NCBI RefSeq assembly: GCF_011039205.1
Contig: NZ_JAAKEL010000004.1
Coordinates: 124,001-188,000 of the forward strand
Direction of reading: 5' to 3'
DNA length: 64,000 nucleotides
Origin: Dysgonomonas sp. ZJ279
GTDB lineage: Bacteria; Bacteroidota; Bacteroidia; Bacteroidales; Dysgonomonadaceae
The notes under the pieces were generated by a model. It was not told the origin of the DNA, did no database searches, and worked only from the letters and a program-made list of their open reading frames with translations. The translations under genes were made by a program, and so were the position numbers. Of this stretch, positions 1 to 64,000 are shown piece by piece. The number at the start of each line of letters is the position of its first letter. The first letter of the stretch is position 1.

Positions 1-1
1 A

Positions 2-421
2 CAAGAAGAAAAGCTTGTTTATGAAGTCAGCAGTTTCTTACCTGTAAAAGAGGGTACACCGGGCGGACTATACTTTGGGATTACTTATTTGTACCCGGGT
101 AAAGTAGGCGATGAATATTTCATGACTAAAGGACATTTTCATGCAAATATAGACAGAGCAGAATTTTATTGGGGTCTGAAAGGTGAAGGCATGCTCATAT
201 TTATGGATGAACAAAGAAAAGTATGGGCAGAGAGAATGTTTCCCGGTAGTTTGCATTACATACCCGGAGGCATAGCACATCGTGTAGCCAATACCGGCAA
301 TCAGATGTTGTCGTTTGGAGCTTGCTGGCCTTCTGACGCAGGACATAATTACGAGGAAATAGCCCAAAACGGGTTTGCCTGTCGCTTGGTAGATAGAAAT
401 GGAGTCCCCAACTTAATCTAA
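2..421 (+). CDS. Cupin-type glucose-6-phosphate isomerase, 5' end outside the window
   Basis: The reading frame is open from base 2, so the gene begins upstream; 139 codons are visible. The protein belongs to the archaeal/cupin phosphoglucose isomerase family, which interconverts glucose-6-phosphate and fructose-6-phosphate in the cytoplasm with one bound metal. The metal-site pattern is visible: KGHFH (the HxH pair), then E in RAEFYWG, then a distal His in PGGIAHRV. It is the first visible gene of an operon and ends 11 bp before the ROK kinase. A second, divergent cupin isomerase lies at 3147, so the two may not share a substrate. The family call is firm; the exact sugar is inferred. Confidence 0.9.
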   Translation, partial: QEEKLVYEVSSFLPVKEGTPGGLYFGITYLYPGKVGDEYFMTKGHFHANIDRAEFYWGLKGEGMLIFMDEQRKVWAERMFPGSLHYIPGGIAHRVANTGNQMLSFGACWPSDAGHNYEEIAQNGFACRLVDRNGVPNLI

Positions 422-432
422 ATTGAAACAAG

Positions 433-1395
433 ATGTATAGCATAGGAATAGACTTAGGAGGTACAATCGTAAAAATAGGATTGATACATTCCGGCAAAAT
501 CATCGGATTCACTGTTTTGGATGCAAATTCCCGAAAAGGTTTGGAATCTAACTTGCCATTTATCGAAAAGGCCATTAATGATCTTCTTCTTAAAGAGAGT
601 ATTGAGCCTTCGCAATTATCAGGCATAGGACTGGCATTTCCGGGATTAGTAAATCCAATAAAGAAAACAGTTATATCTACAAATGATAAATACGATGATG
701 CTTGCGACCTGAAACTTGACGTATGGGTTAAAGAGAACTGGGCTGTTCCTTTTTGTATGGATAACGATTCGCGCCTTGCAGCAATGGGCGAATGGAAATA
801 TGGAGCAGCTAAAGGACGTAATAACGTGGTGATGATGACTATTGGAACAGGCATAGGGACGGGTGTTATAATAGATGGAAAAGTACTTCATGGCGAGCAT
901 TTTCAAGCCGGCTCATTAGGCGGACACTTTGTAGTGGACTACAAAGCCAGAAGGTGCACATGTGGTAATATCGGCTGTGTAGAAGCACTAGCTTCTTCCT
1001 CTTTTTTGCCTGTCATAATAAAAGACAATAAGTCGCTGACACCAGAATTTAAAGCACGTGCTGATGAATATGATTTCAAGGAAATATTTTCGCTTGCGAA
1101 TAATGGTAACAGTGACGCTATCACGATTCGCAACGAATGTATGAATGTATGGAGTGCAGCTATAGTAACATATATACATGCTTACGATCCTGAAATAATT
1201 GTTCTGGGAGGTGGCATAATGAAAAGCAGCGATGTCATTATCCCTTATCTCAAAGAGCGCGTTGATAAATTAGCATGGTGTCCTTCGGGTAAGGTAAACA
1301 TTGTTGTTGCACAAGAAGGCGACAATGCTGCATTATTAGGAATAGAACATTGTTTAATAAACGTAAAAGAAAAAAAACATGAAACGATATACTGA
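433..1395 (+). CDS. ROK-family sugar kinase
   Basis: A 320-residue ROK protein. The N-terminal phosphate-binding motif GIDLGGTIVKIGL is at residues 5-17. The ROK zinc motif CTCGNIGC is present (Cys175, Cys177, Cys182), followed by Glu184. There is no N-terminal helix-turn-helix, so it is a kinase rather than a NagC/XylR-type repressor. The likely role is ATP-dependent phosphorylation of a hexose imported by the MFS porter of the same operon, feeding the flanking isomerases. Its 3' end overlaps the next start by 17 bp, which suggests translational coupling. The substrate cannot be told from the sequence. Confidence 0.9.
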   Translation: MYSIGIDLGGTIVKIGLIHSGKIIGFTVLDANSRKGLESNLPFIEKAINDLLLKESIEPSQLSGIGLAFPGLVNPIKKTVISTNDKYDDACDLKLDVWVKENWAVPFCMDNDSRLAAMGEWKYGAAKGRNNVVMMTIGTGIGTGVIIDGKVLHGEHFQAGSLGGHFVVDYKARRCTCGNIGCVEALASSSFLPVIIKDNKSLTPEFKARADEYDFKEIFSLANNGNSDAITIRNECMNVWSAAIVTYIHAYDPEIIVLGGGIMKSSDVIIPYLKERVDKLAWCPSGKVNIVVAQEGDNAALLGIEHCLINVKEKKHETIY

Positions 1396-3154
1396 CAAAT
1401 CGCCAAACTATGATAAATACCCTGTGATACAAGTACCATCCCATCATAATAAGTGCTCGGTGGGGTGGGAAAATATCACTAAACAGATGCAGGAAAAAAT
1501 AGATAGTGTAACAACACCGAAAAAAATAATGGTGATTGAATGCTATCAAGGGGTACTTGACAGTGAAGTTGAAACGAATATAAGAAAGGTTTTTGCTTCA
1601 GCTATATTCATCAATTCTTCACAAGCAATGTTATCTGAATCAGTCTTGAATGATAAGCTGAAAGCAGATATAACCGACGATGAGATATTCGGCTATATGA
1701 CCCGATTCAATATCGACTGTTATTTTGATACTGAAAAAGTAGAGAAAGTAAGACAATCTATTTGTGAAGTAAAACAAGGGGTTATTATTATCTATGGAGT
1801 AGGAGCGGCTTATATTCAACCAACATACGATATTCTTGTATATGCAGATATGGCAAGGTGGGAAATACAAATGCGCTTCCGCCGAAACGAAATCAGTAAT
1901 ATAGGTGTAAATAATAAAACCGAAAGAGCATCGCTTCAATACAAAAGAGGATTTTTTGTTGATTGGCGTGTCTGCGACAGATTCAAAAAAACATTAATGT
2001 CTAAATGGGATTTTGTATTAGATACAAATACAAAAGACGAACCGAAAATGGTGACAGGCGAAGCGGTGATAGCAGGGCTAAAGAAAGCTGTGCATATTCC
2101 ATTCCGTGTAGTACCATTTTTCGACCCGGGCCCTTGGGGTGGACAGTGGATGAAGCAAATCTGCGGATTGGACGATGATCAAATCAATTTTGCATGGTGC
2201 TTCGATTGTGTTCCCGAAGAGAATAGTCTTTTCTTAGGCTTTGGCGGTGTTAAGTTTGAGATTCCGTCTATAAACCTCGTATTTGCTTATCCAAAAGAAC
2301 TGTTAGGTGATCCGGTACATGCCCGTTTCGGTGATGAATTCCCTATCCGATTCGATCTATTGGATACAATGGAAGGCGGCAATCTTAGTTTGCAAGTACA
2401 TCCTTTGACTGAATATATCCAAGATAAATTCGGAATGCACTATACGCAAGACGAAAGCTATTATATGCTCGATGCACAAGATAATGCAGTAGTATATCTC
2501 GGACTGAAAGATGGTGTTGACTCAGATGCAATGATAGATGACTTAAGAGAAGCTCAAACAACAGGGAAATTCGATACTGATAAATATGTAGGTTGTTATC
2601 CTGTGAAAAAACATGATCATGTACTTATTCCTGCGGGAACAATTCATTGCTCGGGTACAGATTCTATGGTATTGGAAATAAGTGCGACCCCTTTTATTTT
2701 CACATTCAAACTATGGGATTGGGAACGCCTCGGTTTGGATGGTCGCCCTCGTCCTATAAATGTAGAACATGGCAAAAATGTAATACAATGGGATAGAACT
2801 GAAGATTGGGTAAAGAAAGAAATTCTTGATCGTGTCACTGTGGTTGGCGAAGGCGAAGGCTGGATAGAAGAGCATACAGGCTTGCATGAACGTGAATTTA
2901 TCGAAACTCGCAGGCATTGGTTTACCGAATCGGTACTGCATAATACAAACGATTGTGTAAATGTACTGAATCTGGTAGAAGGGCGTGAAGTAATAATCGA
3001 AAGCCCGACTAAGGCATTCGAGCCGTTTGTAGTTCACTATGCGGAGACTTTCATTATTCCTGCAAGCGTAGGTGAATATACAATAAGACCTTATGGTGAA
3101 TCGGAAGGACAGAAATGTGGAACTCTTAAAGCATATGTAAGAAACCATGCCTGA
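1379..3154 (+). CDS. Class I mannose-6-phosphate isomerase-like protein with an extra N-terminal domain
   Basis: 591 residues, well above the roughly 310-400 of ordinary ManA. The C-terminal part (from about residue 225) carries the type I phosphomannose isomerase zinc site: Gln339 and His341 in LQVHP, Glu359 in DESYYM and His423 in PAGTIHCSG. These enzymes interconvert mannose-6-phosphate and fructose-6-phosphate. Residues 1 to about 220 form an alpha/beta domain that vaguely recalls uridine-kinase-like folds but has no Walker A loop (the matching stretch is VIECYQGVLDSE). It overlaps the ROK gene by 17 bp and the next isomerase by 8 bp, so the three are coupled. The substrate may be a hexose-6-phosphate other than mannose-6-phosphate. 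Confidence 0.85.
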   Translation: MKRYTDKSPNYDKYPVIQVPSHHNKCSVGWENITKQMQEKIDSVTTPKKIMVIECYQGVLDSEVETNIRKVFASAIFINSSQAMLSESVLNDKLKADITDDEIFGYMTRFNIDCYFDTEKVEKVRQSICEVKQGVIIIYGVGAAYIQPTYDILVYADMARWEIQMRFRRNEISNIGVNNKTERASLQYKRGFFVDWRVCDRFKKTLMSKWDFVLDTNTKDEPKMVTGEAVIAGLKKAVHIPFRVVPFFDPGPWGGQWMKQICGLDDDQINFAWCFDCVPEENSLFLGFGGVKFEIPSINLVFAYPKELLGDPVHARFGDEFPIRFDLLDTMEGGNLSLQVHPLTEYIQDKFGMHYTQDESYYMLDAQDNAVVYLGLKDGVDSDAMIDDLREAQTTGKFDTDKYVGCYPVKKHDHVLIPAGTIHCSGTDSMVLEISATPFIFTFKLWDWERLGLDGRPRPINVEHGKNVIQWDRTEDWVKKEILDRVTVVGEGEGWIEEHTGLHEREFIETRRHWFTESVLHNTNDCVNVLNLVEGREVIIESPTKAFEPFVVHYAETFIIPASVGEYTIRPYGESEGQKCGTLKAYVRNHA

Positions 3155-3938
3155 ATCAAATATATTTAATCCCGGGTTTTCTATCCAAATGACAGAAAAC
3201 CCAATGGGTTTCATTTATGGAACCGATGTTTTTGGACCGGAAGTTGAAAATCGCCGATTGGATGATATTCGCAAGAGTCTGATGAATCCTGAATGCGATG
3301 GACCTTCTACCGTCTATACGATTGCAATGGATGTAGGGAAAAATACACATCGCCAATTACTAAACGATTTGCATCTTCTCTATGGCGTAGTTACTTATGC
3401 TGCCGGCAAACTGGGCAAAGAACCTATCAGAAGTCAGGGACATATACACAAAGTTTCTCTGTATAGTGGATGGTCTACACCCGAAGTATATGAAATTTGG
3501 TCGGGAGAAGCTATTATCTATATGCAGGAGTATGCGGAAGATGAACCGGGAAGATGTTTTGCTGTATATGCAAAACCGGGTGATGTAGTGATAGTTCCCC
3601 CTTATTGGGCACATGCTACAATCAGTGCAAACCCTGATAAGCCACTGACATTCGGCGCATGGTGCGACAGAGATTATGGATTTGTTTACGATGGGGTAAG
3701 GAGTCACAAGGGAATAGCTTGGTTTCCCATATTCAACAATGAAAATAAAATTGAATGGATAGCTAACCCTTGTTACAACCCATCGGAATTAATATGTAAA
3801 TCGCCTGAAAATTACGAGAATCTCGGAATAGAAAAAGGAAAATCTATTTATAAGATATTCGAGGACGATCCTGATACGTTTCTATATGTACCACGACCTC
3901 AGTTAAAAGAAGAGGTCTGGACGAATTTTACACCTTAA
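3147..3938 (+). CDS. Second cupin-type glucose-6-phosphate isomerase family protein
   Basis: 263 residues with a cupin GPI domain. The putative metal ligands are His99 and His101 in QGHIH, Glu113 in STPEVYEIW and His156 in PPYWAHA. It has a longer N-terminal region than archaeal GPI, and its loops differ from those of the first isomerase in this operon, so it is not a recent duplicate. The start overlaps the upstream coding region by 8 bp. Having two cupin isomerases beside a ManA-like enzyme suggests that the operon handles a non-standard hexose phosphate or an epimerisation. The family is secure; the reaction is inferred. Confidence 0.85.
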   Translation: MPESNIFNPGFSIQMTENPMGFIYGTDVFGPEVENRRLDDIRKSLMNPECDGPSTVYTIAMDVGKNTHRQLLNDLHLLYGVVTYAAGKLGKEPIRSQGHIHKVSLYSGWSTPEVYEIWSGEAIIYMQEYAEDEPGRCFAVYAKPGDVVIVPPYWAHATISANPDKPLTFGAWCDRDYGFVYDGVRSHKGIAWFPIFNNENKIEWIANPCYNPSELICKSPENYENLGIEKGKSIYKIFEDDPDTFLYVPRPQLKEEVWTNFTP

Positions 3939-3986
3939 GTTACCTACTTTCTAATTATATTTACTTACTAAATAAATATAGATACC

Positions 3987-5327
3987 ATGACAAATAATAA
4001 ATACTTATACTGGATTGTCTTCGTTGCCATAAACGGAGGACTGATGTTCGGACTTAATATGGCGGGTATTGCCGGAGCGAATGACATGATAAAAAGTGAA
4101 TTCAGCCTGTCTGACAGCGGATTAGGCACTGTCGCTGCATTGCTGACTATCGGTTGTCTGATAGGTGCTTTATTCACAGGAGGAATAACTGAAAAATATG
4201 GTAGAAAAAAGGTTATGACAGTAACTGCTGTTCTCTATATTATATCTGCATTGGGATGCGCACTGGCTCCATCTGCAATGTTGCTTACTGCATTCAGAGT
4301 GTTATCGGGTATCGCAGTGGGTGCAACTTCGGTTGTAGCTCCAATGTATATATCGGAAATATCTCCTGCTAAAGATAGAGGAAGGCTCGTATCACTCAAT
4401 CAGTTTGCTATTACGATCGGTATATTGTTAGCTTATGTTTTCGATTACTTACTTGTCGATCTCGGTGATAATAGCTGGCGATATATGTTGGCTGTTCCTG
4501 CTGTTTTCGGTGTGTTCTATCTAATATTTCTGCTTACTTCGTTTTGCGAAAGTCCAAGATGGTTGTTAGCGAAAGGCAGACGAGAAGAGGCTGTAGCTAT
4601 TCTGCAAAGAATTGGTGGTGAAACTTTTGTAAAAGAAGACTTACCCGAGATAGAACGTTCTATCAATGCAGAAAATGCGAAGGATAAAGTTTCGATCGGA
4701 GAATTATTCAGAGGGAAAACCGGTAAAGTCGTACTCATAGGAACACTCATCGCTGCATTTCAACAAATAACGGGGGTAAATGCAGTTATTATGTTTGCGC
4801 CCGATATTTTTCAGGCAGCAGGTTCCATGAAAGAAGATTCACTTTTCCAATCGATGATAGTAGGTCTTATCAACTTTCTGATGACTATCGTAGCTCTAAG
4901 ACTTGTAGACTCGAAAGGACGTAAAACTCTTCTCTTGTGGGGAGCTGTCGGCATGACAATAGCCTTAGCTTACCTTACTTACGAGTTTTCGGGCACAAGT
5001 ACAAACAATACAGGCGTGCTGGTTGCGTTATTAGTTTATATATCGTTCTTTGCAGCCTCGTTTGCTCCTGTAATGTGGGTAATTATATCCGAAATATATC
5101 CGAATAGGATAAAAGGATTGGCTATGTCTTTTTCTACTGCGATAACATGGTTGTGTACATTCCTTACTATCCAGTTTGCGCCTATCATTAAAAGTTCGTT
5201 AGGGCTGGAATGGCTGTTTGCTATCTTTGGAGGATTCACCGTATTGGCATTTATCTTTGTTAAAATATGGATTCCCGAAACAAAAGGAAAATCGTTAGAA
5301 CAAATAGAAAAAGAATTAGGATTATAA
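3987..5327 (+). CDS. Sugar-porter family MFS transporter
   Basis: 446 residues with twelve predicted membrane segments. Sugar-porter signatures are present: GRKK after helix 2, ESPRWL at the end of helix 6, QQITGVNAV in helix 7 and the C-terminal PETKGKSLEQIE. This family (XylE, GalP, AraE relatives) takes up monosaccharides by proton symport across the inner membrane. It lies 48 bp after the second isomerase and 29 bp before the glycosidase lipoprotein. The likely route is periplasmic sugar release, import here, phosphorylation by the ROK kinase, then isomerisation. Confidence 0.93.
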   Translation: MTNNKYLYWIVFVAINGGLMFGLNMAGIAGANDMIKSEFSLSDSGLGTVAALLTIGCLIGALFTGGITEKYGRKKVMTVTAVLYIISALGCALAPSAMLLTAFRVLSGIAVGATSVVAPMYISEISPAKDRGRLVSLNQFAITIGILLAYVFDYLLVDLGDNSWRYMLAVPAVFGVFYLIFLLTSFCESPRWLLAKGRREEAVAILQRIGGETFVKEDLPEIERSINAENAKDKVSIGELFRGKTGKVVLIGTLIAAFQQITGVNAVIMFAPDIFQAAGSMKEDSLFQSMIVGLINFLMTIVALRLVDSKGRKTLLLWGAVGMTIALAYLTYEFSGTSTNNTGVLVALLVYISFFAASFAPVMWVIISEIYPNRIKGLAMSFSTAITWLCTFLTIQFAPIIKSSLGLEWLFAIFGGFTVLAFIFVKIWIPETKGKSLEQIEKELGL

Positions 5328-5356
5328 AAAATCGATATTAACTAAAATATGAAGAC

Positions 5357-8047
5357 ATGAAAAAGTTATTAAACTATATAGGTCTCTTTTTACTCCTGAT
5401 CAGCACCGGCTGTTCCAACAAAGGGAATAACGAAAACGTGTATTCGGAATGGAGTTTCCAATGCCGCCAGACAGGAGAATATATCTACGAAGATAACGGA
5501 TCTATAAAATTTGGAAAAGAACCGGCAAACGATAGCTATCTGTGGATAGCAGAATCGACAGAAACAGAGAGCGTAAAATTTAAAAATAAAAAGACAGGTA
5601 ACTATCTTCAGTTAGATGCTGACGGTAATGTAGTCAGTAAGGATACTGAAAATGCTAACGAAAATAACCTGACATGGTCTTACAAAGGCTTCGGCATTCG
5701 CCAAATGAAAAATTGTGGTTGGTTTACGATATCCAATCTATCGGGAGGTGAAGATAAGTTTCTGACACAAACACCAGATGGTTTAAGACTCGAATCGCTG
5801 GATAGAAATGCAGACTTCAATTCGCATTGGACGGTTGTCAGAGAAAAAGGTTCTTTACTACCTTATACATTGTCTCCGGACAGTGTTGTTGAAGCTTCTT
5901 TTCTTGGATTACGTACATCGAAAGCTATATCGCCGACCGAAATACTATCAAATTATCATGGTGATGGCGGACATTGGAAATTGAAGGAAGATATTTCTGC
6001 TTTTCCTCAGTTTACGGCTGACAACAATACAATGGTTGTTGCATTGTACAATATGGCTTTAGAAGAAATGCAGATGAATCTTCGTTCCGATTCTACATTC
6101 AGTACAGGTGCTTTATGGCCGGATACATGGACACGCGATGTGGTTTACAGCATGTATTTCTCATTCTCGTGGATACATCAGGATATATCTAAAAAAACAC
6201 TCCGCAAGCAAACTTTGGACAATCCTAAAGAAGCGCTTCAGGATACAGGTACAGGCGGTTCATGGCCTATCTCTACCGACAGGGTAGTTTGGGCACTTGC
6301 TGCGTGGGAATATTATTTATCAACAGGCGATAAGGAATGGCTGGCCGAAGTGTATGATGGTTTAAGCTATACTGCTACAAAAGATATCCATGTGGCTTTT
6401 GACAAGAACATCGGTTTATTCAGAGGCGAAACCTGTTCTATGGACTGGCGTACACATACTTACCCTAACTGGTTTTCGAACGAGAATATCGGAGAATCAT
6501 TTTCCAGCGGAACTAATGCCTTACACATGTTTATGTACGAAATTCTGATGAAGTCGGGTAAAATGTTGGGCAAAAGTGATGAAGAAATAAATGTTTGGGA
6601 GAAATATTACACATCGGTTAAAAACGGATTAAATAAATATTTCTGGGATAAAGAGCGTAGTCTCTACACTGCTTATTTATACCCTGAATATTTGAACTAC
6701 CGATCTACTCAACGGGTAGATGTGATGGGTAACGGTTTATGTGCCTTGCTAGGTGCAACTTCACCCGAACAAACGGTGAATGTAGTAGAGAATTTTCCTC
6801 TTTATCCATACGGAGCTGCGGTATTGTATCCTACTATCCCTGACGATTTTGCTTATCACAACAAAAGTGTGTGGGCTGTATGGCAAACACCGTATATGTA
6901 TGCTGCAAAACGAGTTGGTAATATGACAGCGGCAAGCCATATTATGAAATCGCAAATAAGACAAGGGGCTATGTTCCTTACTCATAAAGAAAATATGACT
7001 CATGATACAGGATATGATCGTAATACGGCATTAAACTCCGATCGTCAGTTATGGTCTGTAGCCTCTTATGTAAGTATTGTATATCGTATGTTATTCGGGA
7101 TGGAAATGACAGAAACAGGATTAAAATTCAATCCTATTGTTCCATCCGATATGATAAACGGAGCATTACATTTGAAAAATTTCAAATATAGAGATGCCGT
7201 TTTGGATATTACTGTAAACGGCTTAGGTAATAAAGTAAAATCGCTAAAAGTCAATGGCAAAGTACAAACCTTACCTTTCGAACTACCTGCCGCATCTAAA
7301 GGCAAATTCGACATTGAAATAGAAATGGAAGCAGATCCGAATATTTCAACTAAGATCAACATGGTAGAAGCTGGTCCACGTAAATGTTGGTCACCGATAG
7401 AACCAGTATTGAAAGAAGAGAACAGTAAATTATCATGGGTTCAAAATGAAGGGTTGAAGAGTTTCGTGTATGATGCTAATATCAATGAAACTGCAACTTC
7501 ACCTTATGATTTGAATAATAAACCTAATGGTTTTTACTCGGTGTATACTGTCGATCAAAAAGGCTTTGAGTCTGATCTATCCAACCCATTTATCCATTCG
7601 ACTTCGATAAATATATATGAAGTAGAAGATGCAAAATATAAAGGCACTGTTAAAAATTCTGCTAAGGGTTTCTCGGGAAAAGGTTATATTGAAGATATGG
7701 CGAATAACAGCGCAAATGTAGAGTTGACAATAGATATTAAGGAAGCCGGAAATTATGGAGTTGCTTTGATAGGCTCTAACGGTAGAGGCCCTCACGATGT
7801 ATATTGCTATATCCGTTCGGTATTTGTAGATGATGTAGATACGGGTACTTTTATCTTAGAATCTTCTGGTGACTGGAATACATGGACAACGTCGAATTAC
7901 TTGATATTAAAAAACATCCCTGCTGGCACTCATATTATTAAGCTGCGATTGAATCCGGAAAACAAAGGATTCGATAGTAATATGTCGCATGGGAAAAAAG
8001 ATCAAAATGATGCATTTCTTGATTATTTGAAAGTCGTTAAGCTGTAA
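5357..8047 (+). CDS. Six-hairpin glycosidase-like lipoprotein with lectin-like N-terminal and CBM-like C-terminal domains
   Basis: 896 residues. The signal peptide ends in a lipobox at Cys19 (LLISTGC), so the protein is probably anchored in a membrane facing the periplasm or the surface. Residues about 30-175 repeat short beta motifs like a ricin-type trefoil. Residues about 215-640 form an (alpha/alpha)6 domain with TWTRDVVY, GGSWPISTDR and ETCSMDWRTH, as in rhamnosidase/debranching six-hairpin enzymes. The last 145 residues, opening with IYEVEDA, look like a CBM35/CBM6 beta-sandwich. It is the last gene of the sugar operon and is followed by a terminator. The GH family and substrate are not assigned. 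Confidence 0.75.
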   Translation: MKKLLNYIGLFLLLISTGCSNKGNNENVYSEWSFQCRQTGEYIYEDNGSIKFGKEPANDSYLWIAESTETESVKFKNKKTGNYLQLDADGNVVSKDTENANENNLTWSYKGFGIRQMKNCGWFTISNLSGGEDKFLTQTPDGLRLESLDRNADFNSHWTVVREKGSLLPYTLSPDSVVEASFLGLRTSKAISPTEILSNYHGDGGHWKLKEDISAFPQFTADNNTMVVALYNMALEEMQMNLRSDSTFSTGALWPDTWTRDVVYSMYFSFSWIHQDISKKTLRKQTLDNPKEALQDTGTGGSWPISTDRVVWALAAWEYYLSTGDKEWLAEVYDGLSYTATKDIHVAFDKNIGLFRGETCSMDWRTHTYPNWFSNENIGESFSSGTNALHMFMYEILMKSGKMLGKSDEEINVWEKYYTSVKNGLNKYFWDKERSLYTAYLYPEYLNYRSTQRVDVMGNGLCALLGATSPEQTVNVVENFPLYPYGAAVLYPTIPDDFAYHNKSVWAVWQTPYMYAAKRVGNMTAASHIMKSQIRQGAMFLTHKENMTHDTGYDRNTALNSDRQLWSVASYVSIVYRMLFGMEMTETGLKFNPIVPSDMINGALHLKNFKYRDAVLDITVNGLGNKVKSLKVNGKVQTLPFELPAASKGKFDIEIEMEADPNISTKINMVEAGPRKCWSPIEPVLKEENSKLSWVQNEGLKSFVYDANINETATSPYDLNNKPNGFYSVYTVDQKGFESDLSNPFIHSTSINIYEVEDAKYKGTVKNSAKGFSGKGYIEDMANNSANVELTIDIKEAGNYGVALIGSNGRGPHDVYCYIRSVFVDDVDTGTFILESSGDWNTWTTSNYLILKNIPAGTHIIKLRLNPENKGFDSNMSHGKKDQNDAFLDYLKVVKL

Positions 8048-8064
8048 TACGATTAGTAAATGAC

Positions 8065-8102
8065 ATCCCTGCTTGGTCCTCATCCTAGGCAGGGATTTTT
8101 TA
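8065..8102 (+). terminator. Intrinsic terminator after the sugar-isomerase operon
   Basis: The stem ATCCCTGC (8065-8072) pairs with GCAGGGAT (8089-8096) and runs into a T-rich tract. It lies 18 bp after the stop codon of the glycosidase lipoprotein and closes the operon. Confidence 0.85.
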
Positions 8103-8172
8103 TATACTATTTAAAATAAAAGCTTGTTGATAATGTTTTATTTCAACCTTTTACTGGGAATCAATTAAATTA

Positions 8173-8180
8173 TATCTTTG
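8173..8180 (+). promoter_or_regulatory. Promoter -7 element for the DUF3788/exonuclease pair
   Basis: TATCTTTG matches the Bacteroidetes -7 consensus TAnnTTTG exactly and lies 62 bp before the DUF3788 start. I found no good -33 TTG at the expected 19-21 bp spacing, so it rests on the -7 box alone. Confidence 0.5.
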
Positions 8181-8242
8181 TATTATATAATACAATAGAG
8201 ACATTAATTATTGGTGTAATTCAACCTTAAAAACAAAATACA

Positions 8243-8677
8243 ATGAAAACAGAAAATCCGATCCAACTCTTACGGGAAGAAGAGGTAAAACCAACAGATA
8301 TAGTCTTGGAAGCGGCTTTAGGAAAAGATCTTTTCGTAGTTTATACTAAACTATTAGAGATTATCTGTTCAGAATTTCAAATGGAATATGAATGGAGATT
8401 TTATAAAGATGGCAAGTCATGGTTTTGTAAAGTAGTCTATAAGAAAAAGACAGTTTTTTGGCTCTCTATTTGGGCGAAATTTATAAAGACCGGTTTCTAT
8501 TTTACAGAGAAAACACGTGGCGGAATTTACGATCTCGAAATCAGTACCGAAATTAAAGAAAGCTTCAAAAATGCAGATGCCATCGGCAAATTAATTCCGT
8601 TGATACTCGATATTGAGAAAGGAGAACAACTGGCAGATTTGACAGAAATTATAAAATACAAGAAAAGCCTGAAATAA
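8243..8677 (+). CDS. DUF3788 family protein
   Basis: A 144-residue cytoplasmic protein with no signal peptide or membrane segment. Its length and composition, with the aromatic-rich central EYEWRFYKDGKSWFCK followed by KKKTVFWLSIW, match the DUF3788 family, whose function is unknown. The stop codon is immediately followed by the ATG of the exonuclease gene, so the two are co-transcribed and probably coupled. The family call rests on pattern recognition. Confidence 0.75.
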   Translation: MKTENPIQLLREEEVKPTDIVLEAALGKDLFVVYTKLLEIICSEFQMEYEWRFYKDGKSWFCKVVYKKKTVFWLSIWAKFIKTGFYFTEKTRGGIYDLEISTEIKESFKNADAIGKLIPLILDIEKGEQLADLTEIIKYKKSLK

Positions 8678-9172
8678 ATGATACGGGATTTTGCAGCTAT
8701 CGATTTTGAAACAGCTAATGAACAACTATCCAGTGTTTGCAGTATAGGAATTGTTGTTGTCAGGAACGGTATTATCACAGACCGTTTCTATAGCCTTATT
8801 CAACCCGAACCCAACTATTATAGTCTTCAGAACAGTAGTATTCACAGTTTAACTTACGAAGATACAGTGAAAGAAGCAGTATTCTCTAAAGTATGGTTTC
8901 GAGTGGAATCTCTCATTGAGGGGCTTCCGTTAGTAGCACATAACAAAGGCTTTGATGAAGCATGTCTTAAAGCTGCATTCAAAACTTATCAGATGGACTA
9001 TCCCGACTATCGGTTTTATTGTACATTGGCAGAGTCCAGACGGCAATTGAAACATCTTCCTAATCACCAGCTTCATACTGTAGCTGCCGATTGCGGATAT
9101 ATTCTCACTAATCACCACCATGCTTTGGCTGATGCAGAAGCTTGCGCGGAAATTGCAATGCAACTGTTATAA
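8678..9172 (+). CDS. DEDDh 3'-5' exonuclease (DnaQ/epsilon-like)
   Basis: A 164-residue protein with the DEDDh acidic signature: Asp9 and Glu11 in AIDFET, Asp in HNKGFDEAC and HxxxxD in HHALADAEA. It is a stand-alone exonuclease domain, like the DNA polymerase III epsilon proofreading domain or an RNase T-like nuclease, without BRCT or UvrC extensions. Start and upstream stop abut with no gap. A convergent hairpin separates it from gapA. Confidence 0.88.
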   Translation: MIRDFAAIDFETANEQLSSVCSIGIVVVRNGIITDRFYSLIQPEPNYYSLQNSSIHSLTYEDTVKEAVFSKVWFRVESLIEGLPLVAHNKGFDEACLKAAFKTYQMDYPDYRFYCTLAESRRQLKHLPNHQLHTVAADCGYILTNHHHALADAEACAEIAMQLL

Positions 9173-9186
9173 AAACCTATATATAA

Positions 9187-9216
9187 AAACAGGCTATATC
9201 AATTGATAGCCTGTTT
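9187..9216. terminator. Convergent (bidirectional) terminator hairpin
   Basis: An 11-bp perfect stem (AAACAGGCTAT at 9187-9197, ATAGCCTGTTT at 9206-9216) with an 8-base loop, between the ends of the convergent exonuclease and gapA genes. A/T-rich flanks on both sides suit termination in either direction. Confidence 0.8.
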
Positions 9217-9241
9217 ACTTATTTATTTAGATAGTTACCCT

Positions 9242-10264
<1,023 letters not shown>

Positions 10265-10300
10265 TTAAATAATAAAACTTCTTATTGTCTTTAGTCTTAA

Positions 10301-10308
10301 CAAAGATA
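10301..10308 (-). promoter_or_regulatory. gapA promoter -7 element
   Basis: On the minus strand this reads TATCTTTG, an exact TAnnTTTG -7 element. It lies 48 bp upstream of the gapA ATG, giving a leader of roughly 45 nt. No clear -33 TTG stands at canonical spacing. Confidence 0.5.
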
Positions 10309-10503
10309 CACCATAATAAGTTTGTCTGTAATGACAAAAAATATGCAATTTCTGCCATAATTGTTTTGCTTTGACAAATAATACTTACTTTTAAGGTCTC
10401 AGACCTTTTTATTACTTTGGTAAGCATCATAGCAATAGTCTGTTATAATTCGGGAGGATAGCATCAAAACTATCATTTACTTAATTATTGAAATACGAAA
10501 AAG

Positions 10504-11514
10504 ATGAATAAGCAGTTGGAAATAAGACATATTGTAATATTAGTTCCTCCGAATTCTACTTTGCTGACTACGGCAGGTCCTTTGGATGTTTTTACCAAAG
10601 CGATTGATGAGTTTGATCTCGTTCAGAATAAAGTTGATTTCAGATATGTGACTCATGTTGTATCTATGGGGCCAGACAAACTAATAAATACATCTTCCGG
10701 ATTACCTATACTGAGTGAAAGGTGCTATACCGAAATAGATTATTCAATAGATACATTGATAATTACAGGATTAGCCCGACACCTCGATCAAAGTCTTAAA
10801 AATAAGATGTTGGAGTGGTTGAAAGAACAATCGAAAGTTATTCGCAGGATTTGTTCGGTATGTTCCGGTGCTTTTATTCTGGCAGAGGTAGGGCTACTTG
10901 ATGGGAAAAAAGCTACTGCCCACTGGTCTAAAAATGAAGAACTAGCGCAAATGTATCCATTGGTAGATGTTCAGATAGCTCGAATCTTTATCAAAGACGG
11001 CAATGTATACACTTCTGCTGGAATTACTTCAGGTATGGACTTGGCACTGGCTTTACTAGAAGAGGATATGGGGCAAGCTTTTGCTTTACATGTTGCCCGA
11101 TGGCTGGTTTTATATTTGAAACGACCCGGAAATCAATCACAATTTAGTACATTTTTAGATTGCCAGAGTATAGGTAATCCTATTATAAGGAAGGTCTGTG
11201 AATGGATATTGGAACATCTTAGAGAAGAACTAACAGTAGAGAAGCTGGCAGAATATGTTGCAATGAGCCCCCGTAATTTTGCCCGGGTTTTTGTTCGTGA
11301 ATTAAGGGTTACTCCTGCAAAGTACATCAATAAATTGAGAGTCGAAAATGCATGCCAGCATCTTATTGAGACACAATTATCATTAGATGAAATAGCTTCA
11401 TATTGCGGACTCAAGAATGCTGAAAACTTGCGTCGCCAGTTTATCAATGTTTTAGAAGTAACTCCAGCTCAATATCGCAAGAGTTTTCAATCTGCTTTAA
11501 TTAATATGGAATGA
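10504..11514 (+). CDS. GlxA-type transcriptional regulator (DJ-1/PfpI domain plus AraC helix-turn-helix)
   Basis: 336 residues. Residues about 10-190 form a DJ-1/PfpI-like domain with the nucleophile-elbow region ICSVCSGAFILAEVG. Residues about 235-330 form the AraC-type double helix-turn-helix, including LAEYVAMSPRNFARVF and GLKNAENLRRQF. GlxA-type proteins sense small metabolites in the cytoplasm. The gene is divergent from gapA across 251 bp. Its target is not evident, and it could act on itself or on a distant locus. Confidence 0.9.
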   Translation: MNKQLEIRHIVILVPPNSTLLTTAGPLDVFTKAIDEFDLVQNKVDFRYVTHVVSMGPDKLINTSSGLPILSERCYTEIDYSIDTLIITGLARHLDQSLKNKMLEWLKEQSKVIRRICSVCSGAFILAEVGLLDGKKATAHWSKNEELAQMYPLVDVQIARIFIKDGNVYTSAGITSGMDLALALLEEDMGQAFALHVARWLVLYLKRPGNQSQFSTFLDCQSIGNPIIRKVCEWILEHLREELTVEKLAEYVAMSPRNFARVFVRELRVTPAKYINKLRVENACQHLIETQLSLDEIASYCGLKNAENLRRQFINVLEVTPAQYRKSFQSALINME

Positions 11515-11607
11515 CAGAAAACAGTGTCTTAACTTCTGAACAAAATGTATTTATCGGTTATATACCATAGTATCATATATAATTAGTTTATTTAATCAGA
11601 TGAAATA

Positions 11608-14121
11608 TTAATTAATTTCTTTTAAACTAAATCGAGTAGGGGATGTGCAATTCTCTTTAATCAAGAGGCTACCATCTTTTCTTGTTATGATGTATTTTGA
11701 TTTATTATTTATCAAAAGTTTATACTTCGAATCAGGAATCAATCCTGTAAGTGTAAATTCATATTTGTTAGGTGATGTTGTTGTCCATGAATATTCATCT
11801 TTTTCCCAATTGTTAATTTCCATGTGGAAAGGCTTTTTTGAATCGATTTTTACAACAAGGAGCATATTTTCTTTATTTTCGGGATAAAAGGTGAGTTTTG
11901 ATCCGACTTTATTCGCTCCGAAACTGTTTTTACTTTTAATTGAAAATTCGTCAGTACTCATAGAATAATCATCGACACTTAGTTTCAGATGGTAAACCGT
12001 ATCTCGAAGAGTATATGAAAATTCGGTACCATTTAAAATTTCAGACATATTGGGCTCTATCCCCATTCTGTTCCACTTTGGACGGATGCCATAAATATCC
12101 CGATAAAGAGCCGTTACACTGGTACATATCCCAGCTAAAATGTCAGAACCTAAACCTAGTTGAGTTGTTCGGCTATACCGTTGCGAGGAGAGACCGTCTT
12201 TATTATATTGCTCGAGTATATTGCGGATATATTTAAGCGCAATACCTTTGTCGTAATTCACGTATGCTCTTACACCCATGTAGCCCCAAGTTGGGAAGAT
12301 GTCACCATTTTCATATTTAGGAAAAGGCCAATTACCATACTGCACTTCTTCTCTCTTGTAAGAATCGAAACAAAGAGGCCAGTGAAAAAGATTTTCAGCA
12401 GTAGTTCTCTTTTCTATTTCGTCAAGGATCAAAGATACTCGTTTCGGATCGTCACATATGCCAAAAGCTATGACTGCAAAGTTTACAGGTGTTACCATAT
12501 TATCTCCATGAATGGAGCCATCTTTATCTCGCCAATATACATATTGTTTCTTTTCGGGTGACCAGAAACCTCCTTCATCGATAGATTTATTAAAGCTTAT
12601 TTTAAGCCTTAAGGCTACATTTGAATAATAATCTGCCTTTTGTTTATCACCGAGGATTTGTTCGCAGTTTGCCCATAGATTAAGTGCTTCATACATTTGA
12701 GCATTGACAAATGCATTCTCGAAACTTGCCCAAACAATGTCGAGCCAATCGCTTGCGGTTTCTTCTGCAATGCCATTATTCATCATTTCGAATATACCAT
12801 TATTGTTTGAATCTCTCTTGATCAGCCAATCTAGGGCTTTTTCGCAGCTTTCTTTGTGTGAAAGTAACCAGTTGACATCACCGCACAAATCGAATTGTTC
12901 GGAGGTATTGATTACATAGCCTGTCTGAGAATCGACAGTATAACCCCATTTAGCTTCATAGTAACCGGTTTTGGGATTGAATGTGCCGGGCATTTCGTCG
13001 TCAGCCGCATTATGCCAGCGGGATAATACACGACCATCAGGAAGCATAGCTAAATCTCTTTCTTGGTCGAGGGTGGCAGACATATTTTTCGTGTAATTTT
13101 TGTCATTTACAGCCATACCTATTTGAGCAAAGAATGGTTCGTGAAGGCATTTCCAATTTGTAGTCCAGCCATTTGCTCCTATAATATTATTATCAACCAC
13201 TCCGTATCTACCTGTGGTATTAAGAAGTTCGCGTACTGCTTCTGCATCTATACCGGGTAACGTTCCTCTTGAGTATTCAGTAAAGTAATCAATATATTCT
13301 AATTCGAGATTTATCGACACACTTCCTTTTTTAACCTCGAAAGGTGAAAATACATCCGAATTTTGATAAACAAACCTATTCAGATTATGGCGTTGCCCCA
13401 GCTCTTCGTTGGTAACAAATTGTGTATATGTAAATTCATTTTTATCACTATGAGAATATTTTGCTGCTATGGAATTTTCTTTATCTGCTCCGGCTATTAT
13501 TCGTAAAGCATTTCCCGAATCGGGATTCCAGAAGGTTACTCCTCCTGTGTGTACGCCATAAGTATCATTTACACCGGGTAAGTACTTACACCAAACCATA
13601 CCACCATTATCTATGATACCGCCCTTCCATACCGTAAGGTCGGAAAAATTCCATTGTGAAAATGCCATTTCATCTAATTCTCCGGAGGAATTATAGTCTC
13701 GTTGAATATTCCAGTTGATTTTGTCTCCAATGAGTCTGAAAATCCATGATTCATTTACTTTGATAGAATTACCTCCGTAAGCTATATTACTCAATGTTAT
13801 GCTTTCCTTAGTCTCGGTTACTTTAATATCGCTAGCATTTATACTGGAATAAATTGTTTTGTCCATAGTCTTGATTCCTGTATAAATACCTGATGAGGAT
13901 AGTGTATTGTTCCCTTTTATATCTAATTGGGTAATCTTACATCCGTTTGAATAATCAATCAGAAGTAAAAGATTCTGATTAGAATCAGCAATTTTGACAG
14001 TTTTTGAAACAGGATCATGTTTTATTCCGCTATTCTTACCTGTCGCACCTTGTAAGTGCAAAGAGAGAAATTGTGAAACAAGCAGAAGAGTAAAGGTAAA
14101 TAGTATAGATTTAAGTCTCAT
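11608..14121 (-). CDS. Secreted six-hairpin (alpha/alpha)6 glycosidase-like protein
   Basis: 837 residues with an N-terminal Sec signal peptide ending near LQGATG and no lipobox cysteine, so it is probably periplasmic. An N-terminal beta-sandwich (to about residue 285) precedes an (alpha/alpha)6 domain (about 290-680) with acidic/aromatic segments such as RWHNAADDEMPG, EETASDWLDIVW and FPTWGYMGVRAY. A C-terminal beta domain follows. The arrangement resembles rhamnosidase/debranching-like clan enzymes, but I cannot assign a GH number. It is downstream of, and on the same strand as, an AraC regulator, and a GH29 gene lies beyond that. The fucosidase context suggests a deoxyhexose-containing glycan. 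Confidence 0.72.
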   Translation of the reverse strand: MRLKSILFTFTLLLVSQFLSLHLQGATGKNSGIKHDPVSKTVKIADSNQNLLLLIDYSNGCKITQLDIKGNNTLSSSGIYTGIKTMDKTIYSSINASDIKVTETKESITLSNIAYGGNSIKVNESWIFRLIGDKINWNIQRDYNSSGELDEMAFSQWNFSDLTVWKGGIIDNGGMVWCKYLPGVNDTYGVHTGGVTFWNPDSGNALRIIAGADKENSIAAKYSHSDKNEFTYTQFVTNEELGQRHNLNRFVYQNSDVFSPFEVKKGSVSINLELEYIDYFTEYSRGTLPGIDAEAVRELLNTTGRYGVVDNNIIGANGWTTNWKCLHEPFFAQIGMAVNDKNYTKNMSATLDQERDLAMLPDGRVLSRWHNAADDEMPGTFNPKTGYYEAKWGYTVDSQTGYVINTSEQFDLCGDVNWLLSHKESCEKALDWLIKRDSNNNGIFEMMNNGIAEETASDWLDIVWASFENAFVNAQMYEALNLWANCEQILGDKQKADYYSNVALRLKISFNKSIDEGGFWSPEKKQYVYWRDKDGSIHGDNMVTPVNFAVIAFGICDDPKRVSLILDEIEKRTTAENLFHWPLCFDSYKREEVQYGNWPFPKYENGDIFPTWGYMGVRAYVNYDKGIALKYIRNILEQYNKDGLSSQRYSRTTQLGLGSDILAGICTSVTALYRDIYGIRPKWNRMGIEPNMSEILNGTEFSYTLRDTVYHLKLSVDDYSMSTDEFSIKSKNSFGANKVGSKLTFYPENKENMLLVVKIDSKKPFHMEINNWEKDEYSWTTTSPNKYEFTLTGLIPDSKYKLLINNKSKYIITRKDGSLLIKENCTSPTRFSLKEIN

Positions 14122-14192
14122 CAGTTTATTCTTTATAGCAATTGTTTATTTATTGGACTGATTATAAAATAAGGCAAAGCCCTTTTATCACA

Positions 14193-14200
14193 CAAATATA
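14193..14200 (-). promoter_or_regulatory. -7 element for the six-hairpin glycosidase gene
   Basis: The minus strand reads TATATTTG, an exact TAnnTTTG match 71 bp upstream of the ATG at 14121. No canonical -33 is visible, which fits an activator-dependent promoter. Confidence 0.45.
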
Positions 14201-14290
14201 CTTGTCTGGGAATAAAACGAACTGTGTAATATGATCAATATACTATAGGAAATGATCGTAATACTTATCTGGTAGATGATGGATATAGAA

Positions 14291-15184
14291 TTATAGATTT
14301 TTTCCTTGTATAAATTCCCTGTATTTTATTGGAGAATAGCCTGTCTTTTTTTTGAAAATCGCACAAAAATAATCCGGATTTTCATAGCCAATACGGAAAG
14401 CTATTTCCTGACTTGTTAACAGTGTATTAGCCAATAGATCTTTGCCTTTTTGAATTCGTATTTCCTGTATATATTGAAGTGGTGACAGACCTGTATATTG
14501 TTTGAAAATGCGTCTGAACGAAGAGTAACTGACACATATTTGATTCGCTATATCCTCAGGTGTAATGTTTGTATGTGAATTCTCGAACATAATCATTTTA
14601 GCCTTATCTATTTGATTGGTTACTTTCACGTCTTCGAAACTCAAAAGCTTGTTTCGGGAGTAAGCAATTCCTAGTAAATAAGTGACGATGCCAGCCAATA
14701 TCTGTTGAAATCCGATTTCTTGTTTTTTTGCACTACTGATAGCACGCATGTAAAGCTGGACAATTTCTTCACTAGATCCAACATTGAAAATTGGTTTTAG
14801 CTTACAGAAGAAGCCATTTTCGATGCGGGATTCCATGTCTATACCTTTGAATCCTATCCAATATTCACGCCATCCGGTTGATTTATCGGGACTGTAAGAA
14901 TGCCATTCACCCGGGAATAAAAGTACCATATCTCCGGATTTTAGTTCTATTATTTTTTGGCTTGATGAAACAAAAGTACCTTTACCTTGAGTTATATATA
15001 ATAGTATACATTCATCAAGTATTCTGCCTTTTTGTATCGAGAAAAAATATTGTTCGGGATGAATCTGTGGGGGATAGATAGAGTTAGGTTCAATCTGCTG
15101 ATATCCAACCGTATTTACGGTTAACCCCCAAGTAGCATCTTGTTCATTTGCAATCAGGTATCTAATTTGAATAGATTCATTCAT
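14291..15184 (-). CDS. AraC-family transcriptional regulator
   Basis: 297 residues: an N-terminal cupin-like AraC sensor domain (GDMVLLFPGEWHSYSP) and a C-terminal double helix-turn-helix (IANQICVSYSSFRRIF; IAFRIGYENPDYFCAIFKKK). It sits between a six-hairpin glycosidase (same strand, downstream) and a GH29 fucosidase (divergent), so it is the likely activator of both in response to a released sugar. The ligand is unknown. Confidence 0.92.
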   Translation of the reverse strand: MNESIQIRYLIANEQDATWGLTVNTVGYQQIEPNSIYPPQIHPEQYFFSIQKGRILDECILLYITQGKGTFVSSSQKIIELKSGDMVLLFPGEWHSYSPDKSTGWREYWIGFKGIDMESRIENGFFCKLKPIFNVGSSEEIVQLYMRAISSAKKQEIGFQQILAGIVTYLLGIAYSRNKLLSFEDVKVTNQIDKAKMIMFENSHTNITPEDIANQICVSYSSFRRIFKQYTGLSPLQYIQEIRIQKGKDLLANTLLTSQEIAFRIGYENPDYFCAIFKKKTGYSPIKYREFIQGKNL

Positions 15185-15514
15185 TACTCCATATTATTTT
15201 CATTAAAACTCACTCTCTACACCCTACATATTTTGATGGATATATCTGTTTTTATAGACTTCATAGAGTTTTATATAATGATATATTTATTTTCAAAGAT
15301 AGTCAAAGAAGTTCTATTCTTATCTTCGTCAAAATTTATTATAAACTAGATTGGTATCAAAATAAGGGGATACTTTGTGAAAAGTGGGTGTATAAAGTAA
15401 ATAGGGAACTTAGGATAACTCTATTGCTTGTATGTGTTAAAATTCTGACTAATGAGGATAATCAATTAAAATATTATCAGTACCTTAACTCCTTTAATAA
15501 ATAAATGTAATATT
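15185..15514. promoter_or_regulatory. Divergent intergenic region between the AraC regulator and the GH29 gene
   Basis: 330 bp without a credible gene. The minus strand carries an exact -7 element, TATCTTTG, at 15301-15294 for the AraC gene (leader about 105 nt). No TAnnTTTG element is visible before the GH29 ATG, so that promoter is probably weak without an activator. I found no convincing inverted or direct operator repeat. Confidence 0.5.
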
Positions 15515-16951
15515 ATGAAAAATAAACTGTTAATCTTAGGAAGCGTTTTTATTTGGTGTTTCTTCAGTGTTATTTATGCACAAACCTATACACATGGACG
15601 ATCTGAAACATATATACTGCCGAAAAATCCGGCTGTATTGGAAAAATTGGATCAGTGGCAAGATCAAAAATTTGGGATGCTTATTCACTATGGTTTATAT
15701 GCGCAGTTAGGAATCGTGGAATCATGGTCTATTTGTTCCGAAGATTGGATTACGCGCGATACCATTTTAACTTATGATCAGGATAAAAGAAAGTATTGGG
15801 GGACTATAGACGAGTTTAATCCAACAAAACTAGATCCAGAATCGTGGGCAGAATCGGGAAAAAAGGCTGGAATGAAATATGTTGTATTTACAACTAAACA
15901 TCATGATGGGTTCAATATGTTCGATACCAAATATTCCGATTTTTCTATAACAAAAGGTGCCTTCAAAAACCATCCTCGCAAAAACATAGCAAAAGAGGTA
16001 TTTAATGCATTCAGAAACGAGGGATATATGATTGGAGCTTATTATTCAAAACCCGATTGGCACTCACAAAACTATTGGTGGGACAAATATGCGACTCCAA
16101 ATAGAAATAATAATTATAACATAAAAATTAATCCCGATAGATGGAACAGATTTAAACAGTATACCTATAACCAGATAGAAGAACTGATGAATGGCGATTA
16201 CGGTTCGATGGATATTTTATGGCTTGATGGAGGTTGGGTACGTCCGGCCAGACCAGGTGATGCCGAGAAATATGGAGAAGCATATATGGGAGAACAAAAT
16301 ATAGATATGCCTCGCATAGCCGCTATGGCCCGCAGCCATCAGCCGGGACTATTAGTTGTAGATCGTACTGTTCCGGGTGAATATGAGAATTACCAAACTC
16401 CCGAAAGAGGAATACCTGATACACAGTTGTCTAATCCATGGGAAAGCTGTATTACTTTGGGATACGCTTGGTCTTGGACTCCTCGCGATAAATATAAATC
16501 ACCGTCCCAAGTCATTCATATTTTGGTAGAGATTGTTGCAAAAGGAGGTAATCTTCTATTAGGTATAGGTCCACATCCAGATGGTACTTTACCAGAAGAT
16601 ATTAAGGTACGTTTAGAAAAAATAGGTACATGGACTAGTAAAAATAAAAAGGCTATTTACGGAACTCGAATAACACCGAACTATAATTCAGATAAAACAT
16701 GGTTCACACAAAGTAAAGATGCTGAGACTATTTATGCTATCACCTGTCTTGAGGAAGGGCAACCTCTACCAAAGAAGATTGTATGGAATGGCAATAATCC
16801 GATAAAAGGATCGAAGGTTATTTTTGTCGAAACAGGAAAGGCTGTTAACTGGAAACAACTTTCGGATGGAAGTATTGAAGTCGTTGTTCCTAATGGTTTA
16901 CCACTAGATCAGCCTGCTCTTTCATTTTCATTTAAACCGGAAGAGAAATAA
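15515..16951 (+). CDS. GH29 alpha-L-fucosidase, secreted
   Basis: 478 residues with a Sec signal peptide cleaved after VIYA. GH29 hallmarks are the N-terminal WQDQKFGMLIHYGLYA, the segment VVFTTKHHDGF and the nucleophile motif DILWLDGGW with Asp238 as the likely catalytic nucleophile. GH29 enzymes remove alpha-linked L-fucose with retention. There is no lipobox, so a periplasmic location is likely. The length suggests the catalytic domain plus a short C-terminal beta domain and no extra CBM. It is divergent from an AraC regulator. Confidence 0.92.
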   Translation: MKNKLLILGSVFIWCFFSVIYAQTYTHGRSETYILPKNPAVLEKLDQWQDQKFGMLIHYGLYAQLGIVESWSICSEDWITRDTILTYDQDKRKYWGTIDEFNPTKLDPESWAESGKKAGMKYVVFTTKHHDGFNMFDTKYSDFSITKGAFKNHPRKNIAKEVFNAFRNEGYMIGAYYSKPDWHSQNYWWDKYATPNRNNNYNIKINPDRWNRFKQYTYNQIEELMNGDYGSMDILWLDGGWVRPARPGDAEKYGEAYMGEQNIDMPRIAAMARSHQPGLLVVDRTVPGEYENYQTPERGIPDTQLSNPWESCITLGYAWSWTPRDKYKSPSQVIHILVEIVAKGGNLLLGIGPHPDGTLPEDIKVRLEKIGTWTSKNKKAIYGTRITPNYNSDKTWFTQSKDAETIYAITCLEEGQPLPKKIVWNGNNPIKGSKVIFVETGKAVNWKQLSDGSIEVVVPNGLPLDQPALSFSFKPEEK

Positions 16952-16967
16952 TATTATTTATTAAAAA

Positions 16968-17004
16968 TTACAGCTGATGAAAATAAGATTCTCATCAGCT
17001 GTAA
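16968..17004. terminator. Terminator hairpin between the convergent GH29 and adh genes
   Basis: A perfect 13-bp stem (16968-16980 with 16992-17004) and an 11-base loop. On the minus strand the stem is followed by a U-rich run, so it best serves the alcohol dehydrogenase operon. It may also stop GH29 transcripts. Confidence 0.8.
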
Positions 17005-17108
17005 TGTCTAAATTTATGGACTTTCCTTATTTATATAGCCCCTGTGTTTCTTTATACCACCAAAGGCTTTACTATGTCTTTGAAATACTAATATAGCGAT
17101 TGTCGTGA

Positions 17109-18167
17109 TTACTTTTTCAAAGAAGCCATATCAATAACGAAGCGGTACCGTACATCACTCTTAAGCATTCTCTCATAAGCTATATTAATATCCTGAATAT
17201 TAATGATTTCTACTTCGGAAACGATATTATGTTTTCCACAGAAATCAAGCATTTCCTGTGTTTCAGCAATACCTCCGATTACAGAACCTGCTACCGTTTT
17301 TCTCCCCATAATCATTGGAACAGTGTTTAACATAGGGTCTAACTCGCCTAAATATCCGACTAAAACCAGCGTTCCACTGATATTTAATGTCGAAACATAA
17401 GGATTGATATCATGAACGTAAGGAACGGTATCTATAATCAAATCAAATTTGCCTTGTACAGATTTCATCTGTTCTGCATCGGTAGAGATTACAACTTCAT
17501 CTGCACCAAGTTCTTTGGCATCCTTAGTTTTTCCCGGTGTTCTTGAAAACAAAGTAACTTCTGCACCAAGACCTTTAGCAAGTTTAATAGCCATATGTCC
17601 TAAACCTCCTAAACCTACAACAGCAACCTTACTGTCTTTTCCTACATTCCAGTGTCGAAGAGGTGACCATGTTGTAATTCCTGCGCACAACAATGGCGCA
17701 ACAGCAGACAAGTCAAGATTCGCAGGGACCTTTAATACAAAGTGTTCATCGACAACTACTTTTTCTGAGTAACCGCCGTAAGTTTGTATTCCCAAGTGTT
17801 TGTCAGCACCATTGTATGTTCCTGTAAATCCATTTAGACAGTATTGTTCCAAGTCATGTTCGCAACTATTACATTCCCTGCACGAATCGACAAGACATCC
17901 AACTCCAGCTAAATCGCCTACTTTCAACTTAGTAACTTCATTTCCTATCTTGGTTACTCTTCCTACAATCTCGTGTCCCGGAACCACAGGATAAATAGTA
18001 CCTCCCCAATCGTTGCGTGCTGTATGTAAGTCTGAATGGCATACACCGCAGTACAAAATTTCAATTTCAATATCTTTTGATGTTACTTCCCGACGTTGAA
18101 TATTCATTTCGTTTAAAGGTGCATCTGCTGCTATAGTACCAAATGCTTTCGTTTTTTCAGCTCCCAT
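17109..18167 (-). CDS. Zinc-dependent NAD(P) alcohol dehydrogenase (YahK/CAD type)
   Basis: 352 residues of the medium-chain dehydrogenase superfamily. The catalytic zinc region CGVCHSDLH (Cys43) and PGHEIVG are present, as is the structural-zinc four-cysteine lobe CRECNSCEHDLEQYC. The Rossmann motif is VVGLGGLGHMAIKLAKG. It is closest in style to broad-specificity aldehyde reductases such as YahK/cinnamyl alcohol dehydrogenases, which reduce aldehydes with NADPH. It starts 24 bp after the ABM gene, as the last gene of the set that begins with the AraC regulator at 20588. Confidence 0.92.
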   Translation of the reverse strand: MGAEKTKAFGTIAADAPLNEMNIQRREVTSKDIEIEILYCGVCHSDLHTARNDWGGTIYPVVPGHEIVGRVTKIGNEVTKLKVGDLAGVGCLVDSCRECNSCEHDLEQYCLNGFTGTYNGADKHLGIQTYGGYSEKVVVDEHFVLKVPANLDLSAVAPLLCAGITTWSPLRHWNVGKDSKVAVVGLGGLGHMAIKLAKGLGAEVTLFSRTPGKTKDAKELGADEVVISTDAEQMKSVQGKFDLIIDTVPYVHDINPYVSTLNISGTLVLVGYLGELDPMLNTVPMIMGRKTVAGSVIGGIAETQEMLDFCGKHNIVSEVEIINIQDINIAYERMLKSDVRYRFVIDMASLKK

Positions 18168-18191
18168 AATTATTTAATTTTTAAGTTCTAT

Positions 18192-18590
18192 TTATTTTAT
18201 CTTTAGTTCTGGAATAAGTGGAATAGTATCGATCAGTTCAAGAGACTGCACCATATCCAATGTTCCCTCTTTGTATTTAAGAAAATGCGAAGTTTTGATA
18301 TGGCTCTGATAAGCTTCTTCGTTGCTATAAATTTCAAGTATTGTTATCCGATTAGGATGTTCCTTTTCAGATACAGCGTACAATGTAAGCACTCCGGGTT
18401 CCAATCGCATAGACGCCTCAATTTCTTCTCTCAGGTAAATATTGTATTCATCTAAATGCAGAGGGTCGACAATGATTTTTGAAAGTCTTACTTTATTGTT
18501 TATTGAAGATGGTTGCATATCTGAATCTGGCTTCTGTCCAAAAATAGTTGTGGATATCAGTAGCATAATTAATAGTGAGAATGTTTTCAT
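18192..18590 (-). CDS. Exported ABM (antibiotic biosynthesis monooxygenase-like) domain protein
   Basis: 132 residues with a Sec signal peptide (MKTFSLLIMLLISTTIFG, cleaved near Gly18). The rest is one dimeric alpha/beta-barrel ABM domain: VRLSKIIVDPLHLDEYN, then EPGVLTLYAVSE, ILEIYSNEEAYQSH and TSHFLKYK. YgiN-type relatives act on quinols. Export to the periplasm is less common than the cytoplasmic form. It lies between aldo/keto reductase and alcohol dehydrogenase genes, which suggests reactive-carbonyl or quinone stress. Enzymatic activity is inferred. Confidence 0.82.
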   Translation of the reverse strand: MKTFSLLIMLLISTTIFGQKPDSDMQPSSINNKVRLSKIIVDPLHLDEYNIYLREEIEASMRLEPGVLTLYAVSEKEHPNRITILEIYSNEEAYQSHIKTSHFLKYKEGTLDMVQSLELIDTIPLIPELKIK

Positions 18591-18684
18591 ATTCTTTTTT
18601 TGGTAATATTTTATTTAAATAATTTATCGCATTCAATGCCCTTGGATATCCCAAATAAGGGGATTAGTTGTGTAATTACGCTAC

Positions 18685-19749
<1,065 letters not shown>

Positions 19750-19766
19750 TTATGCAGCTCAATATT

Positions 19767-20588
19767 CTACTTGGTCGGAGAATATCCAAATTGTTTTTTG
19801 AATGCTGATGAAAAATGAGAGAGGTTCTTAAACCCGACTTCGAGATATACATCGGACACTTTTTTATTCTCATTGCGAATTTTATCATAAGCAATTTCCA
19901 ATCTTTTTTCCATGAGCCATTTCTGAGGAGAGGATTCGCTTATCTTTTTGAAATCCCTCTTGAATGTGGCAAGGCTCCGACCGGTGAAGTGTGCAATGTC
20001 TTCAATAGATAGATCATACATGTAGTTATCTCCCATAAAATCAAGTATGTCTATTTTCCATGGTTCAGTGAAATCAAAGAGAACAGGATAAAACATTTGA
20101 TTTATATTTAATAAGGAATATACACCTTCATGTAATTTCAACTTCATAAGTTCGTCAGCTGGCTCTATTGATGAATCGAAATAAGGCGTCATAGACTGAA
20201 ACAGGCTTGTGATATCGGGTGTTTGTGGCAACTTCACTACGCTTGATAATTCCTTATGAGGCTCTATCTTCGGTTGTTTTTTATCAATTGTCTGATAAAA
20301 TTCACGTAAAAAATTGCGTTTAAAGATCATAAAAATACCTTTGAACTGTTCTCCATTTTCAGCTTGTTTTATTAAATCTACCCGGTTATCTCTACGCAAG
20401 AAAACACATTCTCCTGCTTCGATTACTGTTTTCTTTTTCTTTTGTTCAACAAGTAGTTCCCCAGAATAGATATATACAAGCATGTGGTTTTTAACCATTG
20501 ATGTGCATGTTCTGTTATCATTGAAGTAATAACTGAAGAAGATATCGGAATAACTAAATGTCAATGATTCGTTGCGTCCAAAATCCAT
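19767..20588 (-). CDS. AraC-family transcriptional regulator
   Basis: 273 residues. The N-terminal cupin-like half contains KKKTVIEAGECVFLRRD. The C-terminal double helix-turn-helix includes IEDIAHFTGRSLATFKRDF and VYLEVGFKNLSHFSSAFKKQ. It is encoded directly upstream of, and on the same strand as, the aldo/keto reductase, ABM and alcohol dehydrogenase genes. This resembles the YqhC-YqhD/DkgA aldehyde-response layout of E. coli, so it is the likely activator of that set. It could also act on the divergent SusC gene, but the shared operator described elsewhere points to another AraC protein for that. Confidence 0.9.
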   Translation of the reverse strand: MDFGRNESLTFSYSDIFFSYYFNDNRTCTSMVKNHMLVYIYSGELLVEQKKKKTVIEAGECVFLRRDNRVDLIKQAENGEQFKGIFMIFKRNFLREFYQTIDKKQPKIEPHKELSSVVKLPQTPDITSLFQSMTPYFDSSIEPADELMKLKLHEGVYSLLNINQMFYPVLFDFTEPWKIDILDFMGDNYMYDLSIEDIAHFTGRSLATFKRDFKKISESSPQKWLMEKRLEIAYDKIRNENKKVSDVYLEVGFKNLSHFSSAFKKQFGYSPTK

Positions 20589-20911
20589 AACATATCTTTT
20601 TTACAAATATAGTATTTTGTTTGTCGAGTCACTATATTTGAAATGGAAAAAGAAATCCGATCTAATGAGATTATATTTCTCATAATGGTGGGGTTTAGGG
20701 TAATTTATTTCAATACATTAAACACAATTTAACACATATTATCATTGAAGGCAGATGCTTTTTAAAGCAACTATACTCATCCTTTTCATTAAAATGCTTT
20801 TAATACCTAAATCAGCAATAATAATCCATTTTTTAAACAGTTTTTATCCATTTCAGTTAGATTTAATATCCCCTAAATTCGTCATGTTAACCTAATCTAA
20901 AACTGACTATT
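20589..20911. promoter_or_regulatory. Divergent intergenic region upstream of the first SusC gene
   Basis: 323 bp with no gene. Minus strand: an exact -7 element TATATTTG at 20611-20604 for the AraC gene, about 16 bp from its ATG. Plus strand: another exact TATATTTG at 20633-20640, without a fitting -33 and about 270 bp from susC. Nearer susC are the bipartite operator (20814-20853) and a TAAATTCG -7-like box (20874-20881), which are the better promoter candidates. Confidence 0.5.
20814..20881 (+). promoter_or_regulatory. Predicted AraC operator plus -7-like element of the SusC operon
   Basis: AGCAATAATAATCCATT (20814-20830), 13 bp, then TTATCCATTT (20844-20853). The inner half-sites TAATCCATTT and TTATCCATTT start 22 bp apart, two helical turns, typical of AraC-type direct repeats. 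TAAATTCG (20874-20881, 7 of 8 to TAnnTTTG) follows after 20 bp, so the second half-site occupies the -33 position. An almost identical element occurs at 27446-27485. Confidence 0.65.
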
Positions 20912-23900
20912 ATGAAAACTTTTTTATTTAAAAAGCTCACTGTCTTTATAGTGATGTTTTCCCTATCAGCTACAGTTTTTGCTCAAACTAACTCTCCAAA
21001 TCAGGATGCTGATAAAGTGTCCGGAAATGTGATAGATGTTGAGGGAAACCCGTTGATAGGCGTAAGTGTTGTAGTAAAAAACACTCGAATTGGTACCATA
21101 TCTGATGATAATGGTAAGTATCAAATCAATACAAAAGAAGGAGATGTACTGGTATTCTCTTATATTGGATTTGTCACTAGGGAAATAACCGTTCAGAAAA
21201 ACAAAGTTGTAAATGTTACATTGCAAGATTCCAGCAGAACTTTAGATGAAGTTGTTGTGACGGCCTTAGGTATCAAAAGAGAGAAGAAAGCTTTAGGGTA
21301 TGCTGTGCAGGATATCAAAGGAGATGTGCTGACAGAGGTGCGGGATCCTAACATGCTTAATTCCTTAGCCGGACAAATAGCCGGAGTTCAGATCACAAAT
21401 GTATCGTCGGGAGGTATTGGTGGATCACCGAGAATATCTATTAGAGGTGAAACTTCACTGACTAATAATAGCCCTCTTTTTGTTGTGGATGGGATACCCA
21501 TTAATAACAATCCTAGCAACTTCAATACTGATGGAATGGATTTTGGTGGTGGAGCCGGTGATATTAATCCGGATGATGTAGAATCAATAAGTGTATTGAA
21601 AGGACCTACAGCTGCAGCTTTGTATGGAAGTCGTGCTGCAAATGGTGCTGTAGTAATTACAACAAAGAGTGGAAAGAAAAGTAAGGGTATGGGTATTACT
21701 TACAATACAAATTTGATTATCCAACCATGGTTGTTGAGAACACCTGATTATCAGTACAAATACGGAGGAGGAGAAAACTTTGAGTATGAATATGTAGATG
21801 GGAAAGGAGGAGGGAAAAATGATGGCGCAGGTTATTCGTGGGGGCCCAAGTTAAATCAGCCGGATCCAACTACAGCCAGTGGTTTTGTAGAGATACCACA
21901 ATATGCAAGTCCTATTGATCCGGTTACCGGAAAACGTATTGCTACGCCTTGGGTCGCTCATCCGAATTTCCTCGAAGATTTTTTTGATACGGGAACTGTA
22001 TTTACCAACAATGTATCTATAAGCAATGGTAATGAACATGGAGACTATAGACTCTCTTATACGAATATGAATCAGAAAGGAATTATCCCAAACACAGACC
22101 TGAAGCGTAATACTGTTTCTCTTAATGCAGGCTATAAGCTAACTAAATTTTTACGTGTAAATGCCAATGTAAACTATGTGCAGAATAAAAGCGATAATAT
22201 GCCACAGATTAATTATTGGGATAAACCCATAATGTATAGCTTCACGTGGTGGGGAATGAATGAAGATGTGAAAGCTTTAAAAAATTATTGGGCTCCCAAT
22301 AGGGAAGGATTGGAACAATCTAACTTTAATAATTCATGGATGGACAATCCTTATTTCACATTATATGAAAATACCCAATCTCAATTGAAAAATCACCTTT
22401 ACGGCAACCTGTCTTTCAATCTTGATATTATAGATGGGCTTTCGCTTATGGGACGAACAGGTACAGACTGGTACGATGACAATATTCGCATCAAACGTGC
22501 TTATAGTTCTAGAAACTATCCAAATGGGATGTATACGGTGAATAACTTTATTTTTGAGGAACGCAACTCTGATTTTTTGCTTTCTTGGGATAAACCTCTC
22601 CGATCCGATTTCCAATATAAAGTATCCTTAGGTGGTAATAGAATGCACCGTTCTATACGAAAAACCAGTTCAAGAGCTTCAGAGTTAGAAATACCCGGGG
22701 TTTATAACCTCGAAAATGCAAGATCGGCTCCTGTTGTCAGGGAAGAAAACACGGAGAAAGCAGTTAACAGTATCTATGGAATGGGGCAACTCATGTACAA
22801 AAATATGTTGTATCTTGATATTACAGCCCGTAACGACTGGTCTAGTACTTTGCCTGTTGATAATAACTCTTATTTTTATCCTTCAGTATCGATGAGTGCT
22901 TTGATCTCTGAAATGGTTAAATTACCAAAATCCATTTCTTTTTTCAAAGTGCGTGGATCATGGGCTCAGGTCGGTAACGATACAGATCCGTATCAGCTAA
23001 TTCCTGTATACCAGTTTGCTGATAAATGGGGAAGTACGAGTGCTGCCCGTGAAGATGGCGCATTATATAATAGTGAACTGAAACCTGAAAAAATTAACAG
23101 TGCTGAGGTTGGCTTAGATATTCGCTTTTTAGGCGATAGGTTGGGGGTGGATTTTTCATATTATAATACCGTTGCAACCAATCAGATATTATCAATGGCT
23201 GTTGCACCGACATCGGGTTACACTTCAAGAATGACAAATGCGGGCAAAATAGAAAGCCGTGGATTTGAAGTGGTATTAAATGCAGTACCTCTAAAATTGA
23301 AAGATTTTGAATGGGGGGTAATACTAAATTGGTCTACTAATCGTGCTTATGTTCGTGAGTTGGCAGAAGGAATAACTAACTATAATATGTCAGGCTACGC
23401 TCAGGCACGTGTAGGCGGACGTATGGGGGACTTGTATGGTTGGGGATTCAAACATACTCCGGACGGACAAATTATTCACAGAAGCGGTCTACCTGTGTGG
23501 GAAGACGAAGTGAAATGTTATGGCAACTATAATCCGGATTGGATGGCCGGCTTGAAAAATACATTTATATACAAAAACTTTAAATTATCGGCATTGCTTG
23601 ATTATAGAAAAGGCGGCCGTATATACTCGGGTACCTTAGCAAAAGGTATGGAAGGTGGAGTATTGGCAGAGTCAGCCATAGGAAACCAACGAGAAGAAGG
23701 TCTGATCGGTGAGGGTGTAATGGAAATTACCGATGGAGACGGAAATGTTACAGGATATGAAAAGAATGATGTAAATGTCAGCTTACGTGATTGGATCGGA
23801 CGCTACCATAGTCGTGATTCTTTCGAAACAAACAGCTATGATGCTTCTTATCTGAAACTACGTGAGATAGCTTTTCTTTATACTTTTCCACAGATAAAAA

Positions 23901-24070
23901 TATCTGAAAATTATTCATTACGTAATGTTTCGGTAGGAGTAACAGGACGAAACTTATGGATGTGGTCGAAGGCTAAACATATAGATCCCGAGTCGGGAGG
24001 TTATGGAAACGAAGATGCTCAAATACCTACACCTAAAAGTATTGGGTTTAACTTAAGCGTTTCTTTCTGA
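20912..24070 (+). CDS. SusC/RagA-family TonB-dependent outer-membrane transporter
   Basis: 1052 residues. The Sec signal peptide ends at VFA-QT. A carboxypeptidase-like beta-sandwich follows (VSGNVIDVEGNPLIGVSVVV), then the TonB-box region LDEVVVTALG, a plug domain (IRGETSLTNNSPLFVVDGIP; AALYGSRAANGAVVITTK) and a large C-terminal beta-barrel ending in NLSVSF. SusC proteins import oligosaccharides or other large nutrients across the outer membrane with TonB energy, capped by a SusD lipoprotein. The partner gene starts 31 bp downstream. Control is probably by the AraC regulator at 26506-27414 through the shared operator. Confidence 0.97.
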   Translation: MKTFLFKKLTVFIVMFSLSATVFAQTNSPNQDADKVSGNVIDVEGNPLIGVSVVVKNTRIGTISDDNGKYQINTKEGDVLVFSYIGFVTREITVQKNKVVNVTLQDSSRTLDEVVVTALGIKREKKALGYAVQDIKGDVLTEVRDPNMLNSLAGQIAGVQITNVSSGGIGGSPRISIRGETSLTNNSPLFVVDGIPINNNPSNFNTDGMDFGGGAGDINPDDVESISVLKGPTAAALYGSRAANGAVVITTKSGKKSKGMGITYNTNLIIQPWLLRTPDYQYKYGGGENFEYEYVDGKGGGKNDGAGYSWGPKLNQPDPTTASGFVEIPQYASPIDPVTGKRIATPWVAHPNFLEDFFDTGTVFTNNVSISNGNEHGDYRLSYTNMNQKGIIPNTDLKRNTVSLNAGYKLTKFLRVNANVNYVQNKSDNMPQINYWDKPIMYSFTWWGMNEDVKALKNYWAPNREGLEQSNFNNSWMDNPYFTLYENTQSQLKNHLYGNLSFNLDIIDGLSLMGRTGTDWYDDNIRIKRAYSSRNYPNGMYTVNNFIFEERNSDFLLSWDKPLRSDFQYKVSLGGNRMHRSIRKTSSRASELEIPGVYNLENARSAPVVREENTEKAVNSIYGMGQLMYKNMLYLDITARNDWSSTLPVDNNSYFYPSVSMSALISEMVKLPKSISFFKVRGSWAQVGNDTDPYQLIPVYQFADKWGSTSAAREDGALYNSELKPEKINSAEVGLDIRFLGDRLGVDFSYYNTVATNQILSMAVAPTSGYTSRMTNAGKIESRGFEVVLNAVPLKLKDFEWGVILNWSTNRAYVRELAEGITNYNMSGYAQARVGGRMGDLYGWGFKHTPDGQIIHRSGLPVWEDEVKCYGNYNPDWMAGLKNTFIYKNFKLSALLDYRKGGRIYSGTLAKGMEGGVLAESAIGNQREEGLIGEGVMEITDGDGNVTGYEKNDVNVSLRDWIGRYHSRDSFETNSYDASYLKLREIAFLYTFPQIKISENYSLRNVSVGVTGRNLWMWSKAKHIDPESGGYGNEDAQIPTPKSIGFNLSVSF

Positions 24071-24100
24071 TAAATATTCATTATTCAAAAATAAAACGTT

Positions 24101-25525
24101 ATGAAAAAATATATATTTATATTCGCTTTGATATTGTTATCGTCCTCTTCTTGTACCAAAGACTTTGAGGATACGAATACCAATAAAAACAAACCTGAAA
24201 CAATTGTGCCTAATCTACTCTTACCCTATCTTACTTATTCAGTAGTAGATGCCGGAGTAGGAGGTAGTGTAGTTACCCAACATCTGGCAGCTCGTGACTG
24301 GGTTGTTTCTCTCGGACGATACGACTGGTATAGTACTCCTTACTGGGATTATTCGATATTGCGCAATGCCAACAATCTTATATTGGAGGCCGAAAATGTA
24401 GGTAATGATAATTTTAAAGGTATAGGGCTTATTTTTAAATGTTATTTGTTTGCCAGAACTACCGATTGCGTAGGCGACATTCCTTTTAGTGATGCCCTCA
24501 AAGGTAAAGAAGGGGTGTATATGGCAACTTACGACAAACAAGAAGATGTTTATGTTGGTCTATTGGCATTTTTGGAGCAAGCAAATGATTTATTGGATGT
24601 TGATGGAGTGCCTATTTCGGGAGATATTCTTTATAACGGAGATATATTGAAATGGAAAAAATTTGCAAATTCTCTTCATTTACGTTTATTAATGAGAGTT
24701 TCCGATAAAATGCCCGATGCAAAAACTAAAATAAAAACAATTGTCGATAATCCTGCTAAATATCCCATTTTTGAAAGTAACGATGATATGGCAGCTCTCA
24801 CTTACCTGCCAGATTCACCTAATCGTTTCCCAAGTTATAATGCACCTGGATTCGACGCCGGAGAAGTTGTTTTAGGCAAAGCTCTCGCTGATACTCTTTT
24901 GACTTACAAAGATCCTCGTATTAATGCAATGGCTCAGCCAACATTGTCATCTGTAAATAGCGGTACTCCCGAATTTGTGGGTGTGCCATGTGCAATGAGT
25001 AAAGAAGATGCTGTGTCATATAATGGAGGACGTGAAAATCAATCGCTCATAAACAAGCGATATAGCCACGATCCTGTTGGTGAAAAAGGTATTTACATGT
25101 CTTATGCAGAGCTACAGTTTATACTAGCAGAGGCAGCACAGAAAAACTGGATAAGCGGTAGTGCTAAAGCCTATTATGAAAATGGAATACGGGGATCATT
25201 CGAATATTACGGACTATCAGCTAAAGTAGACGAATATCTGATAGGAGAAAATGTTGTTTTCAAACCAAGTAAAGGTTTATTGCAGATTGCTGTTCAAAAA
25301 TGGATATCATTCTATTTCAATACAGGTTATGAGGTCTTTTTCGATATTCGTCGTACCGGTATGCCTTATCTTTACCCCGGGACAGGTAATCTGAATGGAG
25401 GGAAAATACCTGTACGCTGGAAATATCCCGATACAGAACAAAATTATAACGGAAATAACTATAAACAAGCTATAAGCCTGCAAGGAGAAGATAATACAAA
25501 CACGCCTATTTGGCTGACTAAGTAA
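24101..25525 (+). CDS. SusD/RagB-family nutrient-binding outer-membrane lipoprotein
   Basis: 474 residues with a lipoprotein signal (SSSSC, Cys18). The early TNKNKPE stretch and the overall length match the SusD-like nutrient-binding subfamily (PF12771 type). SusD proteins form the lid over the SusC barrel and bind ligand through TPR-like helices. The gene follows susC at 31 bp and is followed by a strong terminator, so susC-susD is a two-gene core transcript. The ligand is unknown. Confidence 0.95.
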   Translation: MKKYIFIFALILLSSSSCTKDFEDTNTNKNKPETIVPNLLLPYLTYSVVDAGVGGSVVTQHLAARDWVVSLGRYDWYSTPYWDYSILRNANNLILEAENVGNDNFKGIGLIFKCYLFARTTDCVGDIPFSDALKGKEGVYMATYDKQEDVYVGLLAFLEQANDLLDVDGVPISGDILYNGDILKWKKFANSLHLRLLMRVSDKMPDAKTKIKTIVDNPAKYPIFESNDDMAALTYLPDSPNRFPSYNAPGFDAGEVVLGKALADTLLTYKDPRINAMAQPTLSSVNSGTPEFVGVPCAMSKEDAVSYNGGRENQSLINKRYSHDPVGEKGIYMSYAELQFILAEAAQKNWISGSAKAYYENGIRGSFEYYGLSAKVDEYLIGENVVFKPSKGLLQIAVQKWISFYFNTGYEVFFDIRRTGMPYLYPGTGNLNGGKIPVRWKYPDTEQNYNGNNYKQAISLQGEDNTNTPIWLTK

Positions 25526-25536
25526 CTAAATGAAAG

Positions 25537-25578
25537 GAGAGGCTATTTTAAATATTCGAAATAGCCTCTCTATTTTTT
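25537..25578 (+). terminator. Strong intrinsic terminator after susD
   Basis: A 12-bp perfect stem (25537-25548 with 25559-25570), a 10-base loop, then TATTTTTT. It lies 12 bp after the susD stop and 21 bp before the EEP gene. Confidence 0.92.
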
Positions 25579-25598
25579 AATCAATTTAAAATAAAATC

Positions 25599-26519
25599 AT
25601 GTATACTATTTTAAAATACCTATTAGGTATATTTATTGCAATCACAATTTGTTCATGTAACAAAAAGCAGGATATCACCACAATTCAGCTAAAAGTGATG
25701 AGTTTTAATATATGGGTTGGAGGAGGAAAATCCATTGGATCTACAGGTGAAGTTTTCGCCAAAAGTGGGGCTGATATAATTGGAGTACAAGAGTCTACTC
25801 GTGATGGCAAAAATATTGCAGTACACCTTGCCGGTAGTCTTGGATGGCACTCATATGCATATTCTGAAAGCCAAACTATTATCAGCAAATATCCGATAAT
25901 TGACACTTCTGCCAACAAGCATGGTGTGAAAATCCAGATTGATAATAATCATTTTGTATGGATGTTTAATGTTCATCTGATGTATTGCCCTTACGAACCA
26001 TATCAGTTAAATAGAATAGAGTATTGCGGCGGTCCTATACTCAATACTCCCGAAGAAGCTATTAGTTCAGCTTTGGCCACCAGAGAGGCCGATGTTAATT
26101 CTAATATAGCTGATATACTAGAAGTTCGTAAAGAAGGTTACCCCATTTTTCTTACCGGCGATTTTAACGAACCTTCTTGTCTAGACTGGACTGCCAGAGC
26201 AGTAGAAGCCAGATTATGTAAGATTCCTGTTCAATGGCCATCGACAAAAGCGTTTATTGATAAAGGCGGAATGACAGATTCGTACAGATTCTTTTATCCC
26301 GATGAAGTTAAGAATCCGGGACATACATGGACTCCATTGCCGGAAAGTCAGGCATATAAAGAAGTTTTAGATCGTATCGACTTTGTTTTCTTTTCGGGAA
26401 ATGGGTTTGAACTTTCAAATACCCAAATAGTAGGGGAGTCTAGCTCAAAAAGTGATATTATGTTTGATAATTATCCTTCGGATCACAGAGCTGTACTTAG
26501 TACTTTCACTCTCCGGTAA
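25599..26519 (+). CDS. Endonuclease/exonuclease/phosphatase-fold lipoprotein
   Basis: 306 residues with a lipobox ending ITICSC (Cys20), so it is membrane-anchored outside the cytoplasm. The EEP fold is shown by VMSFNIWVGG, GVQES, the active-site GDFNEPS and the C-terminal SDHRAV, with Asp, Asn, Glu and His in their usual positions. The superfamily includes DNases, inositol-phosphate phosphatases and sphingomyelinases. Export and a SusC/SusD neighbour favour a phosphodiester or phosphomonoester on a nutrient over DNA. It lies behind a strong terminator, and its end overlaps the convergent AraC gene by 14 bp. Confidence 0.87.
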   Translation: MYTILKYLLGIFIAITICSCNKKQDITTIQLKVMSFNIWVGGGKSIGSTGEVFAKSGADIIGVQESTRDGKNIAVHLAGSLGWHSYAYSESQTIISKYPIIDTSANKHGVKIQIDNNHFVWMFNVHLMYCPYEPYQLNRIEYCGGPILNTPEEAISSALATREADVNSNIADILEVRKEGYPIFLTGDFNEPSCLDWTARAVEARLCKIPVQWPSTKAFIDKGGMTDSYRFFYPDEVKNPGHTWTPLPESQAYKEVLDRIDFVFFSGNGFELSNTQIVGESSSKSDIMFDNYPSDHRAVLSTFTLR

Positions 26520-27414
26520 ACTTATCGGAAAGCTTATTTAATACCCTATATCTTGCGGGAGAAATACCCATTGTCTTTTTGAATAACCGGGAGTAATAAT
26601 ATGGGTCTTCAAAGCCAACCCGCATAGATATTTGGTTAACTTTCATTGTGCTACTTAGTAAATGGTAACAAGATCGCTGAATTTTGAGTTGATTGAAATA
26701 TTCCATTGGCGGTATTCCCATATTTTTATAAAATAGCCTGTAAAAATAAGATGTAGAATACCCGAAATAGTTTGCTATATCGGGTAATTTTAGTTTGTTT
26801 CCGATATTTTCATTCATATAATGCGTTGCAAGATGAATTAATGAAGTTCCATATTTGTCTTCAGATTTTGAACTTCTATGAGTCTTAACATATAATAGCG
26901 AACCTAAAAAATAAGAAAGTCCAAAATTTGCATATTGCAGTGCATTATTATCATGCGATACTGATAATACATTGTATATTTCTTCAAATAGTTTCAAGCG
27001 TTCATCAATCCGTGAATTATTCTCCGGATCAATAGAAATTATTTTTCCGAATTCATTTTTAAATAAATCAGATTTGTATCCTTTGAAATGTATCCAAAAG
27101 ATTGTCCATGGGTCAGAATTATTGGCTCCGTAACGATGTGCAATACATGCAGGTAATATTATGTATTGGTTTTCTTTTACCCCATGAACTTTTCCATTAA
27201 ATTCGAACCAACCGCTTCCTTTTGTGCAGTAAATAAGAATATTTTCAGGACTGCCGGACGGGCGACTAATGTAATGATATTTTGCACTTGGGAAATAACC
27301 CAAAGAATGGAAATATAAATCATTCATCATGGAATTTTTATCCATTTCTTCTACAATGAAAAATGGAAGTATAATACTCCATTGTCCATGAAATCCATGT
27401 TTAATCTGTGTCAT
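26506..27414 (-). CDS. AraC-family transcriptional regulator, predicted controller of the flanking catabolic genes
   Basis: 302 residues. The N-terminal sensory cupin includes KENQYIILPACIAHRY. The C-terminal double helix-turn-helix includes IANYFGYSTSYFYRLF and ISMRVGFEDPYYYSRLFKKT. The gene is divergent from the Gfo/Idh operon (120 bp gap), and its 3' end overlaps the EEP gene by 14 bp. The bipartite element at 27446-27485 starts 31 bp upstream of its ATG and recurs before susC at 20912. I infer that this protein activates both operons and may regulate itself. Confidence 0.92.
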   Translation of the reverse strand: MTQIKHGFHGQWSIILPFFIVEEMDKNSMMNDLYFHSLGYFPSAKYHYISRPSGSPENILIYCTKGSGWFEFNGKVHGVKENQYIILPACIAHRYGANNSDPWTIFWIHFKGYKSDLFKNEFGKIISIDPENNSRIDERLKLFEEIYNVLSVSHDNNALQYANFGLSYFLGSLLYVKTHRSSKSEDKYGTSLIHLATHYMNENIGNKLKLPDIANYFGYSTSYFYRLFYKNMGIPPMEYFNQLKIQRSCYHLLSSTMKVNQISMRVGFEDPYYYSRLFKKTMGISPARYRVLNKLSDKFTGE

Positions 27415-27445
27415 TTAGGTTTAGCATTTTAATTGTAATAAAATT

Positions 27446-27512
27446 AGCAATAATAATCCATTGCTTGGGCAAGATTTATCTATTTTTTCATCATGGCTAT
27501 TACGTAAATTTG
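27446..27512 (+). promoter_or_regulatory. Predicted AraC operator plus -7 element of the Gfo/Idh operon
   Basis: AGCAATAATAATCCATT (27446-27462), 13 bp, then TTATCTATTT (27476-27485), followed after 19 bp by TAAATTTG (27505-27512), an exact TAnnTTTG. The first half is identical to 20814-20830, the second matches in 9 of 10 bases, and the inner spacing is the same. The predicted leader is about 18 nt. Confidence 0.7.
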
Positions 27513-27534
27513 TTTATTAACTAATTAATAAGAT

Positions 27535-28725
27535 ATGAACCGAAAACAGTTTATTCAACGCTTAGGAACAATAGGAGTCGCAGTAATTGCATCACCTATA
27601 ATCGGAACCTCTTCTTTAGAAGCTTCACTATCTTCGCCGGCTTTTGGTGCTACGAATAATAAAAAGACTCGTGTAGGTATCATTGGCTGTGGAAGTGTAT
27701 CGGGTATGTATTTACCTCATTTGTCAAAATGCCCTTATGCCGAAGTAGTAAGTGTCTGTGATATATTACCTGATAGGGCAAAAAATGCTGCACAAAAATA
27801 TGGTGTAAAGAATTGGTATCCCCATATTGATAAGATGCTGGCCGGAGTTCCATTCGATTTATTAGTGAATCTTACCAATATGCAAGAGCACGGAAGGTTG
27901 AACCGTCAGGCATTAATGGCTAAAATAAATGTATGGAGTGAGAAACCTATGGCAAATACTTATGCCGAAGGGCGTGAATTATATAATCTTGCCAACAGTC
28001 AGGGAGTTCGTATATGGGGTGCTCCTGCGGTTGTAAATAGTCCGCAATTCGCATTTATGGCTAAGCAAATAAATGAAGGAAATCTAGGTCGTATTGCGGC
28101 TGCACATGCTCATTACGGACATCAAGGACCCAATTGGTCTGCGTTTTTCTTCGAAGAAGGAGGTGGCAGTTTACCAGATTTAGGTGTCTATAATATCTCT
28201 ACCCTGACAGGACTATTTGGACCTGCAAAATCGATTATAGCAATGACAAATATTGTAGACCCGACTAGAAACACAGGAGATAAAGGTCATATACAAGTGG
28301 TTGCGGAAGACAATGCAATGGTGATAATGGAACATCAAAATAATGTGCTATCCCATATTCAGTGTGGATTCAACTATTTCGATCCCTATGGACATGAGGG
28401 TACAGGTCAGGAACGACCAACTATCTCCGTTACAGGCTCAACAGGAAATATGCATATGATAGGATATGATTGGAAACCATCGGGTGTGGATATGGCTACA
28501 GTCGCAAACGAGAAAACACAGCGATTTGCGACCGATCAGGGTACTTTTCTTTGGGAAGAGGGTGCCTCCATTATCTGTGAATATCTGGCAACAGGCAAAG
28601 AAACCCTTATTAATCCTGAGCATGCTTTGCACGTTCTGGAGATTATTGAAGCAGCACGCCAGTCTCAGGCGCAAGGCAAAAGAATTAATTTACAATCCTC
28701 TTTTAAATGGCCGGTAATAGGGTGA
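27535..28725 (+). CDS. Exported Gfo/Idh/MocA-family oxidoreductase
   Basis: 396 residues. The N-terminus MNRKQFIQRLGTIGVAVIAS is a Tat-like signal (R-K in place of R-R) with a hydrophobic core and cleavage near FGA, so periplasmic action is likely. The Rossmann motif is VGIIGCGSVSGMYL and the sugar-dehydrogenase signature is SEKPMANT. A C-terminal alpha/beta domain follows. Relatives oxidise or reduce sugar hydroxyls with tightly bound NAD(P). It is the first gene of the operon that also encodes a second Gfo/Idh protein, DUF1080, NagB and ROK, and is predicted to be AraC-activated. Confidence 0.9.
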   Translation: MNRKQFIQRLGTIGVAVIASPIIGTSSLEASLSSPAFGATNNKKTRVGIIGCGSVSGMYLPHLSKCPYAEVVSVCDILPDRAKNAAQKYGVKNWYPHIDKMLAGVPFDLLVNLTNMQEHGRLNRQALMAKINVWSEKPMANTYAEGRELYNLANSQGVRIWGAPAVVNSPQFAFMAKQINEGNLGRIAAAHAHYGHQGPNWSAFFFEEGGGSLPDLGVYNISTLTGLFGPAKSIIAMTNIVDPTRNTGDKGHIQVVAEDNAMVIMEHQNNVLSHIQCGFNYFDPYGHEGTGQERPTISVTGSTGNMHMIGYDWKPSGVDMATVANEKTQRFATDQGTFLWEEGASIICEYLATGKETLINPEHALHVLEIIEAARQSQAQGKRINLQSSFKWPVIG

Positions 28726-28895
28726 TCAAATGAGATGAATTTCGATTTTATGATCAAGGATTAAACTATGTATTCGTATTTTATTCCTTCATTTAAGATA
28801 AGCTAAATAATAAACTTTCACAAAATATTGGTTATTCCGGCATTTAAATTAAATTTAATCAATCAATTATATTGTTAACTTGTAAAAAATTATTA

Positions 28896-30440
28896 ATGAA
28901 AGAAATAAATGAAAAACAAAACCTAAAAGCGGCAGAAATGTCTCGCAGGAAGTTTCTTAGTGTTGCGGCCACTGGAGTTGCAGGCTTAACTATTCTTCCG
29001 AGTTTTACTGTCTCAGGATTAGGACACATGGCTCCGAGCGATAAACTATACATTGCCAAATTGGGATGTGGAGGTATGGGCGCAGCCGATCTCGAGTGTT
29101 TGGTAAATACACCGAGAAAGAATGCGGTAATAGCCTATCTCTGCGATGTTGATGGACGCATGGCTGCCGGTGCGCAAAAGAAATTCCCTAAAGCTCCTCT
29201 CTATGAAGACTGGCGCGAATTGTATGAAAAGGAGCATAAGAATTTTGATGCTGTATGTATTTCTACACCGGATCATAATCATGCTATTCAGGCATTTGGA
29301 GCAATGCGGATGGGGAAACATGTTTATCTGCAAAAGCCATTGTCGCACGATATTTATGAGGCACGTATATTGACCGATGCCGCAAAAAAATATAAGGTTG
29401 TTACTCAAATGGGAGATCAGGGTAATTCGTGCGATGGAATGAAAACTATGCGCGAATGGCTCGATGCAGATTTGATAGGTGATATACAAAAAGTTTATTG
29501 TTGGACAAATCGTCCTGTATGGCCTCAGGGAATCCCATGGCCTACCGCAAAAGCTTCTGTGCCAAAAGAATTGAATTGGGATTTATGGCTCGGTACAGCT
29601 CGGCATGTCGACTATATTGAAAATCTGATCCCTTTTAACTGGCGTGGCTGGTGGGAATTCGGTACAGGTGCCCTAGGTGATATGGGATGTCATATTATCG
29701 GACCTCCGTTCAAATTACTCGGTCTGGGATATCCAAGTGAGGTTAGTTGCAGTGTAACCAATCAGTTTACTGATATTTTTAAAGAAGCCTATTATCCGGA
29801 AAGTGCTCCGGTAGCAAGTTCTATTCGCTTTAAGTTTAAACAGCAAAACGGTAAGAATCTCGATTTATATTGGATGGACGGAGGTATTATGCCCGAACGT
29901 TTCGACGAAATAGATCCTAATGCAGATATGACTACTGCAATGGGAGACCTAGATCCCCTTGATGTTGAAGGAGCGACAGTGTTTGTAGGAACTAAAGGTA
30001 AGATATCTTGCGGTTGGGGTGGATCTGATCCCCGATTATGGGTAAATGATGGTAGTAAAAAACCACTTTTTGCTAAAGATGTAAACCTTCCTCAGAAATA
30101 TGAGAGGATAGAAGGCGGTACTAATGGACATTACTGGGCTTGGATCGATTCGTGTATTACCGGCTATGATAAAGCGAAAGTCGAATCACCATTCGAAGGT
30201 TATGCAGGGCCACTAACAGAAGCGGTACTGATGGGTAATCTGATTCTCAGAAGTTATAATATTCGCGAAGAAGTGAAACGTAATGATTCGGTTTATGGCG
30301 AAATGGAAGCTTTTCTTTATCCCGGTCGTAATATCACATATCAATGGGATGGAGCAAATATGAGAATTACCAATTTCGAAGCTGCTAATCAATTTGTGAA
30401 AAGAGAATACCGTAAAGGTTGGGAAGAATTAAAATTGTAA
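28896..30440 (+). CDS. Tat-exported Gfo/Idh/MocA-family oxidoreductase
   Basis: 514 residues from the ATG at 28896. An in-frame TTG at 28872 would add eight residues before the signal and is less likely. The Tat signal SRRKFLSVAATGVAGLTILP is clear. The dinucleotide motif KLGCGGMGAAD and the catalytic-type QKPLSHD (the EKP position) follow. It is the longer Gfo/Idh type often paired with a shorter one and with DUF1080 in Bacteroidetes. Probable role: oxidation of a glycoside hydroxyl (3-keto formation) or the reverse step on the released sugar in the periplasm. It lies 170 bp after the first Gfo/Idh gene. Confidence 0.9.
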   Translation: MKEINEKQNLKAAEMSRRKFLSVAATGVAGLTILPSFTVSGLGHMAPSDKLYIAKLGCGGMGAADLECLVNTPRKNAVIAYLCDVDGRMAAGAQKKFPKAPLYEDWRELYEKEHKNFDAVCISTPDHNHAIQAFGAMRMGKHVYLQKPLSHDIYEARILTDAAKKYKVVTQMGDQGNSCDGMKTMREWLDADLIGDIQKVYCWTNRPVWPQGIPWPTAKASVPKELNWDLWLGTARHVDYIENLIPFNWRGWWEFGTGALGDMGCHIIGPPFKLLGLGYPSEVSCSVTNQFTDIFKEAYYPESAPVASSIRFKFKQQNGKNLDLYWMDGGIMPERFDEIDPNADMTTAMGDLDPLDVEGATVFVGTKGKISCGWGGSDPRLWVNDGSKKPLFAKDVNLPQKYERIEGGTNGHYWAWIDSCITGYDKAKVESPFEGYAGPLTEAVLMGNLILRSYNIREEVKRNDSVYGEMEAFLYPGRNITYQWDGANMRITNFEAANQFVKREYRKGWEELKL

Positions 30441-30460
30441 ATAACTTATAAAACAAAAAT

Positions 30461-31258
30461 ATGAAAATAAAATATTGTGGCATTCTCATTGTACTGGCAA
30501 CACTATTAGTTGTTTCATGCACACCAAAAGAAAGTAGTCAGGAACTTGTTGTAAAAGACTCTGATTGTGCTGAAGAAGCTATACCCGAAGGTGGAGAATG
30601 GATAACCATGTTTGATGGAAAGACACTTGACGGATGGCGTGGCTATTGCCGTAAAGATGTACCCGATGGATGGGTTGTAGAAGATGGCTTTATAACTTTT
30701 AAAGGAAGTGGAAACACAATCGATCCTGAAGGTGGTGATCTAATGTATGACAAACAATTCGAAAATTTCGTATTTGAAGTGGAATGGAAAATAGATAAAG
30801 CTGGAAATAGCGGTATTTTTTATACAGCACAAGAAATTGAAGGGAAACCTATTTACTACTCAAGTCCCGAATACCAATTGCTTGATAACGAAAATATGCC
30901 CGATGCTTGGGAAGGCGTTGGTGGAAATCGTCAGGCAGGAGCTGTATATGATATGATTCCTCCTGTTCCACAACCAGTAAAACCTTATGGAAACTGGAAT
31001 AAGACCAAAATTGTTTTGTATAAAGGACATGTTTATCACTATATGAATGATACTCTTATTCTGGATTTTAAATTCGGTACACCTGTTTGGAAAGCATTAG
31101 TCGATAAAAGTAAGTTCAGTAAATTCAGTAAAGATCCTGAAAGCTGTGTTGATGCTTATGAACTAATGTTAGACTGTGGCAAAAAACCGGGCTATATCGG
31201 ATTTCAGGATCACGGATATGGCGTTTGCTTCCGTAATATTCGCATAAAAGAACTCTAA
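30461..31258 (+). CDS. DUF1080 (3-keto-disaccharide hydrolase-like) lipoprotein
   Basis: 265 residues. The lipobox LLVVSC gives Cys20. The DUF1080 jelly-roll starts with WITMFDGKTLDGWRGY and continues through DKQFENFVFEVEWKI, NSGIFY, EYQLLDNE and the C-terminal GYIGFQDHGYGVCFRNIRIK. Members of this family cleave glycosides after oxidation to the 3-keto form, probably by elimination/hydration. It sits 20 bp after the second Gfo/Idh oxidoreductase and 4 bp before the NagB-type gene, so the oxidise-then-cleave sequence is encoded together. Confidence 0.9.
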   Translation: MKIKYCGILIVLATLLVVSCTPKESSQELVVKDSDCAEEAIPEGGEWITMFDGKTLDGWRGYCRKDVPDGWVVEDGFITFKGSGNTIDPEGGDLMYDKQFENFVFEVEWKIDKAGNSGIFYTAQEIEGKPIYYSSPEYQLLDNENMPDAWEGVGGNRQAGAVYDMIPPVPQPVKPYGNWNKTKIVLYKGHVYHYMNDTLILDFKFGTPVWKALVDKSKFSKFSKDPESCVDAYELMLDCGKKPGYIGFQDHGYGVCFRNIRIKEL

Positions 31259-31262
31259 CTTA

Positions 31263-31985
31263 ATGAAAATAGAATTGTGCGACTCTTATGATCAATTGAG
31301 TCGTAAGGCTAATGATATTATTATTGGAAATCTGTTGCAGCACAAAACAATAAAGATTTGTGCTGCAACAGGCAATTCTCCAACACGAATGTATGAGATG
31401 CTAAGTAAGGAGTATTCAAATCGTCCGGAATTATTTTCTCAAATCCAAGTAATTAAACTGGATGAATGGGGAGGATTGCCACAGAGCCATTCGGGGACAT
31501 GTGAGACTTATTTGCAAGAATATGTTATTAAACCATTGAAGATAACTGAAGATCGCTATGTTTCATTTCAAAGTGATGCTTTACACCCGGAAAAAGAATA
31601 TAAAAGAGTTCAATCGGAGTTAGAGAAGAGAGGGCCGATTGATATTTGCATTTTAGGATTGGGCATGAATGGTCATATAGCATTTAATGAACCTGCTGAT
31701 TCTTTGCAGCCTAATTGTCATATTGCAGCCCTTTCACCTCAATCGCTTCAACATTCTATGGTAGCAGGAGAGGATAGTAAACCTCAATATGGACTTACAT
31801 TGGGCATGGCTGATATAATGCAGTCTAAATTGATAATTCTTCTTATAAATGGTGTGAATAAACGCGAAATCACGCGATCTTTTCTATCTAAAAAAATAAC
31901 AACTGGTTTACCGGCTTCTCTTTTATGGCTTCATCCTAATGTTATTTGTCTTTTGGATAAAGAAGCAGCTGGAGATTTAAAATAA
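31263..31985 (+). CDS. NagB/glucosamine-6-phosphate deaminase-family protein
   Basis: 240 residues, cytoplasmic. NagB-type features: ICAATGNSPTRMYEML in the phosphate-binding region, LDEWGGLP (DE as in NagB) and the signature GLGMNGHIAFNEP with His138. NagB converts glucosamine-6-phosphate to fructose-6-phosphate and ammonia; AgaI-like relatives act on galactosamine-6-phosphate. The divergent GNSPTR loop and the ETYLQEYV segment leave the epimer open. It lies 4 bp after DUF1080 and 7 bp before a ROK kinase, which could supply the phosphorylated amino sugar. Confidence 0.85.
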   Translation: MKIELCDSYDQLSRKANDIIIGNLLQHKTIKICAATGNSPTRMYEMLSKEYSNRPELFSQIQVIKLDEWGGLPQSHSGTCETYLQEYVIKPLKITEDRYVSFQSDALHPEKEYKRVQSELEKRGPIDICILGLGMNGHIAFNEPADSLQPNCHIAALSPQSLQHSMVAGEDSKPQYGLTLGMADIMQSKLIILLINGVNKREITRSFLSKKITTGLPASLLWLHPNVICLLDKEAAGDLK

Positions 31986-31992
31986 TAATACT

Positions 31993-32919
31993 ATGAAACA
32001 CGCTATAGCGATAGATATTGGTGGTACTAATATAAAATATGCTCTTGTAGATAATGATGGGAATATATTATATGAATCCTTCAGATCTGCTAAATCGAAT
32101 GATAATATGACTAGTCTTATAGATCTTCTTAAAGCGATTGTTACTGAAATTCGGGTTGTCGCATCTTCTTCTAATTTTTCAATTATAGGGATTGGTATCG
32201 GTGTCCCTTCGGTTATTGATGATGGCGTTGTACTATTTGCAAATAATTTACCTGAGCTGGATAATCAGAATCTACGAAAAATAATAGCTACTTATAGTGG
32301 CTTATCAGTATTTGTCGATAACGATGCTAATCTGATGGGGTTAGGCGAAGTGGTCTATGGTGGAGCCAAAGGAATATCTGATGCTGTTTTTCTAACCATA
32401 GGAACAGGTATTGGCGGAGCTTTGATTTTGAATGGGCAACTTTATGGAGGATACAGAAACCGTGGTACAGAACTAGGTCATATCATCGTCAATTGCGATG
32501 GAAATCCTTGCTCGTGCGGAGCAAGAGGATGCTTCGAAGCACACGCTGCTGTAATTGTCCTTATCGAAGAATATAAAAAGTTGCTAATAGATGACATCCA
32601 GACGGATGTAGAAATAGATGGCAAATATATTGTATCCCGATATGAAGCAAACGAAGAGGCAGCCATTATTGCAATGAATAATCATTTCTATTATATAGCG
32701 ATGGGTGTTGTTAGCCTGATAAATGTTTTTGCACCGCAGAAAATAATAATAGGAGGGGGGATATCAGAGTCCGGCGATTTCTATATAGACAATATTCAAA
32801 AACTGGTAAAAGAACTGGTTATGAAAGAAACTTCTTGTTTTACTACAATAGAACGGGCTTCGTTAGGAAACAAAGCGGGATTTCTAGGTTCGGCAGCGCT
32901 AGTGTTTAAACATATGTGA
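31993..32919 (+). CDS. ROK-family sugar kinase
   Basis: 308 residues with no DNA-binding domain. N-terminal ATP motif AIDIGGTNIKYAL; zinc-binding CSCGARGC (Cys173, Cys175, Cys180); GTGIGGALI loop. ROK kinases phosphorylate glucose, N-acetylglucosamine, N-acetylmannosamine and similar sugars. It is the last gene of the Gfo/Idh operon, next to the NagB-type deaminase, so an amino sugar is the best guess for the substrate. The convergent D15 gene ends 47 bp away, and I saw no clear terminator hairpin between them. Confidence 0.9.
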   Translation: MKHAIAIDIGGTNIKYALVDNDGNILYESFRSAKSNDNMTSLIDLLKAIVTEIRVVASSSNFSIIGIGIGVPSVIDDGVVLFANNLPELDNQNLRKIIATYSGLSVFVDNDANLMGLGEVVYGGAKGISDAVFLTIGTGIGGALILNGQLYGGYRNRGTELGHIIVNCDGNPCSCGARGCFEAHAAVIVLIEEYKKLLIDDIQTDVEIDGKYIVSRYEANEEAAIIAMNNHFYYIAMGVVSLINVFAPQKIIIGGGISESGDFYIDNIQKLVKELVMKETSCFTTIERASLGNKAGFLGSAALVFKHM

Positions 32920-32966
32920 TGAGAAAACCATATATTATATTTCAGGTATTTTTATCCTTTTCAAAA

Positions 32967-35537
32967 TCAAAGCCCTAAACCTATCCCGATATAGAAACGA
33001 TTACCATCGTCTGATGAAAAATAAGAAAATTTACCCGTATATTTTTTAAGTAATGTCAGCCAAAAACCGCCACCATAGGATATATGCCATGTTCGGGAAT
33101 GCTCATTTGGAAGCCAGACTCTACCATGGTCAAAGCCTGTAAATACACCATAATTAATAGGGGTAAAAGGATTTTTCAATCGCCCCAAATCATATCTAAA
33201 ATCAGTATGCTGATAAAATGACTGTCTGCCAATAAAGCGATTATCCCGAAAGCCTCTAAGCTCAACTGATGCTGCTTGATAAAACTCGTATCGATTAGTA
33301 AATAATGCCTCTCCAATAAACGCCGTTGCTATTGAAAATCGATCGGTGCAGTTTATCTCCACTGATAATTTAGATCTTAAATAAGGGAAATTACGTCTCA
33401 GATCGCTCAAATTCCAAGTTAGCCCAGAGGTAACCGATAAATCAATAGCAGGTATGGTTGCATCTATTTCTTTATGTATATCGTAAGTCAGATTCACGTC
33501 GGCAAAAACCTTAGTGTCGAATACCTTGCTGTTATCACCATATACCTGATTTATGAATCGGTCTGTTGGTTCGCTCAGAGTATATACTTCTAATGTTGAT
33601 TGAGCTGTTATTTTGTACATGGGACTTAATCTCCAATAGTAGGAGGGTTGGATGCTATATCTACCTATATCCACCCGATTATATTCGATTTCGGCGTCCC
33701 TATGGCCATTTGTTTGGTTTCCATAACCAAAGAAGTTATGAAAATCGTTTGCAACACCAAATATAGCTTCTATACTAAAGCCATTTTTCTCGTCAAGCGA
33801 AGGAAAAAATCCCTGATACATTAATCCGTCCAGATAACTAAAACCGATTCTATGTCGATAGCTATAAGGAGATCTTTTGAATCCATACATTGTTTTACTT
33901 AAATATGCTCCCAAATAAAAGCCCAAATCGGAGTCGTAGACACCCCAAGGTGTAAAGTTTACAGTGTGATATTTTAGCTTGGTGTAATCATAAGTATGCA
34001 CTTTTTCCACATTAGTCCTGATGATATTAGCATCGCCAAGAGTGTCGTTGACAACATTATGATTCTTATAGTCATAAATTGTTGTGTTTCGGCTTCTCTC
34101 TATATTATATATATTAGTACCTTTTCCGCCAACTAAAGTAAGTGGAGTACCACTTCTTGATTTCCCCGATATTCTAAAAATATCATCTCCACTTAGCCCA
34201 TATAGCCAAATCTCCTTAGTATTTTTATCGTATTCCTTATCAAATAATAAGGCATTGGTGTTTCGATCATAAATGCATATGTTAGTAGTATTCCTGTTAC
34301 TTTGTTCTATTACGAATAAATCATTACCGTTAGTACCCGTTATCACAGGAGTTTCTTGCAATATGTTATAATATTTGTGAGCGATGTCTTCAATAGCATC
34401 TCTGCGTTTTTTGAGATTCGCTTTAATAGTTTCGGTGCTATTTGTCTCATATATTTCTTCAGGTAGTTCTTTGAAAGCGCTATCAATAACAGAATCAGTT
34501 AAAAGATACCCGAGATATTTAGCCTCCTCTTCCCAAACTTCACGTCCACTCCTTGCTACCAAGGCTACATCGAGAGGAATACCAATACCATTTGCTTTCT
34601 TAAGATTGTTATAATTACCGTCATAATTGGTTATACTGTTTAAACCAAATACATTCAGCATCAATTTGAATAATATTCCATCTACTCGTGTAAAAGTATG
34701 GCTGCGATCTGCAACCAAAGGCATATATACAATACTGTCGCTTTGTGGAATTCCATACCATTGCCAGTTTTCTTTTGTTTTATTCCAATCACCGATTAAT
34801 ATGTCTAATAGTCGCTCTCTAATGTATTCGTGTTGATTGACATGAAAAGATTTAGACTCTTGTATCTTTGTTAATAAATTATCTGTTTCTATTACTTTAG
34901 ATTGGGTTGTAAATGTTTTTAGGTCGTAAATGCTTACCAATCTATCGGCGATACCTGTGCCATCTGCAATAGTATCGGTAGTTGCATTTTCGGGGATATA
35001 AAATATTTCGGAATCAAAAGAACTCAATCCAACTCCCTCGGCCAATTTATTAGCAACAAGGAAAGCATAAGGATGGGTAATTGTATAAGCATCACCTATA
35101 AATTTATCTAGATATGTGTCTTTGAAATCTTCTCTATTATATGTGTTTTTGAAAAAGTCCGATTCTATAAATGTTGTAGCTCCACCAAGGGGCCTTACTA
35201 AATATTGGTGCCCTTCTTTATCTTCAAGAAATAGTGCATGCAATCGAGGAAGTTGACCTACAAATTTGAGTCCTCCATAAAGGTCATAAAGCCTCGTTGA
35301 TTTCACAGAGATAGGGGTAGAATATAATTCTCTATAATGTTTGCCGACTATACGATTATAAATTCCACTCCGTTTATGCGAGTCGGGTAGATAGATAGAT
35401 TTTTTTATTAAACTATCAGAGTATATGGGTACTGTATCTTCCTTAATTTTATCAGAAATGTCTTTAGCTGAGCTACTCAGATAAAACAAATTGTATATTG
35501 TTAAAAGTACGATACCGAATTTTAGAGTAAAACGCAT
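32967..35537 (-). CDS. D15/BamA-like outer-membrane barrel protein with a kinase-like N-terminal region
   Basis: 856 residues from the ATG at 35537; an in-frame TTG at 35570 would put extra residues before a normal signal peptide. After the signal (cleaved near SSSAK) come about 400 residues found in Bacteroidetes metallophosphoesterase-D15 proteins, but without the phosphoesterase motifs. HPYAFLVANKLAEGVGL and LLDILIGDWNKTKENW recall CotH/HipA-like kinase folds, in which relatives carry DWDRH; here that stretch is DWNKT. The C-terminal part is a 16-strand-type surface-antigen barrel with VELRGFRDNRF and terminal YIGIGLGL. Function unknown. Confidence 0.8.
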   Translation of the reverse strand: MRFTLKFGIVLLTIYNLFYLSSSAKDISDKIKEDTVPIYSDSLIKKSIYLPDSHKRSGIYNRIVGKHYRELYSTPISVKSTRLYDLYGGLKFVGQLPRLHALFLEDKEGHQYLVRPLGGATTFIESDFFKNTYNREDFKDTYLDKFIGDAYTITHPYAFLVANKLAEGVGLSSFDSEIFYIPENATTDTIADGTGIADRLVSIYDLKTFTTQSKVIETDNLLTKIQESKSFHVNQHEYIRERLLDILIGDWNKTKENWQWYGIPQSDSIVYMPLVADRSHTFTRVDGILFKLMLNVFGLNSITNYDGNYNNLKKANGIGIPLDVALVARSGREVWEEEAKYLGYLLTDSVIDSAFKELPEEIYETNSTETIKANLKKRRDAIEDIAHKYYNILQETPVITGTNGNDLFVIEQSNRNTTNICIYDRNTNALLFDKEYDKNTKEIWLYGLSGDDIFRISGKSRSGTPLTLVGGKGTNIYNIERSRNTTIYDYKNHNVVNDTLGDANIIRTNVEKVHTYDYTKLKYHTVNFTPWGVYDSDLGFYLGAYLSKTMYGFKRSPYSYRHRIGFSYLDGLMYQGFFPSLDEKNGFSIEAIFGVANDFHNFFGYGNQTNGHRDAEIEYNRVDIGRYSIQPSYYWRLSPMYKITAQSTLEVYTLSEPTDRFINQVYGDNSKVFDTKVFADVNLTYDIHKEIDATIPAIDLSVTSGLTWNLSDLRRNFPYLRSKLSVEINCTDRFSIATAFIGEALFTNRYEFYQAASVELRGFRDNRFIGRQSFYQHTDFRYDLGRLKNPFTPINYGVFTGFDHGRVWLPNEHSRTWHISYGGGFWLTLLKKYTGKFSYFSSDDGNRFYIGIGLGL

Positions 35538-35829
35538 AGACAAAAACCTGTTATTGTAAATCGAATACAAAAATTTATACTATTTAAGATTAGATTAAAA
35601 TTAATAACAAATGAATGATACAAAGTGTTTCGACTATATCTCCAATTTTAAAAACAGATAGAGCTATTTGTTAATATTTCATTTTTACGAGAATTAAGTG
35701 TCTGATAAATAGTGTTCAGTAAAATTGCTGAATAAAATATATTGGTTCTTTTTTTAGTTTTTAACTAGCGATATTTTGAATGTTAAAATTAAATATCTAA
35801 TATTGTTTCTCAATTAACAACTATCTAAC

Positions 35830-36339
35830 ATGGAAACAACAGCAAGACTTTATTCTTTGACTTACAAGGAATCTAAAACGTATCTTTTTGCACTATTATT
35901 TGTTGTCGGCAATATTGTATTGCCACAATTGAGCCATTTAATACCCGGTGGAGGATTAATGTGGCTACCTATTTATTTTTTCACTTTAATCGCGTCTTAC
36001 AAGTACGGTTTACGTGTTGGATTACTTACAGCTATCCTATCTCCGTTAATCAATAATCTTTTATTCGGAATGCCTCCTGTAGATGTTCTACCTATCATTC
36101 TGACTAAATCAAGCTTGCTGGCAATAGTAGCAGCATCTGCAGCACGTTATTTCGAAAAAGTATCATTTTGGGCTATATTAGGAGTTGTGATAAGTTATCA
36201 GGTAATAGGTACACTCGTTGAATGGGCAATGGTAAAAGATTTATTTGTTGCATTACAAGACTTCCGTATTGGAGTACCCGGAATGTTGATTCAGTTATTT
36301 GGTGGATTTGCACTGTTGAAAGCTATCGCTAAACTCTGA
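35830..36339 (+). CDS. ECF-type transporter S component-like membrane protein
   Basis: 169 residues with five to six hydrophobic segments and little else. The GGGLMWLPIYFFTLIASYKYG region and the short length match substrate-binding S components of energy-coupling-factor vitamin transporters. No EcfA or EcfT gene is nearby, so it would use a shared module or act alone. It is the first gene of a tight five-gene operon with a phosphoribosyltransferase 10 bp downstream, which suggests a base or vitamin substrate. I saw no cobalamin-type riboswitch upstream. Confidence 0.75.
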   Translation: METTARLYSLTYKESKTYLFALLFVVGNIVLPQLSHLIPGGGLMWLPIYFFTLIASYKYGLRVGLLTAILSPLINNLLFGMPPVDVLPIILTKSSLLAIVAASAARYFEKVSFWAILGVVISYQVIGTLVEWAMVKDLFVALQDFRIGVPGMLIQLFGGFALLKAIAKL

Positions 36340-36349
36340 AAATATTAAT

Positions 36350-36748
36350 ATGCAAGGGAAAATATTTGAGGAGGTTCTGGAGCGATTCAGAACTATTCCT
36401 TTTAACGAAGATTTTGATATAATAGTTGCAATAGCAAATGGGGGAATAGTGCCGGCTGCCATACTCAATCAACGATTGGATATTGAAATACAATTGCTAA
36501 AGATCAATTTAAGGGATAGTACTCAAAAACCAAAGTATGATAGCCCACGGCTAATTGCACCTATCGATTTTGAGTTTAAAAATAAACGCATTCTTTTAGT
36601 TGAAGACCGTGTCAAAACCGGGGCATCTTTAACTTTGGCAGTAGCTTTGTTGCAAGGTGCAAAATTTATAAAAACATTTGCAGTGAACGGAAATGCAGAC
36701 TATGCTTTATACAACGAAGATTGTTTTAAGTTTCCATGGATATTATAA
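36350..36748 (+). CDS. Short type I phosphoribosyltransferase-family protein
   Basis: 132 residues. The PRPP-binding signature is ILLVEDRVKTGASL (residues 81-94), and the N-terminal loop is IVAIANGGIVPA. It lacks the larger hood of hypoxanthine or adenine PRTases, so it is a minimal enzyme or a regulator. It lies between the ECF S component (10 bp) and the TonB receptor (7 bp), so it probably acts on the imported compound, for example by trapping a base as its nucleotide. The substrate is not known. Confidence 0.85.
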   Translation: MQGKIFEEVLERFRTIPFNEDFDIIVAIANGGIVPAAILNQRLDIEIQLLKINLRDSTQKPKYDSPRLIAPIDFEFKNKRILLVEDRVKTGASLTLAVALLQGAKFIKTFAVNGNADYALYNEDCFKFPWIL

Positions 36749-36755
36749 GTAATAG

Positions 36756-38648
36756 ATGAGTAAAGTATCAATCGTTCTCTTTTTTATTTTTTTACAGCTT
36801 TTTATTGTACATAAGAGTTATTCTCAGTCTATTGTTCGCGATTCTATTCATTTGAATGAGATTATAGTTACGGGATCACGAACAGAAACAAATTTGCGTA
36901 ATTTACCGATGAGTATAACTGTGGTTGGTAATAAGCAGATTCAAAATAGATTAGAGCAGTCATTATTACCGATAATAACCGAGGAAGTACCCGGATTATT
37001 TATAACAGGACGGAGTATTATGGGGTATGGTGTTGCAGCCGGTTCGGCCGGTGGGATGAAGATAAGAGGGGTGGGAGATAGTCCGACCACAGGTATATTA
37101 ATGCTCATAGATGGACATCCTCAATATATGGGGCTCATGGGACACCCTTTAGCAGACTCCTATCAATCTATGATGGCCGAACGTGTGGAAGTGATGCGAG
37201 GGCCTGCATCAGTGCTTTACGGATCGAATGCAATGGGTGGTGTTATCAATATCATTACAAAAAAGCAATTACAATCGGGAGTAAAAACACATTTTAGATC
37301 GATGTACGGATCATATAATACGTCCTCTACAGAAGCTAATAATGCTGTTAGATCAGGCAAATTCAGTAGTTACGTTTCGCTTGGATATAATCGTAGTGAT
37401 GGACATCGTGAAAATATGGATTTCGAACAATTCAGCGGATATACCAAGCTTGGATATGATTTTACCTCTAATTGGAATGTATTCGCAGATTTGAATTTGA
37501 CTAATTTTAAGGCGTCTAATCCAGGTTCGATAACGGAACTACTTATCGATAATGATGCTGATGTTACAAGAGGAATGACGTCTTTCTCTCTCGAAAACAG
37601 ATATAATAAGACTTCGGGGGCAGTAAAGTTCTTTTGCAATTTTGGTGCGCATAAAATAAACGATGGATATAATCCAAATAAGGAAGGCAGCGCGCCTTTA
37701 GACTATCGTTTTCGTTCCAATGATAATATGTTAGGTGTCTCAATATATCAGACATATAGTTTCTTTCAAGGTAATCAGGCTACTGCAGGGTTCGATTTTC
37801 AGCGTTTTAGCGGACATGCATGGAATACTTATTTTGATGAAAGAGGGGATAAAGATATTGTAGACAAAGGAATCAATAATGTGGCGGGTTATGTAAATAT
37901 AGAACAGCGTTTGAGTAATAAACTCGTTTTAAATGCCGGAATAAGAGCAGACAATAACAGTCATGCCGGAATGGCTTGGATTCCACAAGTGGGACTAAAC
38001 TATTTGGTATCAGACATTACATCATTAAAAGCGATAGTAAGTAAAGGTTTTAGAAATCCTACTATTCGGGAGATGTATATGTTTCCTCCTCAAAATCCTG
38101 ATTTGAAACAAGAACGATTGATGAATTATGAGTTGTCAGTCTCCCAGCACCTTTTAAATTATAGGTTGAGTATGGAACTTAATCTTTTTTATATAAAAGG
38201 AGAGAATAGCATACAAACTATAATGATTGATGGTAAACCATTGAATGTCAACACAGGAAAGATCAAGAATCATGGACTTGAGTTTGCCACTCATTACAAG
38301 ATAAATAATAATTTGCGATTTTCAGCTAATTATAGTTGGCTGAAAATGAAATACAAAGTGATAGCCGCACCCGAGCAAAAATTATATGTGAGTGTAGATT
38401 ATACTCAAAAAAAATGGGGTATATCATCAGGTGTACAGTACATAGGTAACTTGTATACCGCTGTAACACCGACAGAGAGTGTGAAAAATTCATTTGTTTT
38501 ATGGAATACGAGAGTAATGTATCGTCCGACTAAGGCATTGGAAATATTTGGAAGAGGGGAAAATCTACTTGCACAAAAGTATGAAATTAACAAAGGCTAC
38601 CCAATGCCACGGGCTACGGTTTTCGGTGGCATAAATTTAAGTTTTTAA
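36756..38648 (+). CDS. TonB-dependent outer-membrane receptor (BtuB/FepA-size, not SusC)
   Basis: 630 residues. Signal peptide ending SYSQS, TonB-box region HLNEIIVTGSR, plug domain with MKIRGVGDSPTTGILMLIDG and VEVMRGPASVLYGSNAMGGV, and a 22-strand barrel ending NLSF. There is no carboxypeptidase-like N-terminal domain and no SusD partner, so it resembles siderophore or vitamin receptors. Its placement after an S component and a phosphoribosyltransferase argues for a small organic cofactor or a metal complex. It is followed at 28 bp by DUF362. Confidence 0.9.
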   Translation: MSKVSIVLFFIFLQLFIVHKSYSQSIVRDSIHLNEIIVTGSRTETNLRNLPMSITVVGNKQIQNRLEQSLLPIITEEVPGLFITGRSIMGYGVAAGSAGGMKIRGVGDSPTTGILMLIDGHPQYMGLMGHPLADSYQSMMAERVEVMRGPASVLYGSNAMGGVINIITKKQLQSGVKTHFRSMYGSYNTSSTEANNAVRSGKFSSYVSLGYNRSDGHRENMDFEQFSGYTKLGYDFTSNWNVFADLNLTNFKASNPGSITELLIDNDADVTRGMTSFSLENRYNKTSGAVKFFCNFGAHKINDGYNPNKEGSAPLDYRFRSNDNMLGVSIYQTYSFFQGNQATAGFDFQRFSGHAWNTYFDERGDKDIVDKGINNVAGYVNIEQRLSNKLVLNAGIRADNNSHAGMAWIPQVGLNYLVSDITSLKAIVSKGFRNPTIREMYMFPPQNPDLKQERLMNYELSVSQHLLNYRLSMELNLFYIKGENSIQTIMIDGKPLNVNTGKIKNHGLEFATHYKINNNLRFSANYSWLKMKYKVIAAPEQKLYVSVDYTQKKWGISSGVQYIGNLYTAVTPTESVKNSFVLWNTRVMYRPTKALEIFGRGENLLAQKYEINKGYPMPRATVFGGINLSF

Positions 38649-38676
38649 AGATCAATTAAATTTAATAATTAGCGCT

Positions 38677-39615
38677 ATGGACAGACGGAATTTCTTAAGA
38701 ACAATAGCTATCACAGGAGCAGCTATAACATTGAAAACACAAGGAGGAATGGATATATTAGCACAGACAGTTAATAATGCACAGACCGGAAAACCTGTAG
38801 ATATTGTTGCTGTTATGGGTGGCGAGCCTGATGCTATGTTCAAACGGGCAATGACTGAGTTGGGCGGTATGTCGAAATATGTGAAGAAAGGCTACAAGGT
38901 AGTTGTAAAACCAAATATCGGTTGGGATAAAGCACCTGAATTAGCCGGAAATACCAATCCCAAGCTTGTTGCAGAGATTGTTCGCCAATGTTTTGCTGCC
39001 GGAGCTAAAGAAGTAACTGTATTCGATCATACATGCGACGATTGGGTGAAGTGTTATAAAAACAGTGGTATCGAAGCGGCAGCTAAAGGTGCAGGAGCAA
39101 AAGTTGTACCGGCACACGAAGAGTCGTACTATCGCACTATCCAACTTCCTAATGGAAAAAAGATAAAAGATGCTAAAGTACACGAAGCTATACTCGATAG
39201 CGATGTATGGATCAACGTACCTGTGCTCAAACATCATGGCGGAGCTAATCTGTCTATCTCGATGAAAAATCATATGGGTATTGTTTGGGACAGAAGAATA
39301 TTCCATAGCTCAGATCTTCAACAATGTATAGCCGATATTTGTACTATGCAGAAAAAACCGGTATTGAATGTTGTAGACGCATATCGCACAATGAAAACAA
39401 ACGGTCCACAAGGAAAATCATCTGCTGATGTAGTAGATACTAAGAGCCTTTTTGTTTCTACTGATATTGTAGCTGTAGATACGGCAGCTGCTAAATTCTT
39501 TAACCAGATACGTGAGATGCCTTTGGCAAATGTAGGGCATCTGGCAAATGGGCAGTCATTGAAACTGGGAACTATGAATATAGATAATCTGAATATCAAG
39601 AGAATAAAAATGTAA
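38677..39615 (+). CDS. Tat-exported DUF362 protein
   Basis: 312 residues. The Tat signal MDRRNFLRTIAITGAAITLK directs it to the periplasm. The DUF362 core includes VVVKPNIGWDKAPE, WINVPVLKHH and LSISMKNHMGIVWDRR. DUF362 proteins are often associated with iron-sulfur proteins but have no settled biochemical role; this one has no ferredoxin domain of its own. The NapH-like polyferredoxin gene starts 39 bp downstream. The pair may form a membrane-bound redox unit serving the imported cofactor or metal. Confidence 0.88.
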   Translation: MDRRNFLRTIAITGAAITLKTQGGMDILAQTVNNAQTGKPVDIVAVMGGEPDAMFKRAMTELGGMSKYVKKGYKVVVKPNIGWDKAPELAGNTNPKLVAEIVRQCFAAGAKEVTVFDHTCDDWVKCYKNSGIEAAAKGAGAKVVPAHEESYYRTIQLPNGKKIKDAKVHEAILDSDVWINVPVLKHHGGANLSISMKNHMGIVWDRRIFHSSDLQQCIADICTMQKKPVLNVVDAYRTMKTNGPQGKSSADVVDTKSLFVSTDIVAVDTAAAKFFNQIREMPLANVGHLANGQSLKLGTMNIDNLNIKRIKM

Positions 39616-39654
39616 GGTCATAGACCTATTTATTCTTCATCCAAATATCACACA

Positions 39655-41175
39655 ATGCTAAAAAAAATACGTGTAGGAGTATCACTCCTGTTGTTTACAC
39701 TGATAACTTTCTATTTTCTCGACTTCGTAGAATTAATACCAAATGATAGTCTCAATTGGTTGCCGAGGATACAATTTGTGCCGGCATTGTTAGCCGGTCA
39801 TTTGATAGTATTGATAGTTCTTATTTTACTTACAGTATTATTTGGTAGAGTTTACTGTTCCTCGATATGTCCGATGGGGATATATCAGGATATAATAACT
39901 TGGTTTTCGAAGCGGACAGCTAAAAAGAAAAAGCGGCATAATTTTAGTCAAGCAAAAAATATATTACGTTGGTCAGTATTGGCACTAACTGTGGTTGGTG
40001 CTGTTTCGGGATTTACTATAATTTTAGGATTATTAGATCCTTACAGTGCTTATGGAAGAATAGTTGCTAATATATTTCGCCCTGCGTATATGGGAGGTAA
40101 TAATTTATTAGAATATATTTTCACAAGTTTCGGGAACTATACTTTTTACAGAACCGATATATTTATCAATAGTGTATTTGCTCTCTCTGTGAGTGTGTTG
40201 ACTTTTCTTATTATAGGGTTTATGGCTTGGAAGTATGGACGCACATATTGCAATACAATTTGCCCTGTTGGCACTATCTTAGGATTTTTAAGTAAGTTTT
40301 CTTTATTCAAAATCAGAATAGACGAAAGCAAATGCAATGGCTGTGGTTCATGCGAAATGAAATGTAAAGCCTCTTGTATAAATAGTAAGGAGCATGTTAT
40401 TGATTATAGCCGATGTGTAAATTGCTTTAACTGTTTAGAAAGTTGTAACAAAAAAGCATTGAGTTTCACGCCTAAAGTAGGAAGAACAGTAAAAGTAGAA
40501 AATATAGTAAAACCTGTCGATTCAGGAAAGCGTTTGTTCTTGAAAGCAACATTTACTGCCCCTTTATTATTAGTACAAGATAAAACCGATTCATTAGTAG
40601 GTGAGAAGAGCTATGCTCGAAAAACACCGATCGCACCCCCTGGTGCAATCAGTATCAAACATTTATCGAATCATTGTACATCTTGCCATCTCTGTATCAG
40701 CAAATGCCCATCACGAGTACTAAAACCTGCACTTATGGAATATGGACTTGGTGGAATTATGCAGCCGACTATGTATTTCGAAAAGGGGTTCTGTAATTTC
40801 GACTGTACTATCTGTTCCGAGGTATGCCCTAACGAAGCTATAAAGCCACTCACCAAAGACGAAAAGCATCTTACACAAGGAGGCTATGTTGTTTTTAACG
40901 AAGATATTTGTGTTGTGCATACTGATGGAACGAATTGCGGAGCTTGTGCCGAGCATTGTCCTACACAAGCGGTAACTATGATCCCTTATGAGAATGGGTT
41001 AACAATACCGCACATAAATCCAGAAATATGTGTTGGCTGTGGTGGCTGTGAGTTTATTTGCCCGGTACGTCCATATCGTGCTATTCATGTGGAGGGGCAT
41101 ACAGTCCAAAAGCAGGCTAAACCATTCGAAGAAAGTGAAAAGTTCGAAGAAAAAATAGATAGCTTTGGATTTTGA
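39655..41175 (+). CDS. NapH/RdxA-like membrane polyferredoxin
   Basis: 506 residues. The N-terminal half has four to five transmembrane helices and the two NapH/NosR-type cysteine motifs CSSICPMG and CNTICPVG. The C-terminal half carries about six ferredoxin-type cysteine motifs, including CNGCGSCEMKC, CVNCFNCLESC, CTSCHLCISKC, CGACAEHC and CVGCGGCEFIC, enough for several [4Fe-4S] clusters. Such proteins move electrons from the quinone pool or cytoplasm to periplasmic acceptors. It is the last gene of the operon. No nitrate or nitrous-oxide reductase is nearby, so the acceptor is probably DUF362 or the imported compound. Confidence 0.88.
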   Translation: MLKKIRVGVSLLLFTLITFYFLDFVELIPNDSLNWLPRIQFVPALLAGHLIVLIVLILLTVLFGRVYCSSICPMGIYQDIITWFSKRTAKKKKRHNFSQAKNILRWSVLALTVVGAVSGFTIILGLLDPYSAYGRIVANIFRPAYMGGNNLLEYIFTSFGNYTFYRTDIFINSVFALSVSVLTFLIIGFMAWKYGRTYCNTICPVGTILGFLSKFSLFKIRIDESKCNGCGSCEMKCKASCINSKEHVIDYSRCVNCFNCLESCNKKALSFTPKVGRTVKVENIVKPVDSGKRLFLKATFTAPLLLVQDKTDSLVGEKSYARKTPIAPPGAISIKHLSNHCTSCHLCISKCPSRVLKPALMEYGLGGIMQPTMYFEKGFCNFDCTICSEVCPNEAIKPLTKDEKHLTQGGYVVFNEDICVVHTDGTNCGACAEHCPTQAVTMIPYENGLTIPHINPEICVGCGGCEFICPVRPYRAIHVEGHTVQKQAKPFEESEKFEEKIDSFGF

Positions 41176-41496
41176 ATACTCCATCTCAAGGTGCATATAT
41201 CTGTAATTTTAATAATTTTCGAACCTATTTGTAGCTAAATACCCTATAAAACGATAGTATTGTTAGTTTTTTATCAATATTATTGTTTTATTTGTATCTT
41301 TAATTTCTTTTCGCATTTTGTAATTCTAATATTTATAAATGCTATATTCTTTCTTTGTTTCCAAAAGAAGTATGGGATATATGGAAGTTCTATCAAATAA
41401 TTAGTGGTGGAATAAATAAGTCATATGAGGCTTTGTTTATATAAAAATGGAATTAAAAAACGAAAGATTTAAATTGATCAAACTTAGCGAGAAATT
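41176..41496. other. Intergenic region upstream of cycA
   Basis: 321 bp, very A+T-rich, with no credible ORF, hairpin or repeat. The nearest promoter-like string is TATCTTTA around 41296-41303 (7 of 8 to TAnnTTTG) without a clear -33. I see nothing else in it. Confidence 0.4.
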
Positions 41497-42909
41497 ATGA
41501 ACGAAATAGAGCCAGAGCAAACTTCTGACAAATCGGACAACGGACTTAACAGACACCTTACAAACCGTCATATTCAACTCATTGCAATTGGTGGGGCAAT
41601 CGGAACAGGCCTATTTATGGGTTCCGGTAAGACTATCAGTCTTTCAGGCCCATCCATATTATTGGTCTATGCCATAATTGGGTTCATTCTGTTTTTTGTA
41701 ATGAGAGCAATGGGAGAATTGTTGTTATCTAACTTAAAGTACAAGTCTTTCATGGATTTTGCAACTGACTTGTTAGGGCCTATGGCCGGATTTTATGTGG
41801 GATGGACATATTGGTTCAGCTGGATTGTAACAGGTGCAGCCGACCTTATTGCAATATCAGGTTATGTTCAGTATTTAGTTCCGGATTTGGTAGGACCATG
41901 GGTTCCCGCATTAGTTTGTATTATTTTATTTCTAGGTCTTAATCTTCTATCTGTAAAATTGTTTGGAGAAGCAGAGTTTTGGTTTTCCATTATCAAAATA
42001 ATTGCCATTATGGCACTGATTGCTATAGGTATACTATTCATTATTTACGGATTTGAAACGCCATCAGGTACAACCACATCGTTAAACAATATTTGGAATG
42101 ACGGTGGCTTTTTCCCTATGGGTTTTACTGGGTTTATTGCAGGATTCCAAATAGCGGTATTTGCCTTCGTCGGTGTCGAATTGGTTGGAACTACTGCTGC
42201 TGAAACTAAGGATCCTGAGAAAACATTGCCTAAAGCAATTAATGCAATTCCAATCAGAGTAATTCTGTTTTATGTTGGTGCACTTGCTGTGATAATGTCG
42301 GTAATGCCTTGGAGAACAATTAATCCTAACGAAAGTCCTTTCATTGTTTTATTTTCTTTTGCAGGTATTGCCGCTGCATTTACTATAACTTATGTTGTAG
42401 TACTAACATCTGCTGCATCGTCGGCAAATAGCGGAATCTTTTCTACGAGTAGAATGTTGTATGGCTTGGCCACAAATAAAAAAGCTCCTTCCATGTTTAG
42501 AAAACTATCTAAATCGTCAGTTCCGGCAATAGGTCTCATTTTTTCGTGTATGTGTTTACTACCGGTTGTATTTCTGCTTTATTTCGAGAATCAGAATATT
42601 ATCCATGCATTTACTCTCGTTACAACCGTAGCAACAGTCTTATTTATATTTGTCTGGTCGATGATTCTTTTTTCTTATATCGCTTTCAGACGGAAGAAGC
42701 CCGAATTGCATAAGAAATCTAAGTATAAAATGCCCGGAGGATTATATACTTGCTATCTTTCATTGCTTTTCTTCCTATTCCTGATAGTAGCTTTATGGTT
42801 TAAAGAAGATACGCGTCAGGCACTTATTGTCACTCCTATATGGTTTATGTTGCTAGGTGGTGCTTATTATCTGATAACTAAATCAGTTAAGAAAAATAGC
42901 AAGCAATAA
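41497..42909 (+). CDS. cycA: D-serine/D-alanine/glycine-type APC permease
   Basis: 470 residues with twelve membrane segments of the amino-acid transporter (AAT/APC) family. The N-terminus LTNRHIQLIAIGGAIGTGLF and internal stretches such as AFVGVELVGTTAAETKDPEK and LTSAASSANSGIFSTSRML closely follow the E. coli CycA sequence as I recall it. It would import glycine, D-alanine or D-serine by proton symport. It is a single gene, convergent with the fusion flavoprotein only 15 bp away, with no obvious terminator hairpin between them. Confidence 0.88.
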   Translation: MNEIEPEQTSDKSDNGLNRHLTNRHIQLIAIGGAIGTGLFMGSGKTISLSGPSILLVYAIIGFILFFVMRAMGELLLSNLKYKSFMDFATDLLGPMAGFYVGWTYWFSWIVTGAADLIAISGYVQYLVPDLVGPWVPALVCIILFLGLNLLSVKLFGEAEFWFSIIKIIAIMALIAIGILFIIYGFETPSGTTTSLNNIWNDGGFFPMGFTGFIAGFQIAVFAFVGVELVGTTAAETKDPEKTLPKAINAIPIRVILFYVGALAVIMSVMPWRTINPNESPFIVLFSFAGIAAAFTITYVVVLTSAASSANSGIFSTSRMLYGLATNKKAPSMFRKLSKSSVPAIGLIFSCMCLLPVVFLLYFENQNIIHAFTLVTTVATVLFIFVWSMILFSYIAFRRKKPELHKKSKYKMPGGLYTCYLSLLFFLFLIVALWFKEDTRQALIVTPIWFMLLGGAYYLITKSVKKNSKQ

Positions 42910-42924
42910 TCGGTAAAATATCGG

Positions 42925-45747
42925 TTATTTAGTCACTTCGTCAATCAGATAGAATATAGATTTGAAGTTAATATCACTGTACTCACTCAGCCCTATTTCA
43001 CAGGTTCGACTTGTCGAATAACCGTCTTTACAATTGACAGGTATTTGCTCTTGAAGATATCTTTGACCGTGTTTGTTTAGTTCGGGATATGTAAATCCTC
43101 GATCTCCTGCGAATCCGCAACAGTTGCTTTCGACCATTGTAACCTTTTTTGAACACATTTGAGCTAACTTGTAAAGATGTTGTTCCATGCCGATCTTTTT
43201 CACTGAACAAACAGGAAATACGCTTACTACATCCCGTGGTTTTTTCACAGTCAACTTTGTCATTACGAACTTGAGCATAAACTCAATCGGATCGTATATT
43301 TTAATGTCTTTGTTTGTATAACTATCATGAAACGTATAGAAGCAGGGACTCATATCGAACAGTATTGGGTATTTGCCGCCTTCCGATGCTTGATATAATG
43401 CTTCTTCGAGTTCTTTCAATTTGCGACTACCTTCTTCTTTCAGCCCTTTACTGCTAAAAGCCATTCCACAACAAAGACTATTCAACCCTTTGGGATAGAT
43501 AATAGTAAAACCGGCACGTATAAGTAATTCTTCTGTTTTTCGGGTCAATTCCAGATCACCTTTTTCATAGCCATTCGATTTCCCCATTGTTCTGTTAATA
43601 CATGACGGAAAATAGACAACCTTATCAGTCTGCCCAGGATTAGCGATAGAATGTGCGATCTTTCGTGCACCTTTTGGCATATCCTTATTCCATTTAGGTA
43701 TTGTATTCCCTGATACGGTTCGCATACCTCCCGCAATAGCACCCATAAGCGTATCACCTAATACCATGTGCGAGAAGTTTACCACATTTAAACCTACGCG
43801 TCCTGCAGAAGTAATGCCGGCCATATGATTTCCGATAAATGCTGCGACCTTTTTAGATGTATTACCCGCTTCATTATGCCGAAGGTCTTTTATAAACTTA
43901 CCTGTGTCAATCTTAACAGGGCAGAGTAATGCACAAAGCCCATCGGTAGCACAGGTTTCGTTCGAGTAATATTTAGAATCTTTCAGCATTTGTTGCAAAC
44001 GTTGGGGATTATCACCAGCTTCTTTTAACCGAGAGATTTCTCTTACAATGACAATGCGTTGCCGTGGTGACAATGTTAGACCTTCCGAAACACAATTGGG
44101 TTCGCAAAAACCACACTCCATACATTTATCTACAATCTCATTAACTTGGGGTAGCGGCTTTAGATTTTCGAGATGAATTTTCGGATTTGGATTGATTAGT
44201 ACACCCGGATTGATCAGCTTGTGTGGATCAAATAAGTCTTTGATACGGACCATTATTTTATAAGCCGCCTCTCCCCATTCTTTTTCTACAAACGGAGCCA
44301 TATTGCGCCCTGTTCCGTGTTCGGCTTTGAGTGAGCCATCGAACTTATTCACTACAATATCAGCGAGCCCATCCATCATTTGCGAATAGCGTTCTACTTC
44401 CGATGGTGTGGAAAAATCTTGTGAAAAGACAATGTGCAGATTGCCGTCGAGTGCATGACCAAATAAGGCCGCATCATTATATTCTAATTCTTTGAATAAC
44501 TTTTTCAATGCGACACAGGCTTCAGCTAGTCGTGGTATAGGGAACGCAACATCCTCAATCATACACGTAGTACCTGTTTTCCTAAGTCCGCCTACCGAAG
44601 ACAGTAAGCCTTTACGAGCTCTCCAGTTGAAATTATATTCCTTTGGATCCGATGTAAATATATAGGGCTGAATTGTTGGAATAGGAGATACAAGCCTCCT
44701 TATATCAGCTTCTTTTTGTTCTATTTCACTCTTTTCATTCCCTTGTATTTCAACCAAAAGCACGCATGCTGTTTCCGGCAATTTGCTAAAATATTCAGGG
44801 GCATCCGGATCATTCTCTACTGAACGAATGGAATCCCGATCTAGTAGCTCTACAGCTGAGACAGGACTTTCTTTCAATAAAGGGACAGCCTCACAAGCCT
44901 TTTCTACTGTTTCAAAAATCATTAAAGCACAAGCTTTGAACTTTTCATCGATAACAGTACTATATGTAAGATCAGAAATAAATGCCAATGTTCCTTCTGC
45001 TCCAATCATCAGATGCTTAATAATATCGAACGGATCTTCATAATCGACTAATGCATTAATGCTATAGCCCGTAGTATTCTTTATTTTAAATTTACGCTTG
45101 ATACGCTCATATAGAATATCATCGGCCTTGATATCGTCTCTTAACTGAATTATTTCCTTTATAATCTCAGGGTGTTTTTCGGAAAAAGATACTTTGCTTT
45201 TTTCATCAGATGTATCAAGTATGGTTCCATCATACAGTACAATCCGAATATCAGCAATCGTTTTATATGAATTCTGCGAAGTTCCACAGCACATACCACT
45301 AGCATTATTAGAGGCTATACCTCCAATCATTGCAGCATTGATAGATGCAGGATCTGGGCCAATCTTACGACCGTATGGTGCTAAGAAAATATTCGCTCGT
45401 GAACCTGTAATACCCGGTTGAAGTTTTATTTTTAACCCATCGTCTAAAATACTATATCTTTTCCACTTATGCGTAGCTACCATCAATACAGAATCGGTAA
45501 TTGCCTGACCGGATAGACTAGTTCCGGCAGCTCGATATGTTACTGGAATATTCATTTCTCCTGTTAAACGGATTACTTCAACTGCTTCTTCTTCGGAATG
45601 TACTTGAACCACAATTTTAGGTGTCAGCCTATAAAAACTCGCATCGGTACCATAAGCCAGAAGCTGCAAAGGATTTGTGATTAATCTTTTCGGATCAATT
45701 TTTTCAGATAATTTATCTTTTAATTGCTGGTAATTCGCTGGTAACAT
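42925..45747 (-). CDS. FAD-linked oxidase fused to an iron-sulfur CCG subunit (D-lactate/glycolate dehydrogenase type)
   Basis: 940 residues from the ATG at 45747, preferred because AAAGAAG lies upstream. An ATG at 45783 and a TTG at 45813 are in frame and would add 12 or 22 residues. Domains: FAD-binding PCMH type (VTYRAAGTSLSGQA), FAD-oxidase C-terminal domain (GHALDGNLHIVF), ferredoxin-type region (CMECGFCEPNC and CATDGLCALLCP), then two CCG repeats (LCCGMAFSSKG and CCGFAGDRGF). It combines GlcD-like and GlcF-like parts in one chain. It likely oxidises D-lactate or another 2-hydroxy acid and passes electrons to quinone. Confidence 0.9.
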   Translation of the reverse strand: MLPANYQQLKDKLSEKIDPKRLITNPLQLLAYGTDASFYRLTPKIVVQVHSEEEAVEVIRLTGEMNIPVTYRAAGTSLSGQAITDSVLMVATHKWKRYSILDDGLKIKLQPGITGSRANIFLAPYGRKIGPDPASINAAMIGGIASNNASGMCCGTSQNSYKTIADIRIVLYDGTILDTSDEKSKVSFSEKHPEIIKEIIQLRDDIKADDILYERIKRKFKIKNTTGYSINALVDYEDPFDIIKHLMIGAEGTLAFISDLTYSTVIDEKFKACALMIFETVEKACEAVPLLKESPVSAVELLDRDSIRSVENDPDAPEYFSKLPETACVLLVEIQGNEKSEIEQKEADIRRLVSPIPTIQPYIFTSDPKEYNFNWRARKGLLSSVGGLRKTGTTCMIEDVAFPIPRLAEACVALKKLFKELEYNDAALFGHALDGNLHIVFSQDFSTPSEVERYSQMMDGLADIVVNKFDGSLKAEHGTGRNMAPFVEKEWGEAAYKIMVRIKDLFDPHKLINPGVLINPNPKIHLENLKPLPQVNEIVDKCMECGFCEPNCVSEGLTLSPRQRIVIVREISRLKEAGDNPQRLQQMLKDSKYYSNETCATDGLCALLCPVKIDTGKFIKDLRHNEAGNTSKKVAAFIGNHMAGITSAGRVGLNVVNFSHMVLGDTLMGAIAGGMRTVSGNTIPKWNKDMPKGARKIAHSIANPGQTDKVVYFPSCINRTMGKSNGYEKGDLELTRKTEELLIRAGFTIIYPKGLNSLCCGMAFSSKGLKEEGSRKLKELEEALYQASEGGKYPILFDMSPCFYTFHDSYTNKDIKIYDPIEFMLKFVMTKLTVKKPRDVVSVFPVCSVKKIGMEQHLYKLAQMCSKKVTMVESNCCGFAGDRGFTYPELNKHGQRYLQEQIPVNCKDGYSTSRTCEIGLSEYSDINFKSIFYLIDEVTK

Positions 45748-46393
45748 AATAAATGCTTCTTTAGTTGACAAGGTTAATTTCATGTAAAAGTGAGTTAACT
45801 GGATTAGACACAATCTACTATAAGATGTGCCCCATCTATAATAACCACAGTCCGATAAAATTAATCATAAATTGATTGTAAAACAAGTATGTTCTTGAGA
45901 TTCTACTCTTCCACGTATAGCCCCTGATAGTAGTCTGAAGAAGGCTTGTATTAGTCTTTTCTCTTTACTTAATAAACTTTTATTTGTTGCTAATAATTGC
46001 GTAAAACTATTACTGGTATTATCCTCAAAATCTAATTTATACTCACATTTAGCTTCTTTAGAGTATGTCAGATGTGCATTAATTACTTGTTATTAGTGAT
46101 AATTTATTGAAAATTATCATAAAAATAGTATCTTTGTCAAAAAATTAGCTCTCAACACTATCATTATAAACATACGTAATGCTTTTCCTAATAACTCTCT
46201 AACAATATTATAAATAAGGGATTAAGAATAAATTGGCTCGTTATTATATCAAGTCAATAGATAGTCCACTAACTAACTATGTATTAATATACAAGGTTAG
46301 ATAGCTATTTTTCTATCATTTAAATTTTTAATTTATAAAATTCATAACATACTCTAATAAAACATCTTTTTATTACGCTTAATTTTACTAATT
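45748..46393. promoter_or_regulatory. Long divergent intergenic region with the second SusC promoter and leader
   Basis: About 646 bp, A+T-rich, with no supported gene. It holds a consensus plus-strand promoter at 46107-46136 and, downstream, about 250 nt of susC leader. The leader contains a seven-codon ATG ORF (46179) and a weak stem (CTAAC near 46276 pairing with GTTAG near 46299). No exact TAnnTTTG was found for the flavoprotein gene. Confidence 0.5.
46107..46136 (+). promoter_or_regulatory. Consensus Bacteroidetes promoter of the second SusC/SusD operon
   Basis: TTG at 46107-46109, 19 bp, then TATCTTTG at 46129-46136: a TTG box and an exact TAnnTTTG at canonical spacing. Transcription should start near 46141, leaving a leader of about 250 nt before the ATG at 46394. 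Confidence 0.7.
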
Positions 46394-49300
46394 ATGAAGA
46401 ATAAACTATTATTTCTCTTCTTATGTATTTTAAATTTCTCTTTAGCCTTTGCTCAGAATGATGCAGTAAAAGGTAAAGTGACTGATGAGACAGGCGAGCC
46501 TATTGCAGGTGCAGTTGTCGCAATAAAAGGCACAAGTGTAGGTACAACCACTGATGCTGATGGTATGTATTCTATTAACGCTGCAAATTCTACGACGCTT
46601 AGATTTTCTTTTCTAGGTTATGAAACAAAAGAAGTTGTCGTTTCAGGTAGAACTCTTAATGTCAGATTAGATCTTAACGACCAACAGTTGGATGATGTGA
46701 TTGTTGTAGCTTATGGTACGGCATCAAAAGCCGGATATACCGGTTCGGCATCTACAGTAAGTAAAAAAGAAATAGCAAAATCTCAGGTAAGTAGTGTATC
46801 TCGTTTGTTACAAGGTGCAGCTGCCGGTGTGCAATCTGTAGCAGTATCAGGTCAGCCCGGTTCAGATGCCGATATATTTATTCGTGGTATAGGATCTGTT
46901 AATGCTTCGAGTACTCCTTTATATATTGTAGATGGAGCTCCTTTTGATGGTGCATTAAGCTCAATAAATCCCGCAGATATTGAATCTATTAATGTAATGA
47001 AAGATGCTGCCGGTACGGCTCTTTACGGTTCTCGTGCTGCTAATGGTCTTATAATTATAACAACAAAACAAGGTAGTAAAAGACAAAAAGCACAGATTGA
47101 TGCCAGTTTTAAATATGGTGTATCTTCGCGTGCAGTAGCTGATTATAAGCAAGTTTCAACAAATGAATATTTCATGTTGTATTGGGATGCTCTACGTAAC
47201 AATCAGTTGTACTATAACGATAAATCACCGGCTGAAGCAGCTGCTTATGCATCATCGAATATTGTATCTACACTAGGTATCAATCCTTATGGAACAAGAA
47301 TTCCGCAACCCGTAGGCACAGATGGTAAAATAGTAAGTGGGGCTACTCCTCTTTGGGACGATAATTGGTCAGATGCATATACACAAGATGCTAACCGTAC
47401 CGAAGCCCAGATTAATATTGGTGGCGGCGGTGAAAATTCCACTTATTATATCTCATTAGGTTATTTGAATGATCAAGGTATTGCTTTAGCTTCTGATTTC
47501 AAGAGATATACAGGACGGGTTAACTTGAATGCCGATTTAAGAAAAGGGTTACGCGTTTCTGCAAATTTATCACTTATACACTCTAAACAAAATGCACCGC
47601 AAGGTGATGATAGCAGCACGAGCAACACATTGAATACAGCTCGTCTAATCCCTAGTTTTTATCCTATTTGGGAACGAGATCTTGAAACAGGAGCTTTTCT
47701 TAAGACAGCCGATGGACAAAGAATTATTGACTATGGTCCTTATCGTCCATCAGGGGCAGTACCTAAATACAATCACTTGGGAACTTCTCCATTCGACTAT
47801 AATAGAATAACCAGAGATATGGCTTCCTTAAGAACGGCAGTAGAAATAGATATTTATAAAGGGTTGATGTATAAAGGTAGTCTAAACATTGATTACACTA
47901 ATAAAAATGACCATGACTACACTAATCCTGTGTATGGTAGCGGTTCATATAATACTTATCCGGGAGAAATAACAAGGTATAATAGCCGTACAACCGGATT
48001 TACAGGTAATAATATTATTACCTATAACAGAACGGTTAATACAATTCATAATTTTAAGATATTGGCCGGACAAGAATTTTATGAATATAACACAGCCTTT
48101 ATTGAAGGAACACGAACCGGTTTGCCGGCGTTAGGTCTCGAAGAACCTGCAGCAGCAAGTCAGCTTAATTCTTTTACAGGCTTCTCCGACAATTATAAAC
48201 TATTAAGCTTCTTCGGTAACATCGATTATAATTACAACCATAAGTATTATGGTTCAGCATCTATACGTCGCGATGGTTCATCAAGATTTTCACCTGATTC
48301 CCGCTGGGGTACATTCTGGTCAGTAGGGGGATCGTGGAGAATTTCGGAAGAAGACTTCATGAAAAATATTAGAGAAATAACAAAGCTATCGATACGTTCC
48401 AGTTATGGAGGACAAGGTAATGATAGAATAAATGATAGTAGTGGTAACGAAATATATTACGCATATCAAGATCTCTTTTCTATAAAAAATAATCTTGGAG
48501 AATCTGGTTTTGTAAAAGAAAATATGTCTAACCCTAATTTGAAGTGGGAAACAAATCTGAATTTCAACCTCGGTGTAGACTTCGGATTATTCGATAATAG
48601 ATTAACCGGATCGATAGAGTATTTTAACCGTCGTTCTAAAGATTTGCTATTTAATATACCTAAGGCTCTTTCTACCGGATACAGTGGCTACACAGCAAAC
48701 GCAGGTGCACTGAAAAATGTTGGTTATGAAATAATGATAACAGGTACTCCTATCAAAACAAAAGATTTAACATGGACTATCTCGGCAAATGTAACCCAAT
48801 ATAAAAATGAAATTACCGACTTGCCACAGGATCCTATTATAACAAGCAACAAAATATTAACAAAAGGAGGTTCAGTATATGATTTTTTCTTAGTAGAGTG
48901 GGCCGGAGTAGATCCTACTGATGGATTGGCACAATGGTATAAAACCGATGCTAACGGAAACAGAGTAAAAACAAAAGTTTACAATGAAGCAAATACTACC
49001 AACTCAAAAATAGTAGCGGGTTCGGCTATACCTGATCTTGTAGGAGGATTTAGTACAAGTATTACGTTCCGTGATTTTGACTTTTCAACTTTATTTGCAT
49101 ACGCACTTGGTGGAAAGATATATAATCAAGATAAGATAATGATTTTGAATAATGGACGAACCGCAGGTCGTGCGATGTCGGAAGAAATATTGAAACGTTG
49201 GACTCCGGAAAATAGAGATACTGATGTTCCTCGTATGCAGACTTCTACAGCAAATGCATGGACTAGCCAATCTACCCGTTTTTTAGTCGATGGAGATTAT

Positions 49301-49516
49301 CTACGTATGAAAAATATTACTTTAGGTTATAATATTCCTACATCTTTATTGAATAAAGCTCAAATAGGTGCTTGTCGATTGTATATACAGGGAGAAAACT
49401 TGTTGACAGTATTTGGAGAACAAGGATTAGACCCGGAACAAAGTGTAAATGGGGTATCTTACTTTAGATATCCGGCAATGAAAACATTTTCATTCGGAAT
49501 GAATCTATCGTTTTAA
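46394..49516 (+). CDS. SusC/RagA-family TonB-dependent outer-membrane transporter
   Basis: 1040 residues. Signal peptide ending AFA-QN; carboxypeptidase-like domain (VKGKVTDETGEPIAGAVVAI); TonB-box region LDDVIVVAYG; plug with IFIRGIGSVNASSTPLYIVD and ALYGSRAANGLIIITTKQG; barrel ending FGMNLSF. It is driven by a consensus promoter with a long leader. The SusD partner starts 33 bp downstream. No carbohydrate-active enzyme is nearby, so the ligand need not be a glycan; RagA-type proteins of this size can import peptides. Confidence 0.97.
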   Translation: MKNKLLFLFLCILNFSLAFAQNDAVKGKVTDETGEPIAGAVVAIKGTSVGTTTDADGMYSINAANSTTLRFSFLGYETKEVVVSGRTLNVRLDLNDQQLDDVIVVAYGTASKAGYTGSASTVSKKEIAKSQVSSVSRLLQGAAAGVQSVAVSGQPGSDADIFIRGIGSVNASSTPLYIVDGAPFDGALSSINPADIESINVMKDAAGTALYGSRAANGLIIITTKQGSKRQKAQIDASFKYGVSSRAVADYKQVSTNEYFMLYWDALRNNQLYYNDKSPAEAAAYASSNIVSTLGINPYGTRIPQPVGTDGKIVSGATPLWDDNWSDAYTQDANRTEAQINIGGGGENSTYYISLGYLNDQGIALASDFKRYTGRVNLNADLRKGLRVSANLSLIHSKQNAPQGDDSSTSNTLNTARLIPSFYPIWERDLETGAFLKTADGQRIIDYGPYRPSGAVPKYNHLGTSPFDYNRITRDMASLRTAVEIDIYKGLMYKGSLNIDYTNKNDHDYTNPVYGSGSYNTYPGEITRYNSRTTGFTGNNIITYNRTVNTIHNFKILAGQEFYEYNTAFIEGTRTGLPALGLEEPAAASQLNSFTGFSDNYKLLSFFGNIDYNYNHKYYGSASIRRDGSSRFSPDSRWGTFWSVGGSWRISEEDFMKNIREITKLSIRSSYGGQGNDRINDSSGNEIYYAYQDLFSIKNNLGESGFVKENMSNPNLKWETNLNFNLGVDFGLFDNRLTGSIEYFNRRSKDLLFNIPKALSTGYSGYTANAGALKNVGYEIMITGTPIKTKDLTWTISANVTQYKNEITDLPQDPIITSNKILTKGGSVYDFFLVEWAGVDPTDGLAQWYKTDANGNRVKTKVYNEANTTNSKIVAGSAIPDLVGGFSTSITFRDFDFSTLFAYALGGKIYNQDKIMILNNGRTAGRAMSEEILKRWTPENRDTDVPRMQTSTANAWTSQSTRFLVDGDYLRMKNITLGYNIPTSLLNKAQIGACRLYIQGENLLTVFGEQGLDPEQSVNGVSYFRYPAMKTFSFGMNLSF

Positions 49517-49548
49517 ACAATTATCGAATCTAAAAAAGAAATATTAAT

Positions 49549-51033
49549 ATGAAAAAAATTATATATTCATTTTGGGCGCTTTTGTTAGGAGTAACACTTT
49601 ATTCATGCGATATGGATATTGATCCGACAAATTCAGTCAATAGTGAACTGGTCTTCGAAAATGCAGACAATGCAGATAAGGTATTAAACGGAACATGGAG
49701 TTATCTTTTCGATACGTACTTTACATACCAAAATCCGGGATGGACATCTGTCTTGTTGGCAAGTGATGCGATGGGTAGTGATATTGCAATCCAACCGGGC
49801 AAATATGGTTACATTGGACATTACGAGTTTTCTACAATGTCGAGTACAAGTACTACATCTGTTACTGCCGCCTGGACGTTGGCTTATAAGACTATAGATA
49901 ATATGAACAACATTATAGCGAGAATAGATGGTGTTGAAGGAAAACCCGAAACGAAAGCAAGAGTGAAAGCTCAAGCTTTGGCTTTAAGAGGGTATATTTA
50001 TCTTAATATGGCATCGTTCTACGCATTATCTTATGAAAAAGATCCTGCAGCACTTTGCGTTCCTATTTATACTGAACCATCGAGCATATTAACAGAAGGT
50101 AAACCAAAAAGCCAATTAAAAGACGTATTTAAAAGGGCTGAAGATGACCTTACTGAGGCTTACAAAACTATTGGAGACTACAATAGATCCGGTCTAAAAT
50201 ATAAGATAGATAAGAATGTTATAGCAGGACTTTTAGCACGATTGTATCTTCAAACCAGTAACTGGGCAGAAGCTCAATCGTATGCCGAAAAAGCACAATC
50301 AAGTTATTCATGGATGGCTACAGCCAGCTATTTGCAAGGCTTTAATGATTTAGGGAATGCCGAATGGATATGGGGACATGGACAAACAACGGAGCAAAAT
50401 ACAGCTAGCTACAGTTTTCAATACAAAGATGTATCTTCTAAATCATCCGGTTATTATAGTTTTCTTGCCGACCCATATTTCAAAGATTTTTTTGACCAAA
50501 ATGATATCCGTTATCAATTGTTTGAGTGGGATTTAAGTAGATATAAGGGCGCTTTAATGTACAAGAAATTCTTGCTTCGTAGCGATGAGACTGCTGATAT
50601 TGTTTTAATGAGAAAAGCTGAAATGGTATTGATTGAAGCAGAGGCGTATGCAGAACAAGATAAGTTACCATTGGCAATTGCAAAATTGAATGAGCTTAGG
50701 AGTGCACGTAATGCGGATAAGCCAAATTTATCTGGTCTAAATAAAAAAGATCTTATAGAGGTAATACTCATCGAAAGACGTAAAGAATTGTTTGGTGAAG
50801 GATTTTCTCTATCTGATATTATCAGACGTCAAAAAGCTGTTGAACGCAAGGCTGTTCCGAACAATACCGCATTGGTAATTGATGGGAAACCTGTTGAAGT
50901 AGGAGGTGAGGCTGTATACATAAAAGGTCATACCATTACTAAGTTTCCTTCAGGGGATGCTTTTGCTCCAAATAGCACTTATTATTTGTTTGCTATTCCG
51001 GCTTCAGAAACAACGAATAATCCAAATTTATAA
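49549..51033 (+). CDS. SusD/RagB-family outer-membrane lipoprotein
   Basis: 494 residues with a lipobox ending TLYSC (Cys20). SusD architecture: N-terminal TPR-like helices (AQALALRGYIYLNMASFYAL) and the C-terminal SusD region with LIEVILIERRKELFGEGF, the usual RRKEL signature. It caps the SusC barrel encoded 33 bp upstream. A strong terminator lies 28 bp after the stop, so susC-susD is a bicistronic unit. Confidence 0.95.
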   Translation: MKKIIYSFWALLLGVTLYSCDMDIDPTNSVNSELVFENADNADKVLNGTWSYLFDTYFTYQNPGWTSVLLASDAMGSDIAIQPGKYGYIGHYEFSTMSSTSTTSVTAAWTLAYKTIDNMNNIIARIDGVEGKPETKARVKAQALALRGYIYLNMASFYALSYEKDPAALCVPIYTEPSSILTEGKPKSQLKDVFKRAEDDLTEAYKTIGDYNRSGLKYKIDKNVIAGLLARLYLQTSNWAEAQSYAEKAQSSYSWMATASYLQGFNDLGNAEWIWGHGQTTEQNTASYSFQYKDVSSKSSGYYSFLADPYFKDFFDQNDIRYQLFEWDLSRYKGALMYKKFLLRSDETADIVLMRKAEMVLIEAEAYAEQDKLPLAIAKLNELRSARNADKPNLSGLNKKDLIEVILIERRKELFGEGFSLSDIIRRQKAVERKAVPNNTALVIDGKPVEVGGEAVYIKGHTITKFPSGDAFAPNSTYYLFAIPASETTNNPNL

Positions 51034-51061
51034 TATTAGATCAAGTCATTAGACTAAATAT

Positions 51062-51094
51062 AAAAAAGGCAAGTATTTATTACTTGCCTTTTTT
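51062..51094 (+). terminator. Intrinsic terminator after the second susD
   Basis: A 14-bp stem (51062-51075 with 51081-51094), loop TTTAT, and a T tract that overlaps the 3' arm. It is perfectly paired. Confidence 0.93.
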
Positions 51095-51239
51095 AATTAA
51101 AACTATCTACTAATTATAACGTTTTACCTCATACTATAATTATGAGATGAATAGGGCATACGATAATCATAATAAAACAAGTGGCTGTTTTTCTTAAATA
51201 TAATATTAATTTTACATTGTTTTTAATGTATCTCTAAAT

Positions 51240-51989
51240 ATGGCAACAACTATTATTTTAATACTTATAATTATAGGAGCTATTTCTATTGTTATATATC
51301 TATGGCTGCGTTTACAGAGATCAGAAAAGCAGAAGAAATACATAGAAAATCGTCTTAATACTATACAGAAAGGCAATAATGATATTCATTTAGGAACAAT
51401 CGAGACTGTACTGAATCCTCATTTATTCAAGAATATATTAAATTCGGTACAATCGCATGCTTACCAGACTTATTTTGCTTTGGATAAACTGGCAAATATT
51501 CTTGATTATATCCTTTACGAGAGCAAAAACAGATATGTTACACCAAAAGAAGAAATTGAATTTGCGAAAGACCTAATTGAAGTAAATAGGATTAAATTAA
51601 GCCCTTTGTTCGAATTGACCATAAAAACAAAAATAGACGAAACAGCATCGCTATATGCACAGAAAGTATTAGCACCGCTTATTACCATCGACTTGATTGA
51701 AAATGCATTTAAACATGCTGATCTACAAAGCAAAGATGCGTATATTTCGATCGTTTTTGGATTTAAAGACAATGTATTTACACTGACAGTATCAAATAAA
51801 ATATCTCCAAAAGCCAGTTTAAAGAAAGAAAAAAGTGGAATTGGGAATGTGACATTCGAGCAACGACTGGATATACTATATAAAGGTTGTTACGAATTGG
51901 AACGAATAATAGACGATGATGCATTCATAGCTCATTTAAAAATCAATCTGAATGAATACAAAACTAAAATGCTTGATTCTGGACGATGA
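51240..51989 (+). CDS. LytS/YehU-type sensor histidine kinase, short form
   Basis: 249 residues. One N-terminal membrane helix (residues about 3-22), a short coiled linker, then the His_kinase core LNPHLFKNILNSVQS, whose His is the phosphorylation site, and an ATPase domain with DLIENAFKHA and the G-box KSGIGNVTFEQRL. There is no periplasmic sensor domain, so it must sense through the membrane helix or a partner. It overlaps the response regulator by 38 bp. It lies 206 bp after the SusD stop, beyond a terminator, so a link to SusC/SusD is only positional. Confidence 0.9.
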   Translation: MATTIILILIIIGAISIVIYLWLRLQRSEKQKKYIENRLNTIQKGNNDIHLGTIETVLNPHLFKNILNSVQSHAYQTYFALDKLANILDYILYESKNRYVTPKEEIEFAKDLIEVNRIKLSPLFELTIKTKIDETASLYAQKVLAPLITIDLIENAFKHADLQSKDAYISIVFGFKDNVFTLTVSNKISPKASLKKEKSGIGNVTFEQRLDILYKGCYELERIIDDDAFIAHLKINLNEYKTKMLDSGR

Positions 51990-52668
51990 ATTGCCCGGCT
52001 TAACTTATTTGAAGTTACTATGCGAGCAATTTTCTGAAGTAGAAGTAGTCAAGGCTTTTAATGATCCTCAAGTATTTCTGGAAGAAATTCATCTTTTAGA
52101 ATTTGATGTCTGTATTCTCGATATAGAGATGGGTGGCATGAATGGCTTGCAGATAGCTAATCTATTAAAAGACAAAGCAATTATATTTGTCACTGCCTAC
52201 AAAGAATATGCAGCAGAAGCTTTTGATCTAAATGCAGTCGACTATGTCCGTAAACCCATTCAACGAGATCGATTGAAACAAGCCATTGATAAAGCTATCG
52301 AAAGGGTTGAGAAAGCCCGACAAGAGAAGACCTTTGTTCAATTGAACAGTGAAAAAGGAAAAGCTTTACTTTACTTCGATCAGATCAATTATATAACAAT
52401 CTCAGATACCGATAGCCGAGATAAGATGGTGCATCTGTCTGATGGAAAAATTCTCATCCTTAAAAACATCTCTTTTGATAAACTTTTAGATCTATTGCCT
52501 GATAATTTATTTTGTCGCATCAATAAAAAAGAAATTATTGCGTTAAGAATAATTCAATACTTTTCTTATGATGAAATAATCACCTCAATTATCCATAATG
52601 AAACTCCAATTCATTTTTTTCTATCTGATATATACAGAATAGATTTTATGAAGAAAACCAATCCATAA
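51952..52668 (+). CDS. LytTR-family response regulator
   Basis: 238 residues. Receiver domain with the acidic pair at DDE (residues 11-13), phosphoacceptor Asp57 in CILDIEMGG, the conserved Thr/Ala in FVTAY and Lys in RKPIQ. A LytTR DNA-binding domain follows from about residue 130 (FDQINYITISD and FCRINKKEIIALRII). It overlaps the 3' end of the kinase gene by 38 bp, so the two are translationally coupled and form a cognate pair. LytTR proteins bind paired direct repeats; I did not identify such a site here. Confidence 0.93.
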   Translation: MNTKLKCLILDDELPGLTYLKLLCEQFSEVEVVKAFNDPQVFLEEIHLLEFDVCILDIEMGGMNGLQIANLLKDKAIIFVTAYKEYAAEAFDLNAVDYVRKPIQRDRLKQAIDKAIERVEKARQEKTFVQLNSEKGKALLYFDQINYITISDTDSRDKMVHLSDGKILILKNISFDKLLDLLPDNLFCRINKKEIIALRIIQYFSYDEIITSIIHNETPIHFFLSDIYRIDFMKKTNP

Positions 52669-52803
52669 GTAAGATTTCATCTCAGTATTTCCCTGCCTTG
52701 TTACATTTTTACCTGATTTCATTTCCTTTCCGGTTTTTCATTTGTTTATATACATAAATTTACATTCAAATTAATATTTAATTGTAAAATTACAGATCAG
52801 AGC

Positions 52804-55077
52804 ATGAAAAAAATCAGGAATATATTTTTCTATATCATCATCATAGGCGGCTTCTCATCACTAATGTATTGGATTATATCCACAGGTAAAGGATTGGAAA
52901 ATGGGAGAGGGATTGTATCCAAATCTTTAGAGAATTCAGCTTTTCAAGAATTTATGAATTCTATCATAGGCAACCTACATCATTCGATAGGATTATTATT
53001 ACTTCAAATAATCATTATAATTATCGTAGCCAGAATCTTCGGGTGGATGTTTAAAAAAATTGGACAACCAATGGTTATTGGCGAAATTTTGGCAGGGATA
53101 GTCCTCGGACCATCTCTACTTGGTATGTACTTTCCTGATGTTTCAGAGTTTTTATTCCCGCTACAATCACTAGGTAATTTAAATATTTTAAGTCAGATCG
53201 GACTAATATTATTCATGTTCGTCATAGGTATGGAATTAAACCTGAAAGTTCTTCGAAACAAAGCGCATGAGGCGATTGTAATTAGCCATGCAAGTATCAT
53301 AATTCCATTTACATTAGGTGTTGGGTTGGCCTATTTTATATATACGGCTCATGCTCCCGAACATGTCGAATTTTCATCTTTTGCTCTATTCATAGGTATA
53401 TCGATGAGTATTACAGCGTTTCCTGTATTGGCTCGTATCATTCAGGAACGAGGTATTCACAAAACTAAACTGGGAGCTGTTGTTATTACCTGTGCTGCCG
53501 CCGACGATATTACAGCATGGTGCTTGCTGGCTGTTGTTATCGCGATTGTAAAAGCAGGATCATTTGTCAGTTCATTATATACTATACTATTAGCAGTAGC
53601 TTATGTCTTTTTCATGATGAAAATGGTACGCCCTTTTTTGAAAAGAATAGGCGAATTGTATCAGTCTGAAAAGAATTTAGGAAAATCGATGGTTGCATTG
53701 TTTTTCCTTGTATTGCTTATATCATCTTTTATTACAGAAACAATTGGTATTCATGCGCTTTTCGGTGCTTTTATGGCAGGTGTTATTATGCCTTCGAATA
53801 TGCGTTTTAGAAGTATGTTTATCGAAAAGATCGAAGATGTAGCCTTAGTTTTACTTCTGCCTCTATTTTTTGTTATCAGTGGATTAAGAACAGAGATCGG
53901 ATTATTAAATGATCCTGCTCTGTGGGGTATTACCGGCATAATAATTCTGGTAGCTGTAATTGGTAAATTTGTAGGGAGTGCTTTAGCAGCAAGATTTGTT
54001 GGACAAAACTGGCGCGATAGTCTTACGATTGGCACATTGATGAATACACGAGGATTGATGGAACTCGTTGTTTTGAATATAGGGTATGAATTGGGCGTCT
54101 TAAATGCTGAGACATTCGCAATGATGGTTATAATGGCTCTTGTCACCACTTTCATGACCGGACCATCTCTAAACCTAATCCATAAAATATTCAAAACCGA
54201 TAAAGAAGTTGTTAATGAGAAGATGTATGATCTTGCCCGATATAAATTACTCTTGTTTTTCCGTAATCCATCGAAAGGAGCAGCATTAGTAAAGTTAGCG
54301 AACGGTTTGTCGAAAAGGGTGGACGATAATACTTCCATTACGGCTATCCATTTTGCATCTTCAAGCGGATTGCATCAGATAGATACCGATATATATGAAA
54401 AAGAGAGCTTTGCTCCCGTAATTGCAGAAGCACATTCTCTAAATCGTAAAATAATATCGTTATTTAAAATATCGAATGATATTGCCTCCGATGTTGTTGA
54501 TATAGCGAATAAGGGGGATCATGATTTACTACTGATGAATTTAGAAGAATCGATTTTCGAAGGAAGTGTACTGGGTCGTGTGTTTGGTTTTACGACACAA
54601 ATTATTAATCCCGAAAAATTGATAAATACCGTGACGGGAAAAGAAAAACTGATCGAAAACTCTCTAATTGATAACAACACACGTTTAATACTGGCTAAAA
54701 CTAAAATACCGGTTGGCATATTGGTAGATAAAGAATTAGAGGAAATTGATAATGTATTTATCCCTATTTTCAATGAAAGAGATGAATTCCTTATCACATA
54801 TGCACAGAAACTTATTCATAACGCAGATGCACAAATTTCAATACTCGATCAGTCTGACAAAGAAAATCATACAATAAAAGAACGTATCAGATTGATTGAA
54901 CATAATGCACCAAATCACATTCGATCTGTGAGCTTAGAATATATAAACGAAGCTTTTCTCAATAAGCAGAATTTAATCGTTATAAGTTTGGAGAATTTTG
55001 ATAAATTATTTCACTTTAACAAAGAATGGATAAATAAATCTACATCTGTTCTTATTTGTTCTCCAAGTAAAGTTTAA
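52804..55077 (+). CDS. CPA2-family cation:proton antiporter with a C-terminal Usp-like domain
   Basis: 757 residues. One helix near the N-terminus, then a 12-helix Na+/H+ exchanger domain (residues about 60-465) with GQPMVIGEILAGIVLGPSLLG, CAAADDITAW and the conserved RGLMELVVLNIG. The C-terminal 280 residues are soluble and resemble paired UspA-like domains, as in Bacteroidetes and cyanobacterial NapA/KefB relatives. It probably exchanges K+ or Na+ for H+ in pH or osmotic control. It is monocistronic and ends at a convergent hairpin. Confidence 0.9.
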   Translation: MKKIRNIFFYIIIIGGFSSLMYWIISTGKGLENGRGIVSKSLENSAFQEFMNSIIGNLHHSIGLLLLQIIIIIIVARIFGWMFKKIGQPMVIGEILAGIVLGPSLLGMYFPDVSEFLFPLQSLGNLNILSQIGLILFMFVIGMELNLKVLRNKAHEAIVISHASIIIPFTLGVGLAYFIYTAHAPEHVEFSSFALFIGISMSITAFPVLARIIQERGIHKTKLGAVVITCAAADDITAWCLLAVVIAIVKAGSFVSSLYTILLAVAYVFFMMKMVRPFLKRIGELYQSEKNLGKSMVALFFLVLLISSFITETIGIHALFGAFMAGVIMPSNMRFRSMFIEKIEDVALVLLLPLFFVISGLRTEIGLLNDPALWGITGIIILVAVIGKFVGSALAARFVGQNWRDSLTIGTLMNTRGLMELVVLNIGYELGVLNAETFAMMVIMALVTTFMTGPSLNLIHKIFKTDKEVVNEKMYDLARYKLLLFFRNPSKGAALVKLANGLSKRVDDNTSITAIHFASSSGLHQIDTDIYEKESFAPVIAEAHSLNRKIISLFKISNDIASDVVDIANKGDHDLLLMNLEESIFEGSVLGRVFGFTTQIINPEKLINTVTGKEKLIENSLIDNNTRLILAKTKIPVGILVDKELEEIDNVFIPIFNERDEFLITYAQKLIHNADAQISILDQSDKENHTIKERIRLIEHNAPNHIRSVSLEYINEAFLNKQNLIVISLENFDKLFHFNKEWINKSTSVLICSPSKV

Positions 55078-55092
55078 TATTTGTAGGAATAG

Positions 55093-55130
55093 ATAAGCGC
55101 AATGATTATTCAGTCATTGCGCTTATTGTT
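55093..55130. terminator. Terminator hairpin between the antiporter and the DEAD-box helicase
   Basis: A 13-bp perfect stem (55093-55105 with 55114-55126) and an 8-base loop. It is followed by TGTTTTATT on the plus strand. Its position between convergent genes suggests it serves mainly the antiporter and perhaps both. Confidence 0.82.
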
Positions 55131-55157
55131 TTATTGTCCAAAAATTCTAAATAAATA

Positions 55158-56501
55158 TTACTCTTCTTCTTTTTTAATCACATTGCGAGCTACCTCTATC
55201 TTGTATTTTTTGCCTTTCATTTTTTGATCTTTAATAATAGTCAGTAAAGATTTGACTTTAGATGAACGAACAGCGGCAAACGAAATAAAGTCCTTTACTT
55301 CGATTAATCCTAAGTCCGCTTTATCAAGCTGCCCTATCTGTAAAAAGAAGCCGACAATGTCACCTTTATTAAGTTTATTCTTTTTACCTCCACTTACGTA
55401 GATTGTTGCAAATTCGGGGCGTTCGGGTAACGACTTATTCGCAGGAACTTTTAAAACGTTTAAATTATTGGGTATATAATCGGGAGCTTTATCATCTTTG
55501 AATAGTAAAATATAAGCTGTTCCATGCGCATGCATACGAGCCGTACGGCCATTACGGTGTGTAAACTCGCTTTCTTTAGATGGTAAATGATAATGTACTA
55601 CATGCTTCATTTCGGGTATATCCAGCCCTCGTGCTGCAAGGTCTGTAGTAACAAGATAACGTAAACTGCCATTTCTGAACTGAATCAAAACACGTTCGCG
55701 GTCATCCTGATCCATTCCTCCGTGATAATAACCTGTTTGTATGCCTTTAGCTGTGAGTAAATCGCTGATACGTTCTGCCACTTCACGGTGATTACAAAAG
55801 ATCAGTGCAGGTTCTGAGTTGAATGAGCAAATAAGTTGGAATAAAGTATCCACTTTATCTTTATCAGGAGATAAGACAAGCTTTATAGAAAGAGCATTGC
55901 TCTTTTCTTCTTCTGTATAATTTAAAGTCTTCGGTGATGCAACTTGTATAAAATCGGGAATTTCAACATCTGAAGTCGCTGATATTAAAATCTTCTTTTC
56001 CATATTGCGTAGTTGACTAATAATAGTACTCATCTCGTCTTGAAACCCAAGTTGCAACGATTTGTCAAATTCGTCTAATACTAATGTATGTATTGAATCG
56101 GTAGAGAAAGATTCGCGTTCTAGATGATCGGTCAATCGTCCGGGTGTACCAATTAGTAGGGCAGGAGGATTCGTTAAATTTTTCAGTTCCGTATCGATAG
56201 AATGTCCACCATAACAAACGTTTACTTTATAGCCTGTGCCCATTTTCTTCCAAACCTGTTCTATTTGGATAGCAAGTTCGCGGGAAGGTACAATTACTAA
56301 ACATTGTACAGTTTTCACATCTGCTTTTAATAATTCCAGTATGGGAAGTAAAAACGCAATTGTTTTACCTGAGCCTGTCGGTGATAAAAGTATTGTATCC
56401 TTTTCGTTAATTATTGCAGACTGAGCTGCAATCTGCATTTCGTTTAAGGCATCAATGCCCAGATTAGACAATATTGTATCTAGTTGAATCTTTGTTTTCA
56501 T
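55158..56501 (-). CDS. dbpA: DbpA-like DEAD-box RNA helicase
   Basis: 447 residues. Helicase motifs in order: Q-motif region NEMQ, SPTGSGKT (I), PSRELA (Ia), GTPGRL (Ib), DEFD (II, a variant of DEAD), SAT (III), TTDLAARGLD (V) and HRNGRTARM (VI). The C-terminal 75 residues, from KLNKGDIVGFFLQIG to IKDQKMKGKKYKIEVA, match the DbpA RNA-binding domain that recognises 23S rRNA during ribosome assembly. An exact -7 element ends 5 bp before the ATG, so the mRNA may be leaderless. It lies 25 bp after the DUF5131 gene on the same strand. Confidence 0.88.
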   Translation of the reverse strand: MKTKIQLDTILSNLGIDALNEMQIAAQSAIINEKDTILLSPTGSGKTIAFLLPILELLKADVKTVQCLVIVPSRELAIQIEQVWKKMGTGYKVNVCYGGHSIDTELKNLTNPPALLIGTPGRLTDHLERESFSTDSIHTLVLDEFDKSLQLGFQDEMSTIISQLRNMEKKILISATSDVEIPDFIQVASPKTLNYTEEEKSNALSIKLVLSPDKDKVDTLFQLICSFNSEPALIFCNHREVAERISDLLTAKGIQTGYYHGGMDQDDRERVLIQFRNGSLRYLVTTDLAARGLDIPEMKHVVHYHLPSKESEFTHRNGRTARMHAHGTAYILLFKDDKAPDYIPNNLNVLKVPANKSLPERPEFATIYVSGGKKNKLNKGDIVGFFLQIGQLDKADLGLIEVKDFISFAAVRSSKVKSLLTIIKDQKMKGKKYKIEVARNVIKKEEE

Positions 56502-56505
56502 ACTG

Positions 56506-56513
56506 CAAAGGTA
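56506..56513 (-). promoter_or_regulatory. -7 element immediately before the helicase start codon
   Basis: The minus strand reads TACCTTTG, exact to TAnnTTTG, ending 4 bp before the ATG at 56501. Transcription would start at or within a few bases of the ATG. Confidence 0.4.
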
Positions 56514-56526
56514 ATCTATTGTAATG

Positions 56527-57258
56527 CTATTTTTTTCTTTTTGGCTCCAAAATATTAATTCCTGCTTTACGAGCCTGCGAATGCTGAAAGTGTCGACGGA
56601 TATTATATAATTGTCCGTCTTTCATAAACTTAGCCCCTGTCTGTTTAAACCAGAATGAAATCTTACGTTCAGCACAAAGTTTTCGGAGAGTTAGTACCCA
56701 ATCATAATTACAAGTTGTGGCACCGTTTCCCGATTCTCCACCGACTACCACTTGTTCTATACTCGCATCGAGATAAGAGGTCAGGTCGATTGATTCAAGA
56801 ATGGGTTCACAGATAATTATTTTATGTTTTATGGGGGCATTCAAGTAGATAGGTAAACGATAATCGGCTCTATCCTGATTTTCGACAGTACAACAAATCG
56901 TGACATTTTCATAGCCATCGCCCCAATCGTCAGGAAGGCATAAATGGAAACGATCGATGCGCTTCGTTATCATCAGAAAAGTAAGGTCACTTCGTTCCCT
57001 TATCATCTGCCATGCCTCTTGCCGCCAGATATCAGCATCCTCTACGAAAAAGTCGGAAGTGAAGCATGTAGCTACTTCTGTACCCGATACAATCTTATAT
57101 TCTCCTTTACGATTTTTCCGTGTTGGCAAATCGAAAGTTTTGGTTTGAGTAACGATAGAGCTATCAATACCGCGCTTAGCATCTCCTCTGTATACATAAC
57201 AAAGCCTGCATCCTACACTTAACTTATGACAACCATGCCAGGGATTCCAGAGAGCCAT
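56527..57258 (-). CDS. DUF5131 (phage Gp37/Gp68-like) radical-SAM-related protein
   Basis: 243 residues. The N-terminus WNPWHGCHKLSVGCRLCYVY has three cysteines in a CX7CX2C arrangement that resembles a radical-SAM cluster site. Later signatures are TKRIDRF, ICCTVENQDRADYR and VVVGGESGNGA, and the C-terminal SFWFKQTGAKF matches the DUF5131 family. Some members occur in phages, but nothing else phage-like is nearby. The reaction is unknown. It has its own -7 element just upstream and lies 25 bp before the helicase gene on the same strand. Confidence 0.85.
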   Translation of the reverse strand: MALWNPWHGCHKLSVGCRLCYVYRGDAKRGIDSSIVTQTKTFDLPTRKNRKGEYKIVSGTEVATCFTSDFFVEDADIWRQEAWQMIRERSDLTFLMITKRIDRFHLCLPDDWGDGYENVTICCTVENQDRADYRLPIYLNAPIKHKIIICEPILESIDLTSYLDASIEQVVVGGESGNGATTCNYDWVLTLRKLCAERKISFWFKQTGAKFMKDGQLYNIRRHFQHSQARKAGINILEPKRKK

Positions 57259-57291
57259 TTTACTATAATTTATAGATTAGAGACAGAATTA

Positions 57292-57299
57292 CAAATATA
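57292..57299 (-). promoter_or_regulatory. -7 element of the DUF5131 gene
   Basis: The minus strand reads TATATTTG, an exact match, 33 bp upstream of the ATG at 57258 and just downstream of an intrinsic terminator. No -33 is seen at the right distance. Confidence 0.5.
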
Positions 57300-57315
57300 G
57301 ATATTCTCTAATTAT

Positions 57316-57460
57316 AGAAAAAATAAGAGTCCGCAAAATCACTTCGCAGACTCTTTCCCACCTTACACAAACTTTCACAGAATTATCAAATTTTAATTTG
57401 ATAAAGATGCTTAACCTTGTGATATTTTTATTTGTGTTATCATAGTATTTGACAAATACA
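57316..57460 (-). ncRNA. Candidate small RNA with its own intrinsic terminator
   Basis: Minus strand. A weak -7 box, TGTATTTG, lies at 57460-57453. A perfect 8-bp hairpin AATTTGAT/ATCAAATT lies at 57385-57402. The 3' end is a stem AAGAGTC/GACTCTT (57325-57331 with 57349-57355, one mismatch further in) followed by a run of U. The predicted RNA is about 130 nt. It could instead be a 3' fragment or attenuator upstream of DUF5131. Confidence 0.3.
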
Positions 57461-57775
57461 AAGTCCTTTTTATTTGAACGATTGTATATAGTATTTTTCC
57501 ACTTCAAAATTATATTAAAAGCACTCAAAACGAACCCTTTTTCAGTGATATTTTCACTCTAATTTCGGTTCAAATCTTCTATACAAAAGATTTAATTTTC
57601 ATTTTGTAAAACAAAAACTAAAACGCCCTTTATTTTTTTCATTATTTGAAATTTTATTCTGCTACCTTTCAATACAAGTGTTTTGCTGTTGCTAATGAAT
57701 GGCAAATATATTTTAGAAAATACAATTATCTACCGGTTAATTATACTCAACGATTGTTATAATCTTTCGACAAGA

Positions 57776-57806
57776 TTGTATATGAACGCCCAGTTATATA
57801 CTTTTG
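57776..57806 (+). promoter_or_regulatory. pflB promoter
   Basis: TTG at 57776-57778, 20 bp, then TACTTTTG at 57799-57806, exact to TAnnTTTG with canonical spacing. Transcription should begin near 57811. This is downstream of the most upstream in-frame ATG and leaves a leader of about 25 nt before the ATG at 57836. Confidence 0.72.
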
Positions 57807-57835
57807 TACAACATTTATACAAACACTCTATAGAT

Positions 57836-60064
57836 ATGGATTCATATACTGGTTTTAATGGTACACGATGGAAAAAAGATATCGATGTAAACAATTTTAT
57901 ATTAGAGAACTATACAGAATATACCGGTGACGAAAATTTCCTTTCAGGAGCTACCGATGCTACTAATAAACTATGGAAACTATTGAGCGAAATGTTTCTT
58001 ATAGAAAAAGCCAAAGGAGTTTACGATGCTGAGATTCGTATACCATCTCAAATAGATGCTTACGGGGCAGGCTATATTGATAAAGATCTTGAAAAAATAG
58101 TAGGTATCCAAACCGACAAACCCCTTAAGCGTGCCATTTTTCCAAACGGTGGTCTGCGCATGGTAAAACAAAGTTTAGCCGAATATGGTTATAAAATAGA
58201 CGACACTGTATCTGAGATATTCTCCAAATACAGGAGAACCCACAACGAAGGCGTATTTGCAGCTTACACCGATAGTATACGTAAGGCTAGGAGCAATGCA
58301 ATTATAACAGGGCTTCCCGATGCGTATGGTAGAGGACGTATTATCGGTGATTACCGCCGTGTGGCTCTCTATGGTGTTGATAGGTTATTGACAGAGCGTC
58401 AAATCAGATTTGAGGAATGTGATCCGACTGAAATGACTGACGACCTTATCCGTTTGCGGGAAGAATTGAGTTCACAAATAGAAGCACTCAAAGCCTTGAA
58501 ACGAATGGCTGCTTCTTATGGTTTTGATATTTCCCAACCTGCCCGAACTGCTCAGGAAGCTATTCAATGGACATACTTCGGATATTTAGGTGCAATTAAA
58601 GACCAGAATGGCGCTGCAATGAGTTTGGGTAGGGTATCAACCTTTCTGGATATCTATATAGAAAGAGATATTAAGAGTGGTATTCTTACAGAAGAACAAG
58701 CACAGGAGCTGATGGATCATTTCGTAATGAAACTGCGTATTGTCCGTTTCCTTCGCACCCCCGAATACGATGAACTATTCTCAGGCGATCCGGTTTGGGT
58801 AACAGAGTCGATAGGAGGGATGACAATGTCGGGTAAAAGCATGGTGACTAAAAACAGTTATCGCCTTCTACATACATTATATAATCTTGGACCTGCTCCC
58901 GAACCAAATCTCACTGTTCTTTGGAGTCAGGATTTACCCGAAACTTGGAAAAAATATTGTGCAAAGGTATCTATCGATACATCTTCGCTACAATATGAGA
59001 ATGACGACTTGATGAGAGTGCAGCTTGGCGATGACTATGGTATTGCTTGTTGTGTTTCGCCAATGGATATTGGTAAACAAATGCAATTTTTCGGTGCAAG
59101 AGCCAATCTACCCAAAGCATTATTATACACTATTAATGGCGGCAAAGATGAGAAAACAAAAGTACAGGTAACCCCTGAGATATTTGAAAAAGTAACAGGT
59201 GATTATCTCGATTTTAATGAAGTATGGACAAAATTTGATAAGCTTCTCGACTGGCTTGCCGAAACCTACGTTAAAGCATTGAATATCATCCACTATATGC
59301 ACGATAAATATTCGTATGAAGCCTTAGAAATGGCTCTGCATGATGTTGACGTTCGCCGTACACAAGCCTTTGGTATTGCGGGAATCTCCATTGTAGCCGA
59401 CTCTTTTGCAGCTATCAAATATGGTAAAGTGCGTGTAATACGTGACGAAAACGGTGATGCCGTCGATTATGTCGTAGAAGGTTCTTATGTTCCATTCGGC
59501 AACAACGATGATAATACAGACAAGTTTGCAGTGGAGATTGTTGAACTGTTTATGAATAAGATACGTACACATAAGATGTACAAGAACGCTATTCCTACAC
59601 AGTCGGTACTGACTATTACATCCAATGTAGTATATGGTAAGAAAACAGGTAACACTCCTGATGGCCGCCGTTCGGGTGAACCATTTGGTCCGGGAGCCAA
59701 TCCTATGCACGGACGTGATACGAGAGGTGCTATCGCTTCTTTATCATCCGTTGCCAAACTTCCGTTCGAGGATGCCAACGATGGTATTTCTTATACATTC
59801 GCCATTACACCTGGTACATTGGGTAAAAATACTGAAGAAAAGAAATCAAATCTGGTAGGCTTGATGGATGGGTACTTCTTACAGACAGGGCAGCATTTGA
59901 ATATAAATGTATTCGATCGTAATCTGCTTATTGATGCAATGGATCATCCTGAGAAATACCCTCAATTGACAATACGTGTTTCAGGTTATGCCGTTAATTT
60001 TATAAAGCTGACGAGAGAACAACAATTAGATGTGATAAACAGGACTATCACAGCATCGTTCTGA
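57836..60064 (+). CDS. pflB: Formate C-acetyltransferase (pyruvate formate-lyase)
   Basis: 742 residues from the ATG at 57836. Starts at 57683 and 57695 are in frame but lie upstream of the promoter. Family start homology ([14 protein letters not shown] resembling WRGFKKGNWTEDIDV) also supports 57836. Active-site cysteines are Cys405-Cys406 in [10 protein letters not shown], and the glycyl radical is Gly717 in RVSGYAV. The enzyme converts pyruvate and CoA to acetyl-CoA and formate under anaerobic conditions. The activase gene follows after a hairpin. Length and motifs match classical PflB. Confidence 0.97.
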
Positions 60065-60080
60065 TAATAAAAAAAATTGA

Positions 60081-60116
60081 ACAGAGAGGAACATATTATA
60101 TGTCCTCTCTGTTTAT
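60081..60116 (+). terminator. Hairpin between pflB and pflA (terminator or processing site)
   Basis: ACAGAGAGGA (60081-60090) pairs with TCCTCTCTGT (60103-60112). Inner CATA/TATG pairs extend the stem with one bulged A. TTTATTTAT follows. It lies 16 bp after the pflB stop and 20 bp before the pflA start. Confidence 0.8.
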
Positions 60117-60132
60117 TTATAAAAGATATGTA

Positions 60133-60855
60133 ATGAAAGGTTATATTCATTCTTATGAATCCTTCGGAACAAAAGATGGTCCAGGCATCCGCTTTGTATT
60201 CTTTATGCAAGGCTGTCCTCTGCGTTGTCTTTATTGCCACAACCCGGATACTTGGAAGATGAATGACTATAAATATGAGATAAGTCCTGAAGATGCTTTT
60301 CAAGAAGTATCGAAAGTAAAAAGTTTTATAAAAAATGGCGGTGTAACAATATCGGGTGGAGAACCGCTATTACAACCAGACTTTATACTGGAGTTTTTTG
60401 AATTATGTAAAAAACAAGGTATACATACAGCTATAGATACTTCTGGCTATCTGCTGAATGATAAGATAAAGGAAGTATTACAATATACAGACCTTGTTTT
60501 GCTTGATATAAAACACATAAATCCCGACAAGTATAATGATCTCACCGCAAGACCTCTTGAACCTACATTGAATTTCATAGAGTATTTGCATGAAATAAAA
60601 AAGCCTGTGTGGTTACGCTATGTGCTCGTTCCACAATTTACAGATGACGAGAAAGACCTTCACGATTGGGCTAAATATGTTTCTCAGTTCGACAATATAG
60701 AAAGAATAGATATACTCCCTTTTCACCAGATGGGTATTCACAAATGGGAACAAATAGGAAAACAATATCAATTGAAAGATATCCAATCGCCAACAAATGA
60801 AGATATAGAACACGCAGAGGATATTTTCAAGTCGTACCATCTTCCTGTAAGCTAA
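60133..60855 (+). CDS. pflA: Pyruvate formate-lyase activating enzyme
   Basis: 240 residues from the ATG at 60133. An upstream in-frame ATG at 60100 lies inside the intergenic hairpin and would add 11 atypical residues. The radical-SAM motif CPLRCLYC (Cys28, Cys32, Cys35, CX3CX2C) is followed by VTISGGEPLLQ, and the N-terminus MKGYIHSYESFGTKDGPG is typical of PflA. It generates the glycyl radical on PflB using S-adenosylmethionine and a [4Fe-4S] cluster. A partial terminator before it may keep it at a lower level than PflB, which fits its catalytic role. Confidence 0.96.
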   Translation: MKGYIHSYESFGTKDGPGIRFVFFMQGCPLRCLYCHNPDTWKMNDYKYEISPEDAFQEVSKVKSFIKNGGVTISGGEPLLQPDFILEFFELCKKQGIHTAIDTSGYLLNDKIKEVLQYTDLVLLDIKHINPDKYNDLTARPLEPTLNFIEYLHEIKKPVWLRYVLVPQFTDDEKDLHDWAKYVSQFDNIERIDILPFHQMGIHKWEQIGKQYQLKDIQSPTNEDIEHAEDIFKSYHLPVS

Positions 60856-60931
60856 ATATAGAGTCTGACAAACAACTTGTTTGAAAAAGAAAGTGTAGTT
60901 TTACAGTTGGAAAAATAGTTAACTTATATAG

Positions 60932-62182
60932 ATGAATATTCTAAAGAATTACGCTTTCACCCTTTGCCTGATAGGAGGTATTTTAATAGGAGGTATCAGT
61001 GGTGTTATTTTCGGCGAAGGAGCAACAATAGTAAAACCTGTAGGGGATGTATTCCTTAACCTCATATTTGCACTTATTGTCCCATTAGTATTTTTCAGTG
61101 TATCGTCTGCCATTTGTAATATGAAGCAGTCGAACATGGTAGGGAAAGTGATACGTAATATTATTTTCGTATTTATGGCAACAGCTCTTATAGCTGCTGT
61201 AGTCGCATATACTTTCACTCTATTCTACAATCCTTTGGAAGGAATTGATAAAACAGATTTTTTACTGAATACAGTTCAGCAAGTGCAAATAAATCAATTA
61301 TCATCATCCGAAATATTTGTTAATACATTTACAGTTTCCGATTTTACTCAGCTACTTACTAAAGCGAATTTGCTACCTCTTATTATATTCTCTATACTTT
61401 TTGGAATGGCTACTGCTTTTTCGGGAGAGAAGGGTAAACCCGTTGCCGACTTTCTAAATGCTGTAACTAATGTTATCTTAAAGATGATGAATATGATAAT
61501 GTATGCTGCACCCATCGGTCTGGGTTGTTATTTTGCAAATACAGTGGGGAGGCTCGGCGAACAGATACTAAATGGTTATCTGCATGTTTTCCTTTTATAT
61601 CTTATGCTTACATGCATTATCTTTTTCGGTATAAACTCAATCTATGTACTTCTGGCAGGTGGTAAAAAAGGACTTGTTTCATTTTGGAAAAACATGCTAA
61701 CCCCTTCGTTAACAGCCATAGCAACATCATCGAGCGCCGCTTGTATACCTGTCAATATAGAAGCATCTAAACGGATGGGCGTTCCTGCTAATATAGCTGA
61801 GACAGTAATTCCATTAGGAACAAATATGCACAAAGACGGTTCGGTAATGTCAGCTATCATTAAGATTATTTTTCTACTTACTATCTTCGGACAGGAGTCT
61901 ATGGTATCATCCAATATGTTTATGATAATAGGAGTAGCTTTGCTTGTCGGTGCTGTTGTTGGTGCTATCCCAAGTGGCGGAATGACAGGCGAGTTACTGA
62001 TCTGCTCTATCTTCGGATTTTCACCCGAACTGGCAGGTACATTATTAATCATAGCCACTATTGTAGATATTCCTGCAACTTTACTCAATTCTACCGGAAA
62101 CGTAGTATGTTCGTTATTAGTAACCCGCTTATCGGAGGGTAAAGATTGGGTTAAACAAATTGCTACTGAAAATGTTGATTAA
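60932..62182 (+). CDS. Dicarboxylate/amino acid:cation symporter (DAACS family)
   Basis: 416 residues with eight or more membrane segments. The hairpin serine motif is SSSAACIPVNIEASKRMGVP, and the family signatures NMHKDGSVMSAII and PSGGMTGELLICSIFGF are present. Members import glutamate, aspartate, serine/threonine or C4-dicarboxylates with Na+ or H+. It ends 17 bp before the exported C26-M19 peptidase gene, so the two are co-transcribed. Uptake of glutamate or another amino acid freed by that peptidase is the natural reading. The substrate is inferred. Confidence 0.92.
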   Translation: MNILKNYAFTLCLIGGILIGGISGVIFGEGATIVKPVGDVFLNLIFALIVPLVFFSVSSAICNMKQSNMVGKVIRNIIFVFMATALIAAVVAYTFTLFYNPLEGIDKTDFLLNTVQQVQINQLSSSEIFVNTFTVSDFTQLLTKANLLPLIIFSILFGMATAFSGEKGKPVADFLNAVTNVILKMMNMIMYAAPIGLGCYFANTVGRLGEQILNGYLHVFLLYLMLTCIIFFGINSIYVLLAGGKKGLVSFWKNMLTPSLTAIATSSSAACIPVNIEASKRMGVPANIAETVIPLGTNMHKDGSVMSAIIKIIFLLTIFGQESMVSSNMFMIIGVALLVGAVVGAIPSGGMTGELLICSIFGFSPELAGTLLIIATIVDIPATLLNSTGNVVCSLLVTRLSEGKDWVKQIATENVD

Positions 62183-62199
62183 AATAAAGATAACATAAT

Positions 62200-64000
62200 A
62201 TGAAAAAGTTTTTATTTAGCACTATCCTCTGCTCTCTATTCGCTAGCGGATCGATAAACGCACAGGAATCAAATGATGCTCTGAGCTTGAAAAAAATATT
62301 TCATGTAACAGATTCTGCTGCTACAAATCATCGAACATATCATGCCCCTTATATAGGCGTTTCGGCTAGTTACAGTAATAACGATGCTTCGCGGATTGCA
62401 ACAGCTTATACAGAATCTATTGTAAAAGCAGGTGGTATCCCTGTCATCATACCAGTAACAACAGATCCTGCTACACTGCTAGATATCGTAAAACGTATCG
62501 ATGGACTTGTTCTTTCGGGTGGTGGTGATGTCAATCCTGCATATTACAACGAAGAACCTAATACAGAAACATTAGATACCGATACTTTACGAGATGAATA
62601 TGAGCTGATGTTACTTAAATTTGCAACAGATCGTAATGTGCCTGTGCTTGGCATTTGCCGTGGTGAGCAATTAATCAATGTAGCATTCGGAGGTACACTC
62701 ATTCAGGATATTCCTTCTCAGTACGAAAATAAGAGTGTAAAACATTCACAGACCGAAGCTCGTGAAATAGGAACACATTATGTATCAGTAGCTCCCAGTT
62801 CGCAATTAGCTGCTGTTGTTGATGATAAAACAGAATTGTTTGTAAACTCGTTCCATCATCAGGCCGTAAAAGATGTAGCACCCGGATTTAAAGCCGTTGC
62901 AACCGCTACAGATGGTGTCATAGAAGGAATCGAAGCTTATCCCAACAGACCTATTTTAGCAATCCAATGGCATCCCGAAGCTCATGTAATGGGTGGCGAT
63001 AAGACGATGCTCGAAATATTTAAATTTATGGTAAAAGAAGCTAATATTTATCGTCAGGCGAAAGAAATACATCAACGTATTCTATCTGTTGATACGCATA
63101 CAGATACGCCTTTAGAATTTAAGAAAACGGGTTTTAATATTGCTAACAGAGATACTAATCAGGTAAACCTACCTAAAATGGAAGAAGGCAAACTGGATGG
63201 TGTCTATATGGCTGCTTATATAAGACAAGGTGAACGAGATAAAGCTTCTTCGCAAAAGGCTGTCGACTATATCACAGGCTTGATAGAAGGGGTACATAAG
63301 CAAGTGGGCATGAACAAAGATAAGTGTGATATTGCATACACAAAAGACGATCTTATCAGATTGAAAGGAGAAGGTAAGAAAGCTGTATTTATCGGTGTGG
63401 AGAATGGTTATGGCATAGGTAAAGATATTAGTAATCTGGCTCGCTACAAGAAAATGGGCGTCGGTTATATGACCTTGTGTCACAATAAGGACAATGATAT
63501 TTGCGATACATCGAATGCTGCATCTACCCAAGAGTGGAAGGGGTTAAGTCCATTTGGTGAAGATGTGATACGCGAGATGAACAACTTGGGAATGATTATC
63601 GATCTCTCTCATTCGGGAGAAAGCACTTTCTGGGATGTAATAAAACTATCTTCTCAGCCAGTTGTAGCAACTCATTCGTCGGCTCGGGCATTATGTAATA
63701 AAGACAGAAATCTGACTGACGATCAACTGCGTGCCATTGCTAAGAATGGTGGAGTAGTACAAGTTGCAATTGTAGACATGTTTGTAAATAAAGACCCTAA
63801 AAAAGCGAGTCTGACAGATGTTATCGATCACATCGACCATATCGCTAAAGTAGCAGGTATAGACCATGTAGGTATCGGCTCCGATTTCGATGGTGGTGGA
63901 GGCGTGATAGGCTGTTCAGGAGCGAACGATTTAATCAACATCACTGTAAAGCTAATAGGAAAAGGGTATTCCGAAGAAGATATAGCTAAGATATGGGGCG
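62200..64000 (+). CDS. Exported fusion of a C26 gamma-glutamyl hydrolase-like domain and an M19 membrane dipeptidase, 3' end outside the window
   Basis: 600 codons are visible and open at the window edge. Signal peptide MKKFLFSTILCSLFASGSIN-AQ. Domain 1 (residues about 50-280) is a class I glutamine-amidotransferase-like C26 peptidase with nucleophile Cys153 in GICRGEQ, then His258 and Glu260 in WHPE. Domain 2 (from about 285) is a renal-dipeptidase-type M19 enzyme: metal ligands His300 and Asp302 in VDTHTDTP, Glu in GVENGYG, His in IIDLSHSG and THSSARAL, and DHVGIGSDFDG. C26 enzymes cut gamma-glutamyl bonds, and M19 enzymes cut dipeptides such as Cys-Gly. It lies 17 bp after the DAACS gene. 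Confidence 0.9.
   Translation, partial: MKKFLFSTILCSLFASGSINAQESNDALSLKKIFHVTDSAATNHRTYHAPYIGVSASYSNNDASRIATAYTESIVKAGGIPVIIPVTTDPATLLDIVKRIDGLVLSGGGDVNPAYYNEEPNTETLDTDTLRDEYELMLLKFATDRNVPVLGICRGEQLINVAFGGTLIQDIPSQYENKSVKHSQTEAREIGTHYVSVAPSSQLAAVVDDKTELFVNSFHHQAVKDVAPGFKAVATATDGVIEGIEAYPNRPILAIQWHPEAHVMGGDKTMLEIFKFMVKEANIYRQAKEIHQRILSVDTHTDTPLEFKKTGFNIANRDTNQVNLPKMEEGKLDGVYMAAYIRQGERDKASSQKAVDYITGLIEGVHKQVGMNKDKCDIAYTKDDLIRLKGEGKKAVFIGVENGYGIGKDISNLARYKKMGVGYMTLCHNKDNDICDTSNAASTQEWKGLSPFGEDVIREMNNLGMIIDLSHSGESTFWDVIKLSSQPVVATHSSARALCNKDRNLTDDQLRAIAKNGGVVQVAIVDMFVNKDPKKASLTDVIDHIDHIAKVAGIDHVGIGSDFDGGGGVIGCSGANDLINITVKLIGKGYSEEDIAKIWG

Follow-up and report, generated by a model that had tools for sequence, protein, structure and literature searches.

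The closest described counterparts of the sites analysed here come from Escherichia coli and Bacteroides. The E. coli AraC operator is a direct repeat of two ~17-bp half-sites that overlaps the -35 element and lies beside a divergent araC gene, and the I1 string in the primer table of the same source reads TAGCATTTTTATCCATA (PMC2893085, excerpts). For Bacteroides AraC-type HTCS, comparative genomics has predicted tandem direct repeats, on average 21 bp, before susC/susD and catabolic genes (Ravcheev 2013, excerpts of PMC3878776), while RhaR of Bacteroides thetaiotaomicron is an AraC-family positive regulator with tandem-repeat motifs (Patel 2008, as cited in excerpts of PMC3870299). The same species needs its BT2158 to grow on trehalose, leucrose and palatinose (PMC11300592, excerpts). 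Neither a repeat spacing nor a start site for Bacteroides regulators was found in the excerpts of PMC11253607 and PMC5061871 consulted, and a literature search returned no paper on AraC-family promoter control in Dysgonomonas.

In the window, i.e., the whole 64,000-nucleotide stretch of Dysgonomonas sp. ZJ279 DNA under analysis, sites of this kind precede susC and the oxidoreductase gene gfo1, and a further one lies on contig C1 of the same genome. The three are probably operators of one local regulon, which a dimer of the AraC-family protein encoded at 26506-27414 would activate via the tandem half-sites. The sites have a common geometry, are conserved, co-occur with the regulator and stand before genes of a coherent pathway; binding, an inducer, positive control and autoregulation are what we infer. 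The features concerned are the following:

20814..20830, + strand: distal half-site (repeat 1) of the susC operator, 13/18 bases equal to the proximal one at 22 bp
20836..20853, + strand: proximal half-site (repeat 2) of the susC operator, last 4 bases ATTT on the -33 position
20874..20881, + strand: -7-like box TAAATTCG of the susC promoter, differing from TANNTTTG at one base and starting 60 bases after the site start
20912..24070, + strand: susC (SusC/RagA TonB-linked receptor; TIGR04056, 673 bits), predicted target
24101..25525, + strand: susD-like lipoprotein (PF12771), predicted target
25599..26519, + strand: endonuclease/exonuclease/phosphatase-family protein (PF03372), predicted target
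26506..27414, - strand: AraC-family regulator with a cupin-type ligand domain and two HTHs (PF02311, PF12833/PF00165), proposed activator
27439..27446, - strand: -7-like TAATTTTA facing araC and abutting the operator, putative function
27446..27462, + strand: distal half-site of the gfo1 operator, within the araC-gfo1 intergenic region
27468..27485, + strand: proximal half-site of the gfo1 operator, the same as the distal one at 12/18 bases after a 22-bp shift
27505..27512, + strand: -7 box TAAATTTG of the gfo1 promoter, offset 59 from the site start
27535..28725, + strand: gfo1, Gfo/Idh/MocA oxidoreductase (PF01408, PF22725), predicted target
28872..32919, + strand: gfo2, 3-keto-disaccharide hydrolase, galactosamine-6-phosphate isomerase and ROK kinase, which may share the gfo1 transcript

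An earlier note on this DNA had described a 40-bp bipartite pattern in front of both operons, and its positions, 13-bp gap and second part are confirmed. The 17 bases AGCAATAATAATCCATT are found at both 20814-20830 and 27446-27462 and are followed, after 13 bp, by TTATCCATTT (susC) or TTATCTATTT (gfo1), equal at 9/10 bases; the 17+13+10 pattern thereby spans 20814-20853 and 27446-27485, with 26 of its 27 fixed bases identical. By itself, the repeated 17-mer is unremarkable in this AT-rich window, which contains 12 identical 17-mer pairs as compared with a mean of 4.65 and a maximum of 16 in simulations. A pair joined to a second part of at least 9/10 equal bases occurs once in the window, and in none of 40 windows simulated under a fourth-order Markov model.

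The 40-mer is better read as two full direct-repeat half-sites of ~18 bp, 22 bp apart, in which GCAA-like and ATCYATT-like blocks recur after 22 bp. The AraC-like 22-bp repeat noticed earlier in the inner half-sites is thus borne out, and it extends over the full ~18-bp units in all ten main sites: between 11 and 14 of 18 bases are equal at the 22-bp shift, which is the best among shifts 18-26 in each, and 0.5% of shuffled 40-mers attain 11/18 there. Over all 14 sites compared, which are non-independent as they comprise orthologues, paralogous copies and the near-identical pairs G006/G024 and G010/G014, the spacing is 22 bp in 11 and 23 bp in one, and two have a degenerate proximal half. Such promoter-oriented direct half-sites ~21 bp apart are the arrangement of an AraC-type tandem operator.

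Searching the 4.1-Mb genome for the whole 40-mer, a check proposed with the original observation, yields only three copies at up to 3 mismatches, all ahead of pathway genes, and none for the reversed control pattern. The third copy (C1:3751-3790, minus strand) has a perfect 17-mer together with the second part, and 3' of it lie a 3-keto-disaccharide hydrolase (PF06439) and a BT_2158-like glycoside 3-dehydrogenase, which scores 868 bits against an NCBIfam BT_2158 equivalog cut-off of 750. A profile (R2) whose only training sites were the seven of G021, G006, G024, G014 and G010, hence with the own genome excluded and the own susC site absent though its G021 counterpart was included, returns the same three sites on top over the whole own genome (C1, E = 3.2e-9; gfo1, 9.0e-9; susC, 5.3e-5), the next match being at 0.14. 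Shorter patterns were set aside: the 17-mer alone at up to 3 mismatches gives 52 matches, mostly noise given 33 for the reversed control, and its one-mismatch occurrence at C47:69935 was dropped as having no second half. A half-site-plus-box pattern at up to 1 mismatch gives 8 matches against 7 for the control, the two exact ones being the gfo1 and C1 sites, and no such operator was found at the two inspected (L038, L039) of the six inexact ones.

Among the predicted targets are genes for uptake across the outer membrane (susC, susD), for a phosphodiesterase-like protein and for Gfo/Idh/MocA enzymes. No solved relative of the 25599..26519 protein was found at E<=0.001, and the best solved relatives of gfo1 include DgpA proteins. 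The genes at 28872..32919, of which gfo2 is BT_2158-like but below the cut-off while the galactosamine-6-phosphate isomerase is above its own, may be co-transcribed with gfo1 across a gap of ~150-170 bp. The C1 promoter aligns with window 27326-27530 at 78% identity over 208 bp, including ~89 bp of the start of araC, and appears to be a duplicated promoter with an araC remnant. Orthologues of the C1 hydrolase and dehydrogenase lie directly after gfo1 in G006, G021 and G010, as does the hydrolase orthologue in G014 (to the end of the stretch examined), and the C1 pair therefore looks like part of an ancestral operon, now lying at another place under a separate operator copy. In the window, the dehydrogenase and hydrolase that follow gfo1 (28872-32919) are non-orthologous to the relatives' post-gfo1 pair, whose orthologues sit on C1, and the gfo1 locus seems to have been rearranged. 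A leader of ~350 nt (L032:3404-3750, on C1) separates the third operator from the hydrolase gene and contains a repeat-like stretch, CATCCTGAGGAACGAAGGATCTC, which may be a small mobile element.

Conservation was followed in a family sample of 101 genomes, the own genome being G000. Relatives of the 26506-27414 protein at E <= 1e-60 are present in 25/101, and a regulator at least 49% identical in six: G000, G021 (82%), G006 (74%), G024 (73-74%), G010 (51%) and G014 (49-51%). All six keep the site before gfo1 or a BT_2158-like dehydrogenase, which answers the question of close relatives raised with the original pattern; in G024 the site precedes the dehydrogenase, and gfo1 was not found in the stretch searched. 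At up to 3 mismatches, the pattern occurs in G000 (3), G021 (2), G010 (1) and G028 (1), i.e., in 3/6 close-orthologue genomes and 1/95 others. The G028 match is judged spurious, with no regulator at E<=1e-60 and 0/12 pathway queries in the surrounding 7.9 kb. A local scan located the G006, G024 and G014 sites, each at 4 mismatches, the 95 other genomes being covered by the <=3-mismatch pattern and a profile (R1) trained on ten sites. Three sites are present in G021, one before susC, one next to araC and one before gfo1 (this last with 7 mismatches to the pattern), and a single site is counted in each of G006 and G024, where no susC turned up in the 19 kb examined and a 6-mismatch A/T-rich stretch was not counted.

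Beyond its training sites, the best R1 matches are G066:C110 (6.2e-5), G081:C10 (3.8e-4) and G021:C81 (7.5e-4); at E<=1 the profile matches 101/101 genomes, so weak matches mean little. An R1 scan of 26 of 48 loci of distant relatives (35-46% identity), some with ~1.5 kb on each side, gave nothing convincing (best E 0.079), and among 393 genomes sampled across the order (E <= 1e-80) the nearest non-family regulator has 46% identity. The half-sites are where conservation is highest: in an ungapped comparison of the susC promoters of G000 and G021, the outer parts of the site are 88% and 100% identical, its 13-bp middle 62%, the 60 bases upstream 20-25%, and the stretch between site and -7 box 26%.

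The proposed regulator has the domains of an AraC-type protein, with a C-terminal double HTH (PF12833, 70 bits; PF00165, 72 bits in two stretches; above cut-offs) and an N-terminal cupin-type ligand domain, as in the sugar regulators of this family (PF02311, 44 bits; cut-off 21.1). Its family profile also matches the AraC ligand-domain structures 2arc/2aac, and its DNA-binding part the AraC DNA-binding domain 2k9s; the closest NCBIfam model is E. coli AraC (PRK10572), at 94.3 bits and below the cut-off of 208 for the arabinose-AraC equivalog. The HTH stretches SYFYRLF and DPYY(Y/F)SR(L/I)FKK are kept in six orthologues and altered in five aligned relatives of 40-44% identity. That this protein serves both sites, as the earlier note had supposed, is supported by its co-occurrence with the operator across the family genomes. 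A TAnTTTTA facing araC is found in 4/4 compared genomes in which araC is divergent from the site, and as this -7-like box abuts the operator, the protein may also limit its own synthesis. The window holds a second AraC-family gene, 19767-20588, with an ExsA_N-type N-terminal domain.

Further sites occur in three relatives. G014 has an additional divergent operator-like pair (L081:3923-4192), and G010 one in the same place (L082), before a ROK/NanE-type cluster on one side and a glycyl-radical enzyme gene (gre) with its activase on the other; the genes were read in G014, and in G010 the evidence is a ROK match plus a corresponding beginning of the other gene. These four extra sites lie 60-61 bases before a TAnnTTTG box. 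The G010 ROK site has one extra spacer base, which brings its repeat to 23 and its box to 61, so that the proximal half keeps its distance to the box. The two gre sites have the distal half only, with 5 and 6 of 18 bases equal at the 22-bp shift, and carry TTG at -23; both count against a simple rule that an operator goes with no -33 box. The araC-gfo1 interval of G021 contains a corrinoid methyltransferase cassette of four genes (URO-D, B12-binding, Met_synt_B12 activation domain, URO-D; L078:9107-13042). Each end of it carries an operator and a -7 box, as if the cassette had been inserted along with a control-site copy of its own. The position of the cassette right behind the araC-side operator hints, speculatively, at methylated substrates.

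The known promoter of Bacteroidota consists of TTTG at -33 and TAnnTTTG at -7. A TAnnTTTG-like -7 box follows all 14 sites, at 60 bases from the site start in ten, 59 in three and 61 in one (60 in seven and 59 in three of the main sites), the chance of an offset of 59 or 60 being 1.3% per site. The second half ends 20 (susC) and 19 (gfo1) bases ahead of it, in agreement with the 19-20 bp previously claimed for the two sites. The strict TANNTTTG box is present in 8/10 main sites, the exceptions being two susC promoters (TAAATTCG, TATGTTTA). The operator ends at -21 or -20 from the box in the ten main sites, TTTG peaks at -24 to -21 among local promoters, and TTG in 58 non-operator upstream regions with TANNTTTG has a single-position peak at -23 (12/58), in line with that known promoter. 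The proximal half-site consequently overlaps the -33 element, as in class II arrangements, and the bases on this position are ATTT or ATCT in the 60-base main sites and TATT or CATT in the 59-base ones.

Class II activation appears the likeliest mode, because the end of the operator covers the local TTG position, as the E. coli AraC operator overlaps -35. The original prediction of a class II activator that replaces the -33 contact stands as to position, the proximal half-site lying on -33, but the scarcity of TTG there is statistically soft: 0/10 main sites against 14/58 other local TANNTTTG promoters (p = 0.11), or 2/14 against 14/58 with the extra G010/G014 sites included (p = 0.72). The operator geometry would suit a repressor too, as a protein bound over the -33 position could also exclude polymerase; that the same protein acts at the same sites by blocking RNA polymerase at -33 until relieved by an inducer is nevertheless unlikely, since ten main promoters with no TTG at -33 and imperfect susC -7 boxes are expected for activator-dependent promoters, and AraC-type activators usually have direct repeats directed towards the promoter.

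As to which protein binds, the gene at 19767-20588, divergent from susC, is the regulator gene nearest the susC site, but the gfo1 site adjoins the 26506 regulator, and no 19767-20588 relative was found in 19 kb of G021 (tblastn E<=1e-10; reaching 2.5 kb upstream of the kept susC site), so that it is a most improbable regulator. Binding by an unlinked protein, e.g., the 41%-identical paralogue G000:C55:99589, is only slightly less improbable: paralogues of the same subfamily are present in G000, G021 and G010, yet both HTH stretches differ in the aligned G000 and G021 paralogues, and 19 other family genomes have relatives at E<=1e-60 yet no 40-mer at up to 3 mismatches. Finally, the likeness of the susC and gfo1 sites might be a functionless leftover of a recent promoter duplication, for which the C1 copy, with its ~89-bp araC remnant and 78% identity over 208 bp, offers a precedent; outside the site, however, the susC and gfo1 promoters are 15-53% alike (38% in the 13-bp middle), and in G021 the susC and araC-side sites are conserved separately, which renders this explanation scarcely credible.

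Under activation by the 26506-27414 protein, the two DNA-binding domains of a dimer would lie head-to-tail on the ~18-bp half-sites 22 bp apart, about on the same helix face. As the downstream half-site covers -33, the bound protein could touch sigma factor/RNA polymerase at a TAnnTTTG-like promoter that, in the main sites, is without a TTTG -33 box. A sugar or glycoside in the cupin domain would switch the protein to its activating state, and the genes activated would serve uptake (susC, susD, phosphodiesterase-like protein) and 3-keto-glycoside breakdown (gfo1, 3-keto-disaccharide hydrolase, glycoside 3-dehydrogenase). More tentatively, and with rather less than even probability, a soluble cupin-AraC protein of the Dysgonomonas group may use tandem half-sites like those of E. 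coli araI in place of the Bacteroidota -33 element, with a regulon that unites outer-membrane uptake with the cleavage of 3-keto-glycosides and, in relatives, with processing of the aglycone. The genes behind operator copies that fall under this last heading are the corrinoid methyltransferase cassette of G021 and the glycyl-radical enzyme with activase of G014 (in G010 by sequence); if this aglycone reading were true, the inducer would be a methoxylated or otherwise modified (aryl) glycoside.

Most likely, the control is of an ordinary bacterial type, here described for a further regulator. For a 3-keto-glycoside pathway of bacteria other than Bacteroides, the analysis supplies a regulator, an operator and a set of targets that can be tested, as well as a natural set of promoters with an AraC half-site in the place of the -33 box, which would allow direct study of the contact between an activator and the Bacteroidota housekeeping sigma factor; a literature search found no worked example of such a contact, which is no proof of absence.

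The araI likeness has a limit in spacing. The E. coli AraC consensus is TAGCN7TCCATA, and at up to 1 mismatch it has 7 matches in the window against 5.0 expected, none at either site, so the likeness holds only with one extra base. The repeat is 22 bp here and 21 bp in the I1I2 string of araI, and the core-to-core spacing is one base longer here (PMC2893085, excerpts). In other respects the locus resembles araI1-araI2 as those excerpts describe it, with ~17-bp direct repeats, overlap with the -35 region and a divergent araC gene, and it has a common AGCA...ATCCAT core and a regulator that is likewise of cupin plus double-HTH type, with AraC as its closest NCBIfam model. Unlike E. coli AraC, this regulator misses the equivalog cut-off and has no arabinose genes among its predicted targets, and the promoters are of the Bacteroidota -33/-7 type as opposed to -35/-10. 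Tandem direct repeats upstream of susC/susD and catabolic genes are shared with the HTCS motifs of Bacteroides, likened here by the description in the excerpts consulted; HTCS are membrane sensor kinases, whereas the regulator here is a soluble cupin-AraC protein. With RhaR, likewise compared by description, it shares the role of an AraC-family regulator of a Bacteroidota sugar regulon, RhaR serving the rhamnose pathway, unlike the regulon here. The BT2158 locus of B. thetaiotaomicron is matched by a C1 target that qualifies as a BT_2158 equivalog; its neighbour BT2160 is SusR-like, and SusR-like predicted sites are 67 or 77 bp apart (PMC3878776, excerpts), in contrast to which the regulator of the Dysgonomonas sites would be a soluble protein of the cupin-AraC kind.
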